A DNA stretch of 57,044 nt. It comes from Planctomycetota bacterium (GTDB taxonomy: Bacteria > Planctomycetota > Phycisphaerae > Phycisphaerales > SM1A02). Below the pieces are notes generated by a model. That model was not told the origin of the DNA. It made no database searches and was given only the letters and a program-made list of their open reading frames with translations. This document shows positions 1 to 57,044 of the stretch, piece after piece. Position 1 is the stretch's first letter. Each line of letters opens with the position of its first letter. The stretch covers positions 1 to 57,044 of the forward strand of contig JACNLW010000075.1 of assembly GCA_014381305.1 (NCBI GenBank), read 5' to 3'. Made by a program: the position numbers and the translations under genes.

Positions 1-33
1 CCGTGGGAGCATTCCAGTAAAGAAAACATTCAT
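1..33 (-). CDS. 5' end of a gene downstream of atpB (possibly atpE), cut by window edge
   Basis: Only eleven codons lie in the window, reading MNVFFTGMLPR on the minus strand and running off the left edge. The ATG sits 27 bp after the atpB stop and follows a G-rich stretch (GGGATGG), so a new gene probably begins here. In ATP synthase clusters the c subunit (atpE) normally follows atpB, which is the only reason to suspect atpE; eleven residues cannot prove it. A second ATG at 40-38 opens another frame, so the start itself is unsure. Confidence 0.3.
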   Translation of the reverse strand, partial: MNVFFTGMLPR

Positions 34-60
34 GGTCCATCCCACGCGGACCAAAGATCA

Positions 61-978
61 TTATGAAGTCGTGGCAGGCTCAGCGTGTTCTTCGTGTTCA
101 CCATGGTGTGACATTTGACCAATGAACACAGCGGTAAGGAACATGAAGATAAACGCTTGAAGGAAGGCGACGAACAATTCAAGAAAACTAATGCAGATTG
201 CTGCAATTGTAGAAACTACTTCAACAGAACCCGTGATGAGCCAGTTCTCTGTGGCTTGAAAGGCAATCATCCCGAACATTGTGAGAACGGCAAGCATCGT
301 GTGTCCAGCAACCATGTTCGCAAACAAACGAATTGCGAGTGCCGCAGGCTTGATGAACATGCCCATAAATTCGATAGGGAGCATGATTGGAAGTAAGTAC
401 AGAGGTGCGCCACCCGTCAAGTGGTGTGCCCATCCACCAATTCCTAAGGATTTGAACGCGTGGAATTGAATGACTAGAAAAGAAACGATTGCAAGTCCGC
501 CTGTTACTGCGAGGTTACTTGTTGCAGTGCCTCCAAAAATCGCCCAGTCAAAGTCAGCACTAAATCCAAAAGCTTTGTTTCCGACAACATTTTGAACATC
601 AGCGAATGGAATCATGCCAAGAATATTGCAAGTTAAAATGAAGAAGAAGAGTGATAACAAGTACGGAAGAAATTTTGCAGTGTCGGTACCAAGTACTGGT
701 CGGATGACGTTATCACGCATGTAAATCGAGATCACTTCAATAATCTGTGAGAGTCTCCCCTTGGTGAGGTATCGATTTGTTCCTTGGGATTCATCACCAA
801 GTGCAATTTGTTTTGCAGCAATTCTTAGGACAATGAATGCAACAATCGCCGCGAGTACAAGAGAAGCCATGTGTAAAGTGATCCCAGGTTTGCCAAGAAT
901 GACAATGTGCTCAGTCCCAGACACTGGTTTGTCGAGGATGTGGTGGATCGGGTTGTTACTTGCAATGAATGGGAACAT
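61..978 (-). CDS. atpB: F0F1 ATP synthase subunit a
   Basis: Inner-membrane stator subunit a of ATP synthase, which forms the proton half-channels facing the c-ring. The 305-residue protein is strongly hydrophobic. It carries the family's hallmark membrane region around residues 205-235 (PIMLPIEFMGMFIKPAALAI, then RLFANMVAGH), including the essential arginine of the LAIRLFANM motif, and a Glu-rich helix near the C terminus (FLELFVAFLQAFIFMFL). The end is His/Glu rich (HHGEHEEHAEP), a lineage feature rather than a motif I know. It lies 8 bp after the AtpI-like gene and just before a partial gene that may be atpE, the usual atpI-atpB-atpE order. Translated from ATG at 978. Confidence 0.96.
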   Translation of the reverse strand: MFPFIASNNPIHHILDKPVSGTEHIVILGKPGITLHMASLVLAAIVAFIVLRIAAKQIALGDESQGTNRYLTKGRLSQIIEVISIYMRDNVIRPVLGTDTAKFLPYLLSLFFFILTCNILGMIPFADVQNVVGNKAFGFSADFDWAIFGGTATSNLAVTGGLAIVSFLVIQFHAFKSLGIGGWAHHLTGGAPLYLLPIMLPIEFMGMFIKPAALAIRLFANMVAGHTMLAVLTMFGMIAFQATENWLITGSVEVVSTIAAICISFLELFVAFLQAFIFMFLTAVFIGQMSHHGEHEEHAEPATTS

Positions 979-986
979 GAATACTC

Positions 987-1406
987 TTATTCTTTGATTG
1001 GCGAATTCATTTCTGAAAGGCTTTTAGCGAGTGCTTTTGTCTCGGCTACAAGTAGAAAAACGGCAGTTATAAGGAACGAAAACAATAAGGGGCGAAGCCC
1101 AAATTGAGCCGCGTAGTATAGCAAAGTAGACGCTCCAAGTGCTGCAAGAAATCGTATAAAAGAGGTGGCAGACCAGAGCGTCGCCAAGGTCGCAACTGGT
1201 CGTTTTTTATTCGGTGAAAAGAGAATCAGAACGATGAGGGAAACAACCAATAAAAGACCCGATTCAGCAGCTCCAATGGCAGCGATTTGACCGCCGAATC
1301 CACCAATAAAAGAACCGGTGATCCAGAGCGCGGCTGCAAGGGTGGTTGCGATGCATTGCGCGGTAGCAATGGTGCGAAAAGAGAGTGATATTTCGGGGTT
1401 ATTCAT
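987..1406 (-). CDS. AtpI-like small membrane protein of the ATP synthase cluster
   Basis: A 139-residue protein with about four hydrophobic segments (near residues 12-30, 35-62, 75-100 and 105-125) and short polar ends. It sits directly between an AtpZ-like gene and atpB, where AtpI is usually encoded; AtpI-type proteins assist c-ring assembly or Mg2+ supply. The sequence has no diagnostic motif I can quote, so the assignment rests on position, size and topology. The ATG at 1406 overlaps the end of the preceding gene by 4 bp (ATGA-type overlap), which favours this start over the upstream in-frame codon at 1529 inside that gene. Confidence 0.65.
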   Translation of the reverse strand: MNNPEISLSFRTIATAQCIATTLAAALWITGSFIGGFGGQIAAIGAAESGLLLVVSLIVLILFSPNKKRPVATLATLWSATSFIRFLAALGASTLLYYAAQFGLRPLLFSFLITAVFLLVAETKALAKSLSEMNSPIKE

Positions 1407-1630
1407 TGTTCGTTGTTCTTTATTGCTTTGAGCGCATCTCGGATGAAGTCGACCATGCCCACAATAATCCCAATGACGGCTCCCGTGACAATGAATATTC
1501 GTTCTTGCTGCGTTTGACCAAAGACCCACGAGAGCCCCCAGCCGATGAGACCGCCAGCGATGATCATCGAAACAAATGTGAATCCCATCGCGGAAAGTTT
1601 CCAGAGTCGGTTTGTTTGTGTTTGGGGCAC
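1403..1630 (-). CDS. AtpZ-like F0F1-ATPase-associated membrane protein
   Basis: First gene of the ATP synthase cluster. The recognisable part is two transmembrane helices joined by a short loop: one ending IIAGGLIGWGLSWVFG and a second, IFIVTGAVIGIIVGMVDFIR. This two-helix glycine-rich hairpin is typical of the AtpZ/AtpI family (putative Mg2+/Ca2+ transport or c-ring assembly factor). The start is uncertain: GTG at 1630 gives 75 residues, GTG at 1690 gives 95, and the first internal ATG at 1588 would cut into the conserved segment. The frame stays open to 1816, but that part overlaps the divergent nuoI gene and looks non-coding. Confidence 0.6.
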   Translation of the reverse strand: MPQTQTNRLWKLSAMGFTFVSMIIAGGLIGWGLSWVFGQTQQERIFIVTGAVIGIIVGMVDFIRDALKAIKNNEQ

Positions 1631-1705
1631 GCGTGGATTGTAGTTGACTACGAGCCCTCTTGGCTCTGAGTCAGTTTGGCTCCGAGCCACTATAATTGGA
1701 GATCT

Positions 1706-2263
1706 ATGAGTCACCGCGATGCACACATTATGGATGTCACTCCAAGCCCGATGAAGGCATCGGATTATTTTTTCGTTCCAGCTGTTTTGCGGGGACTTGG
1801 AACAACATTCCGACACTGCCTAGGAAATGTAGGCAGAGACGGTAAAAACAAAAAAAACATCTGGGTTGTGCAATATCCAGAAGAAAAACGAGATGACCGT
1901 TCGGTCCTCGAAGGTGGGCAAGAGCGATCAACATTTCGCGGCGTGCATCGACTGAACAAAGATGATCAGGGTCGGGAACGATGTGTTGCATGTTTTATGT
2001 GCTCAACGGCATGCCCAGCGAACTGTATTTCAATCGTGGCAGAGGCTGCTCCTTGGGATGATCGAGAAAAACGCCCGCTTTCCTTCGAGATTGATGAGTT
2101 GAAATGTATTTTTTGTGGCATGTGTGAAGAGGCGTGCCCATGTGATGCGATTGAGTTAACTCCACGGTATGAAGTTGTTGGCACAAGTCGAAAAGAAATG
2201 ATTTTTGACAAAGAAAAACTGCTTGAAATTTACGACATCACGATTAATGACAAGCCGATGTAA
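1706..2263 (+). CDS. nuoI: NADH-quinone oxidoreductase subunit I (two 4Fe-4S ferredoxin-type subunit)
   Basis: A 185-residue electron-transfer protein with two 4Fe-4S binding motifs: Cys93-x2-Cys96-x2-Cys99-x3-Cys103-Pro and Cys134-x2-Cys137-x2-Cys140-x3-Cys144-Pro. Spacing, length and the flanking conserved text (FRGVHRL before the first motif, PRYEVVG after the second) match NuoI, which passes electrons from the peripheral arm of complex I towards quinone. In most genomes nuoI lies inside the nuo operon; here it stands alone, divergent from the ATP synthase genes and convergent with the zinc-ribbon gene. ATG 1706 is chosen over TTG 1676; ATG 1730 is possible. Confidence 0.88.
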   Translation: MSHRDAHIMDVTPSPMKASDYFFVPAVLRGLGTTFRHCLGNVGRDGKNKKNIWVVQYPEEKRDDRSVLEGGQERSTFRGVHRLNKDDQGRERCVACFMCSTACPANCISIVAEAAPWDDREKRPLSFEIDELKCIFCGMCEEACPCDAIELTPRYEVVGTSRKEMIFDKEKLLEIYDITINDKPM

Positions 2264-2276
2264 ATCAGTAATTCGC

Positions 2277-2705
2277 TCAACTTTCTAAAATTTTTACAAG
2301 CACACCAATCCCGAAGGTGGTGAGTGATCCAAAAAATAAAAAAATTGCCCAGTAGAGACGTCTTGTAGTTTTTCTTGAATATGTCCCAGGTACTGCAGAC
2401 CACTCTAATTGTGTCTCTTCCCCGCACTCGGGACACTGTTTTGATTTTTGATTTGCATACGAAAGGTCGTACCCGCACGCACAGTGCCACGCCTCTTCTT
2501 CTTTGAACGGCAATTGCAACGCAGCTGCGACCATGATGAATCCACCAGCTACAAAAAACCAATGTTCATCAAGAACATATCGAATGCCAATTGACTGCAA
2601 GATATATTTTGGACGAATATGAAAAACATACTCCGACACAAAGGGGCAAGCGATGATGAGAATCGCTCCACCTATAAAACATCTTGAGATTATTTTTTTG
2701 TTCAC
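2277..2705 (-). CDS. Zinc-ribbon membrane protein of unknown function
   Basis: A 142-residue protein with two N-terminal hydrophobic segments (about residues 5-25 and 50-68), a cytoplasmic-type zinc ribbon (C-A-C-G-Y-D-L, then 10 residues, C-P-E-C-G) and a C-terminal membrane helix (about 120-140). The C-G-Y-D-L...C-P-E-C-G ribbon is a pattern I associate with planctomycete proteins of unknown function. The GTG start at 2705 overlaps the trkH stop (GTGA), so it is probably translated with trkH. No catalytic motif is visible and no function is proposed; a link to potassium transport would be guilt by association only. Confidence 0.7.
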   Translation of the reverse strand: MNKKIISRCFIGGAILIIACPFVSEYVFHIRPKYILQSIGIRYVLDEHWFFVAGGFIMVAAALQLPFKEEEAWHCACGYDLSYANQKSKQCPECGEETQLEWSAVPGTYSRKTTRRLYWAIFLFFGSLTTFGIGVLVKILES

Positions 2706-4258
2706 GACGATCGCCAGAATCGCGGCGTGAGCAAGACGAGTACTGCAAACACTTCGAGCCGTCCAATTGCCATGAGCATGCACAACAACAATTTGGAAGC
2801 ATCGCTAAACCATTCGTAATTTTGTGTTGCACCAACTTTTGCCAATCCCGGTCCGACGGTACAAATTGTTGCGATGGAGGCGGTCGCTGCCGTTGAAAAA
2901 TCACACTCTGGGTTGCCAGATTCAAGCACCATTAACGCACCAGCGCCAGCAGTAAAAAGAACAACAACTCCAAGAACATAGGCAATCGTTGCAAGTTTTA
3001 ACTCAGGGTCAATCGCAGCCTTTCCAACCCTGAGTGGACGAACCACGTTTGGTCGAAATGCACGTTCAAGTTCGCTGAGCATTATTTTGAATGCGAGCCA
3101 AATCCGGATGACCTTAATGCCACCCCCAGTTGATCCCGCGCAGCCACCAACGAACATCAACATGATGAGCACTGCTTTTGCGACAAATGGCCACGTATCA
3201 AAATCAGTTGTGCAAAAACCAGTTGTCGATTGCTGCGAGACAACCGTAAACACACCTTGTGTAATAGTGTTCCCGATTGAACTTGATTCAACTGCCCCAG
3301 TTGTAGAAACAAGTGGCTGTCCGCTTCCAATTAATGACAAAATAACGATTGCCGAGCCGCCAGTAAGAAGGAGAATGTAAAAACGAAACTCTGGATCTGA
3401 CCAAATTACTTTTAGTTTTCCTCTGAAAGCCGCGTAATACAAACCAAAGTTTGCTCCAGCAAGCACCATAAAAACGATCGTAATGATGTCGATCCAGCGA
3501 GAATTGTAATATCCAAGGCTTGCGTTCTGTGTGCTGAACCCACCAGTTGCTAAGGTTGTAAACGAATGGCACGTTGCATCGAACCAATTCATACCGGCAA
3601 CTCGATACGCGACAATTTCAACAATCGTCATGCCCACATAAATCATCCATAACACACGAGCGGTTTCTATAATATGTGGACGAACACCTTCGGGGTCGGG
3701 ACCGGGTGCTTCAACTCGGAATAATTTTTTTGCGCCCACGCCGAGGCTCGGCAAAACCGCAACAAACAAAACAACAATGCCCAGTCCACCGAGCCATTGA
3801 ATCAATGATCGCCACAACAAGAGTGGCTCTGGTAGTGTTGAAATATCTGTCACAATTGTCGCGCCCGTCGTGGTGAGCCCACTCATCGCTTCAAAGAAAC
3901 AATTTATGACAGATTGGAATGGATGATCTTTTTCTGCATCCATTCTTGCCCAAAGTAAAAAAGGTGCTGCAGAGACGATCGCGCCTACAAACCAACTCGA
4001 TGAAACAAGAAGCAACGCTTCGCGTCTTCCCATCGAACCAGTACCTTGCTCATTCTTTGGTTTTTTTCCAATTATCAGAAAAAAACCAGCAATGACCACA
4101 CCAAAAGCTGCAGACAACAGCATTGGTAGGTGCATTGAACGTGGCCTGTCTTCAATCAACGCAAACTCAATTGCAGCCCATCCCCAGATGAGCAGTAGCA
4201 ATCCACTAAGCACAAGAACGAGCAAACCAAGTTGTCTGAGGATAAGGCGGTAATTCAT
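2702..4258 (-). CDS. trkH: Trk-type potassium uptake membrane subunit TrkH
   Basis: Polytopic inner-membrane channel subunit for K+ (or Na+-coupled K+) uptake, 518 residues. The four selectivity-filter P-loops of the Trk/Ktr superfamily can be read in order: SGLTTTGATI, TTLATGGFSTQ, SQQSTTGFCTTDF and GGCAGSTGGGIKVIR. The last includes the highly conserved STGGGIK. It follows trkA by 4 bp on the same strand, so gate and channel are co-transcribed; TrkA-type RCK proteins bind NAD(H) or ATP and control the pore. The end overlaps the GTG start of the zinc-ribbon membrane protein. Confidence 0.95.
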   Translation of the reverse strand: MNYRLILRQLGLLVLVLSGLLLLIWGWAAIEFALIEDRPRSMHLPMLLSAAFGVVIAGFFLIIGKKPKNEQGTGSMGRREALLLVSSSWFVGAIVSAAPFLLWARMDAEKDHPFQSVINCFFEAMSGLTTTGATIVTDISTLPEPLLLWRSLIQWLGGLGIVVLFVAVLPSLGVGAKKLFRVEAPGPDPEGVRPHIIETARVLWMIYVGMTIVEIVAYRVAGMNWFDATCHSFTTLATGGFSTQNASLGYYNSRWIDIITIVFMVLAGANFGLYYAAFRGKLKVIWSDPEFRFYILLLTGGSAIVILSLIGSGQPLVSTTGAVESSSIGNTITQGVFTVVSQQSTTGFCTTDFDTWPFVAKAVLIMLMFVGGCAGSTGGGIKVIRIWLAFKIMLSELERAFRPNVVRPLRVGKAAIDPELKLATIAYVLGVVVLFTAGAGALMVLESGNPECDFSTAATASIATICTVGPGLAKVGATQNYEWFSDASKLLLCMLMAIGRLEVFAVLVLLTPRFWRSS

Positions 4259-4262
4259 ACCA

Positions 4263-5603
4263 TTACTTCACTGCAAAAAGTTTGCGAAGTTCCTCTTCAA
4301 ATCCTTGTCGTACAACAGCGAACACAACATCGTTTTCTTGCAACACCTCACTCGCTGATGGCACAACACCAGTGTGTTCATCATGCTCAAGTACAACGAT
4401 CATGCAGTCGGGCATGAGATCTATCGCAGAGAGTGGCTTGTCGATGACCTGGGCACCACGTCCTACGCGTATGCGATAAATGGACAGCGCTCCTCCAGCA
4501 AGTTCTGCAATGCATGTTAATCGTTGCCGGTTAAAGCGCTTTTCAATTTCCCGAATGGCAAGATCTTGTGGATTAAACGTTTTGGTGATGCCCATTGCTT
4601 CAATGAACGGACCGTAATCAGTTCGCTTGACAACTGGATATGTCTGAGCCACGCCCAAACTTGCTGCCCACGCGCAACTCAGAATATTGTGTTCGTCCTT
4701 GGTGAGCGCAACAAACGCATCGGCGTGTTCTATGTGCTCATCTGTGAAGACACTTGGATCAGTCGGATCCGACTGCAATACAGTGACCCACTCTAATTTT
4801 TTTGCAAGTTCCTCTGCCCGAACGCGGTCGGTTTCAAAAAGTCGAATCGCAAATCCACGGTTTTTTAAGGCTCTACACAACCACACCGCGATTGGCGATC
4901 CACCCATGATGACAATGTTTCTGCGACCGGCATCTTTTGAGCGGAACAATCTTCGTGCTTCATGAAACACATCTGAGTTTGCAACAAGCAACACTTGATC
5001 GCCCGCATCAACCGTACTTACTCCACTTGGCAAATACGTGTCTTCACCGCGCGTAATTGCCGCGAGCCTCGCGCCGGTTGGAAGTTCTACATCTGCGAGT
5101 CTGCGACCTAGACCAGCGGCGCCTCGGCTTGCTTCAAACAGTTGCACTTCGATTGTGTGTCCTGCAAGTTGTTCAACTGTAATAGCAGCAGGATTCCTCA
5201 ATCGTGAGGCGATCGCTTGCGCGGTCGTGAATGCTGGGCAAACCAAACTATCAACCGAAAAGATTTGTGAGTAGTCAAGTGTTTCTCGATCCAAATACGT
5301 AGTGTGCGTGACCGTTGCGAATGTGCGGTCGGCTCCTAAGTATGAGGCGGTTGATGCGCAAAGTAGATTCACTTCATCAACATCAGTCGCTGCAATCACG
5401 GCATCAGCATCTATTGCGCCCGCTTGTTTTAACACGCTTGCAGATGCGGGTTTCCCCTCGAGCGTTGCAATGTCGAGTGTTTCGCCGAGGGTTTCGAGCG
5501 CAGCAAGATCTGTGTCAACGACTGTGACGTTGTACCCAATAGATGCAAAAATTTCTGCTGCGTGTGCGCCAGTTTCTGTGGCGCCACAAATGATCATATT
5601 CAT
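4263..5603 (-). CDS. trkA: Trk potassium transport regulatory subunit TrkA
   Basis: Cytoplasmic gating ring subunit for TrkH, 446 residues, close to the usual length of about 458. Two RCK units are visible: a first nucleotide-binding fold from residue 1 (MIICGATETGAHAAEIFASI, with an acidic residue ending the second strand, VVDTD), a TrkA-C region near 130-215, a second fold from about 225 (NIVIMGGSPIAVWLCRAL, then LFETD) and a final TrkA-C domain. The first Gly-rich loop is GATETG rather than the textbook GxGxxG. Start ATG 5603 (MNMIICGA) or ATG 5597; the longer frame to 5666 adds residues unlike the family. Confidence 0.93.
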   Translation of the reverse strand: MNMIICGATETGAHAAEIFASIGYNVTVVDTDLAALETLGETLDIATLEGKPASASVLKQAGAIDADAVIAATDVDEVNLLCASTASYLGADRTFATVTHTTYLDRETLDYSQIFSVDSLVCPAFTTAQAIASRLRNPAAITVEQLAGHTIEVQLFEASRGAAGLGRRLADVELPTGARLAAITRGEDTYLPSGVSTVDAGDQVLLVANSDVFHEARRLFRSKDAGRRNIVIMGGSPIAVWLCRALKNRGFAIRLFETDRVRAEELAKKLEWVTVLQSDPTDPSVFTDEHIEHADAFVALTKDEHNILSCAWAASLGVAQTYPVVKRTDYGPFIEAMGITKTFNPQDLAIREIEKRFNRQRLTCIAELAGGALSIYRIRVGRGAQVIDKPLSAIDLMPDCMIVVLEHDEHTGVVPSASEVLQENDVVFAVVRQGFEEELRKLFAVK

Positions 5604-5829
5604 AGCGGTATTCCAGATATCGACCATCAGGTCGGGGCGGGGATAATACCCGCGCAATGCAAGCAATCCAAGTAAAACTATTTATAACCATTGTTTTTAG
5701 TACGCCAGCGAGGTTTTTTCTTTCATTTTTTTTGATCCCCTTGTTCATGTATGAGAAAAAGGTCTTCATTTGAGTTTTGAAAACGGAGCAAATAAAATGC
5801 AAGAACTCAATTAGTTTGGAAAAAAGGTC

Positions 5830-5858
5830 TTGACGAAGTGGTACTTTTTCACCATACT
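5830..5858 (+). promoter_or_regulatory. Candidate sigma-70 promoter for the HU-like gene
   Basis: TTGACG (5830-5835), a 17-base spacer, then CATACT (5853-5858). The -35 box is close to consensus TTGACA, spacing is ideal and the -10 box keeps the A at position 2 and the final T. Transcription would begin near 5865 and run into the HU-like gene. Confidence 0.5.
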
Positions 5859-5866
5859 GAGGTCGA

Positions 5867-5882
5867 TGTACTTGGTAGTACA
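5867..5882. promoter_or_regulatory. Perfect inverted repeat at the predicted transcription start
   Basis: TGTACT-TGGT-AGTACA, six perfect pairs around a four-base centre, placed 9 bases after the -10 box of the candidate HU promoter. Its position suits an operator or a hairpin at the 5' end of the mRNA. The binding protein is unknown. Confidence 0.35.
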
Positions 5883-6106
5883 TTCACGTTTGGGTTGAGA
5901 GCCAGCGCGTGAGAGATTTGTAGAGAGAAGCAAAGGGAGCCTTGCAGAACGAATGAAGAGATGAAACAACCCGCAGTGTTTACTTTTTGCATCTCACCGC
6001 GTGTCGTTCTAGCTCTTCAAAATGCTCCCAAGGATAGAGACAATTTGCAGAGGAATTGCATACCGTCTCACAGAGAATTAAACCAAAGAAAGTAGAGGTC
6101 TCGAGC

Positions 6107-6472
6107 ATGACCACCCCAAAGACGGCAACAACGAAAAAAGATTTGATTGACAGGATTGCAGATGAAACTAGGTTTAAAAGAAACGATGTACGTTTGATCG
6201 TACAAACATTTTTAGACGATGTCATCAAAGAGTTGAGTGCAGGTCACCGGTTGGAGTTTCGAAACTTTGGTGTTTTTGAATTGAATGAGCGGGCACCAAG
6301 AATGGCACAGAACCCAAAGACACTCGAACGTGTTCCAGTTCCTGCAAGACGCACAGTAAAGTTTAAACCGGGCAAAATCATGAAGGCTGCGGTGGACTTT
6401 CCTCGCGAGTCGAATGAAATGCCAGTTGTAGAAACCGTCGCTCAAGCAACTCCGACAGTTGCAACGGTGTAA
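6107..6472 (+). CDS. HU/IHF-family DNA-binding protein
   Basis: Small nucleoid protein of 121 residues that bends or wraps DNA as a dimer. The HU fold is clear: helical part (TKKDLIDRIADETRFKRNDV), the central RLEFRNFGVFELNERAPR segment and the beta-arm with a conserved Arg-Asn-Pro-like turn (RMAQNPKTLERVPVPARR), ending VKFKPGK. It has an N-terminal extension (TTPKTATT) and a 20-residue Val/Ala/Thr-rich tail beyond the normal C terminus. ATG 6107 is preferred over ATG 6056 because GAGG lies about ten bases upstream and the fold starts right after. It precedes dnaB on the same strand by about 110 bp. Confidence 0.9.
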   Translation: MTTPKTATTKKDLIDRIADETRFKRNDVRLIVQTFLDDVIKELSAGHRLEFRNFGVFELNERAPRMAQNPKTLERVPVPARRTVKFKPGKIMKAAVDFPRESNEMPVVETVAQATPTVATV

Positions 6473-6583
6473 GAGACAAGTTTCTTTTGTGGGGATGATC
6501 GGATTCTCAACCGATGTGCTTAAAATGTGGATGATCTGTCGTTTGAGTCCACGCAACGAAAACTCAGTGTAAGGTGCTCAAGG

Positions 6584-8083
6584 ATGGGCGATCAATTTAA
6601 AACAAAAGAGCCGCATGCCCCAAGGGCAAAAACCGAAGCGATCGGTCACTTGCTTGATGGCAGACAACCCAATGCTGTTGAAGCTGAGGGGAGTTTGCTT
6701 GGTTCTATTCTCATTGATCCCTCAGTTCTCAATGATGTGCAGTTGGTGATTAACGGCGCAAACGATTTTTTTAACAAAGCCAACGGGTTGATCTTCGATG
6801 TCATGGTGGAGTTGTACAACAAGTATTCAACGGTGGATCTTGTGCAATTGCAGCAACTTGCTGCGGATCGCGGGATTCTTGAGGCTGTGGGTGGGGTTGA
6901 ATACCTCCTTGAGGTCGCCAATGCAGTACCGAGTGCAGCAAGTGCGACGCATTATGCTCGCCTCGTCAAGGAAAAATCCGTTATTCGGCAACTCATTGCA
7001 GCAGCTGGGAGCATTTTGCAAGATGCATATTCGATGCCCGATGAACCGCAGGAGGTTCTCAATTCAGCCGAAAGTCGCATCTTTAGTATCGCACAGCAAT
7101 CAGAGCAACGACACGCTGAGTCGCTTGAACAATTGCTCAACGAAGCAATCGAGCAAATTGAAAAGAATGACGGACGTGTCATTACAGGTGTTGCCACGGG
7201 TTACACCGATCTTGATGAGATCACCAGTGGTTTGCAGCCCGGCGAAATGATTATTGTTGCTGCTCGACCATCAATGGGTAAAACTGCGCTTGCGCTGAAT
7301 ATCGCTGAAAATATGGTGATGTCAGGAACACCTGTTGGTATGTTCAGTTTGGAAATGAGCCGGCAACAACTCGTGCAACGGTTGCTTAGTTCTCGTGCTG
7401 CAGTTTCGGGTCACAAACTTCGCCGAAACATGTTAAGCGAAAGTGACATGCAAGCGATTATTCGCGCGTGTGACGAGTTGATGCAATCACCTCTTTTTAT
7501 TGACGACACGCCTGGACTTTCAATCATGCAGTTGCGTGCAAAGGCTCGGAGACTAAAACAGTCGCACGACATCGGTGCTGTCATTATTGACTACATGCAG
7601 TTGATGACAAGTGGGAAGCGTGCGGAATCTAGACAACAAGAAGTAAGTGAAATTAGTCGAGGCATCAAGGCACTCGCCCGAGAATTAAACGTGCCAGTGA
7701 TTTGTTTGAGTCAGTTGAACCGCGCTGCGGAGCAACGTGAAGGACACCGTCCAAGAATGAGCGACCTTCGTGAATCGGGTTCGATTGAGCAAGATGCTGA
7801 CGTTGTCACAATGTTGCATCGCGAGTCGTACTATCACATGAATGACCCCGATTGGATGGCCGAGAACGAAGACAAGCATTCACTCTCTGAGTTAATTATT
7901 GCAAAACAACGAAATGGTCCAACTGCGACAATCAAGATGACGTGGGAAGCAAGCTGCACAAGATTTTATGATTGGTCAGATGCGACACCGCCAGGTGGCG
8001 ATGGCAGCTTTGCCGCAGTTGTTCCCCAAGGTTCTTCAAAAGATCCGTTTGCAGACGACGACTTTTCCGATTTGACGATTTAA
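6584..8083 (+). CDS. dnaB: Replicative DNA helicase DnaB
   Basis: Hexameric 5'-3' helicase that unwinds DNA at the replication fork, 499 residues from this start. The N-terminal domain (about 25-125; PNAVEAEGSLLGSILIDP) contacts primase. The RecA-like ATPase domain has Walker A (ARPSMGKTALALNIAENM, near residue 226), the SLEMS motif after it, Walker B (AVIIDYMQLM) and the arginine finger region (SDLRESGSIEQDADVV). No intein. ATG 6584 is preceded by AAGGTG at good spacing; ATG 6527 would add 19 residues. The end overlaps the convergent antiporter gene by 4 bp. Confidence 0.96.
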   Translation: MGDQFKTKEPHAPRAKTEAIGHLLDGRQPNAVEAEGSLLGSILIDPSVLNDVQLVINGANDFFNKANGLIFDVMVELYNKYSTVDLVQLQQLAADRGILEAVGGVEYLLEVANAVPSAASATHYARLVKEKSVIRQLIAAAGSILQDAYSMPDEPQEVLNSAESRIFSIAQQSEQRHAESLEQLLNEAIEQIEKNDGRVITGVATGYTDLDEITSGLQPGEMIIVAARPSMGKTALALNIAENMVMSGTPVGMFSLEMSRQQLVQRLLSSRAAVSGHKLRRNMLSESDMQAIIRACDELMQSPLFIDDTPGLSIMQLRAKARRLKQSHDIGAVIIDYMQLMTSGKRAESRQQEVSEISRGIKALARELNVPVICLSQLNRAAEQREGHRPRMSDLRESGSIEQDADVVTMLHRESYYHMNDPDWMAENEDKHSLSELIIAKQRNGPTATIKMTWEASCTRFYDWSDATPPGGDGSFAAVVPQGSSKDPFADDDFSDLTI

Positions 8084-9108
8084 CCCACGGATTTCCAGAT
8101 CGTGATGCCCACGAGGAACATGAGGTAAAATCCAACCAATACATATCCTTCTTTACTTGTTAAATCTTTGTCATTTTTCATCATCGTTGATGCTACAAAA
8201 GTGATGCCCAACATGACAACGAGATAGATCCAAGGTTCGTACCCCGCTGGAATTGGTATAGGGTGGACTAACATGGTGATTGGTAAAACAAATAACATGT
8301 TAAAAAAGTTGGATCCAACTACATTTCCAACAGCCATATCTGACTCACCTTTTTTCGCAGCGACAATAGTCGTTACTAATTCTGGAAGGCTTGTAGCAAT
8401 AGCAACTATCGTAGCCCCAATAAAAATTTCACTTAATCCAAAACTTCTTCCCGCTGCGACCGAACTAATTTCAGCAAATTTCCCCCCAACGCCTAAAAAG
8501 ACGAGTCCCACGATAAGTAAACAGATGGAAGCTTTCGCTGAGGATTTTACATCGGGAATATCAACCAACTTTTTCGACGGTAAAACCATTTTGATGATGA
8601 AGTAAGCGAACATCAACAGAAGAAGAAGTGCGCATGGCCAAGTCAAACCAAGTAGTGGATTTTCTTTGCCAAAGAAGAAAGCCACCACTGTAAAGACTGA
8701 GACGATTGCAGTAAAACTTTTTAACCCCTTGTGTTCAGCAGTGATGTACTCTTTGGGCAATTTTAGCGAACCGTCTTTTAATACTTTCTGCCCATAAATG
8801 ATTGCACCAACTCCAAGAACTAAACTGAGATTCGCAATATTAGAACCAAAAATATTTCCAAGGCTCATCTCTCCATGTCCATTGATTGACGCAAGAACAT
8901 TGAAGGCAAGTTCAGGTGCACTTGTGCTAAAAGCGATGATGGTCAATCCAACAACCATCGTATTTATTTTGAATTTATTTGCGACCCCAACACCACCATC
9001 AACGAGCAAGTTACCTCCAACGACAAGGAGCCCCATTCCGAGGACGAATAAGGTAGACCATCCATACCAATGTTGAGCAAAATCGGTGATTTGTGTCATA
9101 AATTCCAT
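8080..9108 (-). CDS. Calcium/sodium antiporter, YrbG-type CaCA family
   Basis: Inner-membrane cation/Ca2+ exchanger of 342 residues with about ten transmembrane helices in two homologous halves. Each half carries the alpha-repeat signature: STSAPELAFNVLASI with GNIFGSNIANLSLVLG in the first, and ATSLPELVTTIVA with GNVVGSNFFNMLFVLP in the second. The acidic residue in each PEL motif is the ion ligand in this family. An acidic or basic cytoplasmic loop (PSKKLVDIPDVKSSAK) separates the halves. Starts at ATG 9108 or 9099. It is transcribed towards dnaB and shares four bases with its end. Confidence 0.92.
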   Translation of the reverse strand: MEFMTQITDFAQHWYGWSTLFVLGMGLLVVGGNLLVDGGVGVANKFKINTMVVGLTIIAFSTSAPELAFNVLASINGHGEMSLGNIFGSNIANLSLVLGVGAIIYGQKVLKDGSLKLPKEYITAEHKGLKSFTAIVSVFTVVAFFFGKENPLLGLTWPCALLLLLMFAYFIIKMVLPSKKLVDIPDVKSSAKASICLLIVGLVFLGVGGKFAEISSVAAGRSFGLSEIFIGATIVAIATSLPELVTTIVAAKKGESDMAVGNVVGSNFFNMLFVLPITMLVHPIPIPAGYEPWIYLVVMLGITFVASTMMKNDKDLTSKEGYVLVGFYLMFLVGITIWKSVG

Positions 9109-9166
9109 TGGAATGGCGAATTGTAGAGATGTTCATGGCGAAGGGTGCACCTTAAAACCGAGCAAT

Positions 9167-9192
9167 CTGGTAAGTTCTCAGACGTTTACCAG
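9167..9192. promoter_or_regulatory. Inverted repeat upstream of the ECF sigma gene
   Basis: CTGGTAA (9167-9173) and TTACCAG (9186-9192) form seven perfect pairs around a 12-base centre, 17 bp before the sigma factor start and between two divergent genes. It could be an operator or a leader hairpin. Confidence 0.3.
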
Positions 9193-9209
9193 AAAGTCGT
9201 TTCTCATTT

Positions 9210-9815
9210 ATGGCCATTTCACTTGAAAAACAAGAACTCCGCGATACGCTTGCAGCAGCAGCTACAGGCGATGAAAGCGCGTGGAGAAAGATCATCGATG
9301 CCTATTCGTACCGAGTTTTTGCACTGTTGAAGTCAAAATGCGGTGATGACGAACTCGCAGAAGAGATCACCCAATCTACGTTCTGCACCGTCGCTGCGAA
9401 ACTTGCTGATTACACCGAAGCGGGTAAATTTGTCTCATGGCTCTTCCAAATCGCTATGAATCGGCTCCGAGACGAGATGCGGCGTCAAAAAAGGCACGCC
9501 GTTCCAATGGAGAACGAGATGATAGGTGTACTTGCAAGCGGGGTGAGCGATCCAGATATTGGAGAACGTGACGAAACCCAAATGCAAGTTCTACGTCTTA
9601 GAGAAGCCATTCTGCAGCTCTCGAGTGCCGATCAGGACATCATCCACATGCGACACTCCGCCGGGCTGAGTTACAAACAAATAGCAGACATCCTTGGCGA
9701 ACCATTAGGCACGGTTTTAGCCCGTCAGCACAGAGCTTTGGCAAAATTGAGAACTTTTATGGAATATGCGGGTAAAGAAGAAAATGGTGCCGTGAGGGGG
9801 CAATCGAACCCATAG
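9210..9815 (+). CDS. ECF-type RNA polymerase sigma factor
   Basis: A 201-residue group IV sigma factor that would direct RNA polymerase to a small regulon. Region 2 (about residues 18-95) includes DELAEEITQSTFCTVAAKL and FVSWLFQIAMNRLRDEMRRQ, the -10 recognition helix typical of ECF factors. Region 4 (about 130-185) shows the helix-turn-helix LSYKQIADILGEPLGTVLARQHRALAKL. The next two genes on the same strand encode a single-pass membrane protein and an exported protein, the usual sigma/anti-sigma/target arrangement. No Shine-Dalgarno is evident before ATG 9210. The 15-residue tail after region 4 is not conserved. Confidence 0.93.
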   Translation: MAISLEKQELRDTLAAAATGDESAWRKIIDAYSYRVFALLKSKCGDDELAEEITQSTFCTVAAKLADYTEAGKFVSWLFQIAMNRLRDEMRRQKRHAVPMENEMIGVLASGVSDPDIGERDETQMQVLRLREAILQLSSADQDIIHMRHSAGLSYKQIADILGEPLGTVLARQHRALAKLRTFMEYAGKEENGAVRGQSNP

Positions 9816-9840
9816 GTGGGGCGTTAACCCAATACGCGAT

Positions 9841-10506
9841 ATGAGAAACGAGAACCGACAATTCGACCCGCAAGAGCAAAAGATGGAAGATGTTCTATCC
9901 AAGGCGCTTTCTGGCGCAGACACCCCAAAAGGGCTTGCTGACCGCGTGATGACTGCCTCGGCACCAATGCTTGATCAAGTCTCTGCATTGCTCGAGGAAA
10001 CAACGCACGTGACTCCTCCAGCTGGCCTCGCTGAGCGTGTGATGGCCGCCTCTGCACCAATGTTGGGTTCGCCTGAATTCCAACACGCACTTACAAGTGC
10101 AACAAAAGTACATACTCCAGTCGGACTTGAAGATCGAATCATGGCGGCTTCGCAACACGAATTGCAAGGTGAATCACCAGTAATTGGTCGTATTGGTTTT
10201 ACAGTCAAAATGCAACGTCTTGCACTTGCAGCGTGCGTTGTCTTTGCGGTCCTTGTCGCAATCCGAATGGATGTACATTCCACACCACGCGTGGTAACGA
10301 CAACAACATCAGTAACAAATGCTCCAACACAAGAAAACCATGTACTCAGTGCTGAAGAAGAAGGGTACTTGCTTGATGATTTAGATTTAAGTGAATACGC
10401 ATACCTAGCAGACGCACGTGAATTGAATTACACAGCATTGTCTTTTGAACTCAACGGGCTTCGGGAAGATCTAGAGTCGTGGCAGTACGGTTTACTAACC
10501 GAGTAA
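9841..10506 (+). CDS. Putative anti-sigma membrane protein with triplicated N-terminal motif
   Basis: A 221-residue protein encoded 25 bp after the ECF sigma gene. Its N-terminal cytoplasmic part repeats one motif three times: PKGLADRVMTASAPML (about 28-43), PAGLAERVMAASAPML (about 60-75) and PVGLEDRIMAAS (about 95-106). A single membrane helix follows (LALAACVVFAVLVAIR, about 123-139), then a periplasmic Thr-rich linker and an acidic region (EEEGYLLDDLDLSEYAYL). Topology and position suggest the membrane anti-sigma factor for the neighbour; no classical zinc anti-sigma motif is present. The repeats could each hold part of sigma, or could be structural. Confidence 0.6.
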   Translation: MRNENRQFDPQEQKMEDVLSKALSGADTPKGLADRVMTASAPMLDQVSALLEETTHVTPPAGLAERVMAASAPMLGSPEFQHALTSATKVHTPVGLEDRIMAASQHELQGESPVIGRIGFTVKMQRLALAACVVFAVLVAIRMDVHSTPRVVTTTTSVTNAPTQENHVLSAEEEGYLLDDLDLSEYAYLADARELNYTALSFELNGLREDLESWQYGLLTE

Positions 10507-10519
10507 GGGAACAACACTT

Positions 10520-11212
10520 ATGCAACACGCAATCGTACTAGGCACGTCAATGATCATCACCATGTTTTCCTTAGGTTTTGTTGCGCCAGAGCAAGGGTGT
10601 TCGGAACTTACCTGTTTCGCTCCACTCTGTTTGATGCAGCCAATGCCACACGAAATGGATGGACGAAGACCTCGGCCAGATCGTCAGGGCATGGATCCAA
10701 AGATGCGTGGTCCTCGGGGTGACAGAGAAATGATGGACGAAATGCCGCAACGGATGATCGAACGTGTTATGGAAGTTGCGAAGGAAATAGACCCTGAACT
10801 TGCTGAACAACTTGAAACGATGTGCCACGATGATCCAGAGGCATTCAGAAAAATAATTCGCCGTCAAGGTCGCAGGCTTGCCTCACTTGTCCATATCCGT
10901 GAATCGGATCCAGATCTTTTTGAAGTGAAGTTAAACGAGTTGAAACTTGATGCTGAAATTTTTCAAGTGACAAAATCAATTCGCGCTCTTGGTGTTGACG
11001 AAGAAGTTTCACAAGCTCAAATAGCAACGCTACGTGGTTTGGTTCGCGCAAAAACTGCACTGAACATCCGCGTGCAAACATTAAGCGTGAATCGACTTGA
11101 ACGACACTTGGAAGCGCTTAAAGAACAGCTTGCTGACACAAGCGAACGCTTTGATGAAGTTGTGGAACAATGTGTCGCAGAAATTCTTGCTGGCGAGAAC
11201 ACAAAACAATAA
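10520..11212 (+). CDS. Exported helical protein of the ECF sigma operon, function unknown
   Basis: A 230-residue protein with an N-terminal signal-like hydrophobic stretch (residues 1-25), then a Met/Pro/Arg/Asp-rich segment (about 35-75: PMPHEMDGRRPRPDRQGMDP) and a long charged helical part to the end. It recalls small periplasmic Spy/CpxP-type or metal-binding stress proteins in composition only; I cannot show homology. A Shine-Dalgarno-like AAGGGA lies nine bases before ATG 10520. As the third gene after the sigma factor it may be a regulon product or sensor. Its stop TAA (11210-11212) is the first part of an intergenic palindrome. Confidence 0.6.
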   Translation: MQHAIVLGTSMIITMFSLGFVAPEQGCSELTCFAPLCLMQPMPHEMDGRRPRPDRQGMDPKMRGPRGDREMMDEMPQRMIERVMEVAKEIDPELAEQLETMCHDDPEAFRKIIRRQGRRLASLVHIRESDPDLFEVKLNELKLDAEIFQVTKSIRALGVDEEVSQAQIATLRGLVRAKTALNIRVQTLSVNRLERHLEALKEQLADTSERFDEVVEQCVAEILAGENTKQ

Positions 11213-11260
11213 ACTCACCGGGGGTGAGATAATCTAAGAAACTCACCGGGGGTGAGTTTC
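11211..11260. repeat. Two copies of the ACTCACC-GGTGAG palindrome family
   Basis: Copy one has arms CTCACC (11214-11219) and GGTGAG (11223-11228) with a GGG loop. Copy two (11238-11260) is a perfect ten-pair hairpin, GAAACTCACC and GGTGAGTTTC around GGG. The first copy begins AATAAACTCACC and its TAA is the stop codon of the preceding gene. They may act as a terminator between the sigma operon and the transporter genes. Related copies lie near 30.0 and 31.95 kb. Confidence 0.85.
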
Positions 11261-11272
11261 GCCGCGTTGTTA

Positions 11273-12220
11273 ATGGAGTCGCTTAGGGGTGTCGAGTATG
11301 ATGCAAACATGTTTGGAAGGTGGATTGCAGTCAACAAACGAAGAGGCACAATCGGTGTGTTTTTGCTCGTGACTGTGATTGCAGGTTTGGTTTGGTCCAT
11401 GTCCGATGATGGTTCTGGCAGGAGGTTTGAACGAACTAATGTGGCCGCTGCGCTACAACCACCGAGTTGGGCTGTGCAAACAGATGGTGAGCAGTTCTCG
11501 ATTTTCGGAACAGATCAGCTTGGGAGAGACCTCTTCTCAAGATGCATCGTTGGAGGTGCCATTAGCATAGCAGTGGGTATTGCCGCGGCAACAATCGCAG
11601 TTGTGCTTGGCACGTTGTGGGGAACGATTGCGGGTTTTCGTGGCGGAAAAATAGACGCTGTGATGATGCGCATAGTCGATGTTCTGTATGGTCTTCCTGC
11701 AATTATGTTAGTTGTGCTCATCTCTGTTGCAGTGAGTGGGTTGGTCGAGCAGGGGACAATCACTTCACCACCGATTCGAGAAACAATCAACGTGACCGCA
11801 CTACTCATCGCTATCGGTGCAGTGAGTTGGCTGACAGTGTCTCGAGTTATTCGAGGGCAAGTGTTGAGTTTGCGTTCACGACCATCAATTGATGCAGCAA
11901 GGACTATTGGAGTGGGACGTATCCGTTTGTTTACGCATCACATTTTTCCTTCAATCCTTGGAACAATTATTGTGTATGCCACACTTACTGTACCAACAGC
12001 AATTCTTTCAGAAGCTTTTTTAAGTTTTCTTGGTATTGGAATTCGAGAGCCACTTCCGAGTTGGGGAAATCTTGCTGCGGACGGTTTGAGCCAACTCAAT
12101 ACCGTACATTCGCGTTGGTGGCTTCTGCTATGGCCCTGTGTAATGATCGCAATGACGCTTGTCGTGATCAATTACATTGGTCAGCATTTGCGATATAAAG
12201 TTGATCCCAAACATGCTTGA
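11273..12220 (+). CDS. Peptide/nickel-type ABC transporter permease (DppC/OppC family)
   Basis: Inner-membrane permease subunit of 315 residues. An N-terminal membrane helix (about 22-42) precedes a soluble loop holding the family motif FGTDQLGRDLFSR, followed by five more helices and the ABC-interaction loop (DAARTIGVGRIRLFTHHIFPS, an EAA-type motif). The next gene, the ATPase, overlaps its end by 8 bp. No partner permease (DppB) or binding protein is present nearby, so the complete importer must be assembled from elsewhere. The start is uncertain: ATG 11273 or ATG 11309, neither with a clear ribosome site; a GTG at 11252 lies inside the palindrome. Confidence 0.87.
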   Translation: MESLRGVEYDANMFGRWIAVNKRRGTIGVFLLVTVIAGLVWSMSDDGSGRRFERTNVAAALQPPSWAVQTDGEQFSIFGTDQLGRDLFSRCIVGGAISIAVGIAAATIAVVLGTLWGTIAGFRGGKIDAVMMRIVDVLYGLPAIMLVVLISVAVSGLVEQGTITSPPIRETINVTALLIAIGAVSWLTVSRVIRGQVLSLRSRPSIDAARTIGVGRIRLFTHHIFPSILGTIIVYATLTVPTAILSEAFLSFLGIGIREPLPSWGNLAADGLSQLNTVHSRWWLLLWPCVMIAMTLVVINYIGQHLRYKVDPKHA

Positions 12221-12998
12221 AGTAAAAAATCTTCAAATTACTTTTGGCAAACACGTTGTGGTGGATGGGATTGATTTTTCAGTTGGGCGCGGCGAATCGC
12301 TCGCGATCGTAGGAGAATCTGGAAGCGGAAAAAGCGTGAGTGCACTTTCCATCCTTGGACTTCTTCCAAAGAATGCACTTGTTGAAGGCGAGATTTTGTT
12401 TGACAAACAAAACATTTGTAACATAAACAACACGCAATTGCAAAAACTACGCGGTAAAAAGATAGCAATGGTTTTTCAAGAACCAATGACATCGCTGAAC
12501 CCAGTATTTTCTATTGGCGAACAAATCATGGAAACGCTATTGGCGCACGAATCAATAACTCGGCGTGCGGCAAAGCAACGAACTTTGTTAGCGCTCGAAG
12601 AAGTCGGTATTTCAAAATCTCGGTACAACTCGTATCCACACGAATTTTCTGGAGGAATGCGACAACGTGTAGTGATTGCAATCGCACTCGCCTGCTCACC
12701 AGACCTTTTGATTGCGGATGAACCAACGACAGCACTCGATGCATCTACATCATTACAAATCATTGGTTTGCTCAAACGCCTTCAACAAAACAGAGGCATG
12801 GCAATTATTTCTATCACCCACGATCTCTGCCTTGTTCCCTCTGTTGCAGATCAGATTTGCGTGATGCGATCTGGAAAAATTGTCGAACGTGGCGAAATTT
12901 CAACGGTTCTAAAATCGCCATCGCATCCTTATACAAAGGCTCTTACTGCTTGCGTGCCATCGATTTACACAAAACGCAAGCGATTGCCAATAATCTAA
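12213..12998 (+). CDS. Peptide/nickel-type ABC transporter ATP-binding protein (DppD/OppD family)
   Basis: Cytoplasmic ATPase of 261 residues. Walker A is GESGSGKS (34-41), the Q-loop MVFQEPMTSLNP, the signature EFSGGMRQR and Walker B DLLIADEPTTALD; the H-loop follows (SITHDLCLV). The C terminus contains the HPYTKALTACVPS segment that starts the oligopeptide-transporter extension, but the protein ends about 15 residues later, whereas DppD proteins are usually over 300 residues and include a Cys-rich tail. ATG 12213 overlaps the permease stop by 8 bp and gives the normal start MLEVKNLQI; the frame upstream is inside the permease. Confidence 0.9.
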   Translation: MLEVKNLQITFGKHVVVDGIDFSVGRGESLAIVGESGSGKSVSALSILGLLPKNALVEGEILFDKQNICNINNTQLQKLRGKKIAMVFQEPMTSLNPVFSIGEQIMETLLAHESITRRAAKQRTLLALEEVGISKSRYNSYPHEFSGGMRQRVVIAIALACSPDLLIADEPTTALDASTSLQIIGLLKRLQQNRGMAIISITHDLCLVPSVADQICVMRSGKIVERGEISTVLKSPSHPYTKALTACVPSIYTKRKRLPII

Positions 12999-13192
12999 AA
13001 ATAAAAGAGCGTCCGAGAACATGAAAGACATTTGATTCGTAAGGGTTGTATAGGTGTACAGATTTTCTCCTGCATGTAGAAACTCTGGCATTGGGCTGTG
13101 AAACAAAATTCCCCCTAATCCCAGCGTTTCAACAGCAGGATGGTTTGTTTAAGAACGTCAGGATGACACCAATTAGGCTGGAGTGCCAAACC

Positions 13193-13600
13193 ATGGTTAG
13201 ATTAGAACAAAGAACACTAGATCAACTCATTGAAACTTTTCAAAACAGACAAACTACGCAAACTCGGGAACTTGTGTGGAATGAACTTGCTTCAATGGAC
13301 ACCCTTTACTTTGTTCAGTGTGGAAGCCGAAACGCTTCGGTTCCATGGGTTGTGTTTGAAGAAGATGTCCCACTTGCGATGGTGTTTACTGATCGTGACA
13401 GAGCACTCGCAGCAGCACAAGCAATAGTTGAAGATGATTCCGAATTACGTGTTGTCGGGCTGCCAACAAACGCAGCGTCAATGTACATTGCAGCCCTCGC
13501 TGCGCAGGGTGTCACAACAGTGTGTTTTAATCATGGTCCAAAACGATTTGATGCACCTGTTGATGAAGTTTTTATAGCATTAAGTACTATGAAACGGTGA
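13193..13600 (+). CDS. SseB-like small protein, function unknown
   Basis: A 135-residue soluble protein. The order of its segments (LYFVQCGSRNASVPWVVF, then FTDRDRALAAAQAI, then AASMYIAALAAQGVTTVCFN) resembles the SseB N-terminal fold, in which a protein level or value is read from a page-like domain; the match is a visual judgement and no catalytic site is apparent. ATG 13193 is chosen because GGAG lies nine bases upstream; ATG 13163 is also in frame. About 195 bp without genes separate it from the transporter operon, so it probably has its own promoter. Confidence 0.55.
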   Translation: MVRLEQRTLDQLIETFQNRQTTQTRELVWNELASMDTLYFVQCGSRNASVPWVVFEEDVPLAMVFTDRDRALAAAQAIVEDDSELRVVGLPTNAASMYIAALAAQGVTTVCFNHGPKRFDAPVDEVFIALSTMKR

Positions 13601-13682
13601 AGTTCACTGGGGTAGTTTTTAACAACTTGTATCCCCGTCTCTCTCTGTGTCGTCTCTAAAAATATTGCAACTTGCCAATACT

Positions 13683-13988
13683 TTACGGTTGTAACTCTCG
13701 TCCAGTTTCAATATCGGTCACACTCCAATTGAATTGTCTTGCAAGTCGAACAATTGGAAACCACGCAATTTCTTCTTCAACAATGTGTAATAACATTTGG
13801 TGCACGTCACCCTCGGTCGGCGGCAACTCGATACGAATTCCGGGACCCCACAACATATCATCACCCTCTTTTTCTGGCATTGTGTTGTATTCTGCCAAAG
13901 ACGAAAGAATGGTCTCGCGTGTACCAAGAGACGTACGCTCGGTAGAATCTTCTTCCACTCTTGATTGGATGACAAAGTGCTTACTCAT
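13683..13988 (-). CDS. Small conserved-looking protein of unknown function, coupled to a receiver protein
   Basis: A 101-residue acidic soluble protein with no recognised domain. It contains a Gly/Pro-rich middle (LWGPGIRIELPPTEGDVHQM) and an amphipathic C-terminal helix region (FPIVRLARQFNWSVTDIETG). Its ATG (13988) overlaps the stop of the upstream receiver gene (ATGA), so the two are translationally coupled. It may be a partner or output module of that receiver, but that is inference from position alone. Confidence 0.6.
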   Translation of the reverse strand: MSKHFVIQSRVEEDSTERTSLGTRETILSSLAEYNTMPEKEGDDMLWGPGIRIELPPTEGDVHQMLLHIVEEEIAWFPIVRLARQFNWSVTDIETGRELQP

Positions 13989-14371
13989 GAATCTTCTTTC
14001 TTCTCAAGTAGGGAGCATACGGTATCTATAAGCCGATCGAGACCTACGGGCTTAATCAGATACGCTTGAACACCGAGTGCTGTTGCATACGCCATGTGCC
14101 GTTTTCCCTCATTGGCGGTGACCATGACAACAATGGGTGGCTCTGGAAGCGCTTGAATTTCTTCAAGTACTAAAAAACCGGACCGCTTGGGCAGCATCAT
14201 GTCGAGAATCACCGCATCTGGTGAGCCGGCTGAACACTCCGAGACCGCTTCTGTCCCATCCCCCGCGGTGAGTGTCTTCGCTCCCTCTGCACGCATAGCA
14301 AGCTCCATCGACGCGAGAATATCTTCGTCATCATCAACAATCAGAATTGTAAACCCATCAAGGCGTGGCAT
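13985..14371 (-). CDS. Stand-alone response regulator receiver domain
   Basis: A 128-residue single-domain CheY-like receiver. Acidic pocket residues Asp13-Asp14, phosphoacceptor Asp57 (ILDMMLPKRSG), Thr85 (MVTANEG) and Lys107 (LIKPVG) are all present, so it should be phosphorylated by a histidine kinase. There is no output domain and no kinase in the window, so it probably works by protein contact. ATG 14371 is chosen over 14389 because the latter runs back close to the acyltransferase stop; the gap is 14 bp. It overlaps the following small gene. Confidence 0.88.
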   Translation of the reverse strand: MPRLDGFTILIVDDDEDILASMELAMRAEGAKTLTAGDGTEAVSECSAGSPDAVILDMMLPKRSGFLVLEEIQALPEPPIVVMVTANEGKRHMAYATALGVQAYLIKPVGLDRLIDTVCSLLEKKEDS

Positions 14372-14385
14372 AACTGCACATCCTA

Positions 14386-15387
14386 TCACCCAATTAGGGC
14401 TTGAAGTTCCTCATCTCCGAGCCAAGGCAAGGATTCGAGTTGACTGCGAAGACGTTTTGGCATTGGCGACCCGTCGAGTTCAAACTTGGGCCGACTTTTC
14501 CACCGCCTATGCAACCAGAGGTACTGCTCAGGCGCGTCTCGAACCATCGTTTCGATTGCCCTGTTGTATCGAGCCGTAATGTAATAAAGGGGATCAGGTT
14601 GATCGTGCCAGTCATGTGGCTCAATGTAATCAGTCATCGAGACTTCATATTTAAACTGTCCGTGTAGTCGTTTCGCATGGACGCACGCAACGGGGACATC
14701 GTATCGCATCGCGAGTAGTCCAATCGATTTGTACGTTGAGGCGAGCTTTCCAAAAAAGGGAACGTACATGCCACGACCGCCCGCATTTTGATCTGCGATA
14801 AAACCGATGCTTCCACCACCTGAAATGATGTTTTGTAACACAGGGACTGATCCCCACTTCGTAATAATATGAAGACCATATTTTTCGCGAATCCCAAGTA
14901 CCCAATCATTGATCAGGGGATTGTCAAGTGGTCTAGCAACAGCAGCGATCGAATGCCCAAGCACAGAAAGTGAATATCCAAGCAGTTCCCAATTACCACA
15001 GTGACCCGTAATAAAAATAATCGGTTTGTTGTTGACTAACCGCTCTGTTATTTTTTCAACACCTGAAAAACGAATGTATTTTTGCCATGTCGATGGTGTG
15101 ATCAACGAAGGCATTTGCACTGCTTCTGCGATAAACAGCTGAAACATGTGTTGCATGGATGCTTGTGCTGTGGCTTCTACTTTGGAGCGATCCCATTCTG
15201 GAAAACTACGCGCAATATTTGTGATCGCACCCTCGCGTCGTCGTTTGACAAATTTGTAATAACAATCGCCAACGAGTGAAGCTGTACGCATGTTGAGACC
15301 TATGGGCGAACATCCAACGATCGATGCAATTGCTCGCAAGGGGATATATTGAGACCAATTCAGAAGTGCGGATTGATTCCGTGCCAC
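14386..15387 (-). CDS. Lipid A biosynthesis acyltransferase (LpxL/HtrB family)
   Basis: Membrane-associated acyltransferase of 333 residues that adds a secondary acyl chain to a lipid A precursor, from acyl-ACP in characterised members. The catalytic HX4E motif is His129-x4-Glu134 (GHCGNWELLG), followed by the usual block AVARPLDNPLINDWV and the FIADQNAGGRGMYVPFFGK motif. The N-terminal 30 residues form a hydrophobic anchor. It is the first gene ahead of the receiver gene. With lpxI at 35.3-36.1 kb it supports an outer membrane containing lipid A. Confidence 0.9.
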   Translation of the reverse strand: MARNQSALLNWSQYIPLRAIASIVGCSPIGLNMRTASLVGDCYYKFVKRRREGAITNIARSFPEWDRSKVEATAQASMQHMFQLFIAEAVQMPSLITPSTWQKYIRFSGVEKITERLVNNKPIIFITGHCGNWELLGYSLSVLGHSIAAVARPLDNPLINDWVLGIREKYGLHIITKWGSVPVLQNIISGGGSIGFIADQNAGGRGMYVPFFGKLASTYKSIGLLAMRYDVPVACVHAKRLHGQFKYEVSMTDYIEPHDWHDQPDPLYYITARYNRAIETMVRDAPEQYLWLHRRWKSRPKFELDGSPMPKRLRSQLESLPWLGDEELQALIG

Positions 15388-15437
15388 GCTATGACTCGAT
15401 TCGCCAACAATTGTGTTGGCAGTAGTACCCTAAGGTT

Positions 15438-16811
15438 CTACTGGGTTGGTTGCCCCGTAAGAACATCAAGACGGTTTGCATTTAGGACTGGAATTTTTAC
15501 GTCTTGTGCTTGTTCAAGAAGTGAACTGTAATTGGAAAATGCTTGCTGCTTGCGTGCATAATCATCAATCATAGGATCGGTCGCATTTCTTGGAAGTGGT
15601 CGAGGTTCAAGGGGTTGGATTCCAAGTACAAGGAAGTCAAGATCACCGGGCAGGATTTCTTGTGTTTCAACAACAATGCCACCCCACGTTGTGATTCGGT
15701 CTTTAATAAATGAGTTGTTGTGCTCGGGCACTCCATCTCCATTCGCATCAAACAAACCATGTACCATGAATTTGTACTGGTAGTGCGGGTCGTACACTGC
15801 GTTGACAATAATATTATCACGAACGATTGGTCGTCCTGGTGTTGATTGCGTTACTTTTGCTGTTGACGTAGATTCGCCAACTTTAATAATTTCAATGCTT
15901 GCCTTACCTCGCGGTAACTCGCCATCTTCATTTACTCGGAGTTGTGACGGGTCATCATAAATTTCAAATGACATACCGAGCACAATGTGGTCTTGAGAAC
16001 CAAGATCAATAAAAACTCTGTCAGTTCCAACTGCATCAAGAACAGTTCCATCAACGAGCATCGCAGGGTCTATGGAAGCCATTCTGCTTGCATTGATCTG
16101 TTCACGGAGATCAGCCGCATCGTTTGCGAGAATTGTTTTTGCCTTGATCAATTGGTCTCGTTCACTTTCTAACTGTTGGATCAGGGTAGTTTTGCCACCT
16201 AAAAGACGGCCGTCGCGTTGTACACGGCTTGCAAAGTGCTCATCCATGTTTTGTGCGAGCACTTCAGATTCGTTTTGGATGTCCAACCATTGAGATTTGT
16301 TTGCTTCTAATGCTTGCGTTGTTGCTGCACTTGCATCGCTTAAAGTTTGTTCAAGGGATGCGATTTGATCTCGCGCTGCATTGAGTTCTGAGACTCTTGC
16401 GTCTAACTCCTGTTGTCGTTCTTGTAATTGTCGATTCAAGCGATCATGCGCGAGAAAAAGTGAACCACCGTTTCCGAGTGAACTACTGAAATGTGCTCGT
16501 ATAGATTCGGTTGATGTATCAGGTGCACCAGAAATGATAACTCGAAGTGCTTCAAGATCTGAATTCAAGTACTCAGCAACTGACACTCGACTAGATTTAG
16601 CAGATGAAAGAATTTGCTGAAAGGAATCTAGGTTCTCTTCTTCAGAAGTAATGAACTCGCGAAGTTCTGTTTTCGCTTTTTCAGTTGCCTCTGCTTCACT
16701 TACCTTGCCTGTGTAGAACACAATGCTGAGCACCAAAAGAAAGACAGTGGTGAGGACAAATACAACGAGTGATACTATGACACCAGTTCCGGCGCCGCTT
16801 CGAATAGCCAT
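15438..16811 (-). CDS. Membrane-anchored coiled-coil protein, lineage-restricted hypothetical
   Basis: A 457-residue protein with one N-terminal membrane helix (about 10-33, VIVSLVVFVLTTVFLLVLSIVFY), a long predicted coiled coil (about 35-245, rich in Glu, Gln, Leu, Ala) and a beta-rich globular C-terminal half containing a recurrent Gly-Asp turn pattern (VFIDLGSQDHIVLGM; GDLDFLVLG). A cell-envelope or structural role is plausible, but no family is recognised. It begins at ATG 16811 and lies downstream of a 260-bp region shared with the divergent lysine aminotransferase gene. Confidence 0.6.
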   Translation of the reverse strand: MAIRSGAGTGVIVSLVVFVLTTVFLLVLSIVFYTGKVSEAEATEKAKTELREFITSEEENLDSFQQILSSAKSSRVSVAEYLNSDLEALRVIISGAPDTSTESIRAHFSSSLGNGGSLFLAHDRLNRQLQERQQELDARVSELNAARDQIASLEQTLSDASAATTQALEANKSQWLDIQNESEVLAQNMDEHFASRVQRDGRLLGGKTTLIQQLESERDQLIKAKTILANDAADLREQINASRMASIDPAMLVDGTVLDAVGTDRVFIDLGSQDHIVLGMSFEIYDDPSQLRVNEDGELPRGKASIEIIKVGESTSTAKVTQSTPGRPIVRDNIIVNAVYDPHYQYKFMVHGLFDANGDGVPEHNNSFIKDRITTWGGIVVETQEILPGDLDFLVLGIQPLEPRPLPRNATDPMIDDYARKQQAFSNYSSLLEQAQDVKIPVLNANRLDVLTGQPTQ

Positions 16812-16998
16812 ATTGGGCTACCTCCAACTGCGTATTTTTCAACGCGTATATACAAAAATCCACAGCGTCGAGAGCCGACACTAATCAATGGTTGAACAGT
16901 GTCTTAGCAGTACGCCTCTACGTCAAGTTCCATTTACCTAAGATCCGGTTTTATCATAGATTAGGGGTGATTAATGCGTATTTTTAGCCCCTTTGGTT

Positions 16999-17007
16999 TG
17001 GTATAAT
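16999..17007 (+). promoter_or_regulatory. Extended -10 promoter of the lysine aminotransferase gene
   Basis: TGG followed by TATAAT (17002-17007), a perfect -10 hexamer with the upstream TG that compensates for a weak -35 box. It lies 65 bp before ATG 17072. The same region has two copies of TGCGTATTTTT (about 16829 and 16974). Confidence 0.55.
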
Positions 17008-17071
17008 CCCCAAGTTGGGCTTTGAATCCCAAGAATCAGAAATCTTCCCTATCCCAACCGAAAGGCAAAAT

Positions 17072-18400
17072 ATGACCGTTCAACCAAATGAAGTTCACAA
17101 ATTATTGAGTCGCTATCAACTCGCTGATGGCTATGACATGGTCGTAGATCTAGATAAATCAAAAGGCGTGTGGATACACGACTCTGCATCGGGCGAAGAT
17201 TTCTTGGATGCATTCACATGCTTTGCATCATGGCCACTTGGTTTTAATCATCCCGAGTTGATGGAAGATGAATTTAGTAATGAAATTCTTAAAGTATCGC
17301 GAAACAAAATTGCAAATTCAGATTTATACACAACTGAACTGGCAGAATTTGTTGAAGCGTTTGGTTCAAAGGTAACGCCTGAAGGATTTTCACATCACTT
17401 CTGGGTTTCAGGTGGCGCGCTTGCTGTTGAAAATGCGTTGAAGACAGCCTTTGATTGGAAAGCAAGAAAACTCGGTAGAACAAATTTCTTAGATGACGTC
17501 AACGATTTAGCAGTGTTGCATTTTGAACAGGCGTTCCACGGTCGCAGTGGTTACACAATGAGTTTAACAAACACACTACCCGATAAAATTGGATTGTTTC
17601 CGAAATTCAATTGGCCACGAGTATCCACTCCGCATTGTGAGTTTGATAATGAAGGCAACGTGTGTAACGACATCGAGGCGTTGGAAGCAAAGACGTATGC
17701 GGAAATAGAACGTGCTTTTGAAGAACATTCAAACAGAATTGCCGCAATCGTCATTGAGCCGATGCAGGGTGAAGGCGGCGACAACCATTTCCGCGATGAA
17801 TTCCTACAAAAACTTCGTCAATACGCAGACGAACGCGAAGCGTTGTTGGTTTTTGATGAAGTGCAAACTGGCTTCTATGGTTCAGGAAAGCCTTGGTTTT
17901 GGCAACACTCCGGCGTTAGACCGGACGTTGTTTCCTTTGGTAAAAAGACGCAAACTTGCGGTATTTATGCAGGAAGTCGAATCGACGAAGTACCAGACAA
18001 CGTCTTCAAACTTTCTAGCCGCATTAACTCTACATGGGGTGGTAATCTTGTTGACATGGTGCGTTGCACACAATTTATCAAAATAATAGAACGAGATAAT
18101 ATTGCAGATCTTGTGACAAAGGTTGGCAATTACATCATTGCAGGATTGCGAGATATCCAAAAAGAAACAGAAGTGTATACAAGCGTGCGAGGCAAAGGAT
18201 CCTTGATTGCGTTCACAATGGAAAATCCAGATCAACGTGCAAACATGTTGCAGTCAATGTTCAACGAAAAAATGCTTGCTTTGCCGTGCGGTAAAAAATC
18301 AGTACGGTTCCGATTGCCTTTGGTGATGACTATGGAAGATGCGAGTGAACTGTTGAATCGAACACGAAACGCTGCCAAGTCAATGGCTGCAACTGTCTAA
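17072..18400 (+). CDS. lat: L-lysine 6-aminotransferase
   Basis: PLP enzyme of 442 residues that transfers the epsilon-amino group of lysine to 2-oxoglutarate, giving allysine, which cyclises to piperideine-6-carboxylate. Family text is clear: GGALAVENALKTAFDWKARK near 114-133, FDEVQTGFYGSGKPWFWQHS near 261-280 with the PLP-contacting Asp262, and SFGKKTQTCGIYAG near 288-301 containing the Schiff-base lysine (Lys291 or Lys292). ATG 17072 follows GAAAGG at good spacing; TTG 17015 is too far upstream. The FIST gene follows by 10 bp. No dehydrogenase for allysine lies beside it. Confidence 0.9.
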   Translation: MTVQPNEVHKLLSRYQLADGYDMVVDLDKSKGVWIHDSASGEDFLDAFTCFASWPLGFNHPELMEDEFSNEILKVSRNKIANSDLYTTELAEFVEAFGSKVTPEGFSHHFWVSGGALAVENALKTAFDWKARKLGRTNFLDDVNDLAVLHFEQAFHGRSGYTMSLTNTLPDKIGLFPKFNWPRVSTPHCEFDNEGNVCNDIEALEAKTYAEIERAFEEHSNRIAAIVIEPMQGEGGDNHFRDEFLQKLRQYADEREALLVFDEVQTGFYGSGKPWFWQHSGVRPDVVSFGKKTQTCGIYAGSRIDEVPDNVFKLSSRINSTWGGNLVDMVRCTQFIKIIERDNIADLVTKVGNYIIAGLRDIQKETEVYTSVRGKGSLIAFTMENPDQRANMLQSMFNEKMLALPCGKKSVRFRLPLVMTMEDASELLNRTRNAAKSMAATV

Positions 18401-18410
18401 GGAAAAAGCG

Positions 18411-19577
18411 ATGCGCGGTGCTGCCGCAATCAGCGAACATCTCGATACGCGGACTGCATCAATAGAAGTTGCACAGTTACTTGCAGGCGCAATGGCTGGT
18501 CCAACGGATCTGGTCTTTGTATTCGCAAGTTTTCACCACCGTGAAACTTTGGAGCAAGCGGTTGCAGATATTCGCCGCGCGTTGTCTCCAAAAGTCATTA
18601 TTGGTTTAACAACAGAAGCAGTGGTTGGATGCGATCTTGAACTCGAAGGTGTTGCTGGGCTATCAGCGATAGCAATGCACTTGCCAGGTGTAACATTAAC
18701 CCCTTGGACAACTACGCCAGAAAAACCAATTCCAATATCCAAGCCCGAAGAGATACCTGCGTGGATTGGGTTGCAGGATGACACAAAAGCGGCATTTTTC
18801 TTTGCTGATCCATTCTCAACTCCAATTACAAGATTGCTCCCAGCATTGACCAATTGCCGAAAACCAACGTTGCCAATTATTGGCGGAATGGCTTCTGGGG
18901 CTTCTCAAGCTTCGTTTAATCGGATTGTCTTGAATGATCAATCTCTGAAAACAGGGGGTGTGGGCTTGACTATTTCAGGCCCCGTCCAGTTTGATTGCAT
19001 CGTGAGCCAAGGGTGTAGACCAATTGGCAAACCATTGCGCGTGACGAAGGTGGATGGGAATGTTGTTCTTGAACTTGGAGGAAAACCTGCGCTTGATCAA
19101 CTTGCTGAACTTTCAAGAAACGTAACGGATCACGAACGCGCGTTGTTAGAAGCAGGACTTCTTCTTGGAGGGGTCATTGATGAGCACAAAACACATTTTG
19201 GAAGAGGGGATTTTCTAGTTCGATCCGTCATGGGATTAGATCGAAAACGGAAAGGTGTTGCTGGCGGTGAGTTTTATCGTTTAGGAAAAACGGTGCAGTT
19301 TCATGTTAGAGACGCGCAGACCGCTGTTGAAGATTTGCAACTGTTACTTGACGCGCAGCAACTTGACGAAACACCTTTTGCCGGTTTGCTTGTGACATGC
19401 AACGGTCGTGGTCGAAATTTGTTTCATGAAGATGACCACGATTTAACCATTATTCGTGAACGCTTGGGTGAAGTTCCAATTGCAGGATTTTTTGCTGCAG
19501 GTGAAATTGGACCGGTTGGCGGTTGTTCATTTTTACACGGACACACTGCATGTTTGACGACGTTTCGCGCTGAGTAA
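18411..19577 (+). CDS. FIST-domain sensory protein
   Basis: A 388-residue cytoplasmic protein with a FIST_N domain (about 25-205) followed by a FIST_C domain (about 225-375). Recognisable pieces are the FASFHHRETLEQAV start, PIIGGMASGA in the middle, and the C-terminal LLVTCNGRGRNLFHEDDHD, then IAGFFAAGEIGPVGG. FIST domains are proposed to sense amino acids or other small ligands, often attached to signalling domains; this copy is free-standing. It follows lysine aminotransferase by 10 bp and is probably co-transcribed. Confidence 0.88.
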   Translation: MRGAAAISEHLDTRTASIEVAQLLAGAMAGPTDLVFVFASFHHRETLEQAVADIRRALSPKVIIGLTTEAVVGCDLELEGVAGLSAIAMHLPGVTLTPWTTTPEKPIPISKPEEIPAWIGLQDDTKAAFFFADPFSTPITRLLPALTNCRKPTLPIIGGMASGASQASFNRIVLNDQSLKTGGVGLTISGPVQFDCIVSQGCRPIGKPLRVTKVDGNVVLELGGKPALDQLAELSRNVTDHERALLEAGLLLGGVIDEHKTHFGRGDFLVRSVMGLDRKRKGVAGGEFYRLGKTVQFHVRDAQTAVEDLQLLLDAQQLDETPFAGLLVTCNGRGRNLFHEDDHDLTIIRERLGEVPIAGFFAAGEIGPVGGCSFLHGHTACLTTFRAE

Positions 19578-19579
19578 CG

Positions 19580-20173
19580 TTATTCAATTACAGCAAGTTT
19601 AAGAAACTCACCTTCACGGACAAGTTTCACAGTGTGAAACTTAAAGTTACCGAGTGAACCGGGTGCGAAAGTAACAATGGTGTAATCACCAACAGTTTGT
19701 TGAACGACGTCGCCGAACGATTTTCCGCGAAGCAACCGCTGAACTGTTTTACCCAATTCTTTACGGTATGTATTGAAGAATGCATGAAACTCTTCTCGTC
19801 CCCGTTCTTTTGATTCATAGTTTTCACGAGTTGCTGATGAGAGGATTTGTTCGTACAACAAATCCCAATCACGATCACGTAAGCAGATGAGTGTTTGTTC
19901 TAAAACATGCTCAGGAAGAACTGCACGTAGAGTAACCTCACCAGTAATTTCATCTTCGCTACGCAGTTCAATACCATCGAGATACTGAGAGACAGCTTCG
20001 CTGCTTGTTCCCCCGACGGTTGCATACTTTATAACTGTTCCATCTTCTTTCACAATCTCATCTGGCATTTCCTTGTCCATTGCGTAATGCCATGCAGGTC
20101 TTTTATGATATTCAACACGTTGTGTTGTGCAAGCGGGAATGACTAACCAAAGAATGATCAGAGCTCGAAACAT
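19580..20173 (-). CDS. Predicted lipoprotein, function unknown
   Basis: A 197-residue protein beginning with a lipoprotein signal (ALIILWLVIPACTTQ); Cys15 would be lipidated. The rest is hydrophilic, alpha/beta, ending in a domain with VGDYTIVTFAPGSLGNFKF that recalls snoaL-like or stress-protein folds only weakly. It overlaps the upstream propeller gene's stop by one base and is co-transcribed with it. No motif identifies a function. Confidence 0.65.
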   Translation of the reverse strand: MFRALIILWLVIPACTTQRVEYHKRPAWHYAMDKEMPDEIVKEDGTVIKYATVGGTSSEAVSQYLDGIELRSEDEITGEVTLRAVLPEHVLEQTLICLRDRDWDLLYEQILSSATRENYESKERGREEFHAFFNTYRKELGKTVQRLLRGKSFGDVVQQTVGDYTIVTFAPGSLGNFKFHTVKLVREGEFLKLAVIE

Positions 20174-21300
20174 TAATGACTGTGTTGGCTGCTTGGCATT
20201 TGTGGACCAGCTTCAAGATCAAAAGTAAAGGGTGCTGTCCAAAGTTGACTTGTGCCGGTGTTTCGTTTGCTCGTCCACATCAACACATCACCTTCAGTGT
20301 TAAAGACAGGAAGCCCATCGAAACCATCTGCGTGTGTGACACGTCGTTTTCGAGTTCCGTACCTTGTTGTTCCATCTTGTTCTCCGCTGTCAGCATCGCA
20401 GATGAACAGCTCGTAATTTCGATGGCTTACTTCACTTGTTGCGTAAATGAGAAACCGACCGTTTGGATGCCAAAATGGACCCCAATTCACATGTACATTG
20501 TCAGTGAGTTGATATTCTTTTGAAATTCCAATAATTGAACCTTCGTCGTTAAATGCGAGATCAGCAACATATAGTTGCAGCAGATCATTGCCCCTCCGAT
20601 CAGATCGGTACACAATTCGCTTGCCATCGGGTGAAAAGAACGGGCCTCCGTCATATCCATCGTCTCCAACGATCAATCGGGTTGTACCGGTTTTCAAGTC
20701 AGTCACGTAAATGTCACCGATTCCACTTTTGAGGGAACAGAACAACACATGCCTACCGTCAGGGCTCCATGAACCTTCTGCTAGATAGTGTTCTGGGTCA
20801 GATACTATTGCTGAGGTTGCGTTGTTTTGCGCTAGATCACACGAAACAATGTCCATCTTTGGTGGAAATGCCCAGCGGTAGCGCCCAGATTCTCGCTGGT
20901 AGCCAGGAATGTCTTCTTCGACAAGCGGTGTCGTTGTCGTAGCGAACATGACAAGTGATTCTTCTGTTGGGTGGAACCATCCACATGTGTTTGCGGATCC
21001 CTCGTTGCTGATTCGCTCGATGTTCGTAAGCCCTGAGATCGTTCCAGTTTCGTCAAACGTGAGGTCACCAAGGTACATCCCATAATTGTCGTCAGGCGCA
21101 ACGCCTTCTTCGGGATGTTCGATTGCTTGAAAAATAACACGTTTTCCAGCGGGATCAAAGTAGCTCTCACCAGCCTTCAAGAAAAAAGCAGGATCAGTGA
21201 GTAAAACGGGGGTGCCAATCTTTCCCGTTTCATCTGGGTGTAAAGTGTCACTGTTAGAAGAGAGAACTGTGGATAACAAAACAATACAATACGTAATCAT
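20173..21300 (-). CDS. TolB/PD40-like beta-propeller protein
   Basis: Exported protein of about 375 residues with a signal peptide (residues 1-15, MITYCIVLLSTVLSS). Repeated PD40 blades are visible: SWSPDGRHVLF, FFSPDGKRIVYRSDRRGND and FWHPNGRFLIYAT, plus weaker copies. Such propellers occur in TolB and in surface or periplasmic proteins that display ligands; the domain alone does not show the role. It stops one base into the lipoprotein gene, so the two form an operon. ATG 21300 lies next to the divergent pseudouridine synthase start and is chosen because the signal peptide then begins properly. Confidence 0.75.
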   Translation of the reverse strand: MITYCIVLLSTVLSSNSDTLHPDETGKIGTPVLLTDPAFFLKAGESYFDPAGKRVIFQAIEHPEEGVAPDDNYGMYLGDLTFDETGTISGLTNIERISNEGSANTCGWFHPTEESLVMFATTTTPLVEEDIPGYQRESGRYRWAFPPKMDIVSCDLAQNNATSAIVSDPEHYLAEGSWSPDGRHVLFCSLKSGIGDIYVTDLKTGTTRLIVGDDGYDGGPFFSPDGKRIVYRSDRRGNDLLQLYVADLAFNDEGSIIGISKEYQLTDNVHVNWGPFWHPNGRFLIYATSEVSHRNYELFICDADSGEQDGTTRYGTRKRRVTHADGFDGLPVFNTEGDVLMWTSKRNTGTSQLWTAPFTFDLEAGPQMPSSQHSH

Positions 21301-21302
21301 TG

Positions 21303-21980
21303 GTGAACTCCTTGGATGACCGAACACTACATTCTACGAACTTTGATCATACGCCGCATGAAATTCCGGTCATTTATCGTGATGAATCTATTGTGGTGTT
21401 GGATAAGCCAACGAGTTTGCTTTCGGTTCCGGGAATTGGTTTTGAAAAACGAGATTGTGTCGCGGTTCGCGTTGCTTCTGCGGTTGAGGGTGCACGTATT
21501 GTTCACCGACTAGATCGAGACACGTCTGGGGTCATGATCATGGCGAATGATAAAGATTCACATCGAGAACTGAGTAGACAATTTCAAGATCGAGAAGTAG
21601 AAAAAACGTATGAAGCGATTGTGTTTGGGGTTGTAGAAGAAGAAACTGGCACAATTGATTTACCGATTCGAAAGGATATGGAAAATCGACCAAGGCAATG
21701 CGTTGATCATAAACAAGGGAAGCCGTCGTTGACGAATTGGAAAGTACTTGAACGGATGCGCGACCGTACTCGCCTTGCGTTGTATCCAAAAACAGGCCGT
21801 TCCCACCAACTTCGTTTGCATTTGCGTGAAATTGGTCATCCAATTCTTGGTGATGACTTGTATGCAACTCCTGAGCAACGAGAAATGGCACCTCGCTTGA
21901 TGCTTCATGCGGTGTTACTTCAAGTTGTGCATCCTGTAACTTTGGAATCTATGACATTCGAATCCGCTGTTCCTTTTTAA
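21303..21980 (+). CDS. RluA-family pseudouridine synthase
   Basis: A 225-residue enzyme that isomerises uridine to pseudouridine in rRNA or tRNA. The catalytic motif HRLDRDTSGVMI (Asp near residue 71), the earlier VLDKPTSLLSVPG block and the KTGRSHQLRLHLREIGHPILGD block are all present. No S4 domain is attached. The substrate cannot be told from sequence; RluA/RluC/RluD and TruC relatives share these blocks. GTG 21303 is preferred, TTG 21300 being the alternative; both overlap or touch the divergent propeller start. A strong hairpin follows the stop. Confidence 0.87.
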   Translation: MNSLDDRTLHSTNFDHTPHEIPVIYRDESIVVLDKPTSLLSVPGIGFEKRDCVAVRVASAVEGARIVHRLDRDTSGVMIMANDKDSHRELSRQFQDREVEKTYEAIVFGVVEEETGTIDLPIRKDMENRPRQCVDHKQGKPSLTNWKVLERMRDRTRLALYPKTGRSHQLRLHLREIGHPILGDDLYATPEQREMAPRLMLHAVLLQVVHPVTLESMTFESAVPF

Positions 21981-22002
21981 TGAACTCGGAGTCAATAAAT
22001 AA

Positions 22003-22026
22003 ACGCGGATGCCTGTGCATCCGCGT
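22003..22026 (-). terminator. Intrinsic terminator of clpC
   Basis: Ten perfect pairs, ACGCGGATGC and GCATCCGCGT around CTGT, followed on the minus strand by TTTATTTATT. It lies between the convergent pseudouridine synthase and clpC genes and has a T-rich tail only on the clpC side. Confidence 0.75.
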
Positions 22027-22052
22027 AGATCAGTTATAAACTGATGAAAAAA

Positions 22053-24584
22053 TTACGCTTCTGATGGTTCTGGTTCTTTTTCTTCTTCTGGCTCTTTTCG
22101 AGTTGAAGTAAAGAACAAGTGTTCATCGTCTTTCTTGTGTGTAATATCGATGCGGTCACCGCTTTTGTAATCACCAGAAAGGAGCGATTCAGCCATCGGA
22201 TCCTCAATGAAACTACTCAGAGCACGACGAAGTGGTCGAGCGCCAAAATCAGGGTTATACCCTTTTTCGATGAGAAAATCCTTGGCGTTTTGGTCAAGAT
22301 GCATTTCCATGCCTTTTTCCTTGAGCCGCGAATCAACTTTTCCAAGTTCGATATCGATGATTTGATAGAGATCGTCTTTGGTGAGTGGTCGGAAAACGAT
22401 CACATCATCAAGGCGGTTAATGAACTCTGGGCGGAAGTACTTTTCAGTTTCGGCGAGGAGTTGTTTTTGCAACTTGTCGTAATCAATTGTTTCTTCACGT
22501 TTTCCGAAGCCGAACGATTGACCACCTTTGATTAAATCCGCACCAATGTTCGAAGTCAAAATGACAATGGTATTACGGAAATCAACTTGTCGGCCGAACG
22601 AGTCAGTCAATCGACCTTCTTCCATGATTTGGAGAAGGATGTTGAATAAATCACCGTGTGCTTTTTCAACTTCGTCGAATAGCACGACTGAATATGGGTG
22701 CCGGCGAACTTTTTCAGTCAACTGTCCGCCTTCTTCGTACCCGACATATCCAGGAGGGGCGCCGACCAATCGTGAGATCGAGTGCTTCTCCATGTATTCA
22801 GACATGTCAAGATAAATCATAGAATCAGGATCACCGAACATAAAGTCAGTGAGTGCTTTTGCGAGCAACGTTTTACCAACACCAGTTGGTCCCAAGAACA
22901 AGAATGAACCCATGGGGCGGTTGGGATCTTTAAGACCACTGCGTGCTTTTCTAATCGCCCGCGCGATTTGGGTGATGGCATCGTGTTGACTGATGACCGT
23001 GTTGTGCAGTTCATCTTCAAGGTTAAGAAGACGTTCTGATTCACCTTCTTCAAGTCGAGTGAGTGGAACACCAGTCATGCTAGACATGACTTGGGCGATG
23101 ACATCTTCATCAACAAGACCGTTGACTTCGTTCATCTTTTCACGCCATTCTTTTTGAATAGTGTCTTTTTCCTTACGGATTTGTTCGGATTCATCGCGAA
23201 GGGAAGCAGCGGCTTCATAGTCAGCGTTTTTGACTGCTTCATCTTTTTTCACCTTGAGAAGTTCTAGTTTTTCTTCAAGGTCAGCCATTGAAGGTGGCTT
23301 CGTCATCGACTTCAGTCGTACGCGAGCACCGGCTTCGTCAATCACGTCGATTGATTTGTCAGGTTGCACCCTCGCTGAAATATACCGGTTGGAAAGATCA
23401 ACAGCAGCACTAATTGCTTCGTCAGTGATTTTTACACGATGGTGTGTTTCGTATCGCTCGCGTAACCCTTTCAGGATCGCAATCGTATCTTTAGTGTTCG
23501 GGGGATTGACGGCGATGGATTGAAAACGACGTTCGAGTGCTGCGTCTTTTTCAATATATTTTCGATATTCATCGAATGTTGTTGCACCAATGCACTGGAT
23601 TTCACCGCGTGAAAGTGCGGGCTTCAAAACATTGGAAGCATCGATCGCACCCTCGGCACCACCAGCACCAACAAGTGTGTGGAGTTCATCGATAAAGAGA
23701 AGAATATTTTTTGCGCGACGCACTTCGTTCATCACTGCTTTGATTCGTTCTTCAAACTGGCCTCGATATTTCGTTCCAGCAACCATCATTGCAAGGTCGA
23801 GAACAACAACACGTCGGTCATGTAAAAGATCAGGTACTTCACAAGCAATGATGCGTTGTGCAAGTCCTTCAATGATTGCTGTTTTACCAACACCTGCTTC
23901 GCCGAGCAAAACAGGGTTATTCTTTGTTCGACGGCATAGGACTTGGATGAGCCGTTCAATTTCATTATGGCGACCAATGACTGGATCGAGCTCGTCTTTC
24001 TTTGCAAGTTCGGTGAGATCGCGACCAAAACTATCAAGAGCAGGAGTTTTACTTTTACCTCGACCACGAGGCGATGGTCGTCCACCACCCTCACTCTCTG
24101 AAGGCATTTCTTCTTCTTCACCGCTCATTTCGACATCACAGTCAACACCAGCGCCAAGCAGGTTCAATACTTCTTCCCGAACATCATCAAGTTTCAAACC
24201 AAGGTTCATCAGAACCTGCGCTGCAACACCATCTTGCTCACGGAGCAAACCAAGAAGAAGGTGCTCAGTACCAACGTAATTGTGATTGAGGGATCGTGCT
24301 TCTTCTATTGCGTATTCAATCACCTTTTTCGCACGAGGTGTTTGAGGCAATTTACCCATCGTGACCATATCAGGGCCACTTTTGACGAGTTTTTCGACTT
24401 CAAGCCGAACTTTGCGGAGGTCAATTTCGAGGTGTTTGAGCACATTCGCACCAACGCCCGAACCTTCCTTCACGAGCCCAAGCAAAATATGCTCAGTGCC
24501 AATGTATTCATGATTAAAGCGTTGGGCCTCTTGATTAGCAAGAGCCATTACTTTGCGAGCGCGATCTGTCAATCTTTCAAACAT
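22053..24584 (-). CDS. clpC: ATP-dependent Clp protease ATP-binding subunit ClpC
   Basis: HSP100 unfoldase of 843 residues that feeds proteins to ClpP. It has two Clp_N repeats (about 1-145), a first AAA domain with GEAGVGKT near residue 226, a UVR-like linker (about 410-450) that marks ClpC rather than ClpA, and a second AAA domain with GPTGVGKT near residue 565. The start ATG 24584 gives [13 protein letters not shown], the usual beginning; the longer frame upstream is excluded. An acidic tail ([11 protein letters not shown]) replaces the normal end. No mcsA/mcsB or CIRCE element is seen next to it. Confidence 0.95.
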
Positions 24585-24820
24585 AGTGTTCAGTTCTCCA
24601 CCCACATGATACGCGGGATAATTTCTATGGGCTATAAACAGAGCCCACAACTATACAATCGGTGCAAGTCGAGTTCCATTTGAGTAGATCTTCATATTTT
24701 GGGTAAAAACGTCAGATAACCACAAAAATGTTGCGAATATGCTTGAATCCTCAGTGTTTTAGCCGTGCCACGCGTGATTTATAACTCCATGAACGTGCCA
24801 TTGTGGCATAGAAGATTTGG

Positions 24821-25504
24821 TCAAACGACTCCGTTTCGCAGTTGAATAACCACATTTCCACGTTCAGCAATCTGCTGTTCGTGGGTCACCATGACAATTG
24901 TGAGCCCATCTTGATGAAGTCCTTGCAGCACGTCTAATATTTCGTTTCCTGTTGTCTCATCAAGGTTGCCAGTTGGCTCATCTGCAAGAAGTACTTCTGG
25001 CTTGTTTACAAGGGCGCGTGCGATCGCCGCGCGTTGCCGCTCACCGCCCGAGAGTTCTCGTGGGCGGTGCAACATTCGATGGTCAAGGCCAAAACGTGTG
25101 AGTAATGAGGCAGCACGTTCTCTTGCCATATCGTTATTTGTTTTTCTACCACCAATCATCGCGGGGAGCAATACATTTTCAAACACATTGAGTTCAGGGA
25201 GCAGATGATAAAACTGAAAGACAAAACCAATATCGCTGTTTCGGTACTCGTTTATTTCTTTGTTTGTTTTCTTCCAAACAGATTCACCATGAAACAAAAC
25301 TTCTCCGCTGTTTTTATCTGGGCGATCAAGTCCACCCAACAAGTGCAACAACGTTGATTTTCCGCTGCCACTTGAACCAAGCACGGTGATCCAATCTCCG
25401 CGTTGTACTTCAAGCGAAGCACCATGTAACACTGGTACTTCTGTTTTACCAAGGTGGTATGTTTTTCGAAGGTCAATGCCTTGAAGAAGCGGTGTATTAC
25501 TCAT
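24821..25504 (-). CDS. ABC transporter ATP-binding protein, LolD/MacB-like
   Basis: A 227-residue ATPase. Walker A is GSSGSGKST (43-51), the Q-loop [13 protein letters not shown], the signature [17 protein letters not shown] and Walker [14 protein letters not shown], with H-loop MVTHEQ. The small size and the [11 protein letters not shown] block match LolD, the ATPase of the lipoprotein release complex. Its start overlaps the stop of the upstream permease gene by 8 bp. About 230 bp follow before clpC, with no gene. Confidence 0.88.
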
Positions 25505-27302
25505 GACGCAGCGCCTTTACAGGATCGGTATCTGCAGCCTTTGCTGCAGGAATAACTGCACCAAGCAAGCAAAACAACACTGCACCAACAAGCGTGAAGG
25601 ATGCAGATGGCCAATCAATGTTGTTTGGAATAACCGAGAAATAATACACCGAAGCATCCCAGATTACGATTCCGCCCTGAGATCTCACAAAAAGGACAAT
25701 TCCACCAATTCCACCAAACGTAATTGCCGATAGCATTCCAACAACGATTGGAAGAATTTCACCACGTCGTCCCCGAACAACTACAACCCAAAGTGAAGCA
25801 ACTGAAACAACAAATGCACCAATTGCAATTGCAATTGGCGGTGCGCCCATTGCTGCGTGAATTTCATTGATGTTTTTTGTGACGAGCCAACCTATCAAGA
25901 GACCTAGAAGTGATCCTAATACTCCGATGATGCCACCGTATCGTAAGAAAATCCAGACAATTCCAGCGCGAGACGCGCCAAGACTGCGAAGGATTCCAAT
26001 GTCTCTTGTTTTTTCAAAGACGATTGCCCAGAAGATTGAAAGGATTAACGCTGCGACAACAAGATAAATAATTGAAAAGAGCGTTCGCATAAGTTCGCGT
26101 TCTTTTTCAACTGGTCCAGTAAAACTTTTTTGTTGTTCTTTCCACGTATGAATGGACAAACTTGGGTCACCTCTCGATGGTGGCATGACAGTTGTAGAAC
26201 CGCGAAGTGTTTCTCGAAACTCGTCGTACACTTTTGCGGCAATGAGCTGTAACGCATCAGCAGTCACTCCATCGGCACCACAAAGTAACACGCTCGTTGC
26301 TCTAGCGGGATCAACCCCAACAACAACAGTAGGGTCATCATTATCAACAAGCTCCGCCTTGTCGAGGTGTAATAACTGCTGCGCAGTTTCAATTGGAACA
26401 AAAATTCTCGAACTGTCAATGAGGAAGACTCCAGACTGAAATTCGTTTGTAAATGGCATGATGATTGACTCTGGTTCAATCAGTCCACCATCGGAAGCGA
26501 TGGGCAACATGGTGAGTGTGCCTTCGAATCTTGGCATCCACCAATGATCATTTCGTATGACTGCATAGGAACCATCTTGTTGTCGTTCGTTCCCATCAGA
26601 AACATGTAATCCTGAGACAATTCCCGCTTTTCCATTGCGTGACAAAGACAAGCCTTGTGCAAAAACTTTTTCTGGATTTTGTAATCGTTCGTCGTATGCC
26701 TTGACGAGTTCCCATTGTTTGTCGGAAAGTTGTGCTTCCATTGCGGACCACAGATCAGTGAATTGGTAATTCATTGTTGACCGAGCACCGCCTATGGTGT
26801 CGATGAGCAGTTGTTGTTTTTCATCGCTCATAGTCTGTAAGATTGCACTCGCGTTTTTGTTGATTGCATCGAATAGCAACCAATCCAACTGTTGTTTACT
26901 TGAAGTTTTCCAATGGAGTGAATCGTTAAATCCTGTTACTTGTGTAAAAGAATCTGGATCAATTCCCCACACTTGTACCGTTTCACTTTGCTTTGCATCT
27001 GAATCGGGGTAAGGCATTCGCAGCAATCCCCAGCCATCAACAATCGGAGTCGCCGCAAGAATGGATGGATCTTCTTCTAATTTTTCAACGAGTGTATCGT
27101 AGTGTGGAATTCCCGAAACACCGTAGGTGATGATGACATCACCCATGAGTGTTTTACCTGCAGATTGCACCATATCTAGAAAGCCAGTCATGACCGAAAC
27201 AACGACAATGACAAGTGCAACGCATAAACCAACTGCGGCGATTGCAATCAACGGGATCACGCGGCTCATTAAATATCGATTTGTTAAAAGTGTTTGGTAC
27301 AC
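25497..27302 (-). CDS. FtsX-like permease, LolC/LolE-type lipoprotein exporter subunit
   Basis: A 601-residue protein with an N-terminal helix (about 15-38, VIPLIAIAAVGLCVALVIVVV), a large periplasmic domain (about 45-405) and C-terminal membrane helices beginning near 408 (IIYLVVAALILSIFWAIVF) and including ARKTRDIGILRSLGAS-like text (EKTRDIGILRSLGASRAGIV), the FtsX signature. The periplasmic domain is longer than that of E. coli LolC, and the C-terminal membrane part has an extra 60-residue insertion. It overlaps the ATPase gene start, so the pair is one exporter; a second permease is not adjacent, suggesting a homodimer. Confidence 0.8.
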   Translation of the reverse strand: MYQTLLTNRYLMSRVIPLIAIAAVGLCVALVIVVVSVMTGFLDMVQSAGKTLMGDVIITYGVSGIPHYDTLVEKLEEDPSILAATPIVDGWGLLRMPYPDSDAKQSETVQVWGIDPDSFTQVTGFNDSLHWKTSSKQQLDWLLFDAINKNASAILQTMSDEKQQLLIDTIGGARSTMNYQFTDLWSAMEAQLSDKQWELVKAYDERLQNPEKVFAQGLSLSRNGKAGIVSGLHVSDGNERQQDGSYAVIRNDHWWMPRFEGTLTMLPIASDGGLIEPESIIMPFTNEFQSGVFLIDSSRIFVPIETAQQLLHLDKAELVDNDDPTVVVGVDPARATSVLLCGADGVTADALQLIAAKVYDEFRETLRGSTTVMPPSRGDPSLSIHTWKEQQKSFTGPVEKERELMRTLFSIIYLVVAALILSIFWAIVFEKTRDIGILRSLGASRAGIVWIFLRYGGIIGVLGSLLGLLIGWLVTKNINEIHAAMGAPPIAIAIGAFVVSVASLWVVVVRGRRGEILPIVVGMLSAITFGGIGGIVLFVRSQGGIVIWDASVYYFSVIPNNIDWPSASFTLVGAVLFCLLGAVIPAAKAADTDPVKALRHE

Positions 27303-27317
27303 GAAGTACGCATCGTA

Positions 27318-27998
27318 CTAGGAGTTGGGTAATGCGTACTTTTTTACTAATTCCTGCGGGCAGCCAATATCGACAACAACAACGTCTCCCACATAGCACG
27401 CTGAAGAATTTTGCATAAAACCCTGCTTAAATCCGGCGAATGTGATTGTGAGGTCAGCCTTGACCGCCATTCCCAAGGGTTGGCCGGTATCGCAATCAAG
27501 CCCCGATGGTATATCGATTGAAACGATTTTTGCATTGCATTGCCCAATGGATGCGATGATGGGTACCGCAGGTCCACGTACTTCTTGGTTGATACCTGTG
27601 CCAAAGATGGCGTCAATGATGAGCGTGGCGTCTTCAAAGAGATCGTCTCTATAGATAACAAATGGAATACACATTTTTTCTGCGATCTCTGCATTTGTGA
27701 CGGCCTCTGGAGTTTTAGGAGGTGCGATTGACAAGACGCTTGTCTTGCATCCTCGATTGTGAAGATGGCGGGCGATTGCGTACCCATCACCACCATTATT
27801 TCCGGCCCCGCAAACAACGATGATCTGTTGCAGTTCATTTTTGTTGCATACATCCACAATAACATCAACGGAACCGCGAGCGGCATTTTCCATGAGCACA
27901 ATGCCCTGCATCCCATACCGATCAATTGCATCTCGATCTACATTGCGAACACCGTTTCGCGAGAAGACGATTGGTTGTTCTTTTTCTGTATTTGACAT
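27318..27998 (-). CDS. nnrE: NAD(P)H-hydrate epimerase (YjeF_N domain)
   Basis: A 226-residue enzyme that interconverts the R and S forms of hydrated NAD(P)H so that the dehydratase can repair them. Signature blocks are VCGAGNNGGDGYAIARHL, DAIFGTGINQEVRGP and VSIDIPSGLDCDTG. Only the epimerase half is present; the ADP/ATP-dependent dehydratase domain fused to it in E. coli YjeF is missing and would be encoded elsewhere. ATG 27998 is chosen; the longer frame from 28046 overlaps the divergent glycosyltransferase gene. Confidence 0.92.
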   Translation of the reverse strand: MSNTEKEQPIVFSRNGVRNVDRDAIDRYGMQGIVLMENAARGSVDVIVDVCNKNELQQIIVVCGAGNNGGDGYAIARHLHNRGCKTSVLSIAPPKTPEAVTNAEIAEKMCIPFVIYRDDLFEDATLIIDAIFGTGINQEVRGPAVPIIASIGQCNAKIVSIDIPSGLDCDTGQPLGMAVKADLTITFAGFKQGFMQNSSACYVGDVVVVDIGCPQELVKKYALPNS

Positions 27999-28024
27999 CG
28001 TTATGAGAATGATACATCGGTAGA

Positions 28025-29224
28025 ATGCACCAACTGATGAGTGCAACAGAAATCATTTCATGGATTTTGGGCGTTTTGGTGACAGGGTCATTGCTTTTTT
28101 GGATTGGACTCGCGTATCGACTGAATTCGATGATTCGTACAAAACCAACCATTCGAGAGGGGCTAGATTTACCAGCACCCACCGATGCATCGGTGAGTAT
28201 CGTGATTCCTGCACACAACGAAGAGCGGGTGATTGATAGATGTGCAACTTCTCTGCGGCGTCAGTCACATAAAAACGTGCAAATCATATTTGTTCTTGAC
28301 CGTTGCAGCGATCGCACACTCGAAATTCTTCAGAAACACACCAAGGAAGATACACGTGTTTCTATTATCGAAAACTACTCCTGCCCAGAGGGCTGGGCGG
28401 GAAAATGTAACGCTGCAAGGCTTGGTGCAGAAAAAGCGACTGGGGATTGGTTGTTATTCACAGACGCCGACACGAAATTTGACAAGGAACTTGTCCGTTG
28501 TGCAGTGGCGTCTGCCATCAAGCGAAAAGCTTCATTGCTCAGTATTTTGAGCACGCTGACGATTACAAAAACCTTTGAGCGAATTGTTCAGCCAATTGCA
28601 AGTACTTTTTTAGTACGGCAATTCCCAGTAGACAGAGTAAACCGAGAGCATCGTTCTCGCCCATTTGCAAATGGCCAGTTTCTCTTGTTTTCGAGAAAAG
28701 CGTACGAAGGAATTGGCGGACATGAAGCAGTAAAAGAAGCACTTCTTGAAGATATTGCTTTTGCCAGAACGATTGCACGCGAACCGGATGGTCGTGTACA
28801 ACTTCTGTTTGCAGATGGTTTGTTGAAATGTTCCATGTACCCAACCTTCGATTCATTCAAAACAGGTTGGAAACGGATCTACATTGAATCGCACAGCCGA
28901 GACGTGAAAAAACTTCGCGGTTCTGCATGGACTGCGCTTGTGGTGGGTGTGTGTATGCCATTGATTGCATTTGTTGGAATATATTTCGGAACCTCTGGAT
29001 CGCCTTCTTTGTTTTGGACTTCAATTGCAGCAGTAACGATGTTTATTTTCGTGAATGCATGGCTGTATAAGATAAACGGGGCGCCAGTTATTTTTGTAGT
29101 GCTTTCGCCGATTGGAGCAATGGTTGTTGCTTGGATTCTTTTTGGCGCGGCATCAATGTTACGAAACAGAAAACCAATTTGCTGGGGTGGCAAGGAATAC
29201 ATATTGGAGCCAAGAGCGGAATGA
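28025..29224 (+). CDS. Membrane glycosyltransferase, family 2
   Basis: A 399-residue enzyme with an N-terminal membrane helix (about 10-32), a GT-A catalytic domain and C-terminal helices (about 300-330 and 335-385). The nucleotide-sugar binding start VSIVIPAHNEERVIDRCATS and the DxD-type metal motif LLFTDADTKFD are present, followed by a conserved ED-type region (EALLEDIAFARTIA). It resembles the HpnB/carotenoid-type GT2 group in topology. The substrate is unknown. ATG 28025 or 28037. Its stop overlaps the surE start (ATGA). Confidence 0.8.
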   Translation: MHQLMSATEIISWILGVLVTGSLLFWIGLAYRLNSMIRTKPTIREGLDLPAPTDASVSIVIPAHNEERVIDRCATSLRRQSHKNVQIIFVLDRCSDRTLEILQKHTKEDTRVSIIENYSCPEGWAGKCNAARLGAEKATGDWLLFTDADTKFDKELVRCAVASAIKRKASLLSILSTLTITKTFERIVQPIASTFLVRQFPVDRVNREHRSRPFANGQFLLFSRKAYEGIGGHEAVKEALLEDIAFARTIAREPDGRVQLLFADGLLKCSMYPTFDSFKTGWKRIYIESHSRDVKKLRGSAWTALVVGVCMPLIAFVGIYFGTSGSPSLFWTSIAAVTMFIFVNAWLYKINGAPVIFVVLSPIGAMVVAWILFGAASMLRNRKPICWGGKEYILEPRAE

Positions 29225-30006
29225 GAATTTTACTCACGAATGATGATGGTATACGCGCACCGGGTATTATCGCGTTACATAAAGCACTTGCGGGCTTAGG
29301 CGAACTTATTGTAATCGCACCAGAAACCGTGCAGTCTGCGACAAGTCATGGCATTACATATACCAAGCCACTCATGACCCAACATGTAGATGTCACAGAG
29401 CAGATGTCTGGAACAGCAATTGATGGTCGACCTGCAGATTGCGTCAAACTCGCACTGCGTACGTTATGGGAAGAGCGTTTTGGAAAAGGCGAACTACCAG
29501 ACTTAACGATCAGTGGCATGAACAGTGGTTCCAATGTAGGAATCAATATTATTTATTCTGGCACAGTTGCTGCGGCAATTGAATCAGCATTTCTCGGTGT
29601 TCCTTCGATCGCTGTGAGTTTACATTTAGATAACCGCGATTCAATTTGTTATGACAGAGCAGCTGAAATTGCAAGAAACGTGATAGACAAAGTTTTAGAG
29701 AACAAACTTGAACCGCACGAGGTTGTGAATATCAATGTTCCAACATGTGAAACTCCAGATATGCCAATGCCCGAAATCAAAGTGGTTGAAATGAATGCCG
29801 CTGGCGACCTTGGTCATTACGACAAGCGAGAATGCCCGTATGGACGCACGTATTATTGGGCTGCGGGTGACGGCATGGCATTTGCGCATACCGCGCAGGG
29901 CAGTGATGTCGAAGCGCTCAAGGCAGGATTCGCGACAGTCACACCACTTGATTATGTGCTAACGGATACGCGCCGAATGTCACTTTGGAATGTTCGTTTG
30001 CAATAA
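29221..30006 (+). CDS. surE: 5'-nucleotidase SurE
   Basis: Metal-dependent phosphatase of 261 residues acting on nucleoside 5'-monophosphates and related phosphates. The signature MRILLTNDDGIRAPG opens the protein (metal ligands Asp8 and Asp9), with SATSHGITYTKPL and SGMNSGSNVG completing the site. ATG 29221 overlaps the glycosyltransferase stop and gives the canonical start; the frame upstream is inside that gene. Its stop TAA (30004-30006) lies in the left terminal repeat of the 30.0-30.25 kb element. Confidence 0.95.
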   Translation: MRILLTNDDGIRAPGIIALHKALAGLGELIVIAPETVQSATSHGITYTKPLMTQHVDVTEQMSGTAIDGRPADCVKLALRTLWEERFGKGELPDLTISGMNSGSNVGINIIYSGTVAAAIESAFLGVPSIAVSLHLDNRDSICYDRAAEIARNVIDKVLENKLEPHEVVNINVPTCETPDMPMPEIKVVEMNAAGDLGHYDKRECPYGRTYYWAAGDGMAFAHTAQGSDVEALKAGFATVTPLDYVLTDTRRMSLWNVRLQ

Positions 30007-30250
30007 ACTCACCCCCGGAAATAAACTCACCCCCGGTGAGTTTATTTGCAAGAACTGACCTAGGGTCAAAAAAATTTAGATATGGTAGAAACCCGAAGGA
30101 GTTGACCCCGGGTGAAATAATCGTTGATACCGCAAAGCGAGGTGATCCGTAGCAAATGGACACGATTAATTCACCCGCGGTCTAGATTAATTCACCCGCG
30201 GTCTAAATTGTTTCACCGGGGGTGAGTTTATTTCCGGGGGTGAGTTTATT
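30002..30250. mobile_element. 249-bp palindromic element with 38-bp perfect terminal inverted repeats (MITE-like)
   Basis: The left end (30002-30039) reads AATAAACTCACCCCCGG, then A plus the same 17 bases, then TGA; the right end (30213-30250) is its exact reverse complement over 38 bp. Inside the left end 30019-30047 is a 13-pair hairpin with a CCC loop. The centre holds a TGACC-TAG-GGTCA palindrome, an inverted pair (30104-30122 against 30164-30182, two mismatches) and two adjacent identical 21-bp units (30164-30184, 30185-30205). It has no coding capacity. It lies exactly between convergent surE and the TonB-like gene and supplies both TAA stops. No direct flanking duplication is visible. 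Confidence 0.75.
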
Positions 30251-31112
30251 TTGAAAGTGAAATATGAATGGTGATGTGAATCGATTCGTTTTCAAGGACA
30301 GCATCTATTTTTTCACCAGCAGCGCGCCAACGATACAAACTCGCAACAAGTGATCGGTCGATTGAAGAGGAGCCAGTTGAGCGAATTATCTCAACGTCGA
30401 TTGGTCTGCCGCGATTGTCAATCACCAAAACAGCGGTGAGACCATTGGGTGCATTTGTAACAGATTGGTGTGCAGTAAACGACGGTCTTCTTGGTCTGAG
30501 AATGATTCCTTCTGCAGCAATTGGGCGTCCTGTCTTCCAGTTTTCTCTTGGCACTTCTACGATCGAAGTAGGGTCGGATTCAAGATCAGAAAATTCAGAA
30601 ACTGGTTTTGGATTTGCTTCTACAACTTGTTCACGCGAATGTGAGGGCTGCACTGTGGGCGGTGGTGTTGGTGAAGCAAATGAAAATTGAAGCCCTCGTA
30701 GTGCGTCAATGAGTTTTGTTGCCGCATCGGTGACAGGCGCGATTGTCTCACTGAGATCATCAAGTATTTTTTTTATGTTTTTTTGGGGTTGTTCAAGTAC
30801 TACTTCTTGTGCCGCAGGTTTTGGGGAAGGCTGTTCTAGTTGCATAGCAGCTTGCTCAACATCGGCTAATCTTGCGAGGTGTTTTTGGTATTGTTCGTAC
30901 CCTATCCATGTCAAAGTCGATGCTTCAGATTGATCAATTCCAAGAACGATTTCTGGTTTTTCAAGTGGTGGTGTTTCAAGATGCGAAGCATCGGTTGGAG
31001 GTGCGAATGGAGATACAAACTGTTTGTTTGTAAAAAGTGGTATCACCGTAAAGTGAATTGCCAGTGATGCAACAAAAGCAATACACAGCGGCGTTGCTTC
31101 ACGGTGCAGCAT
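30246..31112 (-). CDS. TonB-like protein with proline-rich linker
   Basis: A 288-residue protein with an N-terminal signal-anchor helix (about 10-26, LCIAFVASLAIHFTVI), a Pro/Glu-rich periplasmic stretch, a middle helical part, and a C-terminal domain of TonB/TolA type (TAVLVIDNRGRPIDVEIIRSTG, then RSLVASLYRWRAAG). It probably couples inner-membrane energy to an outer-membrane partner. ATG 31112 has GTGAGG upstream; GTG 31127 is in frame. It overlaps the end of the ExbD gene. The stop lies in the right end of the palindromic element. Confidence 0.7.
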   Translation of the reverse strand: MLHREATPLCIAFVASLAIHFTVIPLFTNKQFVSPFAPPTDASHLETPPLEKPEIVLGIDQSEASTLTWIGYEQYQKHLARLADVEQAAMQLEQPSPKPAAQEVVLEQPQKNIKKILDDLSETIAPVTDAATKLIDALRGLQFSFASPTPPPTVQPSHSREQVVEANPKPVSEFSDLESDPTSIVEVPRENWKTGRPIAAEGIILRPRRPSFTAHQSVTNAPNGLTAVLVIDNRGRPIDVEIIRSTGSSSIDRSLVASLYRWRAAGEKIDAVLENESIHITIHISLSK

Positions 31113-31536
31113 GAGAGTTTTCCTCACTTGGAGCGCCTACCAAGAATACCTCCAAACTTTCTGCCCGCAAACGATCCCATGCACCAGTAAGCAGCGGACC
31201 CCGATCAACAACAGAGTGCCCATCTTCCATGACCAAGTAGAGGACGCTTTCGGGTTTTTCAGCGAGTTTTATCCGCACATTTTTTACCAAATCATCAAGT
31301 GTGACGACAGTTGTTCCAACATAGACATTGCCATCAACAGCAATCGTAATTGAAACTGCTGGCTTTGGCGTCGCCGTTTCGCCTGACATATATGTTTCGA
31401 ACGGAACGGGCAAAACTTCGGCCCGAACCATGAGAACCATTGCATAAATGAAAAATGTAAGCAACAAAAACACAACGTCGATCAACGGCATGATCTCAAC
31501 CCGTGTGTCATGTTCAGTGCGCCGCAATGGCCGCAT
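31099..31536 (-). CDS. ExbD/TolR-family proton-channel subunit
   Basis: A 145-residue protein with a short cytoplasmic start, one membrane helix (about 14-38, IMPLIDVVFLLLTFFIYAMVL) containing the essential Asp20 of the LIDVVFLLL motif, and a periplasmic domain. ExbD works with a pentameric ExbB to use the proton gradient. No ExbB/TolQ gene is adjacent: upstream is a STAS gene and downstream a TonB-like gene, so the stator must come from elsewhere. Probably co-transcribed with both neighbours (4-bp gap before it, 14-bp overlap after). Confidence 0.88.
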   Translation of the reverse strand: MRPLRRTEHDTRVEIMPLIDVVFLLLTFFIYAMVLMVRAEVLPVPFETYMSGETATPKPAVSITIAVDGNVYVGTTVVTLDDLVKNVRIKLAEKPESVLYLVMEDGHSVVDRGPLLTGAWDRLRAESLEVFLVGAPSEENSHAAP

Positions 31537-31540
31537 GCGA

Positions 31541-31882
31541 TTACTCTCCGACCATCAGACTCGTAAGAGCCGTGGTAGTGTCTTCAATAAATGTAAAGAC
31601 TTGATCCAAACCAGTTGCAAGCATCGTAGACCAAATGCCATCGTTGATATTGCAAATAATCATTCGGCGATCCTTTAAAGCGAGCATTTTTTTACATTCA
31701 ATCAACGCGCCTAGATTAGATGAGTTCAGTGTTGTTACTTGCTGCAAATCAATAATGACGTCGGGTGCAAGAATGTCGCTGTTTTTAAGTTTTGTAAGCA
31801 ACGCATCCGTGTCTTCGGAAAAGTCTGGCTCATTTTGAAGTTCAAGAATGAGTACGTCTTCGGACCATTGATTCAGTGTCAT
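31541..31882 (-). CDS. STAS-domain protein (anti-sigma-antagonist-like)
   Basis: A 113-residue single STAS domain. The conserved strand-helix DVIIDLQQVTTLNSSNLGALIECKK includes Ser54-Ser55, where SpoIIAA-type proteins are phosphorylated. Such proteins bind partner-switching kinases and release sigma factors or modulate transporters. No kinase or phosphatase lies nearby. It is the first gene of the STAS-ExbD-TonB-like operon and begins 119 bp after the gyrA stop, behind the palindrome cluster. Confidence 0.85.
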   Translation of the reverse strand: MTLNQWSEDVLILELQNEPDFSEDTDALLTKLKNSDILAPDVIIDLQQVTTLNSSNLGALIECKKMLALKDRRMIICNINDGIWSTMLATGLDQVFTFIEDTTTALTSLMVGE

Positions 31883-31896
31883 GGTATAGAGGATAC

Positions 31897-32006
31897 CCGA
31901 AATAAACGCACTCTCGGTGCGTTTATTGGATTTTTGATTCGTTGTTTAAAAAACTCACCGGGGGTGAGTTTTTCTGGGGGCGATTTTATTCGGGGGTGAT
32001 TTTATT
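31897..32006. repeat. Palindrome cluster downstream of gyrA
   Basis: Two strong hairpins: AATAAACGCAC/GTGCGTTTATT around TCTCG (31901-31927), and AAAAACTCACC/GGTGAGTTTTT around GGG (31949-31973). They are followed by two degenerate half-units, GGGGGCGATTTTATT and CGGGGGTGATTTTATT (about 31976-32005). The second hairpin has a T-run on the minus strand and should terminate gyrA. The TTA at 32002-32004, the gyrA stop, belongs to the last half-unit. Same family as the 30.0 kb element. Confidence 0.8.
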
Positions 32007-34623
32007 CTGTTGAAGCGTCAAGTTCGGCAGGCTCGTCGGAGCCTTCGATTTTAGCGGCTGCAATGAGGCGATCGTCATCTTTCAGATTCACTACTTTTAC
32101 ACCCTTGGTATTTCTGCCAATGGAGCGAATATCGCTTGCAGCGATCCTAACGAGCATCCCATTTGCAGTGATGAACATCAGGCTGTCACCATCTCGAACG
32201 GCGCGAATATCTGCAACGAGACCGTTTCGGTCACCAGTTTTGATATCACGCCGGCCTTTGCCGCCTCTGCCTTGTGGTCGAGTTGTACCGTCTTCACTAC
32301 TTCGCACAAGATATTCTTCCATCGGTGTGCGCTTGCCATACCCATTTTCAGTCATGGTCATGAGATCGGCATCATCCATCGCAAGGACAGCACCAACAAC
32401 GAGATCATCTTTTGCTAGCGTGATTCCCTTTACGCCAGCAGCAGTACGCCCCATCAGACGTGCGTCATTTTCATCAAAGCGAATCGACATGCCTTGTTTT
32501 GTTGCAAGAAGAATGTGTCCCGTGCCATCAGTTTTAATGACATCGATTAAAGCATCGCCATCATTGAGTTTAATTGCGCGGATGCCGCCTTTGTTTACGT
32601 TGTGGTAGTCAGCGACAGCAGTTCGTTTCACCTTTCCATTTGCGGTTGCAAACACGAGGTTTTCTTGATTGTTTTCAAAATCTTTTATGGCTCGGACAGT
32701 CACAACTTGCTCGTCATCTTTGAAGTTCAGTAAGTTGACTAATGCTCGACCCTTACTTGTACGGGTTGCTTCTGGAATTCGATACACTTTTAAGTTAAAC
32801 ACGCGCCCAGAATCAGTAAAGCACAACAGATCATCGTGCGTTGAGGCAACAAAGATGTGTTCAATAAAGTCACCGTCTCTTGTTTCTCCACCTTTGATGC
32901 CACGACCACCTCGACCCTGTTCTCTGAATGTGTCGATCGGGAGACGCTTGACATAGCCTTGATGTGAAATTGTTACACACACATCGTGTTCTGTGATTAA
33001 CGCTCCATGATCAAACTCTTCTTCTTCTGCTTCAATAAAGCCAGTAAGCCGCGGTGTTGCGAAGCGATCTTTCATTTCAAGGCAATCTTCGCGGATCATG
33101 TCAAAAACTTTTTGTTCGCTTGCAAGAATGCTTGCGTAATAATCAATTTTTTCCAGTAGTTCAGCATAATCGCTCGTGAGTTTTTCAATTTCAAGTCCAA
33201 CAAGTTGGATCAATCGCAACGCACCAATTGATTCTGCTTGCACGCGAGAAAGTGACACGCCATCTTTCGCTGTTTCAATGAGTCGGTTGGAAATAAACTT
33301 CGCATATTCATGCGATTCTGAAATCGTAAATGCTCGGGCGATCAATTTTTCGATCGCTTCGTCGCGCGTTCGACTGCCGCGAATCAGTGCGATTACTTCA
33401 TCGATGTCACATACTGCGTAAATCAAACCTTCAAGTTTGTGCGCGGCTTTGCGTGCTTCACGAAGCAAATGCTCAGTTCGCCTTCGGATTACTTCTTGGC
33501 GGTGGCCTACCCAGCAATCAATCAATGCACGAAGTGGAAGTGTTTGTGGCCGTCCACTAACAAGTGCGATGTTGATGACGGAAACCGTTGATTGGAGCGG
33601 CGTGTATTGATACAACTGCCGTTCAACGACAGAAGGATCAGCGCCTCGTTTTAGGTAGACAACAATTCGCGTCCGCCATTTTTTACCCGAGAAGTTTTTG
33701 ATATCTGAAATATCATTGATGCGACCAGTCTTTGCACATTCAACCATTTTCTCAATCAAGTTGTTTTGCACAATTTGATAAGGGATTTCATCAATGACAA
33801 TTGCTTGCCGTTTGCCAATTTCTTCGTGGTGGACACGGCCTCGTACCTTAAATCGACTTCGACCAGTTGCGTACGCGTCAAGAATGCCGCGCTTGCCAAC
33901 AACGAGTCCACCAGTCGGGAAATCAGGGCCTGGAACAATTTCAAGTAACTCTTGTAAAGAAAGATCAGGGTTATCGATGGTTGCGATGATCGCATCGCAA
34001 ATTTCACCAACATTATGTGGCGGCATGGAACACGCCATGCCAACTGCAATACCATTTGAACCATTGACAAGCAAGTTTGGAAATCTACCAGGCAGAACCG
34101 TTGGTTCTAATCGTGTTTCATCGTAATTTGGTTTGAAGTCAACAGTGCCGAGTTTGATGTCAGCGAGCATTTCAACTGCAGCGGCAGTCATGCGGGCTTC
34201 TGTGTATCGCATCGCAGCAGGGGGATCACCATCGATCGAACCGAAGTTACCCTGTTTGTCGACAAGCATCGTTCGCATTTTCCAACTTTGGCCCATGTTG
34301 ACCAACGTTGGATAGATTACTGATTCGCCGTGTGGGTGATAGTTACCCGAAGTATCGCCTGCGATCTTTGCACACTTCCGATGTTTTCTACCGGGTGAAA
34401 GATTGAGGTCGTTCATCGCAACCAAAATGCGACGTTGCGATGGCTTTAAACCATCGCGAACATCTGGCAGTGCACGATCCATAATTGTTGACATTGCGTA
34501 CGTGAGATAACTGTCGTGCAGTTCTCGTTCAATGAGTTGTTCAACAACGTGACCAAGGTTTGAAGGTTCTTTTTCAGAGCCTTCATCGCCAGTATTTTCG
34601 GGTTGTTTTGGTGTCTCACTCAT
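32002..34623 (-). CDS. gyrA: DNA gyrase subunit A
   Basis: Type II topoisomerase breakage-reunion subunit, 873 residues. The active-site region AAMRYTEARM puts the DNA-linking tyrosine at Tyr140; the N-terminal domain opens with SYLTYAMSTIMDRALPDVRDGLKPSQRR split over residues 38-64. Beta-pinwheel blades fill the C-terminal third, and the GyrA-box-like QGRGGKG is present, favouring gyrase over topoisomerase IV. The start at ATG 34623 (MSETPKQ) gives a 30-residue acidic leader before the conserved part. gyrB is not in the window. The acidic tail ends in EPAELDASTE. Confidence 0.95.
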   Translation of the reverse strand: MSETPKQPENTGDEGSEKEPSNLGHVVEQLIERELHDSYLTYAMSTIMDRALPDVRDGLKPSQRRILVAMNDLNLSPGRKHRKCAKIAGDTSGNYHPHGESVIYPTLVNMGQSWKMRTMLVDKQGNFGSIDGDPPAAMRYTEARMTAAAVEMLADIKLGTVDFKPNYDETRLEPTVLPGRFPNLLVNGSNGIAVGMACSMPPHNVGEICDAIIATIDNPDLSLQELLEIVPGPDFPTGGLVVGKRGILDAYATGRSRFKVRGRVHHEEIGKRQAIVIDEIPYQIVQNNLIEKMVECAKTGRINDISDIKNFSGKKWRTRIVVYLKRGADPSVVERQLYQYTPLQSTVSVINIALVSGRPQTLPLRALIDCWVGHRQEVIRRRTEHLLREARKAAHKLEGLIYAVCDIDEVIALIRGSRTRDEAIEKLIARAFTISESHEYAKFISNRLIETAKDGVSLSRVQAESIGALRLIQLVGLEIEKLTSDYAELLEKIDYYASILASEQKVFDMIREDCLEMKDRFATPRLTGFIEAEEEEFDHGALITEHDVCVTISHQGYVKRLPIDTFREQGRGGRGIKGGETRDGDFIEHIFVASTHDDLLCFTDSGRVFNLKVYRIPEATRTSKGRALVNLLNFKDDEQVVTVRAIKDFENNQENLVFATANGKVKRTAVADYHNVNKGGIRAIKLNDGDALIDVIKTDGTGHILLATKQGMSIRFDENDARLMGRTAAGVKGITLAKDDLVVGAVLAMDDADLMTMTENGYGKRTPMEEYLVRSSEDGTTRPQGRGGKGRRDIKTGDRNGLVADIRAVRDGDSLMFITANGMLVRIAASDIRSIGRNTKGVKVVNLKDDDRLIAAAKIEGSDEPAELDASTE

Positions 34624-34704
34624 TGCCTGTGCGAACTGTTTATTGTACCTCAATTAGAGTCAGATCGCGCAGTTTGAAGCCTTTTAGAGTGCGTGTTTTT
34701 TGGC

Positions 34705-35295
34705 TTACTTTTCGCAGCGAAGGAGCATCAGATGCTCTGCATTTCCGCTCCCTTTTTTAGATGATTTTTTGCCTCGAATTGGCGACTTTGTTTCAGCAAT
34801 AACACAAAGTCCCATGGACTCAATTTCTGCACGAACTCTCTTCAAAACACGCTCTACCATCTCCTCTGAGAGACCAGAACTCACGGATTCCTGCGTTTTT
34901 TCTTCTTTTGTGAGTTCGTAGTGTGGTTTGACAAGGGTGATGATTTGTCCACTTTTTGTCCACTTGATTGCGGCTGGAATTGCGAGTGTTTGTCTTGTCC
35001 ACCCGAGGTCAACAACTGCCAAGTCGACAATTTCTTTTGGCTCAACATGAAGTGCATTTGTTCGTTCCATTGTGATGACGCGGTCATCGCTTCGAAGTTT
35101 CCACGCAAGTGTGCCATATCCAGTGTCAACAGCGTAGACTTTTGATGCTCCGCGTTGCAATAAGCAATCAGTAAATCCCCCAACGTTACACCCTAAATCG
35201 ACGCACGTGAAATTTGTGACATCAAATTGAAACGTCTCAAGCGCGTGCTCAAGTTTTAATCCTGCGCGTGAAACAAACGGTTGTTCAGACGCCAA
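34705..35295 (-). CDS. TlyA-like RNA 2'-O-methyltransferase lacking the S4 domain
   Basis: A 196-residue SAM-dependent methyltransferase of the FtsJ fold. The TlyA text is easy to see: PFVSRAGLKLEHALETF, VDLGCNVGGFTDCLLQRGAS (SAM site), AVDTGYGTLAWKLRSDDRV and the Lys/Asp/Lys/Glu set including the VKPHYEL block. TlyA proteins usually begin with an RNA-binding S4 domain of about 60 residues; that is absent here. It starts at TTG 35295, overlapping the lpxI stop by 11 bp, so it is translated with lpxI. Methylation of rRNA is the likely role, but the site is unknown. Confidence 0.8.
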   Translation of the reverse strand: MASEQPFVSRAGLKLEHALETFQFDVTNFTCVDLGCNVGGFTDCLLQRGASKVYAVDTGYGTLAWKLRSDDRVITMERTNALHVEPKEIVDLAVVDLGWTRQTLAIPAAIKWTKSGQIITLVKPHYELTKEEKTQESVSSGLSEEMVERVLKRVRAEIESMGLCVIAETKSPIRGKKSSKKGSGNAEHLMLLRCEK

Positions 35296-36139
35296 CGATT
35301 GCGATTCCTGCGCTATTTGCTGCGTCGATCACTGCTGGTTTATCAAGAAGAATAACGTTGTTTGTTCCCAGTGCAATGCATCGGCAACCTGCAACTGCGC
35401 ACTGTGAGATTGTTTCTGTGCCAATGGATGGCACGTCGGCACGCATGTCGTGATCAGTTGCTGCGGTCTTTAGTAAAGTCCAACCCTTGCGTTTGCACAA
35501 TTCACCTGCGCGCTTGATGAGCGCAGCAGTGCCTTCAATTGCTTCAACTGCAAGGACGTCACCTTCACGAACAGCGATCGATTGACCGATGTGTAATTCG
35601 ACAGTCTCGCGCAAAAGGGGCAGGCCAAAAGCAATGTCATTTGTTTGTTGTGCACTGGGTTTGACACTACCAATAATTCCGTTTGTGGCGAGGTGTTCCT
35701 TGATGTGTGTTGTTGAATCGATGAGCGTAACTCCTGCTTCGTGTAATTCGTCGGCAATTGCACCGAGCACTGTAGCGTCGCGGCGGTCGTGGCGGAGACG
35801 ACGATACCACAGACGGAGTCCTCGCACATCAGGCATCATGCGAAGGAGTCGAAATGGATCATGCATGACGGTTTTACCAACACCGCCGACCATGACCGCT
35901 TCATCGATGTTCCACTTTTTCATGAGCCGAATCCATCGACCAATTTTTGCCACGCCTACTTCTGAAAACTCATCGCATACATTTGGGAGTTCGGGATCGA
36001 ATTGATGTTTCAAACCGATGCAGCAAACTCGATACCCAGCAGTTTTTGCAGCGCGCGCGACGAGTGATGGCAAGATCCCGTTGCCAGCAATGATGCCTAA
36101 AGATTGTGGGTTTGGTGACACGCGTACATTATCCATCAT
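35285..36139 (-). CDS. lpxI: UDP-2,3-diacylglucosamine diphosphatase LpxI
   Basis: Lipid A pathway enzyme that cleaves UDP-diacylglucosamine to lipid X; 284 residues. The N-terminal LGIIAGNGILPSLVARAAK block, the MVGGVGKTVMHDPFRLLR segment and the C-terminal TAATDHDMRADVPSIGTETI region are typical of the LpxI family, which replaces LpxH in many bacteria. ATG 36139 (or 36136) is chosen; the frame extends upstream but inside the LOG gene. It overlaps the LOG stop by 11 bp and is followed immediately by the TlyA-like gene, an unusual but compact operon. Confidence 0.88.
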   Translation of the reverse strand: MMDNVRVSPNPQSLGIIAGNGILPSLVARAAKTAGYRVCCIGLKHQFDPELPNVCDEFSEVGVAKIGRWIRLMKKWNIDEAVMVGGVGKTVMHDPFRLLRMMPDVRGLRLWYRRLRHDRRDATVLGAIADELHEAGVTLIDSTTHIKEHLATNGIIGSVKPSAQQTNDIAFGLPLLRETVELHIGQSIAVREGDVLAVEAIEGTAALIKRAGELCKRKGWTLLKTAATDHDMRADVPSIGTETISQCAVAGCRCIALGTNNVILLDKPAVIDAANSAGIAIVGV

Positions 36140-36725
36140 TCCCGCTGTGCATGGGGAGAATTGCACTTGCAGGAAGTTCTTCGCCTTCGTGCTCGATGAT
36201 GTGATCAAGAACAGCATCGGGGCAGGAGTCGATAAAGACAAGACCCCGAAGCGCGGGTCGAATGAATTGGTGTTCTATTCCATGTTCAAGCATGTCATGC
36301 AGAGGATCGAAATATCCGTTGACATTGACGATGCCAATTGGTTTTGTGTGATCGCCAAGTTGCCGGCCAACAAGTACTTCAAAAAACTCTTCGTACGTTC
36401 CAATGCCACCGGGAAGCACAAGGTATCCATCAGCACGTTCCATCATGATTGTTCGTCGCTCTTGCATTGTGTCCACAACGATGAGTTCATCACAATCGTT
36501 ATTGGCTTGTTCATGTTCGACAAGTTTTTGCGTGATCACGCCAGTGACTGTTGCGCCACCTTTTGCCGCAGCGATTGCAACTTCACCCATCAGCCCAATA
36601 CAACCCCCTCCATATACAAGGGAAAGCCCGCGAGCAGCTAAGCCTGATCCAACAGCATCTGCAGCGTTGTGAAATGCAGGTTCAAGCTGCGTAGAAGAGG
36701 CACAATAAACGGCAAGTGATTTCAT
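36129..36725 (-). CDS. LOG-family nucleotide 5'-monophosphate phosphoribohydrolase
   Basis: A 198-residue enzyme of the LOG family (former lysine decarboxylase-like group) that releases ribose 5-phosphate from nucleoside monophosphates, including cytokinin precursors in characterised members. Key motifs are YGGGCIGLMGEVA near 38-50 and LPGGIGTYEEFFEVL near 104-118, i.e. PGGxGTxxE. The MxxRK motif reads MQERR at 87-91. First gene of the LOG-lpxI-TlyA-like operon; 200 bp separate it from the divergent wecA-like gene. Confidence 0.9.
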   Translation of the reverse strand: MKSLAVYCASSTQLEPAFHNAADAVGSGLAARGLSLVYGGGCIGLMGEVAIAAAKGGATVTGVITQKLVEHEQANNDCDELIVVDTMQERRTIMMERADGYLVLPGGIGTYEEFFEVLVGRQLGDHTKPIGIVNVNGYFDPLHDMLEHGIEHQFIRPALRGLVFIDSCPDAVLDHIIEHEGEELPASAILPMHSGNDG

Positions 36726-36913
36726 TTGCGTATTTTACGCTGCAAACCAACGAATGGACTCGACCATCCGGTCATCATGGAAGCGGAATTACCATATTGA
36801 TGCCAATGAACGCCGCTTTTTCTTAAAAGAAACGGTTTTGATGCTTCTTTGGGAACTCTTTTTCTCGTCGGACAATTTCTATGGATTATTTTTCACATTT
36901 TTGAAGGTGATTG

Positions 36914-36934
36914 ATGGGTTACCATAAGTGGTAA
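36914..36934 (+). CDS. Six-codon leader ORF (MGYHKW) in front of the wecA-like gene
   Basis: ATG GGT TAC CAT AAG TGG TAA, with AAGGTG four bases upstream. Its stop overlaps the downstream start as TAATG. The downstream ATG has no ribosome site of its own, so initiation there probably depends on translation of this mini-ORF. The same bases form a perfect inverted repeat, TTACCA-TAAG-TGGTAA (36919-36934). Confidence 0.45.
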   Translation: MGYHKW

Positions 36935-38052
36935 TGACGTCACTGGTTCTCATTTTGTTTGCTGCTTCAGCCGTTGTATCCCTTGTTCTTACCGGTGCAC
37001 TTGTTCGAATTGGTCAGCGGGCAGGTGTACTTGATACAGCCGGATTCGAGGGTCACGATAAAGAACTTCGTTCTGTACCAAACATCGGGGGTATCGCAAT
37101 TTGGGCAACCCTCGTTCTTCCACTCGCTGGGGGTCTCATTGCAATGCAACTTGCACCAGATGCGATCACCGAATTGATTCCATCTCTCGCTCCATGGAAA
37201 GCGCAAATTGCAGAAAGCACACCACTGGCAACTGCGTTCCTTGTTTGTTTAACAACCTTGCATGTTGTTGGTCTCATTGACGATCGAAAACCTTTGGGCG
37301 TTCTACCAAAAACACTCATCCAACTTGGTTGTGCACTTGCATTGGTAGTGTGGTTTGACATTCGCTTGCTTTCGGTACTTGACACTTGGCTTGGAACTGG
37401 TTCAATCATTAGCATCTCCTGCACAGTTATATGGATCATGGTGCTGACCAATGCAATGAATTATCTCGACAACATGGATGGCGTGACTGCGGGGATCACT
37501 ATTGTTTCGGGTGGACTTTTTATGATCGCAGCACTTATGGGCAGCCAGTGGTTTGTTGGCGCAATGCTCGCCTTGCTTGTCGGTGGAAACACAGGGTTTT
37601 TCTGGTGGAATAAACCGAAAGCAAAAATATTTATGGGGGACGGCGGTTCACTGGTGATTGGTTTTGCACTCGCAGTTCTTGTTACAAGAGTGACGTGGTT
37701 CGATCCAGAAGCGACATCCGGAATCGGAACTGCGTGGTATGGCGTGCTGATGCCAATCTTTGTACTCGCTCTTCCACTGTATGACTTTTTTACAGTGACA
37801 TCCATTCGTATACTCCAAGGAAAAAGTCCATTCAAAGGGGATCAACAACATTTTTCTCATCGCCTTGCACAACGTGGACTAGGAAATATTGGCACGCTCG
37901 TGGTGCTTTTCGCAATCAGTGGTGTCACCGGAATAGCAGGGCTTCTCCTTGGGAGATCAGACGCAACTGGTGCAATTTTACTTACTCTATTGGTTTGTCT
38001 TGCGCTCCTCGTCATTTCGTTTTTTGATTACACAGGACGAAAATATGTGTAG
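36934..38052 (+). CDS. WecA/MraY-family polyprenyl-phosphate glycosyl-1-phosphate transferase
   Basis: Polytopic inner-membrane enzyme of 372 residues that moves a sugar 1-phosphate from a UDP-sugar to undecaprenyl phosphate, the first step of a polysaccharide repeat. Motifs in order: GLIDDRKPLGVLPKTL, TNAMNYLDNMDGVTAGI, MGDGGSLVIGFALA and HFSHRLAQRGL. Family members include WecA, TagO and RgpG; the sugar cannot be told. ATG 36934 overlaps the mini-ORF stop; GTG 36928 is also in frame. The O-antigen-ligase-like gene overlaps the end by 8 bp, suggesting a surface-glycan pathway. Confidence 0.9.
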   Translation: MTSLVLILFAASAVVSLVLTGALVRIGQRAGVLDTAGFEGHDKELRSVPNIGGIAIWATLVLPLAGGLIAMQLAPDAITELIPSLAPWKAQIAESTPLATAFLVCLTTLHVVGLIDDRKPLGVLPKTLIQLGCALALVVWFDIRLLSVLDTWLGTGSIISISCTVIWIMVLTNAMNYLDNMDGVTAGITIVSGGLFMIAALMGSQWFVGAMLALLVGGNTGFFWWNKPKAKIFMGDGGSLVIGFALAVLVTRVTWFDPEATSGIGTAWYGVLMPIFVLALPLYDFFTVTSIRILQGKSPFKGDQQHFSHRLAQRGLGNIGTLVVLFAISGVTGIAGLLLGRSDATGAILLTLLVCLALLVISFFDYTGRKYV

Positions 38053-39925
38053 CGCTGCAATGAGAGTAGGCGCATCTTTCATGATCTGCGTGATCGCAGT
38101 TTCACGTTGCTTGATCTTGCACACATCAAATCCATATTTTGATCTTAATCCCTTGATCACGAAGGAACTTCCAACCGGTGTACTTGGTCCAAGCGGAAGT
38201 GTGTTGCTTGATGTTTTGGTACTCGCATTGTGCTCCATGGCACTTCTTGGGGAAACACTGCGAGGAAGAATAATTCACTGGTATTTTGTGTGTTTAGCAG
38301 CATTTCCAATTGTTGTTCTTTGGTTCCATGGGCATGGAGATGCCATGCAATACGTCCACGGTTCTGCGTGGATAGCTGCAATCATGGCTTGCGTTACGTT
38401 AGCACATCTTTGTAGAGGGCAGCGGGTTTCTGTGCTTGCACCAATTGTGTTACTTTCGTTGACGATTCCGCTTCTTGCAAGCGCAGCTTTTGCGTACGGT
38501 GATCACCTCCAACTGATTCAGTACTTTGAATCGCACAAGCGAGATGTGCTCAGAATGAATGGTTTGCAGTATGGCACGCCAATGGCCGCAGTCTTTGAAG
38601 AGAGACTTCGATCATTTAGTCAGATGGGATGGTTTTCTTCGCCAAATGTGTGTGGCGGTGTGTTAGTTAGCCTTGCAGTGATGTGGACCTTTGCGTGTGC
38701 GTCGTTGTGGAGTAAGCAAAAGCTCTTTTCACTCTGCGCAAGTTTGTTCGCTTTGCTTTGCTGCTTCGCAGCGCTTGCAACGTTTTCAAAAACAGTAATA
38801 GTTTTGCTGTTGATTGCAATTGTTTTTATAATGTGTATTTACTTTCCACGCACAAAAATCCTGCTAAAAAAGCGTGGCGGTCTCATTGCTGTTTCGGTTG
38901 TTGTCGCATCGGTGACCATTGTGATTTTCCGTGGATGTTTAGCAGAGTCAATTCTTAGCGAACGATCTCTCCTTGTTCGCAGTCAATATTTTGTTGGTGG
39001 CTTAAAAATTGCAGGGACGCATCTGTTTGGTGTTGGTCCTGATCACTTTCAAGATGCGTGGCTGACTGTACGCCCAGAATCTGCAACGGAAGCAATTACT
39101 TCGACGCACAACATCGTGTTCGATTGGCTTGCTTCTTATTCTATCTATGCGTTTTGCTGGATTGCAATTCTATTCAAATTTCTATGGAATGCTGGAAAAA
39201 AATTGTGGATTGGTGACATGGCCAATCGCCGACAACGCTTCACTGCAGGGCTTGGTCTTGCTGCAATCATCGTTGTTCTTGATGCCCAAGTTGATTTGAT
39301 AATGTTTGATCTTGGCTCAACCCTCTTTGCATTTTGCGTTCTTGGGATTGGCTCTGCACTTTCAAATGAACAAACTAAAACCAAAATAATTGATACTATC
39401 GTGTCTATGATTCCGTTTGCACTTGCGTGTGTTGTTTTGTATTTTGGATTCATGCCCCTTGCACATGACGAATATTTACAGAAAAATGCTGCAAAAGCAT
39501 TGATCGATGGAGAAAACGTAGGTGATGTTGCAACTGCTCTCGGTGAACAAAGTGTCACAAGGCAATCAAAACTTATCGCAGCAAAACTTTTTTTATCTGT
39601 GGGTGAAAATGAAAGTGTTATCACGCTGTTAGAAAATGTTGATCCAACTCCAGCTGTGTGGTATTTACGTTGTAAAGCCGCTGCCACACCTGAAGATGCG
39701 CTTCATGCTTCACAAAAGCTTAGAGCTATTGATCCAAACGGTTTGCATGCAGTGATCCTTCTTGCCGATTGTTTGTGGACTTTGAAGCATGTAGATTATC
39801 CTATAGCGTATGACCGAGCAGTAGATCTGAATGAGATTTACAAAAAAACAGATTCTACCCGCGCGTTATCTAAGATAGAGAGAATGCGTGTTAACGAACG
39901 GAGTCTGAAGAAGTGGGAGCGATAG
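38045..39925 (+). CDS. O-antigen ligase/Wzy-like membrane protein with C-terminal TPR-like region
   Basis: A 626-residue protein with about ten membrane helices in its first 455 residues, including a long extracellular loop around 150-215 with the text FSQMGWFSSPNVCGGVLV and a second loop with GPDHFQDAWLTVRPES...TSTHNIVFDW. That STHN-type segment recurs in the Wzy/WaaL (O-antigen ligase) family. The last 150 residues are soluble and helical, like tetratricopeptide repeats. With the preceding transferase it likely makes or attaches a glycan. ATG 38045 overlaps the previous stop. It ends 35 bp into the convergent dsbD gene. Confidence 0.72.
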   Translation: MCSAAMRVGASFMICVIAVSRCLILHTSNPYFDLNPLITKELPTGVLGPSGSVLLDVLVLALCSMALLGETLRGRIIHWYFVCLAAFPIVVLWFHGHGDAMQYVHGSAWIAAIMACVTLAHLCRGQRVSVLAPIVLLSLTIPLLASAAFAYGDHLQLIQYFESHKRDVLRMNGLQYGTPMAAVFEERLRSFSQMGWFSSPNVCGGVLVSLAVMWTFACASLWSKQKLFSLCASLFALLCCFAALATFSKTVIVLLLIAIVFIMCIYFPRTKILLKKRGGLIAVSVVVASVTIVIFRGCLAESILSERSLLVRSQYFVGGLKIAGTHLFGVGPDHFQDAWLTVRPESATEAITSTHNIVFDWLASYSIYAFCWIAILFKFLWNAGKKLWIGDMANRRQRFTAGLGLAAIIVVLDAQVDLIMFDLGSTLFAFCVLGIGSALSNEQTKTKIIDTIVSMIPFALACVVLYFGFMPLAHDEYLQKNAAKALIDGENVGDVATALGEQSVTRQSKLIAAKLFLSVGENESVITLLENVDPTPAVWYLRCKAAATPEDALHASQKLRAIDPNGLHAVILLADCLWTLKHVDYPIAYDRAVDLNEIYKKTDSTRALSKIERMRVNERSLKKWER

Positions 39926-41828
39926 CGTCAAGCACTTGGTCCACAGTGTAAAAATCTCCTCTAAATACTTCTTCGCCGTCGGGGCCAAGAATAATCAAAA
40001 GGGGAATTCGAAGCCCACCAACTTCATCGAGTAGCGCGTTGCCAGCAACATTATTTCCAGTCAAATCAATCTTAATTGGTGAAACATGCTCACTTTCAAA
40101 CGCTTCTACAACTCGCGATGAATGGAGGACAGTGGATTCAAGCAGTTTGCAATTGAGGCACCATTCTGCAGTAAATTCCAGCACAACAGTGTCGCCTTCA
40201 TCAAGTGAATCTTGCAACACTTCTGGTGTGTAGTATGCCCAGTCGATCGGGCCGTCTTCTGTCAGACGATTGCCCACGACAATAGAAGCGACGAACATGA
40301 AAATTCCGGCGCCAACAAAAATGATTCGCATGCCTGATCGGTTTGTAATTTTAATTGTTCGCCACGCAAGCCAAACGCCTGCGGCGGCAACACAGAGTGC
40401 AACGGCCCACAAGTAGGATCGTGTTGGTGGTGCACCCTCTTGTTGGAAGACCCCGCTTAATCCTACACCTAAGAAATACGCGGCTGCAGCGAGCATCAGT
40501 AGACCCATGACTTGTTTAATCACATCGCTCGATGGTCCTGCTTTTGGCATCTTGTCAACAAGATGTGGGAACGCAGCAAGTACGAGATATGGAACCGCCA
40601 TACCAAAACCAATTGCGCCAAATACTGTTAATGTCCAGACTGCGGATTGCGTAGTTGCCCACGCAGCAGCTGCGCCCATAAACGGGGCGGTACATGGCGT
40701 TGAAAGTACTGCTGTCATCACACCAAACAAAAACGAACCAATCCAAGAGTCATGTTTTGGATTAAACGTATAGACAAAGTTTGGTAATTGAATTGAAAAC
40801 AATCCACCCATACCAATTGCCATCACGCCAATAAAAATGCCCAAGCCAATTGTAAACGTTGGATATTGAAACAACTGGTTGATCGCAGTAAAACCACTAA
40901 ACACAGCAATAGCTGCACCAAGTGCCAACCAGAGCGCCATGACTCCAAGCATCATCCACACGCCAAGAATGAATGTCGTTTTTCTATTCCCTGCACTTTT
41001 ACTCAAGCCCATAATTTTGAGTGGAATCACGGGCAACACGCAAGGTGTGAGGTTGAGTAAAAAACCGCCACCCATCGCAACAATGATGAGCAACAACATG
41101 CCAAGCGAGCCGCTTGGGTCAAGACTAAATTGCAACCCAAACAAATCAAATTCAATTGCTTCACTTGGCGGCGTTGCACCAGCATGAATTTTTCCAAAAA
41201 TCGAGCTGTCAAAGTTTTTAAAAAGAACAGAAGTTTTTGCTGATCCACCTGCTTCTGCTTTTGAAACGATATCTATTGATGATTCAATTCCATACTCTTC
41301 CCACCGTGATCCTTGCCCTTCTTGTGGTGTGGGAGCAATACATGTTGTTTCGTCACACGCCTGAAAAATTGTACGCACTTTGAACGAAGCGTTTCCCGGC
41401 TTGGCGTTTTTTGAAACTGACACAGGAATGTATACAACTACTTTTTTTTCAAATACACCGTAGTCAACGGGTTCACCAATGAACCCAACCTCAACCATGA
41501 CCGCACTTGGCCACTGCATAAAGCCTTTGTGGATGGTGAGCGGTGAATCGTCTTGTGTTTCTATTAAAATTTTGGTTGCGATGTAATCTTCAGGATCACC
41601 AAGGGCTTCTGGCACTTGTGGATCGTTGGTATGGGTATGCCAATGTTCATCATGATCGAGTACAACCGCGATGATGAAATCGCTCCCTGCGACCACCTGC
41701 TCGGGTTCAACGACAACTTCTATAGTAACTCGATCTCTCGAATCATGAAAAACGCCCGGTTGGGCAAGGGCGGTAGAGCCGAAAAACACGATAAAAAGAC
41801 TTAAAAACTGGGTTATATGATTCTTCAT
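39891..41828 (-). CDS. dsbD: Thiol:disulfide interchange protein DsbD
   Basis: Inner-membrane protein of 645 residues that carries reducing power from cytoplasmic thioredoxin to the periplasm. It has a signal peptide (1-22), an N-terminal domain with the disulfide pair CDETTC (about 154-159), a membrane domain with LTPCVLPVIPLKIMG and STPCTAPFMGAAAA holding its two cysteines, and a C-terminal thioredoxin domain with WCLNC (CxxC). All six functional cysteines are present. Starts at ATG 41828. Confidence 0.95.
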   Translation of the reverse strand: MKNHITQFLSLFIVFFGSTALAQPGVFHDSRDRVTIEVVVEPEQVVAGSDFIIAVVLDHDEHWHTHTNDPQVPEALGDPEDYIATKILIETQDDSPLTIHKGFMQWPSAVMVEVGFIGEPVDYGVFEKKVVVYIPVSVSKNAKPGNASFKVRTIFQACDETTCIAPTPQEGQGSRWEEYGIESSIDIVSKAEAGGSAKTSVLFKNFDSSIFGKIHAGATPPSEAIEFDLFGLQFSLDPSGSLGMLLLIIVAMGGGFLLNLTPCVLPVIPLKIMGLSKSAGNRKTTFILGVWMMLGVMALWLALGAAIAVFSGFTAINQLFQYPTFTIGLGIFIGVMAIGMGGLFSIQLPNFVYTFNPKHDSWIGSFLFGVMTAVLSTPCTAPFMGAAAAWATTQSAVWTLTVFGAIGFGMAVPYLVLAAFPHLVDKMPKAGPSSDVIKQVMGLLMLAAAAYFLGVGLSGVFQQEGAPPTRSYLWAVALCVAAAGVWLAWRTIKITNRSGMRIIFVGAGIFMFVASIVVGNRLTEDGPIDWAYYTPEVLQDSLDEGDTVVLEFTAEWCLNCKLLESTVLHSSRVVEAFESEHVSPIKIDLTGNNVAGNALLDEVGGLRIPLLIILGPDGEEVFRGDFYTVDQVLDAIAPTSSDSVR

Positions 41829-41954
41829 GGGTATCGCCTAATGTAACGAGTTCGAGCAGGGTTTGTTGCATAACAGGTTGCTTTTAAGGGCTTGTCGGCG
41901 TACCCTATACCGCTTCGGCTCACATCGGTTGTGGGCTGGTAACTTCTAAGGAGT

Positions 41955-42008
41955 ATGGTAATGATCCAAGGTGGATCCTTACATCTTTTTTCCCGCCATG
42001 GCTGCTAA
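41955..42008 (+). CDS. Candidate 17-residue leader peptide upstream of nusA
   Basis: ATG at 41955, one base after AAGGAG, or ATG at 41961 with normal seven-base spacing, opens a frame reading MVMIQGGSLHLFSRHGC and stopping at TAA 42006-42008. The good ribosome site in a region otherwise full of hairpins suggests a leader peptide. There is no codon cluster for one amino acid, so the sensed signal is unclear. Confidence 0.35.
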   Translation: MVMIQGGSLHLFSRHGC

Positions 42009-42141
42009 TTGCAGTCATCTTGTGGCCTTGAGCCTTCCCCTAGCAGGTGGTTTTTCCTGCAAAAGGAATTTGGTCGTGCATTGAGTTTTACTCCAACTCA
42101 AGCACTGGAGTGTTTCACTCCGATCGACCTCACGGTTTTAG

Positions 42142-42177
42142 GCCACTGGTTCCGCTTCGCGAACCGTGGCATTTTTT
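42142..42177 (+). terminator. Intrinsic terminator inside the nusA leader
   Basis: GCCAC-T-GGTTC pairs with GAACC-GTGGC (ten pairs, one bulged T) and is followed by ATTTTTTAT. It is 54 bp before the nusA ATG and on its strand. Confidence 0.65.
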
Positions 42178-42230
42178 ATGGCACCTGCCGACAACTCAAT
42201 AATTCAACAACTACATAAGGTTTAAGAATC

Positions 42231-43634
42231 ATGAACACCGAAACATTAGAACTCATTAAAACAATCGCAGCGCAACGGAAGATCGAAGTCTCTGTCATCA
42301 TTGGCGATCTAGAGCAAGCAATGGTTAGTGCTGCAAGACGACATTTTAACTCACTTGATACCGAAGAGTTCTCTTGCAATATGGATCAACTGACAGGTGA
42401 AATTACAATTTGGCGGCATCTTCCTGAAGGTGCAGTTGAAATTCCACTCGCCGATCTTGGTCGCATTCCAGCGCAAACTGCAAAGCAGGTCATGATCCAA
42501 CGATTCCGAGAAGATGAACGAACGGGCATTTTTGATGAGTTCGCTGACAAGGTCGGTGAACTTTTAACAGGTTCATGCAGTAGATACGAGGGCGGGTCAC
42601 TTATCGTGCAGCTCGATAAGGGTGGACGAGTCGAAGGCTTTATGCCAAGAAGCGAGCAAATTCCAGGTGAGCAGTTTAACGCTGGTGATCGCATTCGATG
42701 TTTTGTGATCGATGTTCGTGACACGGGAAGTCAAGTCAAAATTGTTTTGTCACGAAGCCACGCTGATTTTATTCGTAAACTTTTTGAAACAGAAGTGCCA
42801 GAAGTGCACGAACATGTTATTGAAATTCGAGCAATGTCTAGAGAACCAGGTTTCCGAACAAAAATTGCGGTAACATCAAACGATTCTAAAATTGATCCAG
42901 TCGGGGCATGCGTTGGTGTGCGAGGTTCTCGCATTCGTAACATTGTCGAAGAACTTGGTGGCGAAAAAATAGACATCGTTCGTTGGAACGAATCTAGTCA
43001 AGTTTTAATTTCAAATGCACTGAAGCCTGCTGAAGTAGAAGACGTGAGTCTTTGTTTTGAACTTGGACGAGCAACAATCGTTGTTCGTGAAGATCAACTA
43101 TCCCTTGCAATCGGCCGTAGAGGTCAAAATGTTCGACTTGCAGCGAGACTCACCGGTTGGGACATCGACATTCTTACTCCAGATGAATACACCAAGGGAC
43201 TTGAAACTCTTTGGGGTGCATTGAAGGAAATCGAAGGTGTATCCGAAGAAATGCTCGACCGCATGGCTGCGATGGGAATGATCAGTGTTTTTGATGTTGA
43301 AGAAATTGGGCGGAATGTCATGGTGACCGACCTTGAAATAGATGATCAAGTTGCCGACCGATGTGTTGAGGCGGCCATTGTTATGGCAAAAGAAGTGACA
43401 GCGCAGCGTGAAGTAGAAAAAGAAGCAGAAGAGGCGCGAGCACTTGAAGAAGAAGCCTCAGCGGCCGCAGTTCTTGATGGTGAAATCGATGATGATGCAG
43501 AAGCAGCTGCAGATTCAATTCTAGGTCTCGGCGCTCCTGAAAGTGAAGAAGCCCCAGCGGTTGAAAATAATTCTGAAGAAACATCCGTCGCAGTTGAAAG
43601 TGAACAATCGGAGCAAACAGATACACCTGCATAA
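42231..43634 (+). CDS. nusA: Transcription termination/antitermination factor NusA
   Basis: RNA polymerase-associated factor of 467 residues that controls pausing, termination and antitermination. In order: NusA N-domain (1-130; LIKTIAAQRKIEVSVIIGDL), S1 domain (about 135-200; GGRVEGFMPRSEQIPG), KH1 with VGACVGVRGSRIRNIVEELG and KH2 with LSLAIGRRGQNVRLAARL (about 220-345), and a helix-hairpin region before an acidic C-terminal tail of about 60 residues. It starts at ATG 42231 with AAGG upstream and is the first gene of the operon running to 49952. The terminator-bearing leader may let NusA control itself. Confidence 0.95.
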   Translation: MNTETLELIKTIAAQRKIEVSVIIGDLEQAMVSAARRHFNSLDTEEFSCNMDQLTGEITIWRHLPEGAVEIPLADLGRIPAQTAKQVMIQRFREDERTGIFDEFADKVGELLTGSCSRYEGGSLIVQLDKGGRVEGFMPRSEQIPGEQFNAGDRIRCFVIDVRDTGSQVKIVLSRSHADFIRKLFETEVPEVHEHVIEIRAMSREPGFRTKIAVTSNDSKIDPVGACVGVRGSRIRNIVEELGGEKIDIVRWNESSQVLISNALKPAEVEDVSLCFELGRATIVVREDQLSLAIGRRGQNVRLAARLTGWDIDILTPDEYTKGLETLWGALKEIEGVSEEMLDRMAAMGMISVFDVEEIGRNVMVTDLEIDDQVADRCVEAAIVMAKEVTAQREVEKEAEEARALEEEASAAAVLDGEIDDDAEAAADSILGLGAPESEEAPAVENNSEETSVAVESEQSEQTDTPA

Positions 43635-43660
43635 TTTGTAGTGTGTACGGAGAATACGTT

Positions 43661-46201
43661 TTGGCAAAAAAGGCAGTGACAAGAGTTCATCAATTAGCGA
43701 AGCAGCTTGGTGTTAATTCCAAGGATATCGTGAAGAAGTGCACCGATGAGGGTGTACCAGATATTGTTAACCACCAATCTCCTGTGTCTGCTGGGCTTTC
43801 TGCAACCATTGCAGAGTGGTTTAGCGAGGCTGCAGAAGCATCTACTTCCGCAGTTGAAACAAGTGCGAAAGTGGACGTGCAAAAAGCACGTGCAAAAGCA
43901 AAGAAAAAAACCCGTAAAAAGGCGACAAAGAAAACTGCAAAAAGTTCGGCTACTGATAAGAAGACTACAAAGACAGCGCAGGACAACGGAGGACAAGTAA
44001 AGGCAGTTGGCCGAAAAATGGACGCGCCTGTGAAAGCAAAGATGACTGGTCCCCGCGTAATTCGTGTTGAGGAACCAGAGCCAGAACCGGCACCACGTCC
44101 AAAACGAAAGCCACCGACGCAACAATCATCACCCGGTGGTGGTGGTGTCCGCGCGCCTCGAGGCGCGCCAGTAGAACCTCCTCCGGGACAAGGGCGGCAG
44201 GATTCTCGCCGAAACAAACGCCGTGGTGCAACCCACCAAGGTGAACGGACGAATCGAAATCAACCAACACAAAATCGAAATGACTCTAATTGGCGAAGGC
44301 AAGATCTACTCGAAAGAGAAAATCGTTTGCGCAAGAGTGGTGGATTTTTTCGACAAGCAAGACGTGATAATCAAAAACGCACAGGAAAACCTGTTGTTCA
44401 AGCAAAAACCCTTGCACAGACTGGTGGTGCGGTTTCAATTTCTGAACCAATTTCAATCAAAGAACTTTCCGCAACTACTGGGATCAAAGCGAATCAAATT
44501 CTTAAGAAATTAATGCTCGATGGCACAATGTCAACCGTGAACGATTATTTGGAAACAGAAAAAGCAATTGAGATGATGATGGAATGGGGCATCGAACTTG
44601 AAGTTGTTGAAGCAAAAACCGAAGTTGATAAAATTGCTGAATCTTTTACGTCTCGGGATGTAATTGCTGAACAACCATGCGCTCCAGTTGTCACAATTTT
44701 GGGCCATGTTGATCACGGTAAAACATCATTGCTCGACAGAATTCGAAACGCGAATGTTGCAGACGGTGAAGCAGGTGGTATTACGCAAGCGACGAGCGCG
44801 TTTAGAGTGCCTGTTACAGCCGGCGAAGGGGAGCGTATGGTGACATTTATTGATACGCCGGGTCACGAAGCATTTACGGAAATGCGTGCACGCGGTGCAA
44901 AAGTAACTGATATTGTGGTTCTTGTTATTGCAGCAGACGACGGCGTGATGCCCCAGACAATTGAATCAATCGCCCACGCGAAAGCAGCGGGTGTTCCAAT
45001 TGTGGTTGCGTTGAATAAAATTGATAAAGCAGAAGCAACGGATGAAAACATCCAGAGAATTCTTGGACAACTTGCTGAACATGAACTCAATCCAGTTGAC
45101 TGGGGTGGCGACATAGAGGTAATTCGTACAAGCGCAATTAAAAATGAGGGTATTCAAGATCTGCTTGATATTTTGGATTATCAAGCAGAACTTCTTGACC
45201 TCAAAGCGGATTTTGGTGGTCCTGCAGAGGGCACTGTTATCGAAGCGCATCTCGCCGAAGGCCAAGGACCAGTGGCAAGCATTTTGGTCCAACAGGGCTT
45301 GTTGAAGAAGGGCAATTACATTGTTGCGGGTCGCGGGTATGGACGACTTCGATCACTCACAGATGATCACGGCAAACAGGTAGATAGTGCCGGACCTTCT
45401 ATGCCAATGACTATTTCTGGCCTCAGTGAAGTGCCAGATGCAGGTGACAAATTCTATATTGTGAAATCACAAAAAGAAGCAGAGGCTGCAGCGAAAGAAC
45501 GCGCTGAAGTTGAACGTCAAAAAGATTTGTCCAGAGATAAAATCACATTAGATAACATCTTTGAACAAATGAAATCAGTAGATACGCGAGAACTTCCCGT
45601 CATTATTAAGGGCGACGTACAAGGGTCGATAGAAACGCTTCGAAGCACGATCGCCAAGATCGGAAATGACGAAGCTAGAATTGCTATTAAACATGCTGCA
45701 GTTGGCGGAATTAATGAATCGGATGTAAACCTTGCAGAAACATGCGGCGGCATCGTCGTTGGCTTCAACGCAACAAGTACTTCGAAATCAAGACGCATAG
45801 CCGAACAAAAAGGTGTTGAAATTCGATACTACGATGTAATCTATGACCTTACTGACGACTTGACGAAAGCGTTGCAAGGATTGCTTGACCCTGAAATCAA
45901 ACTTGAAGTTCTTGGTCATGCTGAAGTCCGCGAAGTCTTTAAGATTTCGAAGGTCGGCATGATTGCAGGTTGTTATGTTACGGATGGCACTGTTGAACGA
46001 AACCAACAAATACGTGTCACTCGTGATGGCATTGTGATTGAATCTGATCGCCGCTTAGAACAGCTCAAGCGGTTCAAAGATGACGCGAAAGAAGTAAAAT
46101 CAGGACAGGAGTGTGGCATGAAGATCAATGGATACGACGACATTAAGGTCGGCGATGTTATTGAATGCTACAAGACCCACGAAGTTGAACGGACGCTTTA
46201 G
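43661..46201 (+). CDS. infB: Translation initiation factor IF-2
   Basis: GTPase of 846 residues that brings initiator tRNA to the 30S subunit. The N-terminal part (1-265) is a short IF-2N domain (VTRVHQLAKQLGVNSKDI) followed by a Lys/Ala-rich then Arg/Gly/Pro-rich disordered stretch; a second IF-2N unit precedes the G domain. G1 is GHVDHGKTS near residue 348, G3 DTPGHEAF, G4 NKID. Domains II to IV end in a normal C2 domain. TTG 43661 is chosen because GGAGA lies at good spacing; an upstream in-frame GTG at 43643 is the alternative. Confidence 0.95.
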   Translation: MAKKAVTRVHQLAKQLGVNSKDIVKKCTDEGVPDIVNHQSPVSAGLSATIAEWFSEAAEASTSAVETSAKVDVQKARAKAKKKTRKKATKKTAKSSATDKKTTKTAQDNGGQVKAVGRKMDAPVKAKMTGPRVIRVEEPEPEPAPRPKRKPPTQQSSPGGGGVRAPRGAPVEPPPGQGRQDSRRNKRRGATHQGERTNRNQPTQNRNDSNWRRQDLLERENRLRKSGGFFRQARRDNQKRTGKPVVQAKTLAQTGGAVSISEPISIKELSATTGIKANQILKKLMLDGTMSTVNDYLETEKAIEMMMEWGIELEVVEAKTEVDKIAESFTSRDVIAEQPCAPVVTILGHVDHGKTSLLDRIRNANVADGEAGGITQATSAFRVPVTAGEGERMVTFIDTPGHEAFTEMRARGAKVTDIVVLVIAADDGVMPQTIESIAHAKAAGVPIVVALNKIDKAEATDENIQRILGQLAEHELNPVDWGGDIEVIRTSAIKNEGIQDLLDILDYQAELLDLKADFGGPAEGTVIEAHLAEGQGPVASILVQQGLLKKGNYIVAGRGYGRLRSLTDDHGKQVDSAGPSMPMTISGLSEVPDAGDKFYIVKSQKEAEAAAKERAEVERQKDLSRDKITLDNIFEQMKSVDTRELPVIIKGDVQGSIETLRSTIAKIGNDEARIAIKHAAVGGINESDVNLAETCGGIVVGFNATSTSKSRRIAEQKGVEIRYYDVIYDLTDDLTKALQGLLDPEIKLEVLGHAEVREVFKISKVGMIAGCYVTDGTVERNQQIRVTRDGIVIESDRRLEQLKRFKDDAKEVKSGQECGMKINGYDDIKVGDVIECYKTHEVERTL

Positions 46202-46213
46202 CGCAAGATAATA

Positions 46214-46591
46214 ATGACCCAACGAACCGAACAAGTCGCAGCGACTTTGAAGCGAGCAATCCAAGATGTAATTGTTCGCGGTTTATCTGATCCCCGAGTG
46301 AAGGGATTGATTACCATTACAAAGATCGAAGTGTCGCCGGATTTGGCAGATGCAACAGTGTTTTGCTCTGTGATGCCACAAGAAGACGAAGAACTTTCGA
46401 TGCACGGATTGCAATCTGCATCAAGGTGGGTACGAAGAAAAGCTGCAGATAAAATACGCATTCGAAGAATGCCGAAATTGCACTTTAGAGTTGATAAAAA
46501 ACTTCGCCGTGAAAATGATGTCATGGCCAGTATCGAACAAGCTCGCATTGAGGACGAAGCGAGAGCAAAGAAATACAAAACGGAAGGGTAA
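46214..46591 (+). CDS. rbfA: 30S ribosome-binding factor RbfA
   Basis: A 125-residue ribosome maturation factor with a KH-like fold that binds 16S rRNA late in 30S assembly. The family pattern is visible: RTEQVAATLKRAIQDVI, GLITITKIEVSPDLADATVF and a C-terminal KIRIRRMPKLHFRVDKKL. It follows infB by 12 bp, the normal nusA-infB-rbfA order; truB, often next, is replaced by an Nth-like gene. ATG 46214. Confidence 0.93.
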   Translation: MTQRTEQVAATLKRAIQDVIVRGLSDPRVKGLITITKIEVSPDLADATVFCSVMPQEDEELSMHGLQSASRWVRRKAADKIRIRRMPKLHFRVDKKLRRENDVMASIEQARIEDEARAKKYKTEG

Positions 46592-46595
46592 TCCA

Positions 46596-47363
46596 TTGAA
46601 AAACTCAACAGAGTACGAGAAAAAATTTAAGACATTTTGCAAGAAACTACCTTCGGCAGAAGTACAGGCGCACGAAGACGGACCTGTTGCTGAATTAATT
46701 TATTCCCAAATGCTTTGGAACGCAACAACTAAACAAGCAGATGCAGCCTACAAAAAACTGAAGAATGCGTACATCGATATGAATGATTTACGTATGAATA
46801 TGCCACACGAAACGATCGAAGTTATCGGTGTGTCGTATCCACAAGCTGAAGACCGTGCTCGAAGACTTCGAGCAATGTTGCGGGGCATTTATCTTCGAGA
46901 ACATGATGTAAAACTAGTAAGCGTTGCTGAAGCAGGTAAGACTGAGGCGAAGGAATATATTCAATCACTTGAGGGGATGTCGCATTTTGTTTCGGGCAGG
47001 GTTCTAGCGCTCTGTTTTGGTGTCTCTGTTTTCCCTATTGACGATCAGACTTTTTGCGCATTGATGCAAGAAGGCGTGTTGCATGAAGAAACTGATATGG
47101 ATGAAGCTGCTTCTTGGCTTGGCAGGCAAGTGAAATCAAAGGACGTGAGTAAAGTGCACGGCGCCTTGCATGCGTGGGCAGAATCAAAGCCAGCAGTGAA
47201 GAAGAAATCAACGAAAAAGAAAGTCGCAAAGAAGACAGCAAAAAAAACACCAAAGAAAGCTGCACAGAAAAAGGTGACGAAGAAAAGTACACCTAAGAAA
47301 AAGGCGAAGAAGAAAAATACAACTAAGAAAAAAATGACAAAAAAGAAGACCGCTAAGAAGTGA
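46596..47363 (+). CDS. Endonuclease III-like protein with histone H1-like lysine-rich tail
   Basis: A 255-residue protein. Residues about 85-195 follow the helix-hairpin-helix/GPD layout of endonuclease III: GMSHFVSGRVLALCFG in place of the hairpin PGVGRKTA, then FPIDDQTF where Nth has the catalytic AVDTHVF aspartate, then SKVHGALHAW. The catalytic lysine position in the hairpin is not lysine, and no Cys4 iron-sulfur cluster is present, so glycosylase activity is doubtful. Residues about 198-255 are KKK/KKT repeats, 31 lysines in 58 residues. TTG 46596 is chosen for its AAGGG upstream. The next gene starts inside its stop (GTGA). Confidence 0.55.
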   Translation: MKNSTEYEKKFKTFCKKLPSAEVQAHEDGPVAELIYSQMLWNATTKQADAAYKKLKNAYIDMNDLRMNMPHETIEVIGVSYPQAEDRARRLRAMLRGIYLREHDVKLVSVAEAGKTEAKEYIQSLEGMSHFVSGRVLALCFGVSVFPIDDQTFCALMQEGVLHEETDMDEAASWLGRQVKSKDVSKVHGALHAWAESKPAVKKKSTKKKVAKKTAKKTPKKAAQKKVTKKSTPKKKAKKKNTTKKKMTKKKTAKK

Positions 47364-48784
47364 TTTCTTCTTTATTACTCGCCACGGTTTTCTTTTCGTA
47401 CGCTCACGCCGACATTCTGAGTGATCAACTTTTAAAATACGCAGTAATTCCCCCGTTTTCGAACGTCCAAGATTCAGAATCTACAAGACCAGCGGCAAGA
47501 GCGTATGTCACGGGTAGAGATTTGGCCGCATCGAATCGCCACCGCGAAGCAATTTCTTTTTATCTACAATCTGTGGAAATTGATAACGCATCGCCAGCGC
47601 CATGGGCTGCAATGGCACATTCTCTCGAAGAAATTGGAAGACCAGATGCGGCGTTCAGGGCGTGGGGCGAGACGCTGCTGCGAGATCCCTCGAACAAACG
47701 TGCGCTTTTCGTAATTGGTTTAGATTCTGCGATGGGGGGAGAGTATCAAAAAGCTGTACACCTGCTTTCGCGGCTACGCTCTCAAAAAAATGAAAACACC
47801 CCAACAAATACACTGTTGCAAGATGTAGCACTCGCTACTTCACTTCAAAAAATTGGTGATCTTGAAACAAGTGCATTGTTTGAAACAAATCGAGTTGATT
47901 TAATCAACGCTTCGTTTGCGCAATTGGTGCATGGTAATGAACCAGTATGGCTCTCAATCATGCAACAACTTGTTGATCTTGGTAATCCTAGCGTTGCATT
48001 GCAACTTGCAGTGATGGCCGCACCAAAACTCGACAAGCAAAGGCAAGCGGCAGTGTTGAGTGCTATGCCGATCATTGAAGTTGCAGCAGGTGGGGACGGG
48101 TCGGTAACGCTAACTACATATACCGAGATTGGTAAGGATGGTCTAGTACCACTTCGACCTCGTTGGTTTGAACCAGCAACACTCGCGTATGCACTTTCCA
48201 CTGCCGCACAATCAATGTCCTCAGTTGGTAGTGTTGATCCTGCAATCAAATTGTATAAAGCATCAATTTCACTAGACAATACAGATGTTATTGCCGTGAA
48301 TAACTTAGCTTGGAATTTATTACTTCGAGATGGTGCAACCGAACAAGCGATTGTTTTTGCACAAGAGGCATTCGATTTAGATCCAACTGCTGGATTTGTA
48401 CAGGACACGAATGGGTATGCAAAACTCATGCAAGGAAAATCGAGTGAGGCGATCGATTTGTTCGTGAGCGCGCTCGAGGAATCGGGTGGCGATCCACAAA
48501 TCCTTGATCATCTTGCTGATGCTTATTGGAAAGCGAACCAAAGAAGAGATGCAATTTCTGCGTGGCAAAAAGCGTATTCTACACTTCGTTCCCCTGAATA
48601 TTATCAAGCGATTGTTGAAGGATTTCAGGGGACGATCTACTCTGTTTGGGGTATTTCAATCGCCACTCCCGAGGCGTTGTATGATTTAGAAATTGGCAGC
48701 ATTGTTCGAAGGCTGCAAGAGAAACTTATGGCAGTTCAAGAAGGAAGAGATCCTTTTGAACGCAAGAAAAATGGAGATCACTAA
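47360..48784 (+). CDS. Exported tetratricopeptide-repeat protein
   Basis: A 474-residue protein with a signal peptide (about 1-18, ISSLLLATVFFSYAHA) and TPR-like helical pairs along its length, clearest at about 50-115 (AYVTGRDLAASNRHREAISFYLQ) and 285-400 (AIKLYKASISLDNTDVIAVN, VFAQEAFDLDPTAG). It would act as a periplasmic or membrane-linked scaffold. It begins at GTG 47360, sharing bases with the previous stop, and is followed by yebC after 2 bp. No partner is evident. Confidence 0.75.
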   Translation: MISSLLLATVFFSYAHADILSDQLLKYAVIPPFSNVQDSESTRPAARAYVTGRDLAASNRHREAISFYLQSVEIDNASPAPWAAMAHSLEEIGRPDAAFRAWGETLLRDPSNKRALFVIGLDSAMGGEYQKAVHLLSRLRSQKNENTPTNTLLQDVALATSLQKIGDLETSALFETNRVDLINASFAQLVHGNEPVWLSIMQQLVDLGNPSVALQLAVMAAPKLDKQRQAAVLSAMPIIEVAAGGDGSVTLTTYTEIGKDGLVPLRPRWFEPATLAYALSTAAQSMSSVGSVDPAIKLYKASISLDNTDVIAVNNLAWNLLLRDGATEQAIVFAQEAFDLDPTAGFVQDTNGYAKLMQGKSSEAIDLFVSALEESGGDPQILDHLADAYWKANQRRDAISAWQKAYSTLRSPEYYQAIVEGFQGTIYSVWGISIATPEALYDLEIGSIVRRLQEKLMAVQEGRDPFERKKNGDH

Positions 48785-48786
48785 TC

Positions 48787-49530
48787 ATGGCTGGTCATAG
48801 TAAATGGGCAAACATCAAACACCGCAAGGCAAGACAAGATGCCGTGAAAGGAAAGGCGTGGTCAAAGTGCAGCCGAGCAATTATGGTTGCTGTAAAGAAC
48901 GCTGGCCCTGACCCTGAAACAAATTTAACTTTGCGGTATGCAATCGTTGATGCAAAAGCTGTGAACATGGCGAAGGACACGATTGAAAAAGCAATCAAAA
49001 AGGCGAGTGGCGAAGGCAGCGAAGGTGTTCGCTATGAAGAAGTTCGTTACGAGGGATATGGTCCAAGTGGCGTTGCGGTCATCATTGATGTACTCACAGA
49101 TAACGTAAACCGTACGGCACCAGAAATGCGAAAATTGTTTGAAAAAGGGAATGGAAATTTAGCCAAGCCAGGTGCAGTTGCGTTTGGTTTCACGAGTAAG
49201 GGTGTGATTTTGATTGAAGCCGAAAATGCGACAGAAGAACAACTTATGGATGTTGCACTCGACGCGGGCGCAGATGACATTGAACAAACCGAAGGCGGCT
49301 GGGAAGTGACGTGCGAGCCAACGCAATTTTTAACGTTGCGCCAAGCGTTGGATTCTGCGAAAATTGAAACAATTTCCGCAGAAATTACGATGGTTCCTTT
49401 AACTCCAGTAGCGTGTGATGTTGCACTTGGTGGAAAAATACTACGCTTGATTGATTCATTTGAAGAACATGATGATGTACAAAATGTGTACACCAATGCT
49501 GACATTCCAGACGAGGCAATGGAAGAATGA
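48787..49530 (+). CDS. YebC/PmpR-family transcription or translation regulator
   Basis: A 247-residue protein beginning with the signature AGHSKWANIKHRKARQDAVK. Two further conserved blocks, EVRYEGYGPSGVAVIIDVLTDN and NLAKPGAVAFGFTSKGVI, complete the family pattern. YebC proteins bind DNA or, as shown for YebC2/TACO1, help ribosomes at proline stretches; which role applies cannot be told here. It belongs to the nusA-infB operon and overlaps the following lipoprotein gene (ATGA). Confidence 0.93.
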   Translation: MAGHSKWANIKHRKARQDAVKGKAWSKCSRAIMVAVKNAGPDPETNLTLRYAIVDAKAVNMAKDTIEKAIKKASGEGSEGVRYEEVRYEGYGPSGVAVIIDVLTDNVNRTAPEMRKLFEKGNGNLAKPGAVAFGFTSKGVILIEAENATEEQLMDVALDAGADDIEQTEGGWEVTCEPTQFLTLRQALDSAKIETISAEITMVPLTPVACDVALGGKILRLIDSFEEHDDVQNVYTNADIPDEAMEE

Positions 49531-49952
49531 TTCGTATTTTTGTGCCCGTCGCAATAGTGTTAGCTGGATGTAGTACGCCAATACAACGGACGTACCCACA
49601 CGTTGATCAATCGCATCTTTGGACAGCGATGGTAGCGACAGCAGATTCTCCAGAATATGGATCAGAGGATCTCTCAAAGCGCTGGATCGTGCTTGAAAAC
49701 GAAGTAGAAATTAATCCTAGTCGTGGTCAAATTGACGTGAAACGAATCATCTATCGTTCGTATCAACTTCCACGGCAAAAACCAGAACGTGATTCACGCG
49801 ATGTCCTGTTTTCAGTGTATCTTTTGCCAACGAATCCATTAACTCTCGAATTCATAAATCACAACGCAACGTTTTTCCCTGTCCGTGGAAAGGCCGAAGC
49901 ACAACGATTTTTCGATGGCGTTGATCAAATGCTCGTACCGATCATTGACTAA
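49527..49952 (+). CDS. Predicted lipoprotein, function unknown
   Basis: A 141-residue protein starting MIRIFVPVAIVLAGCSTP; LAGC is a good lipobox and Cys15 would be lipidated. The remainder is a small alpha/beta domain with no known motif. It is the last gene of the nusA operon, translationally coupled to yebC by ATGA overlap. Its stop TAA (49950-49952) touches the terminator hairpin. Confidence 0.65.
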   Translation: MIRIFVPVAIVLAGCSTPIQRTYPHVDQSHLWTAMVATADSPEYGSEDLSKRWIVLENEVEINPSRGQIDVKRIIYRSYQLPRQKPERDSRDVLFSVYLLPTNPLTLEFINHNATFFPVRGKAEAQRFFDGVDQMLVPIID

Positions 49953-49984
49953 AAAATAAACTACCCGTGGGTAGTTTATTTTTT
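49951..49984. terminator. Bidirectional terminator, relative of the palindrome family
   Basis: Sixteen perfect pairs around GT: AAAAAATAAACTACCC against GGGTAGTTTATTTTTT. The core AATAAACT-ACCC resembles the unit AATAAACTCACC seen elsewhere. T-runs exist on both strands, fitting termination of the nusA operon and of the convergent recombinase gene. Confidence 0.8.
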
Positions 49985-50015
49985 ACTTTAATAAGAGAGT
50001 ATCTTCGGGAGGATT

Positions 50016-51032
50016 TTAACCAGCCTCAGCTCGAGGATGCGCTTGATCGTATGATTCCTTCATACGCTTCGTTGTCAGATGAGTATAAATCTGAGTTGTC
50101 GAAAGCGATTGATGTCCAAGTAACTCTTGCACACTGCGAAGATCGGCGCCGTTATCCAACAAGTGTGTTGCAAAACTATGTCGCAAAGTGTGTGGGCTGA
50201 TTTCAGGATCAAGGCCAACTTTTTCAAGGTATTTGCTGACATTTCGGCGAACTGATCTCGTGGAAAGACGTGTGTTGTGCTTATTAATGAACACGGGTTC
50301 GCCGGTTTCAGTTGTCACATTGTGTGAGCCCAATACTTGCAAGTAATGTCCGATGGCGGACATCGCGTGCGAACCGAGGGGAACGATGCGTTCCTTGCGA
50401 CCTTTACCACGAATAATAATTGCTTGACCAGTTTCGTCAATGTCACCAAAATTGATGCCAACAAGTTCGCTGACGCGAATGCCAGTCGAGTACAACGTTT
50501 CAAGAATTGCACGATCTCGTGCGCCCAGAAGCGTCTTGTCATTTGGTGCTGAAAGAAGTTGTTCAACTTGTTCAACGTTGATTGCTTTTGGCAGTTTTTT
50601 CTTTTGGCGTGGTGTGCGAATGAGTGCCATTGGATTTGAATCAATCACACCATTGCGTTCTAGCCACCGGCAGAAACTTCGAAGTGTTGCAATCTTCCTT
50701 GCCATCGTGGCGGGGGAGTAGTTTGACTCCGCAAGATATGCGAGAAAACTTCGAAGGTACTCCGTATCTGAATTTACAATGTGTTCAGTGACAGTTTCAG
50801 GGCCAACATGCCCAGCAATTTCTTTTTCGCCTGAGGAATATCGTTGCCACGCAGATTCTTCTGTCGATGATTCGATTGCAATATTTTGCTCTTCAGTAAT
50901 CCAGACGATGAATTGACGGAGGTCTACCCCGTAGCACTTTGCGGTGTATTCACTGAAATGACGCTCTTCCAATAGATAAGAGAGAAAAGCGGCAACGACT
51001 GGGACGGAGTGTTCAACATTCTTTTTTTTCAT
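50016..51032 (-). CDS. Tyrosine recombinase, XerC/XerD family
   Basis: A 338-residue site-specific recombinase, probably one of the chromosome dimer resolution pair. Catalytic residues are all present: Arg186 (STGIRVSEL), Lys210 (RGKGRKERI), His281, Arg284 (HTLRHSFATHLL), His307 (LGHQSLSTTQIYTH) and nucleophile Tyr316. The N-terminal SAM-like domain has about 35 extra residues (about 48-82) compared with E. coli XerC, which makes the protein longer than the usual 298. It could equally be an integrase-like Xer, but no mobile element borders it. Follows a small gene by 16 bp. Confidence 0.88.
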   Translation of the reverse strand: MKKKNVEHSVPVVAAFLSYLLEERHFSEYTAKCYGVDLRQFIVWITEEQNIAIESSTEESAWQRYSSGEKEIAGHVGPETVTEHIVNSDTEYLRSFLAYLAESNYSPATMARKIATLRSFCRWLERNGVIDSNPMALIRTPRQKKKLPKAINVEQVEQLLSAPNDKTLLGARDRAILETLYSTGIRVSELVGINFGDIDETGQAIIIRGKGRKERIVPLGSHAMSAIGHYLQVLGSHNVTTETGEPVFINKHNTRLSTRSVRRNVSKYLEKVGLDPEISPHTLRHSFATHLLDNGADLRSVQELLGHQSLSTTQIYTHLTTKRMKESYDQAHPRAEAG

Positions 51033-51048
51033 TTTTGGAATCCAGTTT

Positions 51049-51282
51049 TTAGGCGGCCTTGGCCGTAATTTTGGTCATTTCGTGGCACACCATTGCGGCG
51101 TCAAACCAGTCAAAATCGTTTAGATTTGATTTCGCGATATCAGTAATTGCCTTGACGGCGACGGTTTCTTCCCCATTTTTCCAAGCAAATCGCCATTGAA
51201 CCTCGCCCTTCATGAGGACGACGCTGTGGGAGGTATCGGAAGTAGTATTGGTTTTTTCAGTCATATAAAGGTTCTCGGTCAT
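51049..51282 (-). CDS. Small protein of unknown function upstream of the recombinase gene
   Basis: A 77-residue acidic protein with a Trp-rich centre (GEVQWRFAWKNGEETVAV) and no recognised domain. It precedes the XerC/D-like gene by 16 bp on the same strand. The start is unclear: ATG 51282, 51264 or 51345 are all possible and none has a strong ribosome site. Confidence 0.45.
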   Translation of the reverse strand: MTENLYMTEKTNTTSDTSHSVVLMKGEVQWRFAWKNGEETVAVKAITDIAKSNLNDFDWFDAAMVCHEMTKITAKAA

Positions 51283-51652
51283 ACATCTTGCCAAATTAAG
51301 CAAAATTGAGGTTTTTTTGTCGAATATCGGTCTTTGATCATTCATTGTTTAAGTAAAAAGTCATAGTAAATCAGGCATGCGACAATTCGTCGCGTACTCG
51401 GCCTCGTTCACTCTTTCCATCTGAGTAGAACGAAAATTGGGGTTGGTAGGTTTGCCCAAAGTTCCATTTTGGGGATCATTCGACCAACCCTCTTATCGGA
51501 CGACTACGAGTGAACGCTTGAACGAACGAGAGTCAGGAAGAGAATCACACTCAGGCAAGATTCTTTCAAGAAAAACAAGTAACAAGAGTTCGATTTATTC
51601 CGTTGAATTGTCCTCAAAGGGGCTTCGATTTGGATAGAATGTGTCGTTTATC
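51283..51652. other. 370-bp gap with a candidate structured RNA, upstream of tRNA-Lys
   Basis: No protein gene is credible. Nested inverted repeats occur: hairpin GCGAC/GTCGC (51379-51393), long-range CGTTCACTC (51405-51413) with GAGTGAACG (51508-51516), and inside it GGGTTGGT (51440-51447) with ACCAACCC (51483-51490), leaving an unpaired interior of about 26 and 17 bases. Then AGAATC/GATTCT (51541-51564). A rod with a central bubble recalls 6S RNA, but sequence motifs and strand are not decided. TAGAAT at 51635-51640 may be the tRNA promoter -10 box. Confidence 0.35.
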
Positions 51653-51725
51653 GATCGCGTAGCTCAGCTGGTAGAGCACCTGACTTTTAATCAGGCGGTC
51701 TTGGGTTCGAATCCCAACGCGATCA
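51653..51725 (+). tRNA. tRNA-Lys (anticodon UUU)
   Basis: Complete cloverleaf: acceptor arms GATCGCG (51653-51659) and CGCGATC (51718-51724), D-arm GCTCAGCTGGTAGAGC, anticodon stem CCTGA/TCAGG with loop CTTTTAA (anticodon TTT), and T-arm TTGGG-TTCGAAT-CCCAA. Discriminator base is A; the CCA end is not encoded. It lies 18 bp before the SNF2 gene on the same strand, so the two may share a transcript. Confidence 0.97.
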
Positions 51726-51743
51726 TTCATGCACGGAGGTTCC

Positions 51744-54700
51744 ATGTTCGTAATTCATGCCAACTGGATGGCAGGTCATCTTCATCTTTGGGCAGAATCC
51801 CTTGAGCGATTCAACCTGATGCCGAGTCGATGCAATGCAATTGCGGTTCAGCAGCAAAACGCAGAAGAAGGTGGTGGTGTTGCAATTGCAACAAGCGATC
51901 ATCCATTTTGTGAGTCAACAAAAACACTTATTGCTGCATTAGAAGGACTCGGTTTAGATCTTGGATCATACAAAGAAGAATCGCTTCTACTTCATCTTCC
52001 TCACGATTTACTGGGCCCTTGGCCGAGCGATCGGCTCGTCAGCATTATCGGTGATTATGAGCATGGCGGTGAACCAATACTCGCAGAGTGTCGCGTAGAG
52101 TCGATTGCAATTCCTCCTGCTGCTGCAGTGCACCTTCTTGCGCTTATCACAAGGGAAGCCAAGAAACACACAATCGAAGTGGAACACTCTGTTCGTTTTT
52201 GGACAAGCGTTGCGCGTTTTTCACTTGACCTTCTTGTTGACCAACGATTTGTTCCAACGTTACAGCAGGTGGATCGAAAACATCTTTCCGGAAAATGGAC
52301 AGCGTGGTTACACGACGAAGAGATCGTCGACCGCTTCGGTAAATTGCTAAATGCAATGCCAGCTGCGGCAAGATCAACAGGCATCGATGGTCAATCACTT
52401 CTTGAAAATGCACTTGAAGATATGACTGATGGTTTGATCAGAGAGACGTTGATTGATGACGATTTTATTGATGCAGTAGAAGACTGGAACCCCGCTGAAG
52501 ACGCACACGTCTCGTGGCTCGAGGCGTTGCTTCATAGAAATACTGCCGTAAAAGGCGATCCGGACCGACTTCTCACAATATTTACAGATGCGCGGAGATG
52601 GCTTGGTCGACTGTGTGATATTGGCGAAAATTTATCATGGCATTTGCTTTTTGATTTGTCTGAACCGCATGAAAACCGAGATCACTGGATTCTTCGTTTT
52701 GGTTTGCGTTCTGCTGAAGACGCTTCTCGCGAAGTTTCTGCAGAAGAAATTTGGGCGGAGGCTGGCGGTGAACATGGGAATGATGATCGGTTACCGGAGT
52801 TACTGCTCGGTGAACTTGATCGTGCATCTCTCATGTATTCCAAACTTGAAAAAAGTTTAAAAGAATCAACACCAACAGAAATGATTCTCAATACAAAAGA
52901 AGCGCACCAGTTTCTCGTTGAGTACATGCCACTGTTGGAGGAATCAGGTTTTCTCGTTGCAGTTCCCAACTGGTGGGGCAATGAACAAAGCCGCCTTTCC
53001 GCAAGTTTACATATTGAAGCGCAGTCAATGGAAGAGGTCATGGCTGCAAGGCTTGATGGCCCATCTACAGATAGTTCTATGCTTGGTTTGCACGCAATTG
53101 TTGAGTGCAGTTGGAAAGTCGCAATCGGCGGGCAAGTTCTTTCGCAAGAAGAGTTCGAACAACTTTTATCGCAAGATCAATCTCTAATTCAAATCAACGG
53201 CCGTTGGGTGCATCTTCAAGAAGGTGCAATTGCAGAAGCAAGAAGGTTATTTGCTGATGGCGCAACTACACAAATGCCATTGGTCGAAGCGCTTCGTTTA
53301 ATTCAAGTTGATGATGATGCTTCAAGGGCACTAGAAATTAGTGGCATGAGCGCAACAGGGTGGGTGAAGGAACTCCTTGATTCAACAACAAGTGACGCTA
53401 CTTTGCCAGAGATTCCACAACCAGCGTTGTTTGAAGGACAACTTCGACCGTATCAGTTAACAGGATTACGATGGCTTTCGTTTCTTTCACGTTTCGGAAT
53501 TGGTGCGTGTCTTGCAGATGACATGGGTCTTGGTAAAACAATTCAACTCATTGCACTGTTGCAACACGAAAGAGCAGAAAATCCAGGCGCAGTTGGGCAA
53601 ACTCTGCTCGTTGTTCCAACCTCAGTTGTCGCAAACTGGGAACGAGAAATCGATAAGTTTTCACCAGAATTAAAAGTGCACATTCACCATGGACCAGAGC
53701 GGCCACTTGGTGAAGAATTCAACGAAGCGATCGCTGAGTGTGACGTCGTTATTACAACGTACGGATTAGTGCATCGCGATCGTGACACTCTTGGGTCAAT
53801 CACATGGCACCGTGTTTGTCTTGACGAAGCGCAGTACATTAAAAACCCACCAACGAAACAAGCACAATCAATCCGCGCAATGAAAGCATGGCATAGAGTT
53901 GCGCTCACCGGTACTCCGGTTGAAAACAGATTGATCGAACTCTGGTCGATCATGGAGTTTTTAAACCCAGGTTATCTGGGTCCCGCAGCAAAGTTCCGTC
54001 GCAGCGTTGCACGTCCAATTGAACAGCGCCGCGATCCCCGCAAGGCGGAACGACTGCGACAAATGATTCAACCATTTGTGTTGCGACGTCTCAAAACAGA
54101 TGCAACGGTGATTGATGACCTTCCAGATTGCGTACAAACCAAAGAGTTTGCAAACTTGACACGTGAACAAGCTGGCTTGTATGAACATGTTGTGGGGAAA
54201 ATGATTGGTGAAGTTGAACGCTCTGATGGTATTCAACGAAGAGGTCTTGTTCTTTCAACACTTGTAAAACTAAAACAAATTTGTAATCACCCAGGACATT
54301 ACACGCAAGCAGGGCACCGCGATGGCGCACCGGCCTCAGAAGTTCTTGCACCCGGTTTGCAAACACAGCGTTCTGGCAAAGCAAGTAGGTTAATGTCTCT
54401 GCTCGAAGAAGTTATTGCTACCGGTGAAAAGGCACTCGTGTTTACCCAGTTTAGAGAAATGGGACGATTGCTCACTGCGATGATCCAGCATGATTTGGAT
54501 TGCGAAACAATGTTCTTGCATGGTGGTACGCCTCCACGCAGACGTCAACAATTTATTGACCGGTTCCAAGATACAAATGGTGGCGTGCCAATCTTTATTC
54601 TTTCGCTAAAGGCTGGTGGTGTTGGATTGAATTTGACTGCTGCGAATCATGTATTCCATTATGACCGTTGGTGGAATCCCGCAGTGGAGAACCAAGCAAC

Positions 54701-54920
54701 AGACCGTGCGTTTCGTATTGGGCAGCAAAAAACAGTACATGTGCATAAATTTGTTTGCACTGGAACGCTTGAAGAACGAATTGATCAAATGATTGAACAA
54801 AAAATGGAACTCGCAGATAACATTGTTGGTTCTGGAGAGAAATGGATTTCCGATCTTTCAGCTGGACAACTTAGAGAGATGCTTGTACTTCGCGATTCTG
54901 CATTGGAGATGGATCAATGA
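51744..54920 (+). CDS. SNF2-family DEAD/DEAH-box helicase (HepA-like)
   Basis: A 1058-residue SWI2/SNF2 ATPase. The first 560 residues form the bacterial SNF2-associated region. The helicase core follows: Q-like LRPYQLTGLRWLSFL, motif I CLADDMGLGKT near 590-600, motif II CLDEAQYIKN near 692, motif III ALTGTPVEN, and in the second lobe KALVFTQF, LSLKAGGVGLNLTAA and DRAFRIGQ. It probably remodels protein-DNA complexes. ATG 51744 has GGAGG upstream and is preferred over ATG 51729. Its stop overlaps the SWIM gene start (ATGA), so the two act together. Confidence 0.9.
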   Translation: MFVIHANWMAGHLHLWAESLERFNLMPSRCNAIAVQQQNAEEGGGVAIATSDHPFCESTKTLIAALEGLGLDLGSYKEESLLLHLPHDLLGPWPSDRLVSIIGDYEHGGEPILAECRVESIAIPPAAAVHLLALITREAKKHTIEVEHSVRFWTSVARFSLDLLVDQRFVPTLQQVDRKHLSGKWTAWLHDEEIVDRFGKLLNAMPAAARSTGIDGQSLLENALEDMTDGLIRETLIDDDFIDAVEDWNPAEDAHVSWLEALLHRNTAVKGDPDRLLTIFTDARRWLGRLCDIGENLSWHLLFDLSEPHENRDHWILRFGLRSAEDASREVSAEEIWAEAGGEHGNDDRLPELLLGELDRASLMYSKLEKSLKESTPTEMILNTKEAHQFLVEYMPLLEESGFLVAVPNWWGNEQSRLSASLHIEAQSMEEVMAARLDGPSTDSSMLGLHAIVECSWKVAIGGQVLSQEEFEQLLSQDQSLIQINGRWVHLQEGAIAEARRLFADGATTQMPLVEALRLIQVDDDASRALEISGMSATGWVKELLDSTTSDATLPEIPQPALFEGQLRPYQLTGLRWLSFLSRFGIGACLADDMGLGKTIQLIALLQHERAENPGAVGQTLLVVPTSVVANWEREIDKFSPELKVHIHHGPERPLGEEFNEAIAECDVVITTYGLVHRDRDTLGSITWHRVCLDEAQYIKNPPTKQAQSIRAMKAWHRVALTGTPVENRLIELWSIMEFLNPGYLGPAAKFRRSVARPIEQRRDPRKAERLRQMIQPFVLRRLKTDATVIDDLPDCVQTKEFANLTREQAGLYEHVVGKMIGEVERSDGIQRRGLVLSTLVKLKQICNHPGHYTQAGHRDGAPASEVLAPGLQTQRSGKASRLMSLLEEVIATGEKALVFTQFREMGRLLTAMIQHDLDCETMFLHGGTPPRRRQQFIDRFQDTNGGVPIFILSLKAGGVGLNLTAANHVFHYDRWWNPAVENQATDRAFRIGQQKTVHVHKFVCTGTLEERIDQMIEQKMELADNIVGSGEKWISDLSAGQLREMLVLRDSALEMDQ

Positions 54921-55756
54921 GAAGGCCAACAAAGCCACGGCCCAAAAAGTTATCGATGCGCTTAAAAAGTGCGATGGAAGATTTACGTTCACATCCCCCA
55001 GCATCATGGCTGATCGAAACGATTGACACGGTGTTCTCGCCAGCGAATGTTGTCGCGGGCATGACCTATGCAATGGACGGCCAAGTGCGCGTGCTTAAAA
55101 TACGCGAGGGCGTGATTACTGCTTCGGTCCAGTGCACAGAAGAAAAACCCTACAAGTTGCAGATTGATATTCCAATTTTATCTTCAGACGATTGGGTTAA
55201 AGTTGCACGAAGAATGGCAGTTGAAGCGAGAATTGCTGCGAGACTTTCTGCAGGTAGAGTTCCTTCATCTCTCGCTGGCATGTTTCGGGATTGCGGTTTA
55301 GAACCAATTGCAAACGGATTAAAACCTGTGTGTGAGTGCAACGACAAGCGGCCATGTAAACACGCAGCTGCAGCGTTGTTTCTTACTGCTGAACGATTGT
55401 TAACGATGCCGATGTTGTTCTTTGAATTACGAGGGACAACACCAGAAGATTTACTTGGCAAGTTACGACAAGCAAGAACACTTGATGCGAAGGGACAGGC
55501 AGTTGCGCATGCTGGGGTTCGCAGTGATGATTTGCCAGTTATTCCTGCTGTTGAGGATTGTTTGGAAGACTTTTGGCGGTGTCCATATCCGACGCATGAA
55601 GTTGATGTATCTCCAATGCCGCACCATCTGCCGCATGCGTTGTTGCGTCGACTAGGGTCCTCAACGATGCAGGGAAAATTTCCATTCGCTGGATTGCTTG
55701 AAACAATCTATGACGATGTTTCGCGAAATGCATCTGAGCATCGTAAAAACGATTAA
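54917..55756 (+). CDS. SWIM zinc-finger protein partnered with the SNF2 helicase
   Basis: A 279-residue protein with a SWIM domain: C-x-C-x(n)-C-x-H is read as CECNDKRPCKH near residues 141-151, preceded by MFRDCGLEP. SWIM fingers bind DNA or protein and are found next to SNF2 helicases in many bacteria (Bacillus YwqA/YwqB, for example). The N-terminal and C-terminal parts have no recognised domain. It starts inside the helicase stop codon (ATGA overlap), which implies coupled translation and a complex. Confidence 0.85.
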   Translation: MRRPTKPRPKKLSMRLKSAMEDLRSHPPASWLIETIDTVFSPANVVAGMTYAMDGQVRVLKIREGVITASVQCTEEKPYKLQIDIPILSSDDWVKVARRMAVEARIAARLSAGRVPSSLAGMFRDCGLEPIANGLKPVCECNDKRPCKHAAAALFLTAERLLTMPMLFFELRGTTPEDLLGKLRQARTLDAKGQAVAHAGVRSDDLPVIPAVEDCLEDFWRCPYPTHEVDVSPMPHHLPHALLRRLGSSTMQGKFPFAGLLETIYDDVSRNASEHRKND

Positions 55757-56000
55757 GTTATACCGCAGGTGTTTTAATCGCGTTTTTTTCAAATTTTCTG
55801 CGCTTGATTTCTAGGGATTGTTTCACGCTGGGTCATTTTCACATGTTTACTGAAAGAGATGATTACATTCGGGGCTTCTCTATCTGTAACAACCACATTG
55901 CATAGTTGTTATTGGACGTAAAACTTTTTGAAATGGTACAAAAGTCGTCCATTTCTTAAGTCGATAGTCCAATAGTCCAAGTCTTACAGGAGTTAAAACC

Positions 56001-56261
56001 ATGAATAACAGAACAAACGCCTCAGAACACATCAGACCTATGCTCGCAGCGATGGCCAGATCCATTGAAGCAGCAAGGGCGAAGCGTTCCACTACAGATA
56101 CTATTTGCACAGGGTCTGGGTCGTCGGAGGGGACGACCTCGATCGGTGCTAATTTTACAATCGGAAACCCATTTGCTGAGAATGGTAAAGCGAAAGCAAA
56201 AGCGCAATCAGCAACTGGATCATTTTTTAGAGATCGTGGCGAGTTCCGAAAAGCCGGTTAA
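56001..56261 (+). CDS. Small basic protein of unknown function
   Basis: An 86-residue protein, low in hydrophobic residues, with an N-terminal helix (ASEHIRPMLAAMARSIEAAR), a Gly/Ser/Thr-rich middle and a Lys/Ala segment (GKAKAKAQSATGSFF). AGGAG lies nine bases before ATG 56001 and a strong terminator follows, so the reading frame is likely used. Inside it, GGTCGTC-GGAGGG-GACGACC (near 56119-56138) forms a seven-pair hairpin with a ribosome-site-like loop. The 244 bp upstream, after the SWIM gene, contain TAACAAC/GTTGTTA and AAATGG/CCATTT inverted repeats and no other gene. Confidence 0.55.
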   Translation: MNNRTNASEHIRPMLAAMARSIEAARAKRSTTDTICTGSGSSEGTTSIGANFTIGNPFAENGKAKAKAQSATGSFFRDRGEFRKAG

Positions 56262-56280
56262 TTATTTTTGTATTCATCCA

Positions 56281-56318
56281 AAAAAAGCGGCGTTCCAATT
56301 TGGAACGCCGCTTTTTTT
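56281..56318. terminator. Strong bidirectional intrinsic terminator
   Basis: GCGGCGTTCC and GGAACGCCGC around AATTT, flanked by A6 on the left and T7 on the right. It sits between the convergent small gene and rplS, and would stop transcription from both sides. Confidence 0.92.
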
Positions 56319-56338
56319 ATTATTCGTTTAAACGCGTA

Positions 56339-56710
56339 TTAGTGCTTCAAACCACGGCGGCGATCACGCAAGCGGCGTGATTTACCAACACGGTCACGGA
56401 GGAAGTACAACTTCGCACGACGAGCATCGCCTTGGCGAACAACTTCGATTTTTGCAATTCGCGGTGAATGCAGTGGGAAAATTCTTTCAACACCTTCGTT
56501 TGCAACGATCCGTCGAACTGTAATGGTTGTGTTTACTCCGCGACTTTTTTGTCCGAGGAGGACGCCTTGAAAAACTTGGATACGTTCTTTTTCACCCTCA
56601 ACAATTGTGTAGTGCACGTTGATGGTGTCGCCGACGTGAAAGTCTGGGAAGAAATCTTCGTCGCGTAATTGGTTTTCAGTGATTGATTCAACTAACTTTT
56701 GGGTGCCCAT
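56339..56710 (-). CDS. rplS: 50S ribosomal protein L19 (bL19)
   Basis: A 123-residue ribosomal protein of the 30S-50S interface. FHVGDTINVHYTIVEGEKER, IQVFQGVLLGQKSRGVNTT and VERIFPLHSPRIAKIEV are the family's blocks, ending in the basic RAKLYFLRDRVGKSRRL. It follows trmD on the minus strand by about 70 bp, the common trmD-rplS order. Confidence 0.97.
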   Translation of the reverse strand: MGTQKLVESITENQLRDEDFFPDFHVGDTINVHYTIVEGEKERIQVFQGVLLGQKSRGVNTTITVRRIVANEGVERIFPLHSPRIAKIEVVRQGDARRAKLYFLRDRVGKSRRLRDRRRGLKH

Positions 56711-56756
56711 GGTTGGGTTCCTTTCTTAATCATCCTTTGCAGCATTATGGCTACTT

Positions 56757-56796
56757 CCGGGGGTGACTTGAGTCTTGCTCAGGGGTCAACTTCCTC
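56757..56796. repeat. Degenerate copy of the palindrome family between trmD and rplS
   Basis: CCGGGGGTGACTTGAG (56757-56772) is one change from the half-unit CCGGGGGTGAGTT, and CTCAGGGGTCAACTT (56778-56792) resembles the GAGTTGACCCC segment inside the 30.0 kb element. The trmD stop TGA (56779-56781) lies in it. Pairing is weak, so this is a decayed or distant relative. Confidence 0.35.
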
Positions 56797-57044
56797 ATTG
56801 TCGAGCAGTTCAGGGCGCCGCGATTTGGTTCGCGATTCCATTTGCTCCTGTCGCCACTGATCGACGGCTTTGTGGTCGCCGCTCAGTAGCACTTCTGGCA
56901 CTTCCTTTTCATTCCATACACGGGGACGTGTGTAGTGTGGGCAGTCGAGTAGGCGTTTGCCGTCGGTTGCCCTTTTCGAAAAGGAATCTTGATCGGCAGA
57001 ATCTGCATGACCAAGAACGCCTGGGAGAAGTCTGACAACTGCAT
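56779..57044 (-). CDS. trmD: 3' end of tRNA (guanine-N1)-methyltransferase TrmD
   Basis: The last 87 codons of the gene; the start lies beyond the right edge. The visible part begins [20 protein letters not shown], the helix-loop after the SPOUT knot, and continues [28 protein letters not shown], split across the usual conserved PhYTRP and VLLSGDH motifs. TrmD makes m1G37 in tRNA. It is followed by rplS, its usual neighbour. It ends with an acidic tail, [10 protein letters not shown]. Confidence 0.93.

Follow-up and report, generated by a model that had tools for sequence, protein, structure and literature searches.

The closest described counterparts of the repeats considered here are short palindromic families linked to Y1 transposases. 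REPs, BIMEs, and REPINs, associated with RAYT transposases (PMC2817692, Nunvar et al. 2010; PMC3116915, Bertels and Rainey 2011; PMC8266576), are extragenic palindromes and mosaics, with regularly spaced doublets of inverted copies, a separate repeat type for each transposase, and, in most REPs, a GT[AG]G head. Related literature on REP, RAYT, and TnpAY1 includes REP ends that give stop codons (PMC8266576, PMC8049555, PMC3116915, PMC2817692), and different repeats beside related RAYT genes have already been reported (PMC2817692; PMC6006769). TIRYT genes with GGGGWSAS inverted repeats, together with TIR families, have been described (PMC3733652, Di Nocera et al. 2013), and they largely correspond to the TnpAY1 subclass 2.1 of Quentin et al. 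2018 (PMC6006769).

The window analyzed here is a stretch of 57,044 nucleotides from a genome, denoted G000, of 1,878,999 bases (114 contigs; completeness of 95.16%); the 12 other genomes of the same genus are referred to as sisters, and extracted loci and contigs carry the prefixes L and C. By SurE, its best named relatives are Phycisphaerales/Phycisphaerae MAGs (93% and 89%, the window's own record possibly being excluded), and the isolate names of relatives suggest that the host is marine. The segment at 30002–30250 is probably a BIME-like mosaic of two short palindromic families, A and B, of the type associated with Y1 HUH transposases (RAYT/TnpAREP; TIRYT) and spread by a putative cognate transposase.

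Composition of the Mosaic

The preliminary description of this segment had presented it as one 249-bp element with 38-bp perfect terminal inverted repeats, each made of two tandem half-units plus TGA. The repeats themselves are as described: 30002–30039 and 30213–30250 are 100% complementary over 38 nt, with a spacer of 173 nt, and both ends read AATAAACTCACCCCCGG, a single A nucleotide, AATAAACTCACCCCCGG again, and TGA. The interior likewise has no ORF of at least 80 aa (the threshold of the ORF list) and contains additional palindromes, and the folding of the segment lies far beyond that of shuffled sequences, with a predicted RNA folding energy of −124.8 kcal/mol compared with −64.3 kcal/mol for 200 shuffles (S.D. 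4.33; z of −13.97), none of which equals it, and a z of −14.53 relative to shuffles when the 249 bp are folded as DNA. The stop codons of the surE-like gene and of the convergent TonB-like gene both lie within the outermost half-units (Table 1).

The single element did not survive, since the arms are stacked A half-units on either side of a separate B element. When the 249 bp were compared with G000, the next best match covered query positions 20–183 at 96% and another covered 102–232 at 92%; the search gave 149 matches in total, from the 40 of 113 first-look candidates that were scored, and a single 249-bp transposon is rejected because no other full-length copy is present among the matches listed. 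The suggestion of a REP/BIME-like unit fared better, as the parts are dispersed and palindromic, A is extragenic, and A flanks a Y1 gene in the sister G009.

Table 1. Positions of the repeats and flanking genes in the window
Feature	Position	Strand	Remarks
Surrounding genes
surE-like gene	29224–30006	+	Stop codon in left half-unit
TonB-like gene	30246–31127	−	Stop codon in right half-unit; name from sequence reading alone
Parts of the mosaic
A half-unit AATAAACTCACCCCCGG	30002–30018	+	Holds surE stop TAA 30004–30006
A palindrome, 13-bp arms, 3-nt center	30019–30047	.
Linker	30048–30103	+	Also within 96% match on contig C114 (query 20–183)
B element, 79 bp, ends GACCCCGGGTGAAATAATCG and CGATTAATTCACCCGCGGTC	30104–30182	+
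Additional B right end AGATTAATTCACCCGCGGTC	30184–30203	+
A half-unit, opposite orientation	30216–30232	−	38-bp arm starts at 30213
A half-unit, opposite orientation	30234–30250	−	Holds tonB-like stop TAA 30246–30248
Other A arrays
Second A array in window	11208–11260	.	End of upstream ORF; ORF stop is the motif TAA
Third A array in window	31949–32004	.	gyrA 3′ end; palindrome 31949–31973 and degenerate half-units to gyrA stop

The window also contains palindromes with AATAAAC/GTTTATT ends and other cores at 49950–49985 (one of them at 49955) and at 31901–31927, which are possible remnants of an older repeat family. A strong hairpin at 56280–56318, with 18-bp arms and runs of A and T, resembles an ordinary intrinsic terminator. 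No known RNA family matches the mosaic at gathering cut-offs, the sole match in the window being a tRNA.

The A and B Families in G000 and Its Relatives

The A half-unit, AATAAACTCACCCCCGG, is often extended to the palindrome AATAAACTCACC-NNN-GGTGAGTTTATT. With up to one mismatch, the 14-mer AAACTCACCCCCGG has 218 matches in G000 and its reversed control none; counts given here for A, B, and D add both strands, so that near-palindromes may score twice. In 400 genomes of the order, drawn from a larger group, the 17-mer AATAAACTCACCCCCGG with up to one mismatch was found 142 times in G000, 9 times in G009, once or twice in each of five others, and in none of the remaining 393; we estimate that, over a search space of this size, single matches in other genomes are about as frequent as expected by chance. 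A DNA search of 61 genomes found A in G000 and G009 only. Viral contigs gave no exact match to the perfect A palindrome with a free center, and plasmids gave no match to the 249 bp at E ≤ 1e-5.

B is a unit of 75–80 bp with imperfect 20-bp ends. Its right end, at up to two mismatches, has 107 matches in G000, a count that includes the left end, two bases of which are different, and from zero to one in each of the 12 sisters. A pattern requiring both ends at up to three mismatches returned 73 rows, most units appearing once per strand, with lengths of 75–80 bp in 67 and 97–100 bp in 6.

A, B, and linkers are joined in many combinations, in the manner of BIMEs. The window and 67 other stretches of G000 contain 184 half-units at up to one mismatch, 125 of which continue with TGAGTTT and so form the palindrome. 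The spacing is regular: 23 of 37 consecutive inverted (convergently pointing) A pairs are 53–54 bp apart, and among 72 direct pairs, 34 are spaced by 16–18 bp and 15 by 46–47 bp. On contig C23 of G000, L059 and L060 (at about 16.9 and 19.8 kb) are near-identical A-B arrays about 2.9 kb apart with the same preceding sequence, a local duplication.

Short noncoding units with inverted ends would also be expected of a classical MITE family mobilized by a DDE transposase through recognition of those ends, and B in particular, with its fixed ends and variable interior, has that appearance. There is, however, no fixed whole unit and, by eye, no target duplication at the arms, and the gene that A adjoins is a Y1 gene instead. 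This reading is very unlikely, although B may be such a family.

Placement Relative to Genes

Sixty-six A clusters contain one or more exact half-units, and, although the window is about 88% coding, not one of them falls within a predicted gene. Nineteen are at a contig edge or without a neighbor; the 47 that could be placed comprise 20 between convergent, 16 between co-directional, and 11 between divergent genes. The convergent fraction (20/47) compares with 35 of 177 gene pairs in a baseline made up of the window and 140 kb of the sister G005 (binomial p of 0.0003), all placement figures resting on a crude ORF map that missed surE itself. Within 60 bp of an A cluster there are 58 gene ends (surE added by hand), 24 of which take their stop codon from the TAA of the A motif. 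Overall, 41 of the 58 terminate in TAA, compared with 103 of 179 ORFs in the loci, a total that includes those 58.

This placement bears on a DNA uptake signal such as the DUS and USS of Neisseria and Pasteurellaceae, which are often paired as terminators. A resembles them as a short word in many copies, often inverted and paired at the ends of genes. Uptake signals, however, are found within genes as well, and usually at a density far above that of the 218 matches found here, and A is nearly absent in the sisters; the proposal is rejected on the extragenic placement of all 66 clusters, and we regard it as extremely unlikely.

The same figures could be accommodated if A were the standard intrinsic terminator of the lineage, its uniformity owed to gene conversion or selection and not to a transposase. 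It has a stem and T-rich ends and supplies the stop codons counted above, and G005, in which no PF01797 match was found, has 14 AATAAAC/GTTTATT palindromes, some of them at A sites. This reading is nevertheless quite unlikely: it does not account for the exact 38-bp arms, the constant spacing of the doublets, or the stacking of half-units; 11 of the 47 placed clusters lie between divergent genes, where no terminator is needed; and A flanks a Y1 gene in G009, while its core was not seen in other genomes of the genus. Furthermore, a terminator scan of 29800–32100 found 3 sites compared with 3.0 in shuffles, with no excess, and a terminating role for A is therefore proposed here conditionally.

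Comparison with the Sister Genomes

Measured between the last surE codons and the tonB-like stop, the surE|tonB segment spans 266 nt in G000 and 25–64 nt in all 12 sisters, so that the empty surE/TonB-like junctions that the preliminary description had proposed to look for are present in each of these 12 genomes; its alternative, a unit unique to this locus and with the same boundaries in all relatives, is not what is found. In most sisters this segment has no palindrome of the AATAAAC...GTTTATT format; in G005, the nearest by surE identity (84%, compared with 81% for G002 and 74% for G009), it reads AAATAAACTCACTTTAGTTACGTTTATTT, an imperfect palindrome with the same ends.

In a wider comparison limited to A sites, the corresponding place in the G005 stretches was located for 11 of the 69 A clusters queried, the stretches for L045, L098, and L103 having been picked with bias. 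The A core is present in G005 at none of the 11. Three sites (L076, L098, and window 31958) have a perfect or near-perfect 27-bp AATAAAC...GTTTATT palindrome with a different core, L084 has a near version of it, two (window 30005 and 11246) have imperfect palindromes, two (L045 and L077) have a C-type GACC...GGTC palindrome, and the remaining three (L085, L103, and L104) have nothing related. The intergenic gap is longer in G000 at 10 of the 11, the figure for L084 being unusable because the comparison spans two arrays; at L103 the gap is longer in G005 (165 compared with 68 in G000). The genes that flank A copies align to G005 at 75–92%.

Those aligned flanks, found in many contexts with the copies lying between genes, together with the recurrence of A in G009, leave an almost negligible probability for an assembly or binning artifact, despite the division of G000 into 114 contigs and the proximity of 17 A clusters to contig ends (within 120 bp).

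The forward pattern AATAAACN{8,20}GTTTATT has 50 matches in G000, 14 in G005, 10 in G002, 8 in G009, and 0–6 in each of the other nine genomes, with 0–1 in reversed controls. Among the matches listed, the cores of palindromes of this format vary between species (for example, CTACCTCGTAGGTAG in G005 and CAATCCCGCGGGTCG in G004 and G006), and G000 retains a few with other cores, such as that at window 49955. These observations raise the possibility of mobile terminators with core turnover, in which a Y1-linked hairpin carrying its own stop codon and stem overwrote older 27-bp AATAAAC-core-GTTTATT hairpins at the ends of genes, the sites persisting from species to species while the core was replaced genome-wide as the transposase changed. 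This is supported by contig C1 of G005, where all three listed palindromes of the format sit at A sites of G000, but weakened by the whole set of examined G005 stretches, in which only 4 of the 13 listed palindromes (14 in G005) could be matched to an A cluster; we regard it as unlikely, although conceivable.

Palindromes of this format but with other cores, as seen at several orthologous sites, would also be expected if an older, fixed gene-end palindrome had been converted to the A core by recombination, without transposition, the link to a Y1 gene in G009 then being a coincidence of site choice. That homogenization should explain the data appears decidedly unlikely, as the mosaic is absent at surE|tonB in every sister, mostly with no such palindrome there, A is present at the three sites where G005 has nothing related, and two related Y1 genes each have their own repeat.

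A is common to G000 and G009 even though the surE of G009 is less similar to that of G000 than are those of other sisters, a distribution that suggests that A and its gene were gained horizontally or, alternatively, lost several times.

Y1 Transposase Genes and Their Adjoining Repeats

PF01797 genes occur in 4 of the 13 genomes of the genus, with three each in G000 and G009 and two each in G007 and G008, and two groups are distinguished by BLAST. All six proteins tested exceed the PF01797 cut-off; all six also match the NCBIfam RAYT model NF047646, at 55–76 bits and so below its cut-off of 80. The NHxH and YLAMNP motifs are present in L115–L117. No domain other than PF01797, and hence no C-terminal HTH domain, was detected in the six proteins at E ≤ 0.001, and at the same threshold L117 has no relative of solved structure by sequence.

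The transposase with matching ends that the preliminary description had proposed to look for was found in G009 but not in G000. In L117 (contig C131 of G009), a Y1 gene has an A array on each side, that on the left being about 80 bp ahead of the predicted start, and the stop codon of the gene (L117 2185–2190) is the TAA of the right array. In G000, no A-flanked Y1 gene or fragment was found despite 142 A matches compared with 9 in G009, and a search for transposase remnants beside A clusters gave one match, with an E value of 0.29, which was not accepted. Since 17 A clusters are near contig ends, an assembly gap hiding the cognate gene is a fair possibility. For B, no cognate transposase gene was identified.

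The Y1 genes of G000 have other neighbors. L116 (contig C87), 52% identical to L117, has palindromes of a family D on both sides, where D is TTGACTCCGAGTCAA, which at up to one mismatch has 159 matches in G000 and 0–4 in the 12 sisters. L110 (contig C110) adjoins the stacked 13-bp units of a family C, which contain GGGGTCAG and are found at L110 1960–2090, L051 1–60, and L102 about 1380–1640. Upstream of the Y1 gene in L112 (contig C103) is a long tandem repeat with a unit of about 60 bp (CTTCAAGGCAATCTTCGAGG...). Thus, with A at L117, D at L116, C at L110, and the tandem repeat at L112, related Y1 genes adjoin different repeats. In the flanks of 30 family-wide homologues of L117, 20 are without any 10-mer repeated at least three times.

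A GRP word, often GRPRK-like, is present in the last 40 residues of 18 of 31 distinct proteins (L115–L117 and the homologues L223–L252). We take this C-terminal word to resemble an AT-hook, which might suit the AT-rich ends of the repeats.

Relationship to Described Systems

The likeness to TIRYT systems (PMC3733652, PMC6006769) consists of a Y1 gene with inverted repeats on both sides (L117 with A), repeats dispersed as single, paired, and grouped copies, a protein length of 238 aa, which is the subclass 2.1 median (PMC6006769), and the GGGGWSAS word, seen by eye in A (GGGGTGAG) and C (GGGGTCAG). The differences are that D is without this word, which B has in some copies only, that the Y motif is YLAMNP rather than the Y[IV]ELNP or Y[IV]HLNP listed there, that no C-terminal HTH domain is found here at the threshold given above, and that A is far more abundant than TIR families characterized as "moderately abundant."

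With REP/BIME and REPIN systems, A shares its extragenic palindromes and mosaics, its regularly spaced inverted doublets, the pairing of one repeat type with one transposase, and ends that provide stop codons (TAG in the case of GTAG REPs, TAA in that of A). In contrast, A does not have the head that marks most REPs (GT[AG]G was found within 6 nt of the A palindrome on 2 of 236 strands), it consists of stacked half-units of 17–18 nt with AT-rich AATAAAC/GTTTATT ends, and its cognate gene is not seen in the genome with most A copies. Class 3 TnpAY1, of Planctomycetes and others, has atypical high-copy repeats in Planctomycetes (PMC6006769), a point of resemblance; its Y motif, however, ends in Q, and membership of this class is rejected because that of L115–L117 ends in NP.

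The variant represented by A, with no GTAG head, stacked half-units, and AATAAAC ends, matched no named family in the searches made. A literature search, with most subscription papers outside its scope, found no paper uniting Phycisphaerales, palindromic repeats, and a transposase, and none uniting a REP-associated tyrosine transposase with an AT-hook.

Proposed Mechanism and Implications

The A and B repeats have probably been spread by a REP-type (RAYT) transposase, the indication of movement being their presence or absence between species. By analogy with TnpAREP and IS200/IS605, from which the steps of binding, cutting, joining, and termination are all inferred, a Y1 protein would bind the A hairpin in single-stranded form and cut beside it through its HUH/Y site, and A would be rejoined elsewhere, in trans, as single palindromes or doublets; repeated joining or slippage could then generate the stacked half-units and mosaics. 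The cognate enzyme of G000 may be encoded in an assembly gap or may have been present only in the past. B and the single, stacked, or inverted-doublet forms of A would accumulate between genes, above all at convergent 3′ ends, as selection leaves the intergenic copies and the ends of genes are safe sites for a repeat with its own TAA and stem. With an end that reads AATAAAC and a core that forms a hairpin, A would provide any gene end at which it lies with a TAA stop as well as a stem resembling a terminator, and this may be the reason why copies there are tolerated or kept.

If this interpretation is correct, REP/REPIN biology reaches a small-genome marine planctomycete lineage, in which the repeats have no GTAG guide of the kind described as important in recognition and related transposase genes would pair with different repeats, as in L117 with A and L116 with D. 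The near-complete difference in repeats among species of the genus would constitute a natural test of the co-evolution of transposase and repeat, and the same differences would test whether the repeats last as stop codon and terminator at gene ends.
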